IMG/VR virus record: IMGVR_UViG_3300025327_000008
Location: 1-38,865 of that record
From: a virus
DNA: 38,865 bases
Reading direction: 5' to 3' (one strand)
Below, piece by piece: positions 1 through 38,865 of this stretch. The position numbers and the translations under genes were made by a program. The notes below the pieces were generated by a model. The model worked only from the letters and a program-made list of their open reading frames with translations. It did no database searches and had not been told where the DNA came from. Every line of letters starts with the position of its first letter. Positions within the stretch are counted from its first letter, which is position 1.

Positions 1-92
1 GAGAGGGTCCCCAGACCCCCTCGGGAGGGTCTGGGGGTGGGTCCCGAGAGGGTCCCCAGACCCCCTCGGGAGGGTCTGGGGGTGGGTCCCGA
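1..92 (+). repeat. 45-bp tandem repeats, left-edge copies (candidate origin iterons)
   Basis: Two full 45-bp units (3-47 and 48-92) lie in frame in the initiator gene. Each unit contains a perfect 10-bp inverted repeat, CCCCAGACCC and GGGTCTGGGG, around an 8-base loop. A purine-rich tract of GACAGA hexamers follows at about 95-120. Iterons inside the linker of an initiator gene, beside a strand-asymmetric tract, is the layout of the lambda origin; that this is the origin here is inference. Confidence 0.85.
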
Positions 93-530
93 GTGACAGA
101 GACAGAGACAGAGACAGAGAAGAAAGAACAGCCCCTCGCGGGGCAGACCCTGGAAAGCGGGTCTGTCTGTGTCAATAAAAGTGAACACTTCACAAAGCAT
201 GTCGGGCAGTGGTGCGAAAAGATCAAGGCGGCCTGCGGGCAGATCGCGGGGCAGCCGGCTCAAAACGGCGCCAAAAAGTTCGACCCGTACAAGTGGGTGC
301 AGGCGCAGGTCAAGCAGCGCGGGCACCCGGGGGCCATCTGCGAAGCCATCTGCGGCATGGCCAAGTTGTGGACCGAGATCAAGGAGCCCTGGGCCTACGG
401 CCGGGCCGTGATGAAGACCATCAACGGCAACTGGCACGAAAAGGACGCCATTGCCATCCACGAGCAGCTCAAGTGCATGACGCCGGCAGAATTGACGGCG
501 ATCAGCCATGGGCTTTTCAAGAGCATTTGA
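3..530 (+). CDS. Replication initiator, C-terminal part (continues from the window's right end)
   Basis: This is the 3' part of a gene cut by the window edge. The frame is open from base 3 and first encodes two copies of a 15-residue repeat (EGPQTPSGGSGGGSR), then a Thr/Glu run (TETETETEKK), then a helical domain of about 110 aa. The last domain contains KFDPYKWVQAQVKQRGHPG and a basic/aromatic helix set (WTEIKEPWAYGRAVMKTING), which resembles the C-terminal parts of phage O-like or DnaD-like initiators that contact the helicase or its loader. A GTG at 93 could start a short protein, but no ribosome site precedes it, and the frame joins that of the gene at 38248. The late promoter follows the stop. 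Membership of the replication-protein class is inferred from domain plan and position. Confidence 0.75.
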   Translation, partial: EGPQTPSGGSGGGSREGPQTPSGGSGGGSRVTETETETEKKEQPLAGQTLESGSVCVNKSEHFTKHVGQWCEKIKAACGQIAGQPAQNGAKKFDPYKWVQAQVKQRGHPGAICEAICGMAKLWTEIKEPWAYGRAVMKTINGNWHEKDAIAIHEQLKCMTPAELTAISHGLFKSI

Positions 531-667
531 GGGGCGGATGATCCGGGGTCCATGACATGCATAAGCCAGCCAAGGCTGTTAGCTGCTGAAATTGCGATAG
601 ATTCCATGCATCAACGTGAATCAGACAGGAAGGCGGAGGGACCGGAAAGCTAATTTTTATGTTTTGC

Positions 668-682
668 ACACAATTTTTGTGT
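668..682. promoter_or_regulatory. Operator OL-late: 15-bp inverted repeat at the late promoter
   Basis: ACACAATTTTTGTGT, two 6-bp arms around TTT. It differs at one position from the repeat inside the early promoter (30188-30202). Its last base overlaps the first base of the -35 box TTGACA, so a bound repressor would hinder RNA polymerase. Binding by the phage repressor is inferred from the shared sequence. Confidence 0.7.
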
Positions 683-709
683 TGACACCCCCACAACCCC
701 TTGTGCTAA
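682..709 (+). promoter_or_regulatory. Putative late promoter
   Basis: Consensus -35 TTGACA at 682-687, a 16-base spacer, and a weak -10 TGCTAA at 704-709 with an upstream TG. It lies about 140 bases before the first packaging gene and points into the structural operon. The perfect -35 and the adjacent operator support it; the -10 box is poor, so an activator may help. Confidence 0.55.
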
Positions 710-851
710 AGCTGGCGAAAAAGCACCAGCCAGACCAGGACCGGATCGACAAGTTGCAAAGCGGATACCCCAGGTGGCGGGGGTGGACCGAGCGGAGCGC
801 CCCCGCATTACAACCTGAACCCTGAACCAGAAAGCGGACCGCACAACCGAC

Positions 852-1469
852 ATGGCCGGAATCATCGAGCGCAGAAAGCTTACCAAGTGGGTGCTGAGCC
901 TGTTCGAGGCCGGCAAGACCACGCGCGAGATCGAGTCCATACTCAACAATCCGGCGAACCTGAAAGAGGGCCAGGAACCCATCAGCCAGCCCACCATCGC
1001 CAGGTTTCTGCAACCCTACCGCGAGGCGCTGAACACGGAACGGCGCCAGGTCGTCAACAAGAGCTTCAGCGCGGACCTGGAAGCGCTGAACACCCTGATC
1101 GCGAGAAACCAGGCCATTGCTAACGGCTGGGACTGGGACGTTGCGACCAACGCGCCGCGCCGGCATCCTGACGGCACCTACGTCAAGCGCTCGTACAAAG
1201 TGGCCGAGCAGATCGCGGCCAGCAAGATCGCCATGCAGGCGATCATGAAAAAATTCGACTTCTTGCAGCCGACCGACGTGCGCATTTACGCCGAATTATC
1301 AGGCCCGGGCGGAACGCCGGTGCCGATTGCCGCAGGGCAAGAGGCCGTGGCGGCCCTGAGCGAAGAGTGTATCAACGCCAGGATCGAGGCGCTGGTCAAA
1401 CGCCTGGGGCTGAACCTGGAAGTTGCGCTGCAAAAAGTAAAACCGGCGGAGGCCCAGGATGCAGCCTGA
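852..1469 (+). CDS. Probable terminase small subunit / DNA-packaging protein
   Basis: 205 aa, first gene of the late operon and directly upstream of the large terminase, with which it overlaps by 11 bases. The N-terminus has a helix-turn-helix-like segment (LFEAGKTTREIESILNN ... SQPTIARFLQ, residues about 17-55), as expected of a small subunit that recognises the packaging site. The rest is helical and basic. The C-terminus ends in Ala/Glu/Pro-rich sequence. Identification rests on position, size and the HTH-like part; small terminases diverge strongly. No strong ribosome site precedes the ATG. Confidence 0.65.
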   Translation: MAGIIERRKLTKWVLSLFEAGKTTREIESILNNPANLKEGQEPISQPTIARFLQPYREALNTERRQVVNKSFSADLEALNTLIARNQAIANGWDWDVATNAPRRHPDGTYVKRSYKVAEQIAASKIAMQAIMKKFDFLQPTDVRIYAELSGPGGTPVPIAAGQEAVAALSEECINARIEALVKRLGLNLEVALQKVKPAEAQDAA

Positions 1470-2997
1470 TGGCCAGGTCCGCGCCGGTAATGACCCAGCA
1501 GCAGGTTGCATAGTGCGTGGCATTGCGGCCAAGCTGGAGCTGCTGGAGCTGCTGGAAGAGCGCTTCCGCCGGCAGCGGTACCACCAGATCAGCCGCTATT
1601 ACCCTGACCGCGGTCCGGTGCGCCGTGAGCTCTACAGCAAGCATCTGGAGTTTTTCCAGGCCGGAGCCGTCAACCGCGAGCGCTGCTTCATGGCGGCCAA
1701 CCGGGTTGGAAAGACCGAAGGGGCCGGCGGGTACGAAGGAGCGCACCACGCAATGGGTGATTATCCGGCCTGGTGGCAAGGACGCAGGTTCGACAGCCCA
1801 ACCATCGGCTGGGCCTGCGGAGATACCCTGCAAACGGTGCGCGACATCCTGCAACGCAAAACGCTGGGCCCCATCAACGACATCGGCAGCGGGCTGATCC
1901 CGCGCGATCTGATCTGCGGCACGCCCAAGCGCAGATCCGGCAATGTGCCGGATGTGATCGAACAGGTGCAGGTGCGCCACGTGAGCGGCGGGATCAGCAC
2001 GATCATCTTCAAGTCCTACGACCAGAAGCGCAAGGCCTTCCAGGGCACTGAGGTGGACTGGATTCTGCTGGACGAAGAACCGCCCCTGGACATCTACACC
2101 GAGTGCCTGCTGCGCACCACGGGCATCGAGGGCAGCCGGGATGCCGGCATTCTGATGCTCACCTTCACCCCGCTGATGGGTCTGTCCGAGGTCGTGTTGA
2201 CGTTTTTGCCCGGCGGCAAGATGGGCGATGCCCAGCAGGCCGGAAAATACGTGGTGCAGGCCGGCTGGGACGACGTGCCGCACCTGTCCGCAGCTGAAAA
2301 AGAAGAGCTATTGCGCCTGATGCCGGTGCATCAGCAAGACGCCCGCGCGCGCGGCATCCCGCAGCTGGGCGCCGGCGCGATCTACCCGATTGCCGAGCAG
2401 GACATCACGGTGGCGGACTTTGCGATTCCAAACTACTGGCCCAGGGTCTACGCCCTGGATGTGGGCTGGAACTGTACCGCGTCGCTGTGGGGTGCCTGGG
2501 ACCGCGAAAACGACGTTGTGTATCTGTACACCTGCTACAAGCGCGGCCAGGCCGAGCCCAGCGTGCACGTCGATGCCATCAAGGGCCGCGGCGCGTGGAT
2601 ACCCGGCGTGATTGACCCGGCGGCCAGGGGCCGGGGCCAGAAGGACGGAGAAAAGCTGCTCCAGATCTACCGCGACGAGCACGGCCTGAAGCTGACCGTG
2701 GCCAACAACAGCGTGGAAGCCGGCATTTACCAGGTCTGGATGCGCATGAGCACGGGCCGGCTGAAGATCTTCAAGAGCCTTGCGCCCTGGTTCGAGGAAT
2801 GGCGCATCTACCGGCGCGATGAAAAGGGCCAGGTGGTCAAGGCCAAGGATCACCTGATGGACGGCACGCGCTATCTGGTCATGTCCGGACTGGACGTGGC
2901 CAGAACGCCGATGCCGGAGGTGCTGCCCGATATGAACCTGGACTTGGCCAGCCTGCCGGGCTACGGCGGATTTGTGCGCGATATGCTGCGAGGATAA
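1459..2997 (+). CDS. Terminase large subunit (ATPase-nuclease)
   Basis: 512 aa motor that cuts and translocates phage DNA into proheads. Visible motifs: Walker A at about residues 79-87 (AANRVGKTEG), Walker B with the catalytic acid at about 199-207 (VDWILLDEE), and an RNase H-fold nuclease with Asp in YALDVGWN (about 334), GVIDPAARG (about 387) and KAKDHLMDG (about 464-468). Length is normal for the family. The start at 1459 lies inside the end of the small-subunit gene and is preceded by GGAGG with good spacing. The portal gene starts 3 bases after the stop. All three key acids of the nuclease look present, so it should be active. Confidence 0.93.
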   Translation: MQPDGQVRAGNDPAAGCIVRGIAAKLELLELLEERFRRQRYHQISRYYPDRGPVRRELYSKHLEFFQAGAVNRERCFMAANRVGKTEGAGGYEGAHHAMGDYPAWWQGRRFDSPTIGWACGDTLQTVRDILQRKTLGPINDIGSGLIPRDLICGTPKRRSGNVPDVIEQVQVRHVSGGISTIIFKSYDQKRKAFQGTEVDWILLDEEPPLDIYTECLLRTTGIEGSRDAGILMLTFTPLMGLSEVVLTFLPGGKMGDAQQAGKYVVQAGWDDVPHLSAAEKEELLRLMPVHQQDARARGIPQLGAGAIYPIAEQDITVADFAIPNYWPRVYALDVGWNCTASLWGAWDRENDVVYLYTCYKRGQAEPSVHVDAIKGRGAWIPGVIDPAARGRGQKDGEKLLQIYRDEHGLKLTVANNSVEAGIYQVWMRMSTGRLKIFKSLAPWFEEWRIYRRDEKGQVVKAKDHLMDGTRYLVMSGLDVARTPMPEVLPDMNLDLASLPGYGGFVRDMLRG

Positions 2998-3000
2998 GCG

Positions 3001-4962
3001 ATGCAGATTGCCTACAGTGATGCCAGGCACGCGAAGATACTGGAATTCGTCAAGCGGTGCTTCAAACTTTCAGATGACACGGTTTCCCAGCGGCACAAGA
3101 GTTGGGAAAAGGCCGACAAAATGGATCGGTCTTTCATCGACGTGAGCGAAACCGATGAGCGGGGCAAGAAGCAGAACCCATTCGAGCGCCAGGTGTACAT
3201 CCCCCATAGCCGGGCCTGCAAGGACACGATCAAAACCTACTGGAGCCAGGTGCTGCTGGGCAAACGGCCGATGATCAAGCTCCACGGCCGGGGCCCGGAA
3301 GATGTCCGGCCGGCCAAGCTCAACGAGATCGTGATGGACTACCAGGCGGAGCGCCAGCGCCTGCTGCTGGTGGTCGACACGTTTTTGAACGATATCCTCA
3401 AGTACGGCCTGGGCAGTATCAAGAACACTTACGGCCGCGAGTGGGGCACGGCATTTGAAACCCGCAGCGAGATGACGCTCTTTCCTGTGCCGCACATGCA
3501 GCGCGTGCAGACCGAACGCCAATACATCAAGTACGAAGGCCCTCTTTTCACCAATAACGACCCGTACTACTTCTTCCCCGACCCTCGCTATCCCCAGGCG
3601 CAGGCAGGCCAGAGCCAGTTTGCAGGCTTCGAGTACAAGCGCTCCGAACACCACCTGCTAAAGCTCTCCCAGCAGGGCGTGTATTTCAACATCCAAGAGT
3701 TACAGCGCTCATCTGCGGGCAGCGCCGCAGGGCATGACAGCGGCGCCACTTCGGCAGACGCCAGGGACTCCATCCGCGGCATAACGGCCCAATTCCAGGA
3801 ATCATCCGACCGGTCGTCGGGTATCGACCCGCAGTACCGCATCCGCGAGCTGTGGGCGGAGGTCATCCCCAGCACCCTGGGCCTGAGCGATTACTCCTGG
3901 CCCCAGGAATGGGTCTTTGCCGTGGCCGATGACAAGGTGCTGATCCGCTGCGAACGCAACGAGTTCGCCCACGGCGGCAAGCCCGAAGTGCGGGCCGAGT
4001 TCGACCGCGACGGCTATTCGATGTTCAATCTGGGGTTTTACGAGGGTGTGGAGGGACTGCAGGACCTGCTCAATTTCCTGTACAACAGCCACATCGACAA
4101 TACCAGGGCCTATCTCAACAACATGATGGTGGTTGATCCCACGGCAATCGAGCTCAACGATTTGCTGCGCCCGGGACCGCGCAAGCTCATCCGCCTAAAG
4201 AAATCACTTTACGGGAATCCCGGGGCCTCCATCAGCCAGGTACTCCAGCAGCTCCAGATGGGAGATGTGACGAGCAGTCACATCAAAGACGCGACCATGA
4301 TCATGGATCTGATGCAGCGCCAGAGCCACACCCCTGACACGTTGCAAGGCATCGAAACCCAGATCAAGCGCACGGCCACGGAGATATCCCGGCTGGCCAA
4401 CAGTGGTTCGGCGCACCTGGGCGTATCGGCCATGCTGATTTATGCCCAGGCCATCGTTCCGCTGGCAGAGCAGTGGCTCATGAACAACCAGAAGTTTTTG
4501 AGCGAGGAGCGCTACTACCGCATTGCCGGCGACTATGCCAAAGAGATCCTTAAGGCCGATCCGCGCTATGTCGGCGAAAAGGGCGTCAATATACGGCCGG
4601 ACGATATCCAGGGCGTGTTCGATTTCCCCATCGACGACGGCCGCATGCCCGCCAGTCCTGAGGACAATGCCGAGATCTGGATGAAGATGCTGGAGATCGT
4701 TTCCAGGACGCCGCCCTTGCAGAGCCAGCTCGATGCCTTTGCCATCTTCCGGGAGTTCGCCCGCGGCATGGGGGTTAAAAACCTGGATGACTTCAAGCTG
4801 AATGCCAACGTTCTGCCCGACGAACGCATTGAACGCATGGAGCAAAAGGGCGACATCATCGACATCAACCAGTTCATTAACGCGCGCAACCCGGGCGGCG
4901 GTATGCCGGCGCGCATTACAGGTGGCGGACCTGCGCCGGCCATGCCGGGGAGGCCCATGTGA
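3001..4962 (+). CDS. Portal protein
   Basis: 653 aa, the size of large podovirus portals. It follows the large terminase and precedes the scaffold and capsid, the standard order. Early sequence (VYIPHSRACKDTIKTYWSQV) and the central membrane-free helical region are typical of this class, which forms the dodecameric ring at the capsid vertex through which DNA enters and leaves. The C-terminus is Gly/Pro/Met-rich and probably disordered. A ribosome site (GAGG) precedes the ATG. The assignment depends on size and synteny rather than on a catalytic motif. Confidence 0.8.
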   Translation: MQIAYSDARHAKILEFVKRCFKLSDDTVSQRHKSWEKADKMDRSFIDVSETDERGKKQNPFERQVYIPHSRACKDTIKTYWSQVLLGKRPMIKLHGRGPEDVRPAKLNEIVMDYQAERQRLLLVVDTFLNDILKYGLGSIKNTYGREWGTAFETRSEMTLFPVPHMQRVQTERQYIKYEGPLFTNNDPYYFFPDPRYPQAQAGQSQFAGFEYKRSEHHLLKLSQQGVYFNIQELQRSSAGSAAGHDSGATSADARDSIRGITAQFQESSDRSSGIDPQYRIRELWAEVIPSTLGLSDYSWPQEWVFAVADDKVLIRCERNEFAHGGKPEVRAEFDRDGYSMFNLGFYEGVEGLQDLLNFLYNSHIDNTRAYLNNMMVVDPTAIELNDLLRPGPRKLIRLKKSLYGNPGASISQVLQQLQMGDVTSSHIKDATMIMDLMQRQSHTPDTLQGIETQIKRTATEISRLANSGSAHLGVSAMLIYAQAIVPLAEQWLMNNQKFLSEERYYRIAGDYAKEILKADPRYVGEKGVNIRPDDIQGVFDFPIDDGRMPASPEDNAEIWMKMLEIVSRTPPLQSQLDAFAIFREFARGMGVKNLDDFKLNANVLPDERIERMEQKGDIIDINQFINARNPGGGMPARITGGGPAPAMPGRPM

Positions 4963-5276
4963 AAGAACTATCGCCGCAAGAAAAAATCGCCGCCGCAGAG
5001 GACTTTGAACAGCATCTGTTCTGGACGGCGGTCATGGTGCCCACGCTGCAGGCCCAGATCGCGATGCTGTACGCCAAGCTGCGCACCTGTGACATCGGCG
5101 ACGTGCACAAGGTACGCTCCGAGCTCGATAGCGCCGAACAATTGATCGCCATGCCCGCGGCCATTATTGCAACTGCCAGGGACGATATCAAGTTGGAGCA
5201 ATTCAGCCGGCGCTGGCAGGACGAAGAAAGGGCAAGCGGCAGCGATGCCGTTGCTGACGGACCCGGCAAGACTTAG
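4959..5276 (+). CDS. Small helical protein after portal, function unknown
   Basis: 105 aa with a GTG start overlapping the portal stop by 4 bases, preceded by GGGGAGG. The sequence is mostly alpha-helical and acidic, with no membrane segment or known motif. Translational coupling to portal suggests a role in the head, for instance a portal- or capsid-associated factor, but nothing in the sequence shows it. A strong hairpin and a T-run follow in the next gap. Confidence 0.7.
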   Translation: MKELSPQEKIAAAEDFEQHLFWTAVMVPTLQAQIAMLYAKLRTCDIGDVHKVRSELDSAEQLIAMPAAIIATARDDIKLEQFSRRWQDEERASGSDAVADGPGKT

Positions 5277-5310
5277 CTGAACGTAAAACGCAGAGAAGCG
5301 TTAAACGGTA

Positions 5311-5338
5311 GCCCGGCGGGTCGGCCAACCCGCCGGGC
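5311..5338 (+). terminator. GC-rich hairpin upstream of scaffold
   Basis: Perfect 11-bp stem GCCCGGCGGGT / ACCCGCCGGGC with a 6-base loop. No T-run follows directly, so alone it may be an RNA-processing or attenuation element. It stands 10 bases before the larger hairpin at 5349. Confidence 0.6.
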
Positions 5339-5348
5339 GGTTCCAAAA

Positions 5349-5422
5349 AGAAGGGGCGAACTCAGGCGCCTGAGCGGTCTGTAATCTACGGACCGGCCTG
5401 ATGTTCGCCCCTTCTGTTTTTT
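5349..5422 (+). terminator. Long hairpin with T-run inside the head operon
   Basis: Outer arms 5349-5361 and 5403-5415 pair perfectly (13 bp). The stem continues as TCAGGC (5362-5367) with GCCTGA (5396-5401) past one bulged T, and an inner stem CGGTCTGT / ACGGACCG caps it with loop AATCT. Six T follow (5417-5422) and four A precede. This is a textbook rho-independent terminator, perhaps bidirectional, sitting between portal-side genes and scaffold. Confidence 0.8.
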
Positions 5423-5525
5423 GCATAGGTAAGAAAGGGCCAAGCGTTGCGCCGGCACCGCGACCGCAGCCCGCAAGCAAAAGGCCAAGCGTCCCGGACG
5501 GATCGCAGCCAGAAAGAGGAAAAGC

Positions 5526-6677
5526 ATGGAAGGCGCAGAAAATCAAGAAAAGCAGGGTCAGGATGCTGGCGCAGCGGGTGATCAGGGCACAAGCGCGGAT
5601 CAGTCGCAAATCATGAGCGAGGTTCTGGACCTGGCCGCCACGGGCAAGTCAGCCGAAAAGGAGCCTGAGGGCCAACCGAATATGGCCGAGACTGGACCTG
5701 GGGCGAAAGACGGCAAAGAAGAGTCGAAGGCGCCGGATACCGGCGCGCAACCCCCGAAAGAACCCAAGGACAAAGACGGCAAAGCCGAAGGCAAGGCCGG
5801 CGCTGAAAAGGGCGCAGACGGCAAACCCAAGGCCGATGCGAAAGCAACAGAGCCTGACCCCAAGGAACAACTGATCGACGTGCCCACCGATGAGGGGGTG
5901 CGCAAGGTGCCGCTGAAAAACCTGGTAACCACCTACACCCAGCACCGGCACCTCCAGCAGCAGCACGAACGCGTCAAGCCGATGTTCGACCTGGCCCGCC
6001 AGACCAACCTGCCCGTTGAAAAGTTGTACCCGTACCTGGTGCTGGGCATTCAGACCGCCTATGCCAAAAAGACCGGCGGGGCCGCGCCAGGGGCGACCTC
6101 AACGGGCGGCGGTGCTTCAGGCAACGGCCAGTATGCAGGCCCCTTCAAAGATGCGCAGGAAGACGAGCGGGTCAAGGACCTCGATCCGGTGCTGCACGAT
6201 TCGACCTGGAACATGTTCCGGCGCAACCAGCAGCTGGAGACTATGAGCAAGCAGATCCTGACCCGCCTGGACGGAATGCAATCCGGAAGTCAGCGGGCCG
6301 GCGAAGAGCAGATCTACAAGGAGCTGAGAAGCTCCCTGGAAAAAAAGATCGGCGACTTTGCGGGCCAGCATACGGAGTACTTCAAGCCGGATGCAGCGGG
6401 CCGTTCCGAGCGCATGGAGATGTTTAAAGCCTTTCTGGGCCGCAACCTTGGGCACGTGGATATCAGCGAACTTACGCCAGAGATGCTGGCCTTGGCCTTT
6501 CAGAGCTTCGATCCGGGCTACACCAAGGCCTGGATGGAGCAGGATGCCAAGCGCCGGCAGGCAGAACTATTGGGCCAGACGAACAGGACTTTCGGGGAAA
6601 CCAACAATGCGCGCGCAGGCAGTCCGGCTGGGAAACTTTCCGAAGACCAGCAAATCATGCGGGAGGTCATTGGATGA
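5526..6677 (+). CDS. Probable scaffolding protein
   Basis: 383 aa, immediately before the major capsid gene. The first 120 or so residues are a low-complexity Lys/Glu/Ala/Gly/Asp region without hydrophobic core (repeats of KDGKAEGK and GADGKP type). The remainder is predicted helical with coiled-coil-like stretches (HRHLQQQHERVKPMFDL; SSLEKKIGDFAGQH). Such highly charged, helical proteins upstream of the capsid gene guide prohead assembly and leave before packaging. A good ribosome site (AGAGGAAAAG) precedes the ATG. There is no protease signature in or beside it. Confidence 0.75.
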   Translation: MEGAENQEKQGQDAGAAGDQGTSADQSQIMSEVLDLAATGKSAEKEPEGQPNMAETGPGAKDGKEESKAPDTGAQPPKEPKDKDGKAEGKAGAEKGADGKPKADAKATEPDPKEQLIDVPTDEGVRKVPLKNLVTTYTQHRHLQQQHERVKPMFDLARQTNLPVEKLYPYLVLGIQTAYAKKTGGAAPGATSTGGGASGNGQYAGPFKDAQEDERVKDLDPVLHDSTWNMFRRNQQLETMSKQILTRLDGMQSGSQRAGEEQIYKELRSSLEKKIGDFAGQHTEYFKPDAAGRSERMEMFKAFLGRNLGHVDISELTPEMLALAFQSFDPGYTKAWMEQDAKRRQAELLGQTNRTFGETNNARAGSPAGKLSEDQQIMREVIG

Positions 6678-6703
6678 TCTTCCGCGGCAAGGAGACTGCA
6701 TAA

Positions 6704-7888
6704 ATGGGAACCATTCTTGGCTTACGCGATGTAGCCGATTTTCCTACCAACGAACGTGAGATGGACTGGGACACCGTGATCATGCGTCGGTACCCCAGGA
6801 GCAATCAGAAGGCCCCGTTGACCGCCCTGATGAGCGGCATGAAAAAGGAGGCCACCCGCAGCGCACAGTTTCACTGGTTCGACAAAGACAGCCCGGTCAG
6901 ATACACCAAGATCAACTACGCCACGGGCTACGCCACGACGGTCACCACCATGGTGGTGGATAGCAGCGCCCCGTTCAGGGCGGGTGATTTGGTCCGCAAC
7001 GCCCGCACCGACGAGGTCATGCGCGTGACGGCGGACCCGGTGGCGGCCACCGAGATCATCGTGGCCAGGGCCTGGGGATCTTCGGCCGTGGCCATTGTGG
7101 ATGACGACGATCTGTTTGTGGTGGGCACGGCGATCATGGAAGGTGCATCGGCCAGATCCAGCCTGTTCACCGATCCGTCCATGACCTACAACTACACCGA
7201 GATCAACCGCTATCCGCTCAAGCTGACCAACACGGCCAAGGCGGAGAAGCTGCGCACCGGGGATACCTGGAAGGAGATGCGCCAGGACGCCATGGATCAA
7301 TTCAACACCGATCGTGAGCGAAAGTTCATCTTCGGCGTGCGCAACCAGGACCTGACCAGCAGCGAACCGCGGCGGAGCCAGGGCGGCATCCTGTACTTTA
7401 TCACGACCAACAAGACCAACATCGCCGACGGTCACCTTACCGCCGATATCTGGGACACGTTCCTCATGAACTTGTTCAAGTTCGGGGCGAGCGAAAAACT
7501 CTGCCTGTGCGGGAACAACTTTCTCAACGTCATCAACAGGATGATCGAAGCCCGCGCCCAGGTGAACCTCAAGAGCGGCGAAGAGGTCTACGGCATGAAG
7601 GTGACCCGTTACGAGGGGCCCTTCGGCGATGTGTACTTCAAGAACCACCCGTTGCTTAACGAGATTACGCCGCACGGCAAGATGGGCGTGTTTGTTGACA
7701 TGCGCAATCTGAAACGGCGGTACCTGGAAGGCAACGGCGAAAACCGCGATGTCAAGTACCTGAAAAACCGGCAGGCCAACGATGCCGACTGCTCCATGGA
7801 TGAGTACCTGGTGGAAGAGGGCCTGCAGCTGCAAATGGAGGCCGCGCACGGCGTGCTCACCAACGTCAACGATTACACCGCCGCTTAA
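6704..7888 (+). CDS. Major capsid protein (DUF5309 / SU10-like type)
   Basis: 394 aa in the canonical position after scaffold, with an AAGGAG ribosome site. The N-terminus (LRDVADFPTNEREMDWDTVI followed by KAPLTALMSGMKKE) and the pattern of paired beta-strands around residues 70-150 resemble the HK97-fold capsid proteins grouped under DUF5309/SU10. The distal part (YEGPFGDVYFKNHPLL; VDMRNLKRRYLEG) also fits this family, where the conserved tail reads through a loop on particle-specific sequence. A perfect 12-bp hairpin follows the stop. The family call is from memory of motif patterns; the role is well supported by order and size. Confidence 0.8.
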   Translation: MGTILGLRDVADFPTNEREMDWDTVIMRRYPRSNQKAPLTALMSGMKKEATRSAQFHWFDKDSPVRYTKINYATGYATTVTTMVVDSSAPFRAGDLVRNARTDEVMRVTADPVAATEIIVARAWGSSAVAIVDDDDLFVVGTAIMEGASARSSLFTDPSMTYNYTEINRYPLKLTNTAKAEKLRTGDTWKEMRQDAMDQFNTDRERKFIFGVRNQDLTSSEPRRSQGGILYFITTNKTNIADGHLTADIWDTFLMNLFKFGASEKLCLCGNNFLNVINRMIEARAQVNLKSGEEVYGMKVTRYEGPFGDVYFKNHPLLNEITPHGKMGVFVDMRNLKRRYLEGNGENRDVKYLKNRQANDADCSMDEYLVEEGLQLQMEAAHGVLTNVNDYTAA

Positions 7889-7909
7889 GCTTCGCCAGCG
7901 GCGCAGGCA

Positions 7910-7939
7910 GCTCCCGGCCGGAATGAACCGGCCGGGAGC
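7910..7939 (+). terminator. Hairpin after the capsid gene
   Basis: Perfect 12-bp stem GCTCCCGGCCGG / CCGGCCGGGAGC with loop AATGAA, starting 22 bases after the capsid stop. No T-run follows, so it is more likely an mRNA-stabilising or attenuating hairpin than a complete terminator. Confidence 0.6.
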
Positions 7940-7956
7940 AGAAACACGAGAAAGCT

Positions 7957-8421
7957 ATGGATCATCTCCATGATAAACCCGATGCGTGGTGGGAAGATTT
8001 TTTCAAGGGCTTCAAGTACTTTGGTTTGGACCGCATGACCTTTTTCATGGCCGATGCCGAGGCCCTGGATCTGCTCAAGCACGCTCCGGAAAGGATCAAA
8101 CGCGCGGCATACGCCAAGTGCCAGAAGTTGGCCATCGCCTGGCCGTACGAGGACATTGCGGTGGATACGACAGGCATGGGCCAGGATGACGAGCTGTTCG
8201 GCGATGAAGCACCGACCGAGACCCGGCAGGTGCGAGCCGATGAGCGGCCCGCCGGCCGCATTCGAAAACGGTTCGTCTGCAACCGCTATCCGCACTATTG
8301 CATTGCCATCGGCAAAAAGATGGCCCAGTTCGAGGGCGGCGTTTTCGTGACCGATGACCCCCAGCTGATCAAGGCCATCGAGCACGACCAGTACTTCAAC
8401 GTCTATGTATTTCCGGGGTGA
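7957..8421 (+). CDS. Unknown head-region protein
   Basis: 154 aa, starts 17 bases after the capsid hairpin. The N-terminal 60 residues are aromatic and helical. The middle is an acidic, low-complexity linker (GMGQDDELFGDEAPTE), and the last 55 residues form a small alpha/beta unit (HYCIAIGKKMAQFEGGVFVT) of a type seen in small phage structural proteins. There is no recognisable catalytic motif. The stop lies 4 bases before the next start, so the two genes are probably co-translated. A head-completion or decoration role is possible but not shown. Confidence 0.7.
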   Translation: MDHLHDKPDAWWEDFFKGFKYFGLDRMTFFMADAEALDLLKHAPERIKRAAYAKCQKLAIAWPYEDIAVDTTGMGQDDELFGDEAPTETRQVRADERPAGRIRKRFVCNRYPHYCIAIGKKMAQFEGGVFVTDDPQLIKAIEHDQYFNVYVFPG

Positions 8422-8425
8422 GAAA

Positions 8426-9142
8426 ATGAACATTGCGCTGGGCATACCGTCGTACGCCAATGGCCACGAGCGTTTCTGGGACAGCCTGGACGCCATGCGC
8501 CGCTATAGCGAGGCGCGCGGCATTGGCCTTGAGAAGTTTCGCGCCCGGGGCTGCTACGTGGAGCATGCGCGCAACGTGATCGTGGCCGATGTACGGCAGG
8601 CCAACCGCATGCTGTGCAAGGAGGCCGACAGGTTCAGCCACCTGCTCTTCCTGGATGACGACATGGTCTTTGGGCGGGATCTGCTGTTCAGGCTGGCAGA
8701 GCATCAAAAGGACATCGCGGTGGCCAACTACTACCGCAAGCAGCCGCCGCATGTTCCGGTGGTATCGGTGCTGAGCAAAGAGGGCCGGCTTACGCCGGTG
8801 CATGTCAATCCGAAAGACGGGGGGTGCCACAGGGTGCACTGCGCCGGTACGGGGATCTGCCTGATCCGGATGGATGTGTTCGACACGCTCCCCTTTCCGT
8901 GGTTTTTCAACGAGTACTCACCTCCCCTTGCGGGCGAATCGCCAGAAGGCATGATCGAGGGCCAGGTGCTGATCGGCGAGGATACGCGCTTTTTCATGCT
9001 GGCCAACGGCGCCGGCCTGCAAGTGTGGTGCGATTTTTCGATTGCTGCGGGCCATATCGGCGAACACGAATGGACCTTCCGTGATTTTGAGCGCTGCCAC
9101 GAGGCCATCGAGCGCGGCGCAGTGGAGGCCTCCCATGGCTGA
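8426..9142 (+). CDS. GT-A-fold glycosyltransferase-like protein
   Basis: 238 aa from the ATG at 8426, preferred over the upstream ATG at 8405 because GGGGTGAG precedes it with correct spacing and it avoids overlap with the previous gene. It opens as a Rossmann-type strand (MNIALGIPSY) and carries a DxD-like metal/nucleotide-sugar motif, HLLFLDDDM (Asp 77-79), then a later acceptor-loop-like region with GTGICLIRMDVF. This is the pattern of GT-A glycosyltransferases. Its place between capsid and adaptor genes suggests it acts on virion proteins or is carried as a moron in the head operon; the substrate cannot be read from sequence. Confidence 0.7.
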   Translation: MNIALGIPSYANGHERFWDSLDAMRRYSEARGIGLEKFRARGCYVEHARNVIVADVRQANRMLCKEADRFSHLLFLDDDMVFGRDLLFRLAEHQKDIAVANYYRKQPPHVPVVSVLSKEGRLTPVHVNPKDGGCHRVHCAGTGICLIRMDVFDTLPFPWFFNEYSPPLAGESPEGMIEGQVLIGEDTRFFMLANGAGLQVWCDFSIAAGHIGEHEWTFRDFERCHEAIERGAVEASHG

Positions 9143-9692
9143 AACCAGGGCGACGATCCGCGCAAGAGTGCAATCTCACGTGGGAACGGCCATCGACAGC
9201 ACCATCAACCAGGCCATCAAGGATGCGCACCGGGAGCTGCAGCGCAAGTACAACTATCGGTTTATGGAGGCTGCTGCGGACGTGCCCATTGCCGCGGGGG
9301 CAACCACGTTCAGCCTGCCGGCGGACTTCAAGGCCATGCTCAATCCGGAGCTGGCAGCCGGCCAGTATATCCAGATCTATGCGGGTGTGGGTTACATTTT
9401 CCCGGCGGCCGAAGCGGATACGACGTTTGCCCTGCAATACTACCGCTGGCTGCCAGAACCGCCGGTCAACGACCTGGCCTATGTGGACGATGCCCGGGCC
9501 CAGCAATTCCTTGACGAGGTGCGGGAATACGTCGAACGCATGGCCATCGCGGCCGGGTTCCGCCGCCTGAAAAGCTACGATGATGCCCAGGCATGGGGAT
9601 CTTTTGCCGATGAAAAGCGCCGTGAACTGGAGCACGACGACACGGAAACAGGCCTGGCTGGCGTCGAGCTGGTCATGGAGATGCCAGGATGA
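9135..9692 (+). CDS. Head-tail adaptor protein
   Basis: 185 aa from the ATG at 9135, which has a GGAGG site upstream and overlaps the previous stop by 8 bases. The N-terminus is a helical segment (VQSHVGTAIDSTINQAIKDA) followed by RKYNYRFMEA, and then beta-rich sequence with PIAAGATTFSLPADFKAM. This plan is common in podovirus adaptor proteins (P22 gp4 / T7 gp11 role), which dock under the portal and accept the tail nozzle. The location just before fibre and nozzle genes fits. The last 40 residues are helical and acidic. Confidence 0.7.
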   Translation: MAETRATIRARVQSHVGTAIDSTINQAIKDAHRELQRKYNYRFMEAAADVPIAAGATTFSLPADFKAMLNPELAAGQYIQIYAGVGYIFPAAEADTTFALQYYRWLPEPPVNDLAYVDDARAQQFLDEVREYVERMAIAAGFRRLKSYDDAQAWGSFADEKRRELEHDDTETGLAGVELVMEMPG

Positions 9693-9718
9693 CCAGGCTG
9701 AAGAGAAAGGGGTTTGGC

Positions 9719-10723
9719 ATGAAGAACGTTAAACGAGTGCTGTTTGTTCTTGCGGCTTTGATGATCATCGCCGGTCCGCCCGTGCTCATGGTGTGGGCTG
9801 CCGATGTGTGGAACGAGACCACGCCGGCCGGCACTGAAGACCCGCGCCTGGGAGATGACCGCATCCGCGAGCTCAAGCGCGCGCTGCGCGAGCGCCTGGC
9901 CGAGGATCACCACTTCGAGGCCAGCGAGGGCACCCCTTACGGCAATGCAGGATCGCAGATCGGCCGGCACAAGCATGTGACATTGATCCAGCAGGCAGCG
10001 GACCGGTCCACGGCCGTCGATGAAATGGCCGTTTACAGCAAGGATGTTGCCGGGGCGCCGGAAGTATTTGTGCGCGGTCAGAGCAACGCAACGCCGGTGC
10101 AGATCACCACGGGCGGCGGAACCGCACAACTTATCACAGGCGGCACTCTGGTCGGGACCACCACCAACAGCGGCACGATTTCCGGCGGCACGATTTCCGG
10201 CGGCACTCTGGTCGGGACCACCACCAACAGCGGCACGATTTCCGGCGGCACTCTCAACCCTACGACGCTTCAGATCGGCGGAGTGACGCAAGCAAAGTCG
10301 GGAATTTTCGTATCTAACGGAAGTGGCAATCCTAATTTGTCCGACACGGCCTTGAATGTCGATAGCTTTGCCGAAACGACATGGACTACAGTTTCTACGG
10401 CTAACTGGTCTGCGCTAAACAGCGTGCAAAGCGGTGCGAATTGGATAAGGGTAAGGGTGCACTTGACGGGCACTAATGCTACATCGGCAGCTACGCTGTA
10501 TCTGAATGCAAGAAAATATGGAAGCGGCCAGGCAGCATCTGAGTCGAATTTAATCGCGGCGCTTGCGGCTTACCCAGATGCGAGCAACACCGCCCGTGCT
10601 CAATCTATATCCGAGCAAACAATCCCAGTTGATTCATCTAAAGCGTTTCAACTGTATTGGGAAGGCAATTTTGCGCTTACGAACGATATTCAAATGATCC
10701 TGATCGGATCCGGATACAACTAA
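9719..10723 (+). CDS. Tail-fibre-like protein with a signal-peptide-like N-terminus
   Basis: 334 aa from the ATG at 9719; an in-frame ATG at 9689 would add 10 residues and overlap the adaptor stop. The first 30 residues are a Lys-rich start and a hydrophobic stretch ending in AADVWNETTP, like a Sec signal. Next comes a segment (DPRLGDDRIRELKRALRERL, then DHHF) typical of phage fibre N-termini. Residues about 140-180 are Gly/Thr/Ser beta-repeats, including an exact 20-residue duplication. The last about 140 residues are richer in A+T and in Asn/Ser/Thr than the surroundings and probably form the receptor-binding tip. A signal peptide on a virion protein is odd. Confidence 0.65.
   Translation: MKNVKRVLFVLAALMIIAGPPVLMVWAADVWNETTPAGTEDPRLGDDRIRELKRALRERLAEDHHFEASEGTPYGNAGSQIGRHKHVTLIQQAADRSTAVDEMAVYSKDVAGAPEVFVRGQSNATPVQITTGGGTAQLITGGTLVGTTTNSGTISGGTISGGTLVGTTTNSGTISGGTLNPTTLQIGGVTQAKSGIFVSNGSGNPNLSDTALNVDSFAETTWTTVSTANWSALNSVQSGANWIRVRVHLTGTNATSAATLYLNARKYGSGQAASESNLIAALAAYPDASNTARAQSISEQTIPVDSSKAFQLYWEGNFALTNDIQMILIGSGYN
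10141..10251 (+). repeat. 60-bp direct repeat in the fibre gene
   Basis: Bases 10141-10191 recur exactly at 10201-10251, giving a 60-bp period and encoding the repeated block TLVGTTTNSGTISGGTISGG. Such in-frame repeats lengthen or shorten a fibre shaft by slippage or recombination. Confidence 0.9.
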
Positions 10724-10726
10724 GCA

Positions 10727-12304
10727 ATGAAGCACGTCTACCCAATATCTCCCTACCTAGGCCTGAACAAGAGCCGCCCGGCCCACGAAATCCCGCTTGG
10801 CTACACGCCGGACTGCTCAGGGGTGTGGCCGCAAGACGGGCGCATCGAGCGCATACCCGGCAAGGCCAAGTTCGCCAGCAATCAACTGGCCGGCGCCGGT
10901 GTGCTGAAGCAGTTCGCCTTCCGGGACGGCCCGGGCACAAAGCACGTGCTGGCCATCAGCACCAGCAAGGCCTACAAGTTCAACGCCGCAACAAGCCAAT
11001 ATGATTCGATCCAGAATGCAAGCGACTTCACCACCGGCCGGGATGATCCGGTGGCCTGCTGCAACTTTTTCGACTCTGCCGGGGCAGAGATCGCCGTCAT
11101 CGCCAATCTCAAAGACGCCATGCGCAAGTACACCGGCAGCGGCACGCTGGCGAACCTGGGCGGCAGCCCGCCCAAGGCGCAACTGCTGCTTTCGTTTCGC
11201 GGCTACCTGCTGGCCGGCTATGTGGATGAATCCGGCGCGGTGGACCCGCGGAAGATCCGCTTTTCAGCGCTGTTCAACGGCGAGAGTTGGCCGACCGGCA
11301 ATTACTTTTTGCTCAAGAGCTACACCGATTGGCTGGTGAGCCTGAAGCTGCTGCGGGATCGCGCGGTGCTGTACAAGCAAAACAGCATCAGTTTGCTGGA
11401 TTACGTCGGCGGATCGCTGATCTTCGATCTGACCGAAAACTATAAAAACGGCATCGGCCCGGTGTCCGACGCCGCCGTTGTGCAGTGGGGCCGTTACGGC
11501 GAGAAGCACTTTTTCATCGGTCAGGACACCAATATTTACGAGTTTGACGGCATCGACGACAGCGCCATTTCGACGGCCGTCGACGGCGTGCTGAAAAACA
11601 TCAATGCGGCCGTGAAAAGCCGTATCAGCGGGACGGCGCTGCCAGAGCAGGGCAAGATCATCTGGGCCGTGCCCACCGGCGGCGATACGGACTGCAAGGA
11701 CCTGGTCATATTCGATGTGCGCGAGCGGTCCTGGTGGATCAAGACGGCCGAGCCCATCGCCATCAGCAGCTTCGGCAACGCCAGCACGGAGACCAGCTAC
11801 CAGTGGGACTCCCTGCCGCATCCGAGTTGGGATCAGTGGGATCAGGACTCTTGGGATAGCGCGGATGTGTCGGCCAATAACCCCAGCGTGCTGGTGGGCG
11901 GAGCTGACTGCTATGTGCGCAAATTGCAAAGCGGTGTGGACGATGACGGCAGCGCCCTGCCCTCGCATTATCTGTGGCCCTTCGACAACCTGGACGGCCG
12001 GGACGATACGCTAAAGACCGTCAGCAAGGTATACGTGCAGATCAAGAGCTCCGGGTCTAGCCAGATCAGCCTGACGGTGTTTGCCGACAACAACAGCCTG
12101 GATGCCGTGGTGCTGGGCGACGATGGCGCCGCGAGCAGGCCTGTCGACCTTTATGGGCAAGATCTCAGTGCAGGTTACGTCACCGTGGGCGTGTCGGTGT
12201 TTTTGACATGCAAAAACGTGTCGGCAAAGCTTGCCAGCACGGGGCAGGCCTGGTCCGGCAAGGTGGTGGGATACGAATACCAGATCATCGGGGAGATAAT
12301 GTAA
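10727..12304 (+). CDS. Tail nozzle/hub-like protein (beta-propeller pattern)
   Basis: 525 aa, directly after the fibre gene. It contains repeated short beta-blade-like segments ending in aromatic or Asp residues (for example KHVLAISTSKAYKF, EIAVIANLKDAMRKY, GEKHFFIGQDTNIYEFDG, CKDLVIFDVRERSWW), about 50 residues apart, the look of a propeller. Proteins with this arrangement after the adaptor gene form the podovirus nozzle (T7 gp12 / P22 gp10 role). The C-terminal 130 residues are a beta-sandwich-like domain. There are no catalytic motifs. The assignment is by pattern and synteny. Confidence 0.65.
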   Translation: MKHVYPISPYLGLNKSRPAHEIPLGYTPDCSGVWPQDGRIERIPGKAKFASNQLAGAGVLKQFAFRDGPGTKHVLAISTSKAYKFNAATSQYDSIQNASDFTTGRDDPVACCNFFDSAGAEIAVIANLKDAMRKYTGSGTLANLGGSPPKAQLLLSFRGYLLAGYVDESGAVDPRKIRFSALFNGESWPTGNYFLLKSYTDWLVSLKLLRDRAVLYKQNSISLLDYVGGSLIFDLTENYKNGIGPVSDAAVVQWGRYGEKHFFIGQDTNIYEFDGIDDSAISTAVDGVLKNINAAVKSRISGTALPEQGKIIWAVPTGGDTDCKDLVIFDVRERSWWIKTAEPIAISSFGNASTETSYQWDSLPHPSWDQWDQDSWDSADVSANNPSVLVGGADCYVRKLQSGVDDDGSALPSHYLWPFDNLDGRDDTLKTVSKVYVQIKSSGSSQISLTVFADNNSLDAVVLGDDGAASRPVDLYGQDLSAGYVTVGVSVFLTCKNVSAKLASTGQAWSGKVVGYEYQIIGEIM

Positions 12305-12606
12305 TGCGCGTGCCCAAAGAAATTCACTGGCCGGAAGTGCCGGCGGGCTTTGAGCCAAAGGGTATCGTCAGGGCTGTGGGCATTATCCTGGACGTGCTGC
12401 GCAGCATGCGCAAGACGCTGGCCCTTCGGGATCAGAAGGTGGCACAAGCCATCAACGCGGCGGATATACAAGTGGTGAGCGAGGTGCCCACTGAACCGCC
12501 TGAGGCGGGAGAGCCCTGCATCAGGGTATGGTCTTTTCCGTCCATGGATAATTATGCATTGTATGTTTATGTGAACGGCGGTTGGCGCTATGTGGCGCTG
12601 ACGTAA
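12304..12606 (+). CDS. Small tail-region protein, unknown
   Basis: 100 aa. The start at 12304 overlaps the previous stop (TAATG), so the gene is translationally coupled to the nozzle gene. The first half is helical (GIVRAVGIILDVLRSMRKTL), and the second half is beta-rich, ending in YALYVYVNGGWRYVALT, a short edge-strand motif often found at the end of phage tail accessory proteins. No function can be assigned. Confidence 0.7.
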   Translation: MRVPKEIHWPEVPAGFEPKGIVRAVGIILDVLRSMRKTLALRDQKVAQAINAADIQVVSEVPTEPPEAGEPCIRVWSFPSMDNYALYVYVNGGWRYVALT

Positions 12607-12620
12607 GGAAGGGGGAGATC

Positions 12621-13436
12621 ATGGGCTTTGGCGAACTGCCTTTCGGCATCAATATGGGTAAAAGCGATTCGGACTCGCACAGCCGTACCGACAACTGGAC
12701 CGACGAGCAAAAGAAGGTCCAGAGCAAACTCGGAAACTGGCTGAACACCAACATGACGTCCGGATCGCCGTCCTACGGCGGCGCGCGTGTGGCTGGCATG
12801 TCCAGCCCGGAAAGCGGCGCCATGGGATGGCTCAATACCTACATGAGTCAGAAAGCGCCCCAGCAGTACAACTGGGCCAGCGGAGGCCTCAAGCAGGCCA
12901 TGACGGGCGATTATGCACCCATCGTGGATGACGCGGCCACGGATCAGCTCTACAGCCGCATCAAGGACCAAGTGCTCACGCGCGAACTGCCGGAGCTGCA
13001 GAACACCTTGGCGAAAAATGTGAACCTGAGCGGGATGTACTTTTCAGGCGGGCACGCGGGCATGCAGGGTGATCTGCTCAAGGACACCCAGGCCACGCTG
13101 TTGGATAAGCTGGCGGAACTCAAGTACGCGGATGAAGGTACCCGGCGCGACGTGGCCAGGGAGCGCGAGGCGCGCGGCTTCTCTGCAATCCCGCTGGCCA
13201 TGCAGCTTGGCGAGCTGGAAGAGCAGGCGCCGCTGCGCCGGGCCGAGGCCGGGCTCAGCCTGGGGAGCCTGCCGCGCGAATTGCAGCAGCAGAAAATGGA
13301 TACGCAGTTTGCGGAATTCTTGCGCACGCTGCCCGAGAACAGCCCGCTGCTCGAGCAGGCCCTGGCATACCTGGGCGTGCAGGGCAAGTCCAGCACGAGG
13401 GGCGATCAATCGACAAGCAACTTGGGAATCGGCTAA
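12621..13436 (+). CDS. Putative internal virion / DNA-ejection protein A
   Basis: 271 aa from the ATG at 12621, preceded by GGAAGGGGGAG. It is Ser/Gly-rich at the N-terminus and then long amphipathic helices (residues about 90-230, with LPELQNTLAKNVNLSGMYFS and many Glu/Arg). No membrane segment. It heads a run of five closely spaced genes between nozzle and LamG genes, the position of podovirus ejection proteins. The function is inferred from location and composition. Confidence 0.6.
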   Translation: MGFGELPFGINMGKSDSDSHSRTDNWTDEQKKVQSKLGNWLNTNMTSGSPSYGGARVAGMSSPESGAMGWLNTYMSQKAPQQYNWASGGLKQAMTGDYAPIVDDAATDQLYSRIKDQVLTRELPELQNTLAKNVNLSGMYFSGGHAGMQGDLLKDTQATLLDKLAELKYADEGTRRDVAREREARGFSAIPLAMQLGELEEQAPLRRAEAGLSLGSLPRELQQQKMDTQFAEFLRTLPENSPLLEQALAYLGVQGKSSTRGDQSTSNLGIG

Positions 13437-13448
13437 GGAGGGGGTCTC

Positions 13449-14051
13449 ATGGCTTTTTGGGCGGCTTTACTTCCTATGCTGTTTGGGGGCGGAAGCGCTG
13501 CCGCAGGTGGTGCGGCCGCCGGAGCTGGGGCTGCGACAGGGGCAGGGGCGGCCAGCGCTGCCGGCGCGGCGGGAGCCACTGGAGCTTCAACCGCCGTGCC
13601 GGCCGCAATGGGCGCCGCGGAGGCCGCAGGCCCTGCAATAGCGGCCGGAGGTACTGCTCCGGCCGCGGCAGGCGCGCTGCCGGCGGGCACTAATGTGGCC
13701 GCAGCAGCGCCTCAACTGACATCACCATCCGGGTATGCCCTGGATCCGACCCTGGCCAGCGGCGGCAGCGCGGCACCGCCTATGGCGGAACCGCCCGGCA
13801 TGATGTCCAAGATTGGCAACCTGCTGCGCAGCAACAATAAAAATGACGGCGGCCAGAATAACAGTAGTCCACAACGGCGCCCCCAGTGGCCGCAGATGCC
13901 CGTGCCTTTTGCGGGACGCAGCGGCAGCCCTGCTTCGGCCGGCGGCGGCCGTGTGCCCGTCTGGCAGATCCTGGAGCAACAGCGCATGCTGCAGGCGGCG
14001 GAAAATGACCTGCGCCGGCGCTATGGGCGCGTCGGCAGGCTGCTGGGTTAA
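13449..14051 (+). CDS. Ala/Gly-rich hydrophobic internal virion protein
   Basis: 200 aa with a strong GGAGGGGG site. After a short hydrophobic start (MAFWAALLPMLFGGG) come about 80 residues of almost pure Ala/Gly, a composition typical of membrane-inserting ejection proteins. An Asn/Gln/Pro linker follows, then a C-terminal segment (VWQILEQQRML ... RRRYGRVGRLLG) that recurs in the next gene. The Ala/Gly part may form a channel-like helix bundle during infection (inference). Confidence 0.6.
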   Translation: MAFWAALLPMLFGGGSAAAGGAAAGAGAATGAGAASAAGAAGATGASTAVPAAMGAAEAAGPAIAAGGTAPAAAGALPAGTNVAAAAPQLTSPSGYALDPTLASGGSAAPPMAEPPGMMSKIGNLLRSNNKNDGGQNNSSPQRRPQWPQMPVPFAGRSGSPASAGGGRVPVWQILEQQRMLQAAENDLRRRYGRVGRLLG

Positions 14052-14065
14052 GAGGGGGGGGGGAT

Positions 14066-14311
14066 ATGGCCTTGTCGGATGTGTTTTCGGAGATCCTGGG
14101 CGGCGGCAAGCAACAGCAAAGCATGCCAGAGCAAAAGCCGAAAACGCCGGCCTCGAATTTGTTTCAAACAGATGGGCTGCCGGACGATGGCGAGCAGGCC
14201 GAGCGCGTTACGTTGTGGCAGCTTCTGGAGGCCCCGGCTATGGCGCGCACGCGCACGCTGCTGGATGAGGGCCTGCGCAAGCGCTACGGACGCATCGGAA
14301 ACTTTCTGTAA
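14066..14311 (+). CDS. Small internal virion protein, partial paralogue of the preceding gene
   Basis: 81 aa. Its last 35 residues (LWQLLEAPAM ... LRKRYGRIGNFL) match the C-terminus of the preceding protein, so the two genes share a docking or packaging tail and probably arose by partial duplication. The N-terminal half is short, charged and likely disordered. The ribosome site lies within a run of ten G (14054-14063). Confidence 0.7.
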   Translation: MALSDVFSEILGGGKQQQSMPEQKPKTPASNLFQTDGLPDDGEQAERVTLWQLLEAPAMARTRTLLDEGLRKRYGRIGNFL

Positions 14312-14323
14312 AGGAGCAAGGCT

Positions 14324-15547
14324 ATGGCCTGGGAATGGTTGGGACTCATCGACGACAAGCTGCGCCGCATGCAATTGGACATGGAGGCCAACAGCGACCT
14401 TGCGCGCAAAAGAGGACTGGATGAAGCCTCAGGCCGCCTGAACGCCAGACTTGGCGAGGAAGAGACTTTCGGCACGCCTTTTACACCCCAGGCCCAGGAC
14501 CTGCTGGATTACGAGACCGTCTCAGGATCGCCCTACCCTCAACGGCGCCTGACCGTGGGCGAGATCATGGCGCATCCGCTGCAGCAGGCTACGGGTTTTG
14601 ACAAGGCCGTCAATCTGCCCGGGGATGAGAGCGGAAACGCCGATGTCATTGCGCAACCGCTTTCCGCAGACCAGCGCGCCAGGCGCGCGGCTTTGCAACA
14701 GGCGGGGCAAAAAGAGACCGCCCAGGACCTGGAGGATGCGGCTGAAGAGCGGCGGCGGCCGACTCAGTTCGGCCGGCTGAAAAACTTTCTGGGCGAAGAT
14801 TTCAGCCGCGATGACGTGCTGGCCAACATGGGATTTAAGCGCGCGGACACCGGGGAGGCGCAGGAAACATGGGGGCCGATGTTCAAGGGCCCTGGCGACA
14901 GCTACTTGCAGCAAAGCAACCGGGGCAAGATCGGCAAGATCCTCGGCCGGGAAGATACGGGCCAAACCGGCGAAGAAGACCGGATCAAGCTGCAAAGAAA
15001 TTTCCGGGGCGACACGCTGCGCCTTTACGGGGCCAGCGAATTTTCCAGCTTGGACGAATCGCTGCGACCAAAGGTCAACGAAATCAGCGTGCGTGCCACG
15101 CGCAACTACCTGGCCGATCCTGCGCGCGACTACAACCGGGCGCTATCGGATGCGTATTCCTCGGTGGAGGCCAAGCACGGAAAATTGGGCAAGCTGCCCA
15201 GACCGAAAGAAGAGCTGGTCGGCAGCAAAAAGACCAACATCGAAGAGGCGGCACGGCAGGTCCTGGATCTGAACCTGGATGGCGTGCCCGGCGAGGAGAT
15301 CGCCAAGGCGCTGGTGGCTAAGGGCTGGACAAAAGACGAGCTGAAGCTGATCGGCGAGGCGGCCGACCAAATCGAAGAACAACATGCGGGCTCCGCGGCT
15401 GGCGGACCCCGGGTGCAGGGCGCGCCCGTCTCTGACGGGGCGCAAAATGCAGCAGAACTTGAGCTGCGGCGGCAATACAGAGAGCTGCGCCGGTCCGGGC
15501 TGACGCCCGAGCAAGCGGCTCAAAAGTTGGGGATACCCATGCAATGA
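14324..15547 (+). CDS. Putative internal virion / DNA-ejection protein B
   Basis: 407 aa, 12 bases after the previous stop, with AAGGAG before the ATG. Highly charged and helical, without membrane segments or catalytic motifs. Its tail (YRELRRSGLTPEQAAQKLGI) looks like a small helical hairpin, and the stop overlaps the next start (ATGA). Coupling to the 2006-aa gene suggests they assemble together inside the capsid. Confidence 0.6.
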   Translation: MAWEWLGLIDDKLRRMQLDMEANSDLARKRGLDEASGRLNARLGEEETFGTPFTPQAQDLLDYETVSGSPYPQRRLTVGEIMAHPLQQATGFDKAVNLPGDESGNADVIAQPLSADQRARRAALQQAGQKETAQDLEDAAEERRRPTQFGRLKNFLGEDFSRDDVLANMGFKRADTGEAQETWGPMFKGPGDSYLQQSNRGKIGKILGREDTGQTGEEDRIKLQRNFRGDTLRLYGASEFSSLDESLRPKVNEISVRATRNYLADPARDYNRALSDAYSSVEAKHGKLGKLPRPKEELVGSKKTNIEEAARQVLDLNLDGVPGEEIAKALVAKGWTKDELKLIGEAADQIEEQHAGSAAGGPRVQGAPVSDGAQNAAELELRRQYRELRRSGLTPEQAAQKLGIPMQ

Positions 15548-18500
15548 GCGCAAGACTGCTGCAAACCCTGGAGGAAGATTACCAGGCGACTGTGGCCCGG
15601 CCAGAGCGAGCGCCTGCGCCGGTCCGGCCGCTCCTTGTTGAATTGGAGCAAGACTTTCAGAGTTCTTTGGGCGGCAGTGGCAACACCGATGATGAGCAGC
15701 GCTTTCAGCAATGGTACGCAGGGCAGGCCAAGGCACGCGGACTGAACCCAGATCCAGATGATCCCCGGCATTTCTACGACTATCGTTCGGCTTTTCTGTC
15801 AGGCGCAGGCCCAGATGCAAGCGGACACTGGCCGTCGCAATTCAAGCGCGAGGGTCACCCCAACCTGATCATCGATGGCATCGACACCAGGACCGGCCGC
15901 ACGGCGGCGCTTGACCCGCTGGCCGCAGAAGATCCCACCATGGCCGCATCACTGCCAAGGATCGGCCTGAAGGAGCTGACCGGGTACAGCCCGGATGCGG
16001 CAGGAGCGGCGCAGGCTGGCAAGGATCTGGGCCGCAGCACGCTCCAGGCCCTGGCCGCACCGTCCAGGGCATTGGTGGACGCCACGCGCCTGGCCTGGGG
16101 AGCGGGCACCTATCCAATGCGCAAGATCGCCCACCTGCTGCCGAACCCGGACAAGCCGGGAACCAGCGCGGGCGACGAGCTGGACGAAATCTATCAGGGG
16201 CAGATGCAGGGCCTCGAGGACCTTAAGGAAAAGCTCACCTTCGTCGAAGAGCCGCTGACGGACGTGGCCTTGAGCTTTGCCCTGGGCGGCGGGGCCGGGG
16301 CCGGCTACAGAGCCTTGAAGGAGGCTGCCAAGCCGGCGGCGCGGATAGCTAGGATGTCAGGGATCACCGAGCCGCTTTCCACAACCTTTGTCAAATCCGG
16401 CACCTCGGCCCTGATAGGAGACACCCTGCTGGTGGATCCGGCCACGGCATATGTGCAGGAACGACTTGAAGGCTCGGATCTGAGCCCGAACACCAAGGCG
16501 ATCATCGCCATTGCCGCGCCGCTGGTGCTGGGGCTTGTGTCCGGGGCCACCCTGGAGGCCAGGGCGGACAGGCTCCTGAAAAACCCGCTGGCGATGGGCC
16601 TGTTCGGCGAGCTGGGCGCGAAAAACGCCACGGCCGGCCAGGTGTTCGACAAGTTCAAGCAGGCGATAGATCAGGACACCGGAAAAACCGGCATCGGCAA
16701 ACTGGCCGCGGCCGAGCGTGAGCTCCGGCCGGGGGCCGGGGGGGGCAAGCCGCCGGCTGCTGCCGCGGAACCCATCAAGGAGCAGCTCGCGACGATACCG
16801 CAGCAGCAGCTGGGCGATGAGATCAACCAGCGGCTGCGGGTGCAGGCACCGCCGTCCAGATCGGCACGCGAGGCGGCAGAGGCGTTCGAGCCGAGTTTAT
16901 CCGAGACGCCGGCCGAGCTCATGCGCCGGCTGCGGCCGGCAACGTATGCCGAGGCTATAGACCAGGCCGTGGATGCCAGAACGGGCAAAAGTGCGCAGAA
17001 GTCCGCACAGGACATGCTCAACGAGCAGGAGCTGCTGCACAATGAGATCGCCCGCAAAAGGATCCCCGCGGCGCGCAGGCAAGCTGACGAACAGCCCGGT
17101 CTGGTGCGCATGATCGGCGATGCCGCGGCGGGCCGGGCCCCCTCCACAGAGCAGGCGGCCTGGGCCGTGCGGCAGGCCAAACTTAACGAGATCGCCCAGG
17201 TCGGCAAGCAGCCCCTGGCCGAGATGGATGAAGACACGCTGCGCCGCAACCGCATGGTCTTTGCCCACAACAAGCGCCAGGATCTGGTGGATATCGTCAA
17301 CGAGCGCCTGCGCGAGCTCGCCCCGCAGCCCGCAGTTGCGCCCGCCCGACAGACGCCCACCCGGGCGGCGGCGGCAAAGGGCGAGACGCTGCGCTGGCGC
17401 ATCCAGCAGATGGACGGCATCGACTTTTTGCACTTCAAGGGCGAGGCGCGCGACATTCCGCCCATGGTACGGCGCAGCATCGGCAGGAAGGACGGCACGC
17501 CCATCGATCTGGCCCAGCAGCAGCTGCGCGAAGAGGGCTGGCTGAGGCAGGATGAAGATCTGCTGGAGCTGCTCAGGACCGACCCGGAGGCCCTGCGGCG
17601 GCGTCATCCGGATACCGACCTTGCCGGGCGCAAGGGCCACCTGACCGAGCGGGAGCGGCGGGAGTACGAAGAGCAGCCGCCCGAAGGATTCGAGGAGCTG
17701 CCCGGCGACCTGCAACCGCTGGTGGCCGGCGGTCAATTGTCCATGACCGAGGCGCGGCGCATGGCGGAGGTCATCGGAACGCCGAATGAAATCCTTGAAA
17801 AAGGCGCCACTCTGAACTATATTAATAAGACAGGAGAATGGCATGAAGTCAAAGAACGGCCAAGACAAGCGCAATTCGACTTCAAGTTCGAGCGACCGGC
17901 AGGCCAAGGTGCTGCGCTTCCCGGCGCGCTACCGGCTGCTGATGACGCGCAACGAGTTCGAATGGTTGCCACAGGACGGCTGCGATCCGGATCTGCCAAA
18001 TTACGCAACGCCGGAGAAGCCGCCAGTCTCTTAGCCCACCTTAGAAAGTCCGCTCAGGAGCACTTTTACAGCGTCGCTGTCGATGCCGATGACAACATCA
18101 TCGAGGTGCACCGTTTCTCAAAAGGCCTGGGCGCATCTGCGCCTGCTTCCCCGGTAGTTGTTGCCGGGCGTGTTTTCAACGCCGGGCCGCAAGTTAAAAA
18201 GGTCTATTTTGTCCATAATCATCCATCGGGCCAGGAACTGCCAAGCGGGATTGGTGGCGACCTTGGTATACATGCGGCGCTGGAACGCATGATGGACCTG
18301 AAGGGGATCGACAGCGAATCGCTTCTGATTGCCGGCACAAAATACAAAGTGTTTACCAGGGCCGTTGTTCAAGAGTCCGGTAGCATACCGCCTGTTTCGC
18401 GCAGAATCGATGTGCCTGAAAAAGAGCGCGTGCTGAGGCGCGTATCTGATCCTGGGCCCCAAATCGATCGTGCGGCCGTGGCCCAGGCTGTCATCGAAGA

Positions 18501-21500
18501 GCGCTACGGCGGGCGCGACGGCTTCCTGTACCTGGACAATCAGCTGCGTCCGATTGGATTCGATGCCTACCCGCAAGGCAAAACTATGGCCGAAGGCGCA
18601 GCCGGCGTGATTGCCAGGGCCGAGCAACTCAATGCCCGCGGCGTGATCGTGCATAGCCGTAAGCCTTTGTCAGAGCACACCAACCGGACAGAATTCATCA
18701 ATCATCTCAACAAGGCGCTGGAAGAAAAAGAGTTCACCGTTCTGGATATCGTGGACGGCGGACAATCCAGGCAGGTCACGGGCACGATGCCGCCCAAAGC
18801 CGGCAGTGTGCAGGACGCGACAGAGGCGCTGGAAAAATTGAACAGCAGCAGCACGCTCTACATGCACCCGTCCACGATCACCGGACCCATCGGCGGCCTG
18901 TGGGCCGGGGTGGATACTGAAGAGTACGACCGCACCGGCAACATCTACGATATAAAGATAGACCCGCACAAGGCCATGCTGGGCGCCCTGGCTGGCACGG
19001 CCATAGGCAGCCGCGCGCTGCGCAACATGCTCAAGAGTGCCGGCACGGCCTGGGAAAAGACCGTGCAGAGCAAGCTGCTTATGCCGGCCCGGGCCAAGGT
19101 CAACGGCCTGATCGTGCAAGAGGACCTGCGCCATGCGCTGGGACTGAACCGATCGGCCAAATTCCAGGACGCCATGCGGAATTACCGCCGCGATGTAGAA
19201 CGCGGCTGGCTCAAGGCGGCCGAGTTCGGCAAGCAACTGGTCGAGCTTGCACCAACGCGCCTGGAACAGCGCCGGCTGATGCAGATCGTGCGCGGCGGGG
19301 TGACGGCCAATCCGGAATGGCGCGCCAAGGCCGAGCAGGCCAACAAGATCTTCGAGGGCCTGCGCAAGGAGCTGGAGCAGCACAAGCTGCTCGAATACAG
19401 TCGCTTTGACGATATCACGCGCAAGCAGCGCGCCAAGCTGCGAGAGATCATCGCCAGGGACAAGACGCTGACCAAGATCGAAAAGGCCCAGTTCGAAAAG
19501 CAGTACGACATTACGCCGGACGGGATCGATCCAGAGTACCGCGGGAAAGGAGCAGCCGGCCAGGACGCCGGCAGCGAGCCCGAATGGGCGCGCGAACAGA
19601 TCCCCGTGGATGCCTACAACGATCTTAAGCCCAAGACCCCGGCCGAGTGGGCACGGCAAAAGCTTTACAACCATTACCATTACGCCACGGCCGAAGAGTA
19701 CGCCCCGTTGTACTACGACAAGCACGAAGGCTTGACCCCCAGCCAGCGCGACAGGCTGCGTGAGGAGGTCAAGCGCCTGAAGGTCAAGAGCCGGCGGGGC
19801 AACCCGGAAGGCGATCCGCAGATCGAAGAGATGATCGTTGGCCTGGAAAAGATGCTGGGCGAAGGCGGCCGGGCGCGACGCGAGTTGAGAAAGAGCCGCG
19901 TGCAGCTCAACAAGCGCTATAGCCACCAGCGCCTGGAGATCCCCTACGAGATCCAGAAGATGCTGGGAGTCATCGAGGAAGCCCCCTACCCCGTGGCCAA
20001 AATGATGGGCGTGCAGCAAAGCGATGTGCTCAAGGGCAAGCTTTTCGAGCAGGTGGCCAATAACATCGAGTGGGCGCGGGCAGGTGTGGACCCGGCCACC
20101 GGCCGCAAGATCGGCGTCGAGGATGTGCCAGCCAACTTCGTCAAGGCCGAGGGCGAAGCTTTCGGAAAGCTGGACGGCATGTACGTGCGCAAGGACGTGT
20201 GGGACGATCTGCGCGAGGTGGAAGAGTGGCGCGGCGCGGCCGTGCAGTTGTGGGACAAGGCCATGGGGGCCTGGAAGTTCGGCAAGGTGGTGCTCAACCC
20301 GGCCACCCACGCGCGCAACTTTATGAGCAACGTGGTGCTGGCCTACTTCGGCGACGTGAACCCGGTCACCGATGCCGGAGTATACGCCAAGGCGGCCAAG
20401 GCCCTTTCGGCGGGCGAGTCCAACGCGCTTTATAAGGAGGCCGCGGACTGGGGGCTGTTCAACGACACCTATGTTTCCAGCGAGATAGGCAAGTTGCGTG
20501 ATGAGCTGGCCGGGCTGCGCGATGGCAAATCACTGCGCCGTTGGATCGGCAAGGCGGCCAGCCTGCCGGCCGAGGTCTACCAGGGCAACGAGAAGTTTTT
20601 CAAGCTGGCGGTGTTCGCCAAGGCCCGCGCCGGCGGCGCCACGGTGGACGCGGCGGCGCGCAAGGCCGAGCATTACCTGTTCAATTATGCAGACATCCCG
20701 CCGGCCGTCAAACACATGAAGCGCTGGGTGTCGCCGTTTTTCACCTTCACTTACAAGGCGCTGCCTTTGCTGGCCGAGACCGCCATCACCAAGCCCTGGA
20801 AGGTGGCGGCCGTGGGCGCGGCCATGTACGGCATGGAAGCCTATGCCAAGGGAAAATTGGGCATGAGCGACGAAGAGGCCGAAAACCAGCGCGCGCTGTT
20901 GCCCGAGTGGCAGCGGCGCAAGGTGCTGGGCGTGGGTCCGTACAGCCAGGTGCTCATGCCCTTTACGGACAAGTGGGGCAATAATTTGTACCTGGATACG
21001 TCCTATATCCTGCCCTTCGGCAATGTGGCCGAAAAGTGGGGCCAGAGCGCCCTGCCCTTGTCGGATCTGCTGCTTTCCAACCCGGTGCTTGCGACGGCGG
21101 CCGAGATCTACACCAACCGCGACGCCTTCACCGGCCGGGAGATCTACAACGACGTGCTGGACGGCGCCGGCCAGATCGCCGGCAAGTACCTGCAGCACGC
21201 CTGGCGCGAGGCCGTGCCCAGCCTGGCCCCGGGCGGCTACGGGTTCAACAAGCTCAAGACGGGCATCCAAAACAGTTTCATGGGCGGCAAGGATGTGCGC
21301 GACTGGGCGGACCGGCCCATGGAGTTCTCATCGGCGGTGCTGAGCTCACTGCTGGGCGTCAAGCTGAGCCCGGCGGCCGAAAGGCAACTGGCGCAGCTCG
21401 AACTGCGCACGCGCCGGGGGATCGCCGAGGCGGTATCCACGGAGATGGGTCGGTTGAAGGGACGGCGGCGGCGCAACGAGCTATCCGCAGAAGAGTACGA

Positions 21501-21564
21501 GACCGAGGCCCGCCGGCTTTTGGAGCTGAAAACGAAGCTGCTCATGGAGCGGCCAAAACCATAG
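15544..21564 (+). CDS. Giant ejection-type polyvalent protein with RadC-like JAB domain
   Basis: 2006 aa, the largest gene. Regions seen: residues 1-300 with a hydrophobic stretch around 315-340 (AIIAIAAPLVLGLVSGATL); a long charged helical part to about 830; a RadC/JAB-like metal-site region with HNHPSGQELPSGIGGD at 891-906; helical coiled-coil sequence about 1200-1550; and a C-terminal part of about 1570-1900 (NPATHARNFMSN, WVSPFFTFTYKALPLLAE) typical of large polyvalent phage proteins that enter the cell with the DNA. No lytic transglycosylase motif is evident. Position after the small internal proteins fits a core protein that spans the envelope during ejection. The JAB motif carries the expected His-x-His and distal Asp, so peptidase or nuclease-like chemistry is possible. 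Confidence 0.75.
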   Translation: MSARLLQTLEEDYQATVARPERAPAPVRPLLVELEQDFQSSLGGSGNTDDEQRFQQWYAGQAKARGLNPDPDDPRHFYDYRSAFLSGAGPDASGHWPSQFKREGHPNLIIDGIDTRTGRTAALDPLAAEDPTMAASLPRIGLKELTGYSPDAAGAAQAGKDLGRSTLQALAAPSRALVDATRLAWGAGTYPMRKIAHLLPNPDKPGTSAGDELDEIYQGQMQGLEDLKEKLTFVEEPLTDVALSFALGGGAGAGYRALKEAAKPAARIARMSGITEPLSTTFVKSGTSALIGDTLLVDPATAYVQERLEGSDLSPNTKAIIAIAAPLVLGLVSGATLEARADRLLKNPLAMGLFGELGAKNATAGQVFDKFKQAIDQDTGKTGIGKLAAAERELRPGAGGGKPPAAAAEPIKEQLATIPQQQLGDEINQRLRVQAPPSRSAREAAEAFEPSLSETPAELMRRLRPATYAEAIDQAVDARTGKSAQKSAQDMLNEQELLHNEIARKRIPAARRQADEQPGLVRMIGDAAAGRAPSTEQAAWAVRQAKLNEIAQVGKQPLAEMDEDTLRRNRMVFAHNKRQDLVDIVNERLRELAPQPAVAPARQTPTRAAAAKGETLRWRIQQMDGIDFLHFKGEARDIPPMVRRSIGRKDGTPIDLAQQQLREEGWLRQDEDLLELLRTDPEALRRRHPDTDLAGRKGHLTERERREYEEQPPEGFEELPGDLQPLVAGGQLSMTEARRMAEVIGTPNEILEKGATLNYINKTGEWHEVKERPRQAQFDFKFERPAGQGAALPGALPAADDAQRVRMVATGRLRSGSAKLRNAGEAASLLAHLRKSAQEHFYSVAVDADDNIIEVHRFSKGLGASAPASPVVVAGRVFNAGPQVKKVYFVHNHPSGQELPSGIGGDLGIHAALERMMDLKGIDSESLLIAGTKYKVFTRAVVQESGSIPPVSRRIDVPEKERVLRRVSDPGPQIDRAAVAQAVIEERYGGRDGFLYLDNQLRPIGFDAYPQGKTMAEGAAGVIARAEQLNARGVIVHSRKPLSEHTNRTEFINHLNKALEEKEFTVLDIVDGGQSRQVTGTMPPKAGSVQDATEALEKLNSSSTLYMHPSTITGPIGGLWAGVDTEEYDRTGNIYDIKIDPHKAMLGALAGTAIGSRALRNMLKSAGTAWEKTVQSKLLMPARAKVNGLIVQEDLRHALGLNRSAKFQDAMRNYRRDVERGWLKAAEFGKQLVELAPTRLEQRRLMQIVRGGVTANPEWRAKAEQANKIFEGLRKELEQHKLLEYSRFDDITRKQRAKLREIIARDKTLTKIEKAQFEKQYDITPDGIDPEYRGKGAAGQDAGSEPEWAREQIPVDAYNDLKPKTPAEWARQKLYNHYHYATAEEYAPLYYDKHEGLTPSQRDRLREEVKRLKVKSRRGNPEGDPQIEEMIVGLEKMLGEGGRARRELRKSRVQLNKRYSHQRLEIPYEIQKMLGVIEEAPYPVAKMMGVQQSDVLKGKLFEQVANNIEWARAGVDPATGRKIGVEDVPANFVKAEGEAFGKLDGMYVRKDVWDDLREVEEWRGAAVQLWDKAMGAWKFGKVVLNPATHARNFMSNVVLAYFGDVNPVTDAGVYAKAAKALSAGESNALYKEAADWGLFNDTYVSSEIGKLRDELAGLRDGKSLRRWIGKAASLPAEVYQGNEKFFKLAVFAKARAGGATVDAAARKAEHYLFNYADIPPAVKHMKRWVSPFFTFTYKALPLLAETAITKPWKVAAVGAAMYGMEAYAKGKLGMSDEEAENQRALLPEWQRRKVLGVGPYSQVLMPFTDKWGNNLYLDTSYILPFGNVAEKWGQSALPLSDLLLSNPVLATAAEIYTNRDAFTGREIYNDVLDGAGQIAGKYLQHAWREAVPSLAPGGYGFNKLKTGIQNSFMGGKDVRDWADRPMEFSSAVLSSLLGVKLSPAAERQLAQLELRTRRGIAEAVSTEMGRLKGRRRRNELSAEEYETEARRLLELKTKLLMERPKP

Positions 21565-21568
21565 CGCT

Positions 21569-22561
21569 ATGGCCAACAACTTTGCCGCCGATTCAAATTG
21601 TGTTGCCGTCTGGAACCTGGAAAGCGGCGCCCTGGGCGTTGACTCCAAGGGCGGCAACACGCTTACAAACACCGGGGTTGTGGCAAATTCTTCACTGTAC
21701 AAGCAGGGCGCGGCCTCGGGGGATTTTGAGCTATCCGAATCCGATTACATGAGCATCACCGATGCTGCGCTTGATGCCGGGTTCCCGCTCAAATTGGGGG
21801 ACAGCAACAAGCAGATATCGGCCTGCGGCTGGTTTCTGCCGGAAAGTCTACCGCCTGCAACCACATATATTGCGGCAAAATATTCAACGAGCGACAACAA
21901 GCGCAGCGTCGCCTTTACCGTATCATCCACTGGCCAGTTCCGGTTGGCCATCGGCCACACAAACGGTACTGCCTTTGAGTCCGCCACCATGGACACCCTG
22001 ACCATGGTGGCGGGAAACTGGTACCACTGGGCATTCACCTACGACGACGCGACGCGCGCCTACCGCATTCGCTGCCGTCGGGACGGCCAGCCGGCCGTGG
22101 AGCTGGCCGGAAATTTCACGAATCAGGTCAGTGTGACTGATTCGCCATTCACCCTCGGCGCGTATGGTTCCGGCTTGGGTTTTTCCGACGGCCTGATCGA
22201 CGAGGTGGTGGTTTTCAAGGACATTCTGAGCGCCACCGAGATCGACCAGATCTACGCCGGCACCTATACTCTGGCTTTTGCCTTGACTGTGGCGGACGCC
22301 GCCCATGCCCATAGCGTCGATGCCCTGGCCCTGACTTTTCATGAGGGCGGTTTTGTGCTTGTCGTCGCCGATGCCCTGCACGCCCATAGCGTGGATGCGT
22401 TGCAGTTGATGTTTCACAGCCAAGCCGTGCAGATTACGGGGCCATGGTCACCGCTGCGCATGGCAGGCCGCGCGCCATCCATGCAAATCACGGCGGGCAT
22501 GGCCACAAACAAGATCTTCGCCGGAAAGGCGCTGATCAAGATGACCCGTTACAGGAGTTGA
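21569..22561 (+). CDS. LamG-like lectin-domain protein, likely tail/receptor-binding
   Basis: 330 aa. Residues about 10-225 follow the LamG / concanavalin-like pattern (VAVWNLESGALGVDSKGGN ... WYHWAFTYDDATRAYR ... GLIDEVVVFKDILSATEIDQIYAG). Two copies of a roughly 25-residue motif follow (VADAAHAHSVDALALTFH and VADALHAHSVDALQLMFH), then a short tail. LamG domains bind glycans, so a surface or receptor role on the virion is plausible. A 59-bp stretch is identical to the second LamG gene at 23167. No signal peptide. Confidence 0.7.
   Translation: MANNFAADSNCVAVWNLESGALGVDSKGGNTLTNTGVVANSSLYKQGAASGDFELSESDYMSITDAALDAGFPLKLGDSNKQISACGWFLPESLPPATTYIAAKYSTSDNKRSVAFTVSSTGQFRLAIGHTNGTAFESATMDTLTMVAGNWYHWAFTYDDATRAYRIRCRRDGQPAVELAGNFTNQVSVTDSPFTLGAYGSGLGFSDGLIDEVVVFKDILSATEIDQIYAGTYTLAFALTVADAAHAHSVDALALTFHEGGFVLVVADALHAHSVDALQLMFHSQAVQITGPWSPLRMAGRAPSMQITAGMATNKIFAGKALIKMTRYRS
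22019..22077 (+). repeat. 59-bp exact repeat, copy 1 (in the first LamG gene)
   Basis: Identical to 23692-23750 and encoding the same LamG core (WYHWAFTYDDATRAYRIRCR). Flanking homology is clear at protein level but diverged in DNA, so this perfect block suggests recent gene conversion or recombination between the two genes. Confidence 0.9.
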
Positions 22562-22565
22562 TAGC

Positions 22566-22934
22566 ATGTCAAAATTCGCGCCAGATGCCACACTGGATCA
22601 GCCGCTGGATGAGGTCGCCACCTGCACCCGGATGGACGTTACCAGCGATTCCGCCACACCTACTAACTTGACCAACAGCCTGGCCAACGTGACGCTGACC
22701 GCGGGGGCAGGCAACGGCGATTTTACCAAGGCCGACGGTGACGCATCCGGCCGCAAGCTGACCGTGGCGGCCCAAAACGGCATATCGGTCACGGCCAGCG
22801 GCACCGCGCGCCACGTGGTGCTGTCCTTGAGCGGCACCATCAAGCACGTGACCACCTGCACCGAACTGGCGTTGACATCCGGAGGCACTGTGGACGTGCC
22901 GGCTTACGACATCGAAATTGCCGACCCGACATGA
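22566..22934 (+). CDS. Small beta-rich tail-region protein, unknown
   Basis: 122 aa, GGAG ribosome site, with the stop overlapping the next start (ATGA). The sequence is a run of short beta strands rich in Thr/Ser/Gly/Val (NVTLTAGAGNGDFTKADGD; GISVTASGTARHVVLSL), like a small Ig-like or decoration domain. Its location between LamG genes suggests a tail or fibre accessory. No known motif. Confidence 0.65.
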   Translation: MSKFAPDATLDQPLDEVATCTRMDVTSDSATPTNLTNSLANVTLTAGAGNGDFTKADGDASGRKLTVAAQNGISVTASGTARHVVLSLSGTIKHVTTCTELALTSGGTVDVPAYDIEIADPT

Positions 22935-23170
22935 CCCAGAATCCATGCAACGCCTTTGACGCGCCTGTCTTCAATCACAATCCGGATAATCGCAAAATGC
23001 GAGGCCGCAAGCCAAAGAATTGCGGAGCCGAGAAGACCAATAGCCTGGTGAGTATTGATTTCAGCGGGCACGCAGACCTGCTCCAGAAAATCAGGGACTG
23101 CGCCCGTGATGAGTTGCGTACGGTCGAAAACCAAATCATCTACTATCTGAAAAGCTTGGGGGTGAAATGA
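22931..23170 (+). CDS. Possible ribbon-helix-helix (Arc-like) protein
   Basis: 79 aa. After a basic N-terminal half (RKMRGRKPKN) a strand-helix-helix pattern appears (SLVSIDFSGHADLLQKIRDC, then ELRTVENQIIYYLKSLG), as in Arc/MetJ-type DNA-binding proteins. It is overlapped by both neighbours by 4 bases and so is made with structural proteins. A DNA-binding role is plausible but the fit is partial. Confidence 0.5.
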   Translation: MTQNPCNAFDAPVFNHNPDNRKMRGRKPKNCGAEKTNSLVSIDFSGHADLLQKIRDCARDELRTVENQIIYYLKSLGVK

Positions 23171-24450
23171 AAACTGTTCGAACGATTTTTGCAATGGCAG
23201 TATTGGTGGCGGTTGCGGCTGCGGCGCAGGCCGCCAGCGTGACCCTGGGGTGGGATGCCGGGCTGAGCGCCGATTGCGCGGCCCAGTGGAACCTGGAAAG
23301 CGGCGCCCTGAGCGTTGACTCCAAGGGCGGCAACACGCTGACCAACGCCGGGGTTGCGGCCGACACGAGCAATTTCAAGCAAGGCGCGGCCTCCGGCGCA
23401 TTCGTGCGCGCCGAAGGCGACTATCTCAGCATTGCCGATGCTGCCCTGGATGCCGGATTCCCGCTGAAAGCAGGGGACACCGGCAAAACGATATCGGTTT
23501 GCGGCTGGTTTCGGCCGGCCGGGCTGGGGGTGCTTCAGTACCTGTTTTCAAAGTACGATTCGGCCCAGAACAAGCGCAGCATCGCGTTTGCGGTTCTATC
23601 TGGCAATGTGTTTAGGCTTTATCAGGGCCACAGTAACGGGGATGAGTTTGCGAGCGCTGACTTGTCGGGCCTGCCGCTTGAGATCGGCCAGTGGTACCAC
23701 TGGGCATTCACCTACGACGACGCGACGCGCGCCTACCGCATTCGCTGCCGGCGAGACGGACAGGCGGCCGTGGAATTGCCTGGAACTTTCACAAACCCAA
23801 TCAATATTGAGGACACCCCGCTGGCCATCGGTGCGGATGGTGCCGGCAAGTCCAATGCAAACGGGCTCATCGATAGAGTCAGCGTTTACAAGGTAGCTCT
23901 GACACCTGAGCAGATCGACCGTGATTACGCCGGCATGGTCCAGCCACCCCAGGGATTCAGGCTCTTCATGCGCGAATCCTCGGACGCTTACGACTACAAA
24001 GCTCCGGTCTTGAGCGGCAGCACCACAACTGCGACTGTCCAGATCCCGGACGACGTTACGCGCTTTTTTGTGTCCCGCGCTTATGCGGGAGATACTGAGA
24101 GCGCCGATTCCAACGAGGTCAGCTACACATCGCCGGCGGTACCACCAGTGCGCCTGATCGGGTCAACCGGCCTGCCGGCGGATCTGCTCAGCCCGGGGCC
24201 GGGCACGTACTGGCTGGAATGGTACCTGTCCGGCCAATGGGAGCGGGCCACATGGAGAGTGGTCATACCGCAGCCGGTGCCGCCGGCCGCGCAGATCCTG
24301 TACCACGGCAACACCACCAGCCATCTATTTCACAAGCCTGACTGCCGCTATTACGGGTGCCAGACGTGCACGGCGGTTTTCAGCTCCATGGCCGCAGCCC
24401 AGAGCACCGGATATCAGCCCTGCCGGATCTGCCTGGTGGATGGGATGTGA
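23167..24450 (+). CDS. Secreted LamG protein with C-terminal Ada-like zinc domain
   Basis: 427 aa. Residues 1-23 are a Sec signal peptide (MKTVRTIFAMAVLVAVAAAA, then QAA). A LamG domain (about 35-255) is closely related to the preceding LamG gene. A fibronectin-III-like linker (about 257-320, RLFMRESSDAYDYKAPVL) follows. The last 51 residues read HGNTTSHLFHKPDC ... VFSS ... GYQPCRIC with Cys 393, 398, 401, 419 and 422, the pattern of the Ada N-terminal zinc-binding fold found in some secreted bacterial proteins. GGGGGTG precedes the ATG. The role is unknown; an exported, sugar-binding factor made late in infection or in lysogeny would fit. Confidence 0.7.
   Translation: MKTVRTIFAMAVLVAVAAAAQAASVTLGWDAGLSADCAAQWNLESGALSVDSKGGNTLTNAGVAADTSNFKQGAASGAFVRAEGDYLSIADAALDAGFPLKAGDTGKTISVCGWFRPAGLGVLQYLFSKYDSAQNKRSIAFAVLSGNVFRLYQGHSNGDEFASADLSGLPLEIGQWYHWAFTYDDATRAYRIRCRRDGQAAVELPGTFTNPINIEDTPLAIGADGAGKSNANGLIDRVSVYKVALTPEQIDRDYAGMVQPPQGFRLFMRESSDAYDYKAPVLSGSTTTATVQIPDDVTRFFVSRAYAGDTESADSNEVSYTSPAVPPVRLIGSTGLPADLLSPGPGTYWLEWYLSGQWERATWRVVIPQPVPPAAQILYHGNTTSHLFHKPDCRYYGCQTCTAVFSSMAAAQSTGYQPCRICLVDGM
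23692..23750 (+). repeat. 59-bp exact repeat, copy 2 (in the second LamG gene)
   Basis: Second copy of the block at 22019-22077, in the same frame and orientation. A shorter near-identical block also lies near each domain start (around 21622 and 23300). Confidence 0.9.
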
Positions 24451-24722
24451 TGATCCGCAGCCTGTCCTATGCGCGCTGGCTAAAACTGCGGCCGTTGGCC
24501 GCGGCTAATATCCTGAAGCGCTATCATGTGGTGACCTTCCCCGAAGAGCCAGGAACCCTGCAACTTGTTCCGCGGTGGTTGGTGAAAGGACTCATGCAGC
24601 ATGCAGATCGGCACGTTGGAATTGCTACTCAAACTATGGCCTGTGCTATTATTTATCGTCGCTCTGGTGGGCGGGCTGTCGGTTGCGCTTTACCGGCTTG
24701 CTCAAAACGAGCAGGCCTTTGA
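24450..24722 (+). CDS. Small basic protein, unknown
   Basis: 90 aa from the ATG that overlaps the previous stop (TGATG). The first 55 residues (MIRSLSYARWLKLRPLAAAN, then ILKRYHVVTFPEEPGTLQLV) look like real coding sequence: basic and with a compact alpha/beta pattern. The rest overlaps the following gene by 122 bases in another frame, so the true 3' end or the downstream start may differ. No function can be assigned. Confidence 0.45.
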   Translation: MIRSLSYARWLKLRPLAAANILKRYHVVTFPEEPGTLQLVPRWLVKGLMQHADRHVGIATQTMACAIIYRRSGGRAVGCALPACSKRAGL

Positions 24723-24960
24723 AAGGCAGGCGGAAAAATTGGCGGATTTGGAAAAGCGGATGGACAAACGCTTGTTTCAAGAGGGCGGAGAGCTGCGCTA
24801 TGTGACCACGACGCATTGCTGCCAGGCGCAGGATAGTTGCCAGGACCGACTGACAGTCGTGCTAAACGGGATCAATTCCAACCTGGACGATCTAAAAAAG
24901 CAAACCGCGCAGATCACCGCAGCAATCATGGAAAAGGCGCTGCGCAGTAAGGGCGGGTGA
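24601..24960 (+). CDS. Single-TM coiled-coil protein of the lysis region
   Basis: 119 aa. An N-terminal membrane segment (residues about 9-33, LLLKLWPVLLFIVALVGGLS) is followed by a charged coiled coil (AQNEQAFERQAEKLADLEKR), a Cys-rich loop (THCCQAQDSC) and another helix. The gene is directly upstream of the endolysin. An inner-membrane spanin-like or pinholin-type accessory role is plausible. No matching outer-membrane lipoprotein partner is seen nearby. Confidence 0.65.
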   Translation: MQIGTLELLLKLWPVLLFIVALVGGLSVALYRLAQNEQAFERQAEKLADLEKRMDKRLFQEGGELRYVTTTHCCQAQDSCQDRLTVVLNGINSNLDDLKKQTAQITAAIMEKALRSKGG

Positions 24961-24967
24961 TGCACCG

Positions 24968-25438
24968 ATGATCGCCCAAACACTCAAATCCATAACACCC
25001 TACGACGTTGCCGCAAGTTTTATCGGCCGGCGGGAGTTGCCCGGGGACAAGGACGACCCGCTGATTATGGAGTTTTTGCGTTCCGTGGTCCCCTGGGCAC
25101 AGCACGACGAAGTGCCCTGGTGTGCGGCCTTCGTCAACTGGATCTGCGAGCGCTGCGGGCTGCCCAGGTCGAAGTCCGCGGCTGCGCGCTCCTGGCTGGC
25201 CGTCGGAACGGCGGTGGCACTGGTGGACGCGGCGAGGGGCTGGGATGTCGTGATCCTGTCCCGCGGCGCCGGCCCGCAACCAGGTCCTGAAGTGCTGCAG
25301 GCCCAGGGCCATGTGGGATTCTTTTGCATGGCGCAATACGACACGGTGCAGGTACTGGGCGGCAACCAGGGTAATCAGGTATCCGTGGCGCAGTATCCGG
25401 TCAGCCGGGTGTTGGGGGTGCGGCGCCTGACGGCCTGA
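24968..25438 (+). CDS. Endolysin, TIGR02594 / CHAP-like amidase
   Basis: 156 aa. Matches the TIGR02594 pattern: an N-terminal helix (AASFIGRRELPGDKDD), catalytic-Cys region DEVPWCAAFVNWICERCG (Cys 52), then AAARSWLAVGT, and the His region QGHVGFF (His 115) followed by VLGGNQGNQVSV. This NlpC/P60-like fold cuts cell-wall peptide bonds. No signal peptide, so release needs the holin encoded next. All key residues appear present. Confidence 0.85.
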   Translation: MIAQTLKSITPYDVAASFIGRRELPGDKDDPLIMEFLRSVVPWAQHDEVPWCAAFVNWICERCGLPRSKSAAARSWLAVGTAVALVDAARGWDVVILSRGAGPQPGPEVLQAQGHVGFFCMAQYDTVQVLGGNQGNQVSVAQYPVSRVLGVRRLTA

Positions 25439-25520
25439 AAACCGCTACGCGCTAAGAGGCCCAAGAATCGACGATCTCAAGGTGGCCCGTAGGGTGGCAT
25501 GGGCCGGAAAGGCAGCGGTT

Positions 25521-26066
25521 ATGGAATGGAAAGAGGTAGGGCTGGCTGTCAAGAAATTCGCCCCGCTGCTGGGCACGGTCCTGGGCGGGCCGGCCGGTGG
25601 CGCCGTGGGCGGTGCGGTATCGCTGCTGTGCAGCGCGTTCGGCCTTGAGGCCGACGCGCCTGACCCGGCCCAGGTGCTGGCGCAGATCCAGATGGACCCG
25701 CAGTGGCAGGTCAAGCTGGCCGAGATCGAGGCTTCCAACCGGATCGAGCTTTCGCGCCTGGCTTTGGAGCAGGACCGCGCCTATCTGGCGGACCGGCAAG
25801 GCGCCCGGGCGGCGGATGTCGAAAAGACCAGGGCCACCGGCCAGCGTGATTGGGCCATGTATTTGCTGGCTGGGATTGTGGTGGCCGGGTTTTTCGGCCT
25901 GACTTGGCGGATGATGAGTCACGCTTTGCCCGAAGGATCGAACGAAGCGGTGTTCATGTTGTTCGGGGGATTGAATACGAGTTTTGCATCCGTGATCGGT
26001 TATTTTTTCGGAAGCTCCAAGGGCAGCAGCGACAAGACTATGATCCTGGCCGGCAAGCATGAGTGA
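25521..26066 (+). CDS. Holin of three transmembrane segments (GTA/3TM type)
   Basis: 181 aa from the ATG at 25521, chosen over an upstream GTG because it starts the family-typical sequence WKEVGLAVKKFAPLLGTVLG, then GGPAGGAVGGAV. One membrane stretch lies at about 10-40, a charged helical part follows (IELSRLALEQDRAYLADRQGA), and two more segments are at about 113-132 (WAMYLLAGIVVAGFFGLTW) and 145-170. This is the plan of the 3TM holins that open the membrane for the endolysin. The stop overlaps the kinase start by 8 bases. Confidence 0.8.
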   Translation: MEWKEVGLAVKKFAPLLGTVLGGPAGGAVGGAVSLLCSAFGLEADAPDPAQVLAQIQMDPQWQVKLAEIEASNRIELSRLALEQDRAYLADRQGARAADVEKTRATGQRDWAMYLLAGIVVAGFFGLTWRMMSHALPEGSNEAVFMLFGGLNTSFASVIGYFFGSSKGSSDKTMILAGKHE

Positions 26067-26619
26067 GCGACGCACGGCCAAGGCCAAGATTATCGCGTTC
26101 TCCGGGGCGCATGGGACCGGCAAAAGCACGGCCGCCTATGCTATGGCGGCCAGGCTCAAGCGCATCGAGGGCGGCGAGGTCGGTCTATTGATGGAGGTGG
26201 CGCACCGCTGCCCGTACCCGATCCTGGGGGCGGACGATGAAGAGCCGCAGCGCGAATCGCAGATGTGGATCTTTGCTGAGCAGATCCGGGCCGAGCTGGA
26301 GGCCGTGCTGCTCTATGATGTTGTGGTATGCGACCGAACGATCGTGGACAGCATTGCGTATTCGTCGGTGTGCGGGTTTCATGACCTGGCGGCCGGCCAG
26401 ATCGCGCTGGCCAGGCATCATGTGGGCATCTATCGGGAGATCATCTTTCATGGGGCGGCGGAGTTTCCGGTGCTGCGCGAGGATGGGCGGCGCAATGTGG
26501 GTCCCAAAATGCAGGCCGAGGTACAGGCGCGCATGCTGGAGCTTTACTGCGAGCTGGGCATCAAGATCCGGAGGGCGGAGATGGCCGGAAATGGGCCTGG
26601 TAAAGTGCCTAACGATTAG
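26059..26619 (+). CDS. P-loop nucleotide kinase / AAA_28-like ATPase
   Basis: 186 aa. Walker A is GAHGTGKST (residues 16-24); a central Asp in VVVCDRTIVDSIAY is typical of nucleotide and deoxynucleoside kinases, as is the following helix. The end of the coding sequence (Asn-Asp-stop) forms part of a terminator stem. The gene is last in the late operon, after lysis genes, a position often held by morons. The substrate is not evident. Confidence 0.7.
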   Translation: MSERRTAKAKIIAFSGAHGTGKSTAAYAMAARLKRIEGGEVGLLMEVAHRCPYPILGADDEEPQRESQMWIFAEQIRAELEAVLLYDVVVCDRTIVDSIAYSSVCGFHDLAAGQIALARHHVGIYREIIFHGAAEFPVLREDGRRNVGPKMQAEVQARMLELYCELGIKIRRAEMAGNGPGKVPND

Positions 26620-26627
26620 GCACTTTT
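26602..26627 (+). terminator. Terminator at the end of the late operon
   Basis: 11-bp stem AAAGTGCCTAA / TTAGGCACTTT around CGA, ending in TTTT. The kinase stop codon lies in the right arm. It closes rightward late transcription. Confidence 0.8.
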
Positions 26628-26630
26628 CCA

Positions 26631-26671
26631 AAAATCAAGGGTTGCCGAAACCGAGGCAACCCTTTGATTTT
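26631..26671. terminator. Bidirectional terminator between late operon and attP
   Basis: Arms AAAATCAAGGGTTGCC and GGCAACCC-TTTGATTTT pair over 16 bp with one bulged T and an 8-base loop, with A and T tracts on both sides. On the minus strand it lies 3 bases after the CCA end of the tRNA fragment, so after integration it would terminate the restored host tRNA gene. Confidence 0.8.
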
Positions 26672-26674
26672 ATT

Positions 26675-26720
26675 TGGTCGGGACAGCAGGATTTGAACCT
26701 GCGACCCCAGCGTCCCGAAG
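26675..26720 (-). other. attP core: 3' half of a tRNA-Pro gene
   Basis: The minus strand reads anticodon loop TTCGGGA (anticodon CGG), stem CGCTG, variable loop GGGTC, T-arm GCAGG-TTCAAAT-CCTGC, acceptor strand TGTCCCG and ACCA. Upstream sequence cannot complete the anticodon stem, so only the 3' half is tRNA-like. A tRNA 3' end beside an integrase gene is the classic attachment site. Integration into a host tRNA-Pro(CGG) gene is inferred. Confidence 0.85.
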
Positions 26721-26805
26721 GGCAGCGATGTTTACAAGTGTTCGTTATCACTTCGCTTTCATAGGTATCCTGTCTAACGATAGCCTATTTGTTAGGCTGT
26801 CCATT

Positions 26806-27921
26806 TCAGATTCCCCTGCGGCGGTTGATCTGCTGGCGCAAAAGATCAAGATTCGTGTGCACGTAGATCCGGCTGGTGGTATCCGGGCGGCTGTGGCCCA
26901 GCAGCTGGGACACGCTCCGGGTGTCGGCGCCGGCGGCGATCAGATCGCTGGCAAAGGCATGCCGGAAATCATAGAGGCGCAGGCGCCGGGTGATGCCGGC
27001 CAACCTCTTGGCCGTAATGAAGGAGCGCTTGATCGAGCGGACCGGGCACCCCTTGTACAGGATCACCTGGGGTGGCCTGTCCTTTATGGTCTGGTCGACC
27101 AGGCACCAGCCGGACAGAGCGGCCTGCAGGTCATCGTGCAGGGGCAGCAGGCGGTATGCCGGGCCTCCCTTGCGGGCCGATCGGATCAGTATGGTACGGC
27201 CGTCAAGGTCCACATCGTGCCAGCAGATCCCGAACAGTTCGGCGCCCGGGCGCACGCCGCTATAATAGCTGATGGTCAGGGCGCGCCGGGCATGCTCGGG
27301 CAGATGCTCGAGGATGGCGCGGACCTCCGCGGGGCTGGGGGGCGTCATGCGCTCGTCATCCCGGCGCGGCTTTTTGTAGCCGGCCACGGGGTTGGCTGCG
27401 ATGTAGCCGCGCTGCGGATCTGCGGCCCAGTTCAATATGGCCTGGATGTCGGTGAGCTCGCGGTGGATCGTCGTGAGCTTGACGGTGCGCACCCGGCCCT
27501 CGCGGTCGATCGCGGGTATGCTGCGCTGTTTGCGGCGCGGGCCGATGCGGGTGACGACGCCCTTTTGCCTGCGCGCGGTGATGTACTGATCCAGGACCCG
27601 GGCGGTGATCTGGCTGGCCGGAATGTGGCCGAGCTCGGGCAGGATCACCGAGCGCAACTTGCCGTGCAAATTGTCGATGGAGGGCTTGGGCAGGTCGGCC
27701 ATGCGGGCCTTCAGATAGTGGTTGGCCAACTCGGCGAAGCTTGGGGACCCCTGATTCTGGGGTCCGTAAGCGCGCAGGGCGCCCGTTTCTTTGAGAGTGT
27801 CGTTGAGATCGTAGGCTTTTTTCTGCCCGTCCAGGCCCCGGCCGCAATGGGTCCAGATCTGCTTGCCGGTCGGGTCGCGGTGGACCACGTAATAGGCGCC
27901 GTGATTTTTTAGGACGGCCAT
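26806..27921 (-). CDS. int: Tyrosine-recombinase integrase
   Basis: 371 aa. An N-terminal DNA-binding part, SAM-like core-binding region (about 60-165) and catalytic domain. Active-site residues: Arg 224 (YSGVRPGAELF), Lys near 251, Arg 320 in YDFRHAFAS (with Tyr at the usual first His), His 343 (LLGHS) and nucleophile Tyr 353 (RIYVHTN). It faces the late operon and ends 86 bases from attP. A good site (AAGGGG) precedes the ATG. No separate excisionase is recognisable; one may lie among the unassigned small genes. Confidence 0.93.
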   Translation of the reverse strand: MAVLKNHGAYYVVHRDPTGKQIWTHCGRGLDGQKKAYDLNDTLKETGALRAYGPQNQGSPSFAELANHYLKARMADLPKPSIDNLHGKLRSVILPELGHIPASQITARVLDQYITARRQKGVVTRIGPRRKQRSIPAIDREGRVRTVKLTTIHRELTDIQAILNWAADPQRGYIAANPVAGYKKPRRDDERMTPPSPAEVRAILEHLPEHARRALTISYYSGVRPGAELFGICWHDVDLDGRTILIRSARKGGPAYRLLPLHDDLQAALSGWCLVDQTIKDRPPQVILYKGCPVRSIKRSFITAKRLAGITRRLRLYDFRHAFASDLIAAGADTRSVSQLLGHSRPDTTSRIYVHTNLDLLRQQINRRRGI

Positions 27922-27948
27922 GCAAACCCCTTAAAAAGGCGGTGAGTT

Positions 27949-28266
27949 GTGTGTGAATCCGACATCGATCTTGACTTCGAAATCGCCCATGAGGTTTTCG
28001 GCGTGCCAAAAGAGGCCATCGAGGCATGGCCCTGGCCGGTGCCGGAGTTTTCCGGTGACCGGCGCTGGAGCGCGGCGGTGGTCACAAAGATCTGCTTCAT
28101 GGATGAGCGTGTGCGCAAGGCCTTCGAAAAGTGCATGATCGATAAGGCCGAGGCCGGTAAGATCAATGGGGGCCTGACCGAGATCATGGTGATCAACACG
28201 CCGGACCTCATATGCAAAGCGGCCCTGGCGGCCGTGCGCGAATGTGGCGGCGTAAAACGCACTTGA
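27949..28266 (+). CDS. Phage ABA-sandwich-like small protein
   Basis: 105 aa from a GTG with a GGTGAG site upstream. The sequence (IAHEVFGVPKEAIEAWPWPV, then PEFSGDRRWSAAVVTKICF, ending TEIMVINTPDLICKAALAAV) fits the small phage ABA-sandwich proteins of unknown function. It diverges from int with only 27 bases between, so their promoters must overlap. Its last 59 bases overlap the opposite-strand gene at 28208. Confidence 0.65.
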   Translation: MCESDIDLDFEIAHEVFGVPKEAIEAWPWPVPEFSGDRRWSAAVVTKICFMDERVRKAFEKCMIDKAEAGKINGGLTEIMVINTPDLICKAALAAVRECGGVKRT

Positions 28267-28441
28267 GATGCTGGCAGGGGTCGCCCGGCCCGAGGTATCT
28301 TAAAAGGTCCGGGAGGCTTTGCTCGAGCCATCCGCAAAAACCGAGAGCAGCGTTTTCGGTGCGCTGGTCTTCAGGCTGACGCGCGAGCCAAAGGCTGATG
28401 ATCTGGCGTTCGTGTTCGGTCTTGAGGTTTTTCTTGTTCAT
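28208..28441 (-). CDS. Conserved small phage protein
   Basis: 77 aa. The sequence SLWLARQPEDQRTENAALGF, then WLEQSLPDLLRYLGPGDPCQHLK, has the look of a family of short phage proteins ending in a GDPYQ-like motif. Its start overlaps the lipoprotein stop by 4 bases, so both are made from one leftward message. Its function is unknown. Confidence 0.6.
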   Translation of the reverse strand: MNKKNLKTEHERQIISLWLARQPEDQRTENAALGFCGWLEQSLPDLLRYLGPGDPCQHLKCVLRRHIRARPPGPLCI

Positions 28442-28833
28442 TTGATCACGGTCGAACTATGGCTCTCAGGCCTGGCCGACGCCTGGCCGCGCAGTTCCTC
28501 GGTGGTCTTGTCGGTTTGCCAACTCAAAAGGTAATAGCCGTCGAAAAAGAGCGTGACGCCGCGCTTTTGGTAGTCCCAGACATCATAGACCCGCTCGCTG
28601 GAGTATTCGGCACCGCCGGCGCCAAACCAGTGAAATCCCTTGGCCCTGATGGCTTCACCCCTCATGGAAATCGTCTTGTCGGGCGGCCCCCACACGTCCA
28701 GGAAAACGGTGCGTTCCATGTATGTTGACAGCAGGCCCTGCCTGATCATGTCAGCATCTCTTTGATAACGGTATGTGCCGCAGGCGGATAGAAGAAAAAG
28801 TGAAATAAGGCCAAGACAAATCGAGTTTCTCAT
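28438..28833 (-). CDS. Phage-encoded lipoprotein
   Basis: 131 aa. A lipoprotein signal ends in lipobox LSAC (Cys 18), so after cleavage the protein begins Cys-Gly-Thr-Tyr. The mature part is beta-rich (MERTVFLDVWGPPDKTISMR, FHWFGAGGAEYSSERVYDVW), like small outer-membrane SmpA/BamE-type folds. It is followed by the 77-aa gene and lies in the leftward lysogeny cluster, so it may be made in the prophage state and alter the host surface (inference). Confidence 0.75.
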   Translation of the reverse strand: MRNSICLGLISLFLLSACGTYRYQRDADMIRQGLLSTYMERTVFLDVWGPPDKTISMRGEAIRAKGFHWFGAGGAEYSSERVYDVWDYQKRGVTLFFDGYYLLSWQTDKTTEELRGQASARPESHSSTVIK

Positions 28834-28910
28834 GAGTCCCCCTTCATTGTTTCACAGAACTGCACGTGCGCTTCACTGCGCCGGTTTTCGGGCTGATGGT
28901 TCAGCCATTT

Positions 28911-29372
28911 TCATGACCCTCTCCCAAAACAGATCCAATTTATTGCCGCGTAAATTGGGTTGTTCGGTGTACAAAGAATCAATCCGCTTAAAACATTAAT
29001 GATGCGCGCCATGTTGTGCTTAACTCGACCAGCATTTGAGTTTTGAATGACATAGATATTTGCAGGTATCCAAAATAGCCACAAATCAGCAATAAAGACC
29101 ATCGTCGCAAAATAAAGGCCGTCAAAAAAACCATGGCGGGAGGAGGCAATACTAAAGGCCTCCCAGGGAAAGGGACTTGATTCTGAACGGCTAAAGTCTC
29201 CGACCGCCCAAGGCAAAAAAATAATTATAAAAACAGAATAATGCGGCAAAGAAAAGAAATGAATACATGAATCTTCAATGAAAGAAAGCTTTTTTGTAAT
29301 GGCCAGCCTTAGAGACGAAAACAGCGTGACAAAGAGCATTAATATGGAAGCAATTTGCCAACTAAGTTGCAT
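28911..29372 (-). CDS. AT-rich membrane protein, unknown
   Basis: 153 aa with about four membrane segments (around residues 7-25, 43-58, 85-106, 122-142). Its DNA is clearly more A+T-rich than the rest of the phage, with codon use to match, suggesting recent acquisition. A GGGGGTTG site precedes the ATG. It lies in the leftward repressor cluster and is a good candidate for a lysogenic-conversion or superinfection-exclusion gene; nothing in the sequence proves either. Confidence 0.65.
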   Translation of the reverse strand: MQLSWQIASILMLFVTLFSSLRLAITKKLSFIEDSCIHFFSLPHYSVFIIIFLPWAVGDFSRSESSPFPWEAFSIASSRHGFFDGLYFATMVFIADLWLFWIPANIYVIQNSNAGRVKHNMARIINVLSGLILCTPNNPIYAAINWICFGRGS

Positions 29373-29407
29373 TGGTTTACAACCCCCGCCCGCTATTGTT
29401 TCTCAAT

Positions 29408-29536
29408 TCATCTGTGACCCGCGCGCTCATGGATTTTTCGAACTTCTAAAACAAGCAATTTTTTCAGCAGCACCCAGTATCGCTCAATCGCAGCTGCAAG
29501 AAATTTGTTTTCTTGCCTTAACACCATGATCGCCAT
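29408..29536 (-). CDS. Possible small protein after the repressor
   Basis: 42 aa, MAIMVLRQENKFLAAAIERY then WVLLKKLLVLEVRKIHERAG. The frame is open further upstream to within the repressor gene, so a longer product with a non-ATG start is possible. The amphipathic, Leu-rich helix pattern looks genuine, but no ribosome site precedes the ATG. It sits between repressor and membrane-protein genes on the same strand. Confidence 0.35.
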   Translation of the reverse strand: MAIMVLRQENKFLAAAIERYWVLLKKLLVLEVRKIHERAGHR

Positions 29537-29612
29537 CGCGCAGACACGCAATTCTGCCGCGTCATGTAGTGGACTGCCCGGCCATCCGCCCGCGGTGTGA
29601 GAAACCGGGCAG

Positions 29613-30125
29613 TTAAGATCCTGTTTTGCGTCGGTCCACCCCTTCAGGAATTGTTTCTGGTTGATCCACCTGCCTGCGTTCCGGCAGCACCATTCTATCG
29701 GCGGCCCGGCGCAGGCCCTCGGCTTTGCCGTGCAACCGGTAGACCTCGGCCAGGAATTCTTGGCCGTCCAGGGCTTCGATGTCGCTTAAGGCGATATTTG
29801 CTTTAATGGCCAACTCTGTCTTGCGAAATCTTTTCACCACATCAATGTGCTTCATTAAGAGCACATTCCTGCCGGATGATAATTGCGTCTGTGAAAGTTC
29901 CGGTTCCTGATCTTGCATTAAAGGCGGGCCTTCTCCGGTGAGCAGCCAACCAGGGGAAAAGCCGAATCGCGCAACGAGCCCCTCGAGAACCACACCCTTT
30001 AGGTCTCCATCACATTTTTTGTATGCAGCGATAGTATTTTTATGGACGCCAAGGCTTTCGGCAAGGATATCATTGTTTTTGCCAATGCTCTTCAGAGCCC
30101 AAGCCACTCTTTCGGCTAAATTCAT
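29613..30125 (-). CDS. Immunity repressor (CI-like, no peptidase domain)
   Basis: 170 aa. The N-terminus is a helix-turn-helix (ALKSIGKNNDILAESLGVHK, then NTIAAYKKCDGDL), and FGFSPGWLLTGEGPP is the usual following motif of phage CI repressors. There is no Ser-Lys peptidase, so LexA/RecA-type self-cleavage is not expected; the C-terminal helix may dimerise. AAGG precedes the ATG. A weak leftward promoter (AATAAT near 30157-30162) may drive it. The operator at 30188 lies between it and the early promoter, and a degenerate copy sits within its own gene. Confidence 0.8.
   Translation of the reverse strand: MNLAERVAWALKSIGKNNDILAESLGVHKNTIAAYKKCDGDLKGVVLEGLVARFGFSPGWLLTGEGPPLMQDQEPELSQTQLSSGRNVLLMKHIDVVKRFRKTELAIKANIALSDIEALDGQEFLAEVYRLHGKAEGLRRAADRMVLPERRQVDQPETIPEGVDRRKTGS
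30010..30024. promoter_or_regulatory. Degenerate operator inside the repressor gene
   Basis: TCACATTTTTTGTAT matches the early operator at 13 of 15 positions. It lies about 100 bases into the repressor coding region, where it encodes Ala-Tyr-Lys-Lys-Cys-Asp. It may be an auxiliary site for autoregulation or looping, or chance in a short AT-rich stretch. Confidence 0.35.
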
Positions 30126-30180
30126 TTGGGTTAACCTTGCTGTTTGGCGAACAAAAATTATTCGATTACATAAATTTTAG

Positions 30181-30209
30181 TTGACATACACATTTTTTGT
30201 GTCTACTAA
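30181..30209 (+). promoter_or_regulatory. Early rightward promoter (PR)
   Basis: TTGACA at 30181-30186, a 17-base spacer and TACTAA at 30204-30209. It points to the Cro-like gene, leaving a leader of about 75 bases. The operator lies wholly within the spacer, the classical arrangement for direct repression. Confidence 0.8.
30188..30202. promoter_or_regulatory. Operator at the early promoter
   Basis: ACACATTTTTTGTGT, a near-perfect inverted repeat between -35 and -10. Almost identical to the site at 668-682, so both promoters are likely to answer to one regulator. Confidence 0.75.
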
Positions 30210-30291
30210 TGACCAAACAATGGTTCAAACAAAAGACGCAAGAACAAGAATTAGCTAAATAAATTCTATTATTTATCCAATTCAAGGCATC

Positions 30292-30630
30292 ATGTCAATT
30301 AAACAATTGCCACAAACCAACACCACCAACCACACTACCATGCTCTTCCTGCGGGCCAACGGCTATCCGATCTGGAGCATCCGCAACGCCCTGGTGGTGC
30401 TGGCCGGAATGAAACACGACCAGATCGCCCAAAGCATCGGCAAGAGCCGCAGCGCCGTCACCAACGCCATCAATATGGCCCTGGGAGGAGACGACACGCT
30501 GCGAGCCATCGCCCGCATGCTGCAAGTCCCGGTGGAAGAACTATTTGCCGACAACCGACGCTTTGCCGCAGGTCAGGCCTGCGCACCAGAGGAGCAGGGT
30601 AGCAAAAGCGGCGCAGCGGGAGAAGTATAA
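30292..30630 (+). CDS. Cro-like HTH regulator
   Basis: 112 aa, first gene from the early promoter. A helix-turn-helix lies at about residues 38-80 (MKHDQIAQSIGKSRSAVTNA, then RMLQVPVEELF). The position opposite the repressor and the small size fit Cro, which shuts the repressor promoter during lytic growth. The N-terminal 20 residues are Thr/Asn-rich and may not be translated; an ATG at 30340 is an alternative start. Confidence 0.7.
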   Translation: MSIKQLPQTNTTNHTTMLFLRANGYPIWSIRNALVVLAGMKHDQIAQSIGKSRSAVTNAINMALGGDDTLRAIARMLQVPVEELFADNRRFAAGQACAPEEQGSKSGAAGEV

Positions 30631-30635
30631 AATCG

Positions 30636-31091
30636 ATGAAAAAGTCTAATCAAATGGACACTATAGAGGTAGTCGCCGGCTACGCCAAGGGCAATGAAGA
30701 CAAGATGCGCGTGGTGGCCGACCGCATGGGCCTGCCCTACTCCACCCTGATGCGCAAGCTCAACCCCTTCGATGCCTACCAGATCAACGCCACCGAAATC
30801 ATTCCGCTGGTGCTGGCCACGGAGAACTTATCCCTGATCGAGCACTACTGCCAGCGCATGAACATCCTGGCCGTGCCCATGGGCCGTATAGAATCCACTT
30901 GCTTTGACCTTTCGGCCGTGGCGCGCTTTGCCCGTGAGGCCGGCGAGGCCATGAGCGAGATGAGCGCCGCGCTGCTGGATCGGCACGTGTCGGGCAAGGA
31001 GGCGCATGCCTGCAAGAAGGAATTGATGGACCTGGTGCAGTGCGCATGGGCGCTGCTCAAGCGCCTAGAAACAGAGAACCACCATGAATAG
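30636..31091 (+). CDS. CII-like regulator (CP76 family)
   Basis: 151 aa. The N-terminal pattern YSTLMRKLNPFDAYQINATE (about 35-54) followed by IIPLVLATENLSLIEHYCQR is that of the phage regulatory CII family CP76. The remainder is a helical tail. Second gene of the early operon, it may promote lysogeny as CII does, though target sites are not seen. Confidence 0.75.
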   Translation: MKKSNQMDTIEVVAGYAKGNEDKMRVVADRMGLPYSTLMRKLNPFDAYQINATEIIPLVLATENLSLIEHYCQRMNILAVPMGRIESTCFDLSAVARFAREAGEAMSEMSAALLDRHVSGKEAHACKKELMDLVQCAWALLKRLETENHHE

Positions 31092-31287
31092 CAAGCCGAC
31101 CCTGGAAGAGCTGCGCAGGCAGATCGCGCTGGCGGTGCAGAACAACCGCAGGATCATGAAGCAGCTCAGCCTGCAGAACCAGGCCCTGGTATCGATGCTG
31201 CCCGCAAGGCGGCGGCCAAAAAAAATGATGCTTTTCAACCCTAAAACCGGCCGGATGGAGCCGGTGGCTGAAAGGAGAAGGACATGA
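31084..31287 (+). CDS. Small early protein, unknown
   Basis: 67 aa, overlapping both neighbours by 4-8 bases. A helical first half (EELRRQIALAVQNNRRIMKQ) and a very basic second half (PARRRPKKMM). It could bind nucleic acid, but no motif identifies it. Confidence 0.6.
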   Translation: MNSKPTLEELRRQIALAVQNNRRIMKQLSLQNQALVSMLPARRRPKKMMLFNPKTGRMEPVAERRRT

Positions 31288-31694
31288 TGCAAGCATTTCT
31301 GGAACCGCAGGCGCGGCGCCTTTTTGAGCGGGTCAAGGCGCGCATGGCGGGCGGCTTTTGCAAAAAGACTTGGATGGATGCCCTGGAATCCCTGCTGCGC
31401 GACTACGACGCCTGGCTGGAGGGCAAGCCGTCGTTTGTGGGCGGTCCGGAGTGCTGCCCCTTCGTCAGCGGGGAGCGCAAAAATGCGGTGGCGTGCATGA
31501 CCCAGGACACCCTGCTGCGCTGCCCGGCCAATCCGGATGACGGCGCGCTGGCGCCGGGCTTCGTGTTTTTCGTGGACCCGGACGACGGGCGCTGGTGCGT
31601 GGAGTGCCCGGTGTGCGACGAGGAGCATTACTTCGACGAACTGATCTTCCCACAGGAGGAGAGCACATGCGCATCGAAGACAGAGAGATCATAA
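31284..31694 (+). CDS. Cys-rich small early protein, unknown
   Basis: 136 aa. The first 45 residues are basic and helical; the rest is Cys-rich and acidic (CVECPVCDEEHY), with C-x2-C pairs that could form a zinc site. The start overlaps the previous stop. It has no known family to my reading. Confidence 0.6.
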   Translation: MMQAFLEPQARRLFERVKARMAGGFCKKTWMDALESLLRDYDAWLEGKPSFVGGPECCPFVSGERKNAVACMTQDTLLRCPANPDDGALAPGFVFFVDPDDGRWCVECPVCDEEHYFDELIFPQEESTCASKTERS

Positions 31695-31798
31695 GGTACG
31701 GCAAGGCCTTTGACCGCCTGGCGAGCTATCTGCTGGTGTTCATCGCCGGGCTTTTCCTCGGATACCTGTGGATGAGCAAGGCCTACGGGCTTTGGTAG
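31667..31798 (+). CDS. Small membrane protein
   Basis: 43 aa from the ATG at 31667, which has a strong AGGAGGAG site. One membrane segment (residues about 19-37, LASYLLVFIAGLFLGYLWM) after a charged N-terminus. It overlaps the previous gene by 28 bases. Small single-span proteins of this type often modulate host membrane proteins or exclude other phages, but its function is unknown. Confidence 0.6.
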   Translation: MRIEDREIIRYGKAFDRLASYLLVFIAGLFLGYLWMSKAYGLW

Positions 31799-31811
31799 GA
31801 AGGAGGTCGCC

Positions 31812-32414
31812 GTGATCCTTTATGGCGCTGAAATCAAACTGGCCATCGCCGGCCGCAAGGAACCCCGCCGCCAGGACGTGCAGTACTGCGCGGGCTTGCG
31901 CGACTTTGAGCACATGGGCATCAGCACCATCTGCGCCTATGACTACGAGCTGGATCAGTACCGAGTTTTTTTTGAAGACAACCTGCAGGGCTTCCGGGAT
32001 TTGCTTGAGCTGCGCGGTACGGTGATCGGCTTCAACAACAACCACTTCGACGATCGGCTATGCATGCACAATGGCATCCAGATCGAGCCCGGGCGCTCAT
32101 ACGATTTGTTGCAGGAGATCTGGCGGGCCGCGGGCCTGGGGCCGGATTTTTGCTCGGCCACCCATGGCGGCTACGGCCTCGAGGCCATGGCGCGGTGCAA
32201 CCTGGGGGATGCGGCCGGCAAAAGCGGCAACGGCGCCCTGGCGCCGATCTGGTTCCAGAAGCGGCGCATCGGGCAGCTAGTGGACTACTGCATGCAGGAC
32301 GTGTGGCTGCTCAAGCGCCTGATGGACCGGGTGCTGCAGTTCCCCGGCTACCTGTTATCTCCTAAAAACGGCCAGAAATTGGTGATCCGCAGGCCAGATG
32401 AATACCTCGCCTAA
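31812..32414 (+). CDS. RNase H-fold 3'-5' exonuclease-like protein with altered motif I
   Basis: 200 aa from a GTG with AGGAGGT upstream. It shows the DnaQ/DEDDy-type plan: motif II VIGFNNNHFDDRL (Asp 80), SYDLL, a linker KSGNGALAPIWFQ, and motif III YCMQDVWLLKRL (Tyr 159, Asp 163). The expected motif I DxE is GAE (Gly 5, Glu 7), so one metal-binding Asp is replaced. It may be inactive, or changed by one base. Other phages carry similar proteins in the recombination or replication region. Confidence 0.7.
   Translation: MILYGAEIKLAIAGRKEPRRQDVQYCAGLRDFEHMGISTICAYDYELDQYRVFFEDNLQGFRDLLELRGTVIGFNNNHFDDRLCMHNGIQIEPGRSYDLLQEIWRAAGLGPDFCSATHGGYGLEAMARCNLGDAAGKSGNGALAPIWFQKRRIGQLVDYCMQDVWLLKRLMDRVLQFPGYLLSPKNGQKLVIRRPDEYLA

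Positions 32415-38865: not shown

Follow-up and report, generated by a model that had tools for sequence, protein, structure and literature searches.

Origins of replication located inside an initiator gene, between the segments encoding the DNA-binding and the partner domains, are already known, with lambda O, pSK41 Rep (a RepA_N plasmid protein) and SPP1 gene 38 as established cases (PMC7466680, PMC5703833, PMC6316719). In gene O of the lambdoid phages (lambda and the Stx phages), the linker contains iterons, each of them an inverted repeat bound by the N-terminal domain, and where more iterons are present the linker is longer, with the reading frame kept (PMC7466680). The pSK41 Rep gene carries its Rep boxes in the middle, where the encoded linker is dispensable for the protein, and its product has a winged-helix N-terminal domain and DnaD-like domains (PMC5703833). 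In phage SPP1, the direct repeats of oriL lie inside the phage initiator's own gene 38 (PMC6316719). Finally, the DnaA-trio / DnaD recognition element of Bacillus subtilis oriC consists of short repeats which are placed beside double-strand sites and are read as single strand (PMC10201434).

Here we analysed a stretch of phage DNA of 38,865 nucleotides (hereafter, the window), for which a preliminary description had proposed a lambda-like origin inside the gene of a two-domain initiator. As in lambda O, the linker of this initiator is encoded by iterated sites, namely a 45-bp array with an 11-bp sub-lattice. However, lambda has four 18–19-bp iterons and an AT-rich tract, whereas the window has the 11-bp lattice, GC-rich units of 45 bp and a 6-bp tract. 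Unlike the RepA_N proteins, the window initiator has no RepA_N sequence match, and the Rep boxes of pSK41 are AT-rich. SPP1, in which oriR and an AT-rich unwinding element are present as well, can be likened to the window in its arrangement. By analogy, the arrangement most likely works like those of lambda O and the RepA_N plasmids, although it is a demonstrated member of neither group.

Initiator gene and repeat array at the contig ends

Between the initiator and the packaging genes no other gene is recognised, and the initiator ORF runs across the two ends of the contig. Its parts are as follows:

38248-38706, plus strand: N-terminal winged-helix DNA-binding domain of the initiator, with a GTG start; the ORF crosses the contig ends to 530
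38708-38865, plus strand: first part of the array, 3.5 units of 45 bp (tandem-repeat match 98%)
1-93, plus strand: last part of the array, 2.07 exact 45-bp units with the reading frame kept (match 100%)
95-120, plus strand: (GACAGA)n tract encoding TETETETE, directly 3′ of the array
121-530, plus strand: C-terminal domain of the initiator, presumed to be partner-binding

The end at 38865 and the end at position 1 overlap by exactly 23 bp within the 45-bp unit. Once joined, they give one in-frame ORF of 374 amino acids, which reads as the winged-helix N-domain, the repeats (EGPQTPSGGSGGGSR)n, TETETETE and the C-domain. The number of units is at least five, because fewer would place the third unit (38798-38842), which differs by a single G-to-A change, on an unlike copy. 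The earlier count of at least five in-frame 45-bp units in the initiator linker is thus borne out, with the coordinates extended to 38708-38865 plus 1-93. Two near-identical sibling contigs of the same phage, recovered from different metagenomes, are likewise interrupted within the array, at other bases of the unit; therefore, the ends reflect assembly that broke off at a repeat, and the unit count is a minimum. When the 28-bp palindromic core of the unit (9-36) was searched in IMG/VR, it matched only the two sibling contigs of this phage, and no match was found in the GTDB genomes, so that the unit is not a host repeat family.

Of the two domains attributed to the initiator, the N-terminal one is substantiated. 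It matches phrog_1701, a DnaD-like helicase loader, with an E-value of 2.7e-21 (protein 1-99, profile 1-100 of 323), and its AF2 model is a winged helix with a pLDDT of 87. The C-domain, on the other hand, matches no family: no passing match was obtained with Pfam, PHROG and NCBIfam profiles, the search for its relatives returned only a sibling contig, and its AF2 single-sequence fold, helical with a pLDDT of 45, is unreliable. Since the C-terminal part of the phrog_1701 profile is not matched by this domain either, it is the N-domain that belongs to phrog_1701 and, by this test, not the full-length protein. A sequence search of the initiator against the PDB gave nothing significant; in the Pfam scans the RepA_N domain (PF06970) is absent and HTH_36 is weak, under the cut-off. 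The lambda O-like PHROGs (phrog_277, phrog_2365 and others) do not match the window protein, whereas they do match lambda O. The fold search with the N-domain returned 4pql (Z 9.0; 79 aligned, 2.2 Å), 4pta (Z 8.4) and 4pt7 (Z 8.3), but these RepA_N-type (pSK41-type) matches score no differently from winged helices of the CRP type and of other kinds (Z 8.2–9.7), so none stands out.

Inverted repeat and 11-bp sub-lattice of the unit

The following elements are present in each unit and are given at their positions in the first one:

9-36: inverted repeat, found in every unit, with perfect 10-bp arms CCCCAGACCC and GGGTCTGGGG and an 8-nt loop
23-41, plus strand: canonical G-quadruplex motif GGGAGGGTCTGGGGGTGGG in the sequence, once per unit (also at 68, 38730, 38775 and 38820)
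1-11, plus strand, every 45 bp: iteron site 1, GAGAGGGTCCC
12-22, minus strand: iteron site 2, inverted, which reads CAGACCCCCTC on the plus strand
23-33, plus strand: iteron site 3, GGGAGGGTCTG
35-45, plus strand: iteron site 4, GGGTGGGTCCC

The perfect 10-bp inverted repeat had been noticed from the outset and is indeed a property of the DNA. Its length was compared with that in synonymous recodings of one unit, in which the peptide was fixed and the codons were drawn from the phage's own usage, and was reached in 2 of 4000 of them. In addition, the unit contains no GGC among its glycine codons, as opposed to 61% in the genes counted. The rarity of such recodings and the avoidance of GGC indicate that the unit carries DNA-level information. 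The RNA of each unit has a folding energy of -26.5 kcal/mol, and region 1-200, folded as DNA, does better than all 200 shuffles. The copies of GGGAGGGTCTGGGGGTGGG in the array, which the preliminary description does not mention, are the only canonical G-quadruplex motifs of the genome on either strand; given the peptide, the chance of such a motif is 0.039, which makes it weak evidence of selection. With 25% AT, the linker DNA falls outside the range of the relatives' linkers (34–68%) and is GC-richer than every one of them. No AT-rich unwinding element adjoins the array, the AT content being 55% over the tract region 94-131 and 42%, an ordinary value for this genome, over 94-153.

The four iteron sites start at positions 1, 12, 23 and 35 of the unit and form a lattice of 11, 11, 12 and 11 bp. 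They were located by lattice fit with a weight matrix built from the relatives (see below), the window being left out, and by a matrix-free measure of self-similarity. The fit scores -4.6, as compared to -47.4 (sd 10.0) for the synonymous null, and is equalled in 4 of 60,000 recodings. Among lattice steps of 5 to 21, step 11 gives this best score, followed by step 12 with -26.5. In the matrix-free test, the summed identities of the four sites amount to 49 against 34.0 (sd 2.8), a value reached by none of 400 recodings. A direct lag-11 test inside the window does not reach significance (13 of 20 matches, p 0.47), because the four sites have diverged and one of them is inverted. Probably, then, what looks like a 45-bp iteron is made up of four 11-bp iterons that have diverged from one another, and the hairpin is best read as the inverted site together with its neighbour. 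This departs from the preliminary description, in which the 45-bp hairpin itself was the iteron: judging from the lattice and self-similarity tests, the recognition element is most likely 11 bp long and occurs four times per unit.

The same data bear on an alternative according to which the array is a plain flexible linker of the GGSGGGS type, expanded by slippage or unequal recombination, with its DNA features as by-products. The peptide is rich in GGS, the units are in frame and near-identical, and tandem copying amplifies any chance feature of one unit. However, a single unit by itself beats recoding for both the inverted repeat and the lattice, its glycine codons avoid the very codon preferred by the phage, and iterons occupy the corresponding place in relatives whose linker peptides are quite unlike this one. 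We consider this explanation unlikely.

Iterons and the 6-bp tract in related initiator genes

Relatives of the initiator were collected by scanning phage, viral and bacterial collections, which yielded 57 non-redundant genes at first and 44 more later (approximately 100 altogether). In many of these genes, the linker contains short tandem repeats. The plan followed by most of them comprises 11-bp linker iterons, often similar to GAAAGGGTTTC, often a second cluster within the winged-helix codons, and then a 6-bp tract. The phrog_1701 and phrog_6251 phage initiators, among them those of Klebsiella ST13-OXA48phi12.4 and of Geobacillus E2 and PK5.1, share the N-domain family with the window and carry linker iterons and the 6-bp tract; their iterons, however, are AT-richer and fewer, their C-domain differs, and the second cluster is clear in many. 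A linker peptide similar in appearance to that of the window is encoded by one further gene (L172), which was rejected as an array relative since it lacks the array.

Matches to the seed GAAAGGGTTTC pile up at gene nucleotides 175, 186 and 209, in the winged-helix codons, and at 407–451, in the linker; such sites lie 11 nucleotides apart in 65 cases and 23 apart in 20. Because this count depends on the seed, we also ran a seed-free lag test, in which the self-similarity of the linker is compared with synonymous shuffles. The only peak is at lag 11 (mean z 2.23), with z above 2 in 62% of 48 genes, window excluded, and in a second set of 25 further genes the test peaks at 11 and 12 only. As a control, the test was applied to lambda O, whose known iterons it recovers at lag 20 with z 4.0. 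No lattice was seen in TP901-1 rep, likewise used as a control, a gene which falls in another PHROG.

Exact words common to both clusters exceed synonymous shuffles in 22 of 58 genes (p ≤0.02); the longest, of 23, 21, 18 and 17 nt, are all inverted. Since the first cluster lies partly over conserved codons, and since the relatives descend from common ancestors, these counts are not fully independent. We also observed that, in relatives L011 to L249, the two clusters (at about 175–209 and 400–460 nt) are approximately 220–260 bp apart and often in opposite orientation, which raises the idea of DNA looping. In the N-domain of the window initiator, the shared-word test for a second cluster gave p 0.52. 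The best two matrix sites found there are suggestive only:

38519-38542, minus strand: possible weak second iteron pair, GGAATCCCTTC and GGGACCCTGTC, 12–13 bp apart (P 0.043 for the pair)

Of 58 genes, counting that of the window, 47 have a 6-bp tract after the iterons. The GACAGA purine tract of the preliminary description is present as described, at 95-120, although it is not peculiar to this phage but one of the tracts found throughout the family. The hexamer is kept while its reading frame varies: AACAGG is translated as QE or TG, AGAGCC as PE or RA, AACCAG as PE or NQ, and AGCAGT as AV or SS. The ACAGAG tract of the window itself recurs in a Magnetococcales genome (L174). Conservation of the tract sequence across frames points to a function at the level of DNA. 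Separately, an A recurs at every third coding-strand position, with TnnT on the opposite strand, in 51 of 73 tracts of the relatives. B. subtilis DnaD recognises this pattern as single strand, although much of it here could be explained by the codons CAR and GAR. The likeness of the relatives' tracts to the B. subtilis oriC element is one of resemblance only, and the window's own tract lacks TnnT.

Candidate origin and alternative functions

The comparison lends good support to the candidate lambda-like intragenic origin, given that the relatives have iterons and a 6-bp tract at the same place. In our judgement, the array and the tract quite probably constitute an iteron origin within the initiator gene, whose activity would proceed as follows. 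The N-domain would bind the 11-bp sites, four per 45-bp unit and about 20 in the at least five units, and the protomers would stack along the array as an oligomer, each taking up approximately one helical turn (11, 11, 12 and 11 bp). At the adjacent GACAGA tract, the duplex would be opened or else passed on in single-stranded form; recruitment of the replicative helicase would fall to the C-domain. These roles are predicted from sequence. Four observations weigh against the origin reading. Of the strand-skew signal expected at the repeats, a step in GC skew is found but no switch of sign, and the step coincides with the passage from early to packaging genes, which confounds it; the GC-rich linker has no adjoining AT-rich element; the clear second cluster of many relatives is missing; and the lag-11 signal by itself is not significant in the window.

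The window is an extreme case (GC-rich, with hairpins and G-quadruplex motifs, and with no AT-rich element), and how its array melts is a real question. Rather unlikely, in our view, is a more specific mechanism for an origin that dispenses with an AT-rich unwinding element: the lattice-bound initiator would extrude the hairpins, or let coding-strand G-quadruplexes form, so as to keep the duplex open, and the frame-independent 6-bp tract would act as a single-strand signal for loading. The tract would then be the phage analogue of the DnaA-trio / DnaD recognition element, retained in many related phage initiators.

A different role for the array would be that of an operator or RNA attenuator, by which the initiator or the mRNA hairpins limit expression of the gene, or give a truncated N-domain product. 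The folding of the unit RNA and of region 1-200 fits such a role, and translation of a separate C-domain product could begin at the GTG at 93. Yet the relatives' iterons are mostly not hairpin arrays and still lie beside the 6-bp tract, which autoregulation leaves unexplained. We regard regulation in place of an origin as improbable, whereas an attenuator or operator role alongside origin function could coexist with it.

Even less probable is a packaging or terminus signal (pac/cos). The window and its two siblings end in the array, close to the packaging genes:

1459-2997: terminase large subunit (PHROG match)

However, the differing unit bases at which the contigs end are those of assembly breaks at a repeat, and the homologous place in the relatives, bacterial-chromosome copies included, holds iterons. 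It is equally hard to credit that the coding-strand G-quadruplexes are the functional element (through pausing, an R-loop or priming) and the 11-bp lattice secondary, since GGGAGGGTCTGGGGGTGGG, present in every unit and nowhere else in the genome, arises in 3.9% of peptide-preserving recodings, and in the relatives each iteron contributes a single GGG tract; at intervals of 11 bp, these are too distant for a canonical motif.

Returning to the iteron origin, no description of the plan of 11-bp iterons plus 6-bp tract was found in the literature searched (open-licence papers only). The comparison suggests that what is new is one plan common to a large family of phages, most of them uncharacterised: iterons of 11 bp, frequently grouped in two clusters, and a 6-bp tract conserved as DNA although the peptide it encodes varies. 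Such a shared plan would predict the origins of many phages from sequence alone.

The genome in which this array is found looks temperate, with a repressor-like HTH gene, a CII-type regulator and the following ORF:

26806-27921, minus strand: integrase-like ORF, judged from its translation

Several other features of the genome are worth recording. Two adjacent DNA methyltransferase genes, of the D12-class N6-adenine and C5-cytosine types (36536-37393 and 37383-38237), lie directly upstream of the initiator, and the early region also has a gene for a radical SAM protein (33804-34574). Among the structural genes there is a single ORF of 2006 amino acids (15544-21564). A 60-bp exact tandem repeat (10139-10251; 1.9 copies, encoding a GGTxxGTTTNSGTIS-like peptide) is located in the ORF 9689-10723. 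Finally, ORFs 21569-22561 and 23167-24450 contain stretches clearly similar by eye, as if duplicated.

Follow-up and report, generated by a model that had tools for sequence, protein, structure and literature searches.

How does a temperate phage keep its terminase genes silent in the lysogen? In most temperate phages whose map resembles that of lambda, late genes are assumed to be silenced only indirectly, through the withholding of Q. The record IMGVR_UViG_3300025327_000008, a temperate phage in IMG/VR of 38,865 nt which was analyzed at full length and is termed here the window, raises the question whether the switch protein can also act on the late promoter itself. A preliminary description had pointed to a 15-bp inverted repeat lying against the −35 box of the promoter ahead of terminase and differing by one base from a repeat in the early promoter spacer, some 9 kb away on the circle, and from this it had proposed that the repressor silences the late genes directly. 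Here we re-examine the two sites, their promoters, the probability of such a pair by chance, and the readings that compete with direct repression.

The Phage Genome and its Probable Circular Map

The early genes of the phage reach 38237, and terminase, portal and other late genes are found from 852 on (Table 1). Both contig ends fall within one 45-bp tandem repeat (38708-38865 and 1-93) that is coding, with 15 residues per unit (EGPQTPSGGSGGGSR units) and the same frame at both ends. We infer a circular join of the contig ends, which the in-frame array supports, the array itself not being spanned by one sequence. Read across this join, the DnaD-like frame passes through the array and ends at 530, so that no gene would lie between the DnaD-like gene and the late promoter. 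The 45-bp repeat also holds an inverted repeat and, sitting in frame inside the DnaD-like gene, it looks like an iteron-type origin within an initiator gene, an arrangement seen in lambda O. Both the contig and an identical fragment (G001) break in this array.

Table 1. Coordinates of the features discussed; operator and promoter assignments are candidates read from the sequence.
Feature	Position	Strand	Remarks
Late operator candidate ACACAATTTTTGTGT	668..682	.	6-3-6 inverted repeat without mismatch; centre at 675 (about −42)
Putative late promoter, −35	682..687	+	consensus TTGACA; overlaps operator candidate by one base
Second dyad CACAA-CCCC-TTGTG	692..705	.	between late −35 and −10; centre 698.5
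Putative late promoter, weak −10 GCTAAA	705..710	+	3/6 to consensus; 17-bp spacer; TGn before
TerS-position gene	852..1469	+	first after late promoter; label by position; no family match (Pfam, PHROGs)
Terminase large subunit (TerL)	1459..2997	+	PF03237 E=2.1e-18; phrog_2 E=1.3e-24
Integrase	26806-27921	−	
Immunity-repressor candidate	29613..30125	−	170 aa; N-terminal HTH; PHROGs phrog_2328 E=1.4e-9, phrog_8 E=3e-8
Weaker third copy TCACATTTTTTGTAT	30010..30024	.	2 mismatches from early site; inside repressor gene
Putative early promoter TTGACA-17-TACTAA	30181..30209	+	ahead of Cro-like gene; −35 30181-30186, −10 30204-30209
Early operator candidate ACACATTTTTTGTGT	30188..30202	.	centre 30195, about −21
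Cro-like HTH protein	30292..30630	+	112 aa; early operon gene 1; PHROGs phrog_7241 E=4e-4
CII-like regulator	30636..31091	+	Phage_CP76 family; PF06892 E=1.5e-18; phrog_101 E=1.9e-13
DnaD-like helicase loader, first part	38248..38865	+	phrog_1701 E=2.7e-21

A search for a peptidase domain in the repressor candidate found none, and the protein had no Pfam match at E up to 0.001; the Cro-like protein matched Pfam HTH_3 at E=9e-4, below the cut-off. Single-sequence structure predictions of the two proteins were too poor for use (mean pLDDT of 39.8 and 47.3, respectively), and a search of solved structures gave nothing useful. Elsewhere in the early region, a radical SAM gene (33804-34574, PF04055) adjoins a phrog_997 “replication terminator” protein (34561-34917), and a nucleoside deoxyribosyltransferase-like protein is followed by adenine and cytosine DNA methyltransferases (36075-38237). 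The late region carries two copies of a 60-bp repeat (10139-10251).

Two Near-Identical Inverted Repeats and their Putative Promoters

The late site ACACAATTTTTGTGT, with arms ACACAA and TTGTGT and 3 nt between them, is placed in the 321-bp gap ahead of the terminase genes. The window holds a single near copy of it, the early site ACACATTTTTTGTGT, at one mismatch, exactly as the preliminary description had it, and the centres of the two are 9,345 bp apart via the contig join, which agrees with the distance given there. The early site falls between the −35 and −10 boxes of the early promoter, next to the divergently oriented repressor gene. Immunity operators normally lie between divergent repressor and cro genes.

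The late promoter itself, which we place at 682-710 on account of its hexamers, gives a mixed picture. A threshold scan of positions 1-3000 scored no promoter-like site (0.4 expected). With a looser, home-made matrix, by which 34,065 hexamer pairs on both strands of the window were scored, the late promoter ranked 33rd (spacer 19) and 52nd (spacer 17), and the early promoter ranked 13th and 16th. If transcription starts near 717, the late dyad would be centred at about −42 and overlap the −35 box, which corresponds to the position of a class II activator (−41.5 to −43.5); the centre of the early site, by a start likewise judged from the hexamers, would lie at about −21. Downstream of the late promoter, the leader holds a strong GC-rich hairpin (GCGGGGG/CCCCCGC, 776-807) without a U-run. 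The folding of this leader is barely better than that of shuffled sequences (z −1.77; 14 of 200 shuffles were as good), and an Rfam search of 400-1000 gave no match.

A second dyad, absent from the preliminary description, lies between the −35 and −10 boxes of the late promoter. It has the same arms as the operator candidate with a gap one base longer (4, not 3), and its centre is 23.5 bp from that of the 668-682 site. For CACAA-CCCC-TTGTG with at most one mismatch, the dyad is the only match in the window, and the wider pattern CACAA-N0-8-TTGTG occurs only twice, at 669 and 692, both at the late promoter. The chance of any such match in a 200-bp local simulation is 0.005, for a pattern that was chosen after the sequence had been seen. 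For comparison, OR1-OR2 and OL1-OL2 of lambda are 24 bp apart by their annotated coordinates. Because of the altered gap, the same dimer may bind 692-705 badly or not at all.

Around the early site, the third copy TCACATTTTTTGTAT inside the repressor gene may be due to chance, and can be compared with the CI site FL inside 186 cI. A minus-strand promoter-like site at 30248-30298 (TTGACA at 30298, with TAAATA/AATAAT 17-19 bp on) takes matrix ranks 4-8 of the 34,065 pairs and points toward the repressor gene. It overlaps both an inverted repeat (30248-30283) and the 5′ end of the Cro-like gene, and may be a repressor establishment promoter. Directly past the early −10 box lies a small dyad, ACCA-N5-TGGT (30212-30224), possibly a separate site for the Cro-like protein.

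Is the Pair More than Chance?

The bare pattern ACACAANNNTTGTGT, with at most two mismatches, matches only the late and the early site in the window, yet at least two matches were also found in 14 of 100 dinucleotide shuffles, so this pattern is not itself the evidence. Palindromic pairs of comparable quality are not rare in simulations either: the window contains three against a mean of 1.17 in 120 block simulations, at least three being reached in 11 of the 120. The other two pairs, 9351/26386 and 13203/19426, are rich in GC, and neither regulatory gap contains them; it is by position alone that the present pair is special.

Position is where the numbers become small. For a sequence within one mismatch of the early site, whole-window Markov models of orders 1-4 predict 0.001-0.0015 occurrences per window, and a model that gives the entire window the composition of its AT-rich regions predicts 0.014-0.07. 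Within the 321-bp late gap the expectation falls to about 1.4e-5 to 1.5e-4. Given these estimates and the places of the two sites, there is good support for a single phage switch protein acting on both promoters, and to this extent the proposal of the preliminary description stands. It is plausible that the protein in question is the repressor and that the late promoter is silenced by it; 186 CI at pB and LexA at GIL01 P3 are precedents.

Relatives of the Switch Proteins and Pattern Searches

In IMG/VR we found no relative of the repressor, Cro-like or CII-like proteins. Against 50,697 phage records the repressor gave five weak HTH matches of 29-38% identity, and the Cro-like and CII-like proteins gave none; the CII-like protein and the repressor were also not found in 398 Pseudomonadota genomes, in searches run without a known positive. 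TerS has no relative except the identical fragment L002, which is of the same contig as L003/G001 and thus not independent evidence. Of the 30 window proteins used, none besides TerL itself was shared with the TerL relatives (tblastn with E up to 1e-3; the identical fragment G001 aside).

We also searched the TerL relatives for palindromes that occur both in the 1.5 kb ahead of TerL and elsewhere in the record, a procedure that recovers the pair of the window. Low-complexity or GC-rich chance-like pairs were seen in four of nine records and none in five, so that no comparable pair was obtained from this set. The set includes records given as partial or as fragments (G002, G004, G005, G007, and L017) and possibly one phage twice, as L017 and G006; it excludes G008, whose TerL is cut. 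As for the DNA patterns, the late one occurs in four IMG/VR stretches, one of which is the identical fragment, and the early one in 47, none of these loci encoding a relative of the three switch proteins; the surroundings of five early and three late matches showed no switch region like that of the window. Both patterns are therefore uninformative in IMG/VR, and the sites cannot be followed through evolution in the collections searched, which yielded no relatives of the switch proteins beyond the five weak HTH matches of the repressor.

Search for a Late Regulator

The early-region open reading frames covered by Pfam and PHROGs scans matched neither a Q-like family nor any other family of late regulators, and between the end of the DnaD-like frame (530) and 668, just before the late promoter, no open reading frame matching Q was found. 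As far as tested, the earlier statement that a Q-like antiterminator is not found holds. No plus-strand terminator-like site was detected in 1-3000, and a late activator of the B/Ogr family was matched by none of the early-region frames scanned, the late-region frames being covered in part. Several early frames match nothing of any kind, so a late regulator of another sort may be encoded among them.

Known Systems with a Similar Wiring

A few other viruses are known to be wired similarly. The record of phage 186 annotates CI sites at pR, at FL (inside cI) and at FR; two more are annotated at pB, from which the late activator B is expressed. A blind scan for palindrome pairs (15 bp, 1 mismatch) recovered three pairs in 186, two of them from annotated CI sites (pB/FR and FL/FR); thus such a signature can mark real repressor sites, including those of late control. 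The same scan returned no pairs in P22, in G003, G006, and G008, or in 14.5 kb of lambda, and one pair each in CV-1-33 and HP1 (the latter an A/T run). It gave 20 pairs in EBPR podovirus 1, the 14 listed being a 60-bp tandem array, and nine in phiC31, counted without comparison to its known sites. The scan alone is neither complete nor specific. Like 186, the window has candidate repressor sites at the early promoter, within the repressor gene or close to it, and at a promoter on which late expression would depend, and its CII-like protein belongs to Phage_CP76 (PF06892, E=1.5e-18), the family of 186 CII. In contrast to the window, the direct target of 186 CI is pB rather than the packaging operon; its operator (TTCAC-N5-GTGAA) and repressor are also unlike those of the window, where the repressor is without a Pfam match at the threshold used and no Ogr/B-like family was matched among the frames scanned.

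In the tectivirus GIL01, according to PMC6182141, LexA represses both the early promoter P1 and the late promoter P3, and gp6 activates P3 from a palindrome centred at −43.5 that overlaps the −35 box, which its authors call a typical class II location. The likeness of the P1/P3 system (LexA, gp7, gp6) to the window consists in one lysogeny repressor on early and late promoters and in a CACA/TGTG-armed palindrome overlapping the late −35. The differences are that the GIL01 repressor is the host LexA, that the −43.5 palindrome binds the activator gp6 and not the repressor, and that GIL01 belongs to another virus group, with no homology claimed. SP-beta MrpR with its SPBRE sites and the stoperators of Cluster A mycobacteriophages likewise provide phage repressor sites away from the early promoter, but the sites there are many and genome-wide, and the protein folds and site types are other ones. 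Further comparison literature comprises PMC10516654, PMC9262239, PMC7708051, PMC8053113, PMC7498355, PMC8201110, and PMC13123087.

Lambda and P22 share with the window the order of repressor, cro, cII, a replication initiator with internal repeats, and late genes, as well as sites about 24 bp apart. They differ in that their late control is by Q-type antitermination (Q/gp23), and in the empty palindrome-pair scans of P22 and of the lambda stretch.

Direct Repression or an Early-to-Late Switch?

The reading we favor, and hold to be somewhat better than an even bet, is that both 15-bp repeats are operators of one switch protein, likeliest the immunity repressor, which would silence the early and terminase promoters directly; possibly the Cro-like protein shares the two operators. 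At the early promoter a repressor dimer between the −35 and −10 boxes would block RNA polymerase, and at the late promoter a dimer on about −49 to −35 would overlap the −35 box, perhaps with a further, weaker dimer at 692-705 assisting it. The terminase operon would thus be shut directly in the lysogen, and loss of the repressor would free both promoters. Which protein binds, and that its binding represses, we infer.

Several lines of evidence favor direct repression: the early site occupies the usual place of an immunity operator, so close a copy in the late gap has the very low expectation given above, and the second dyad is offset by nearly the operator spacing of lambda. The lack of a Q-type family match among the frames scanned and of a plus-strand terminator-like site in 1-3000 points in the same direction, as do the precedents of 186 CI (at pR and pB) and LexA (at GIL01 P1 and P3). 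Since its −35 is a perfect consensus, the late promoter need not depend on an activator, and together with the second dyad in the spacer this makes repression the simpler reading there. On the other hand, direct repression is weakened by the poor late −10, where the threshold scan scored no promoter, by the 4-nt gap of the second dyad, and by the absence of switch-protein relatives from IMG/VR, which bars evolutionary tracking of the pairing between site and protein. If both promoters are freed together there would also be no delay of the late genes, unless something else adds one.

Neither is direct repression forced by the geometry, because an activator could use a site near −42 just as a repressor could. 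A lytic early protein, most simply the Cro-like one, might repress the early promoter and act from about −42 as a class II activator of the late one, taking the place of Q; we regard this as unlikely. It would supply the missing delay without Q, and would account for the differing geometries, in which a site at about −21 can only block. It would also explain the weak late −10, which is devoid of key consensus bases like that of many activated promoters, and GIL01 gp6 provides the example at P3 (PMC6182141). Against it stand the perfect TTGACA of the late −35, the putative nature of Cro-like binding to ACACA-N5-TGTGT, and the spacer dyad, which suits repression better. Class II promoters are usually without a perfect −35. 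In its strictest form, where one small early DNA-binding protein would use the same 15-bp site to repress in the early spacer and to activate at −42 of the terminase promoter, replacing Q antitermination despite the lambda-like map, the idea is slightly more doubtful.

It is improbable that the sites serve a host regulator or an unknown phage regulator distinct from both the repressor and the Cro-like protein. The sequence names no binder, and Cro-like, CII-like and uncharacterized early proteins are all candidates, but the early copy lies exactly where an immunity operator would be, and a weaker copy lies inside the repressor gene. Even less probable is a roadblock, in which the repressor at 668-682 would mainly keep early-operon transcription from running on into the late genes, in the manner of a stoperator, the hexamers of 682-710 being no real promoter. 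From the DnaD-like gene to TerS no plus-strand terminator-like site was found, so early transcription could continue; the late −10 is weak, and stoperators are known in Cluster A mycobacteriophages. Yet the early promoter would itself be repressed in the lysogen, the −35 is perfect and abuts the operator, and there is a single site instead of many along the genome. A chance resemblance of two AT-rich palindromes is the least probable reading, for although pairs of such quality arise about once per window in the block simulations and a 22-mer of the early promoter also occurs in three unrelated contigs (L048, L055, and L068), the conditional expectation in the late gap is minute and both sites touch consensus −35 boxes.

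Biological Meaning

Against the usual assumption that late genes under a lambda-like map are silenced through Q alone, the sequence of this phage suggests that a switch protein acts on the late promoter itself. Should it repress there, as we favor, direct control in the style of 186 and GIL01 would gain a further example, this one from an uncultured phage with switch proteins for which IMG/VR yielded no relatives. Should it activate, the same two sites would make up a very compact early-to-late switch.
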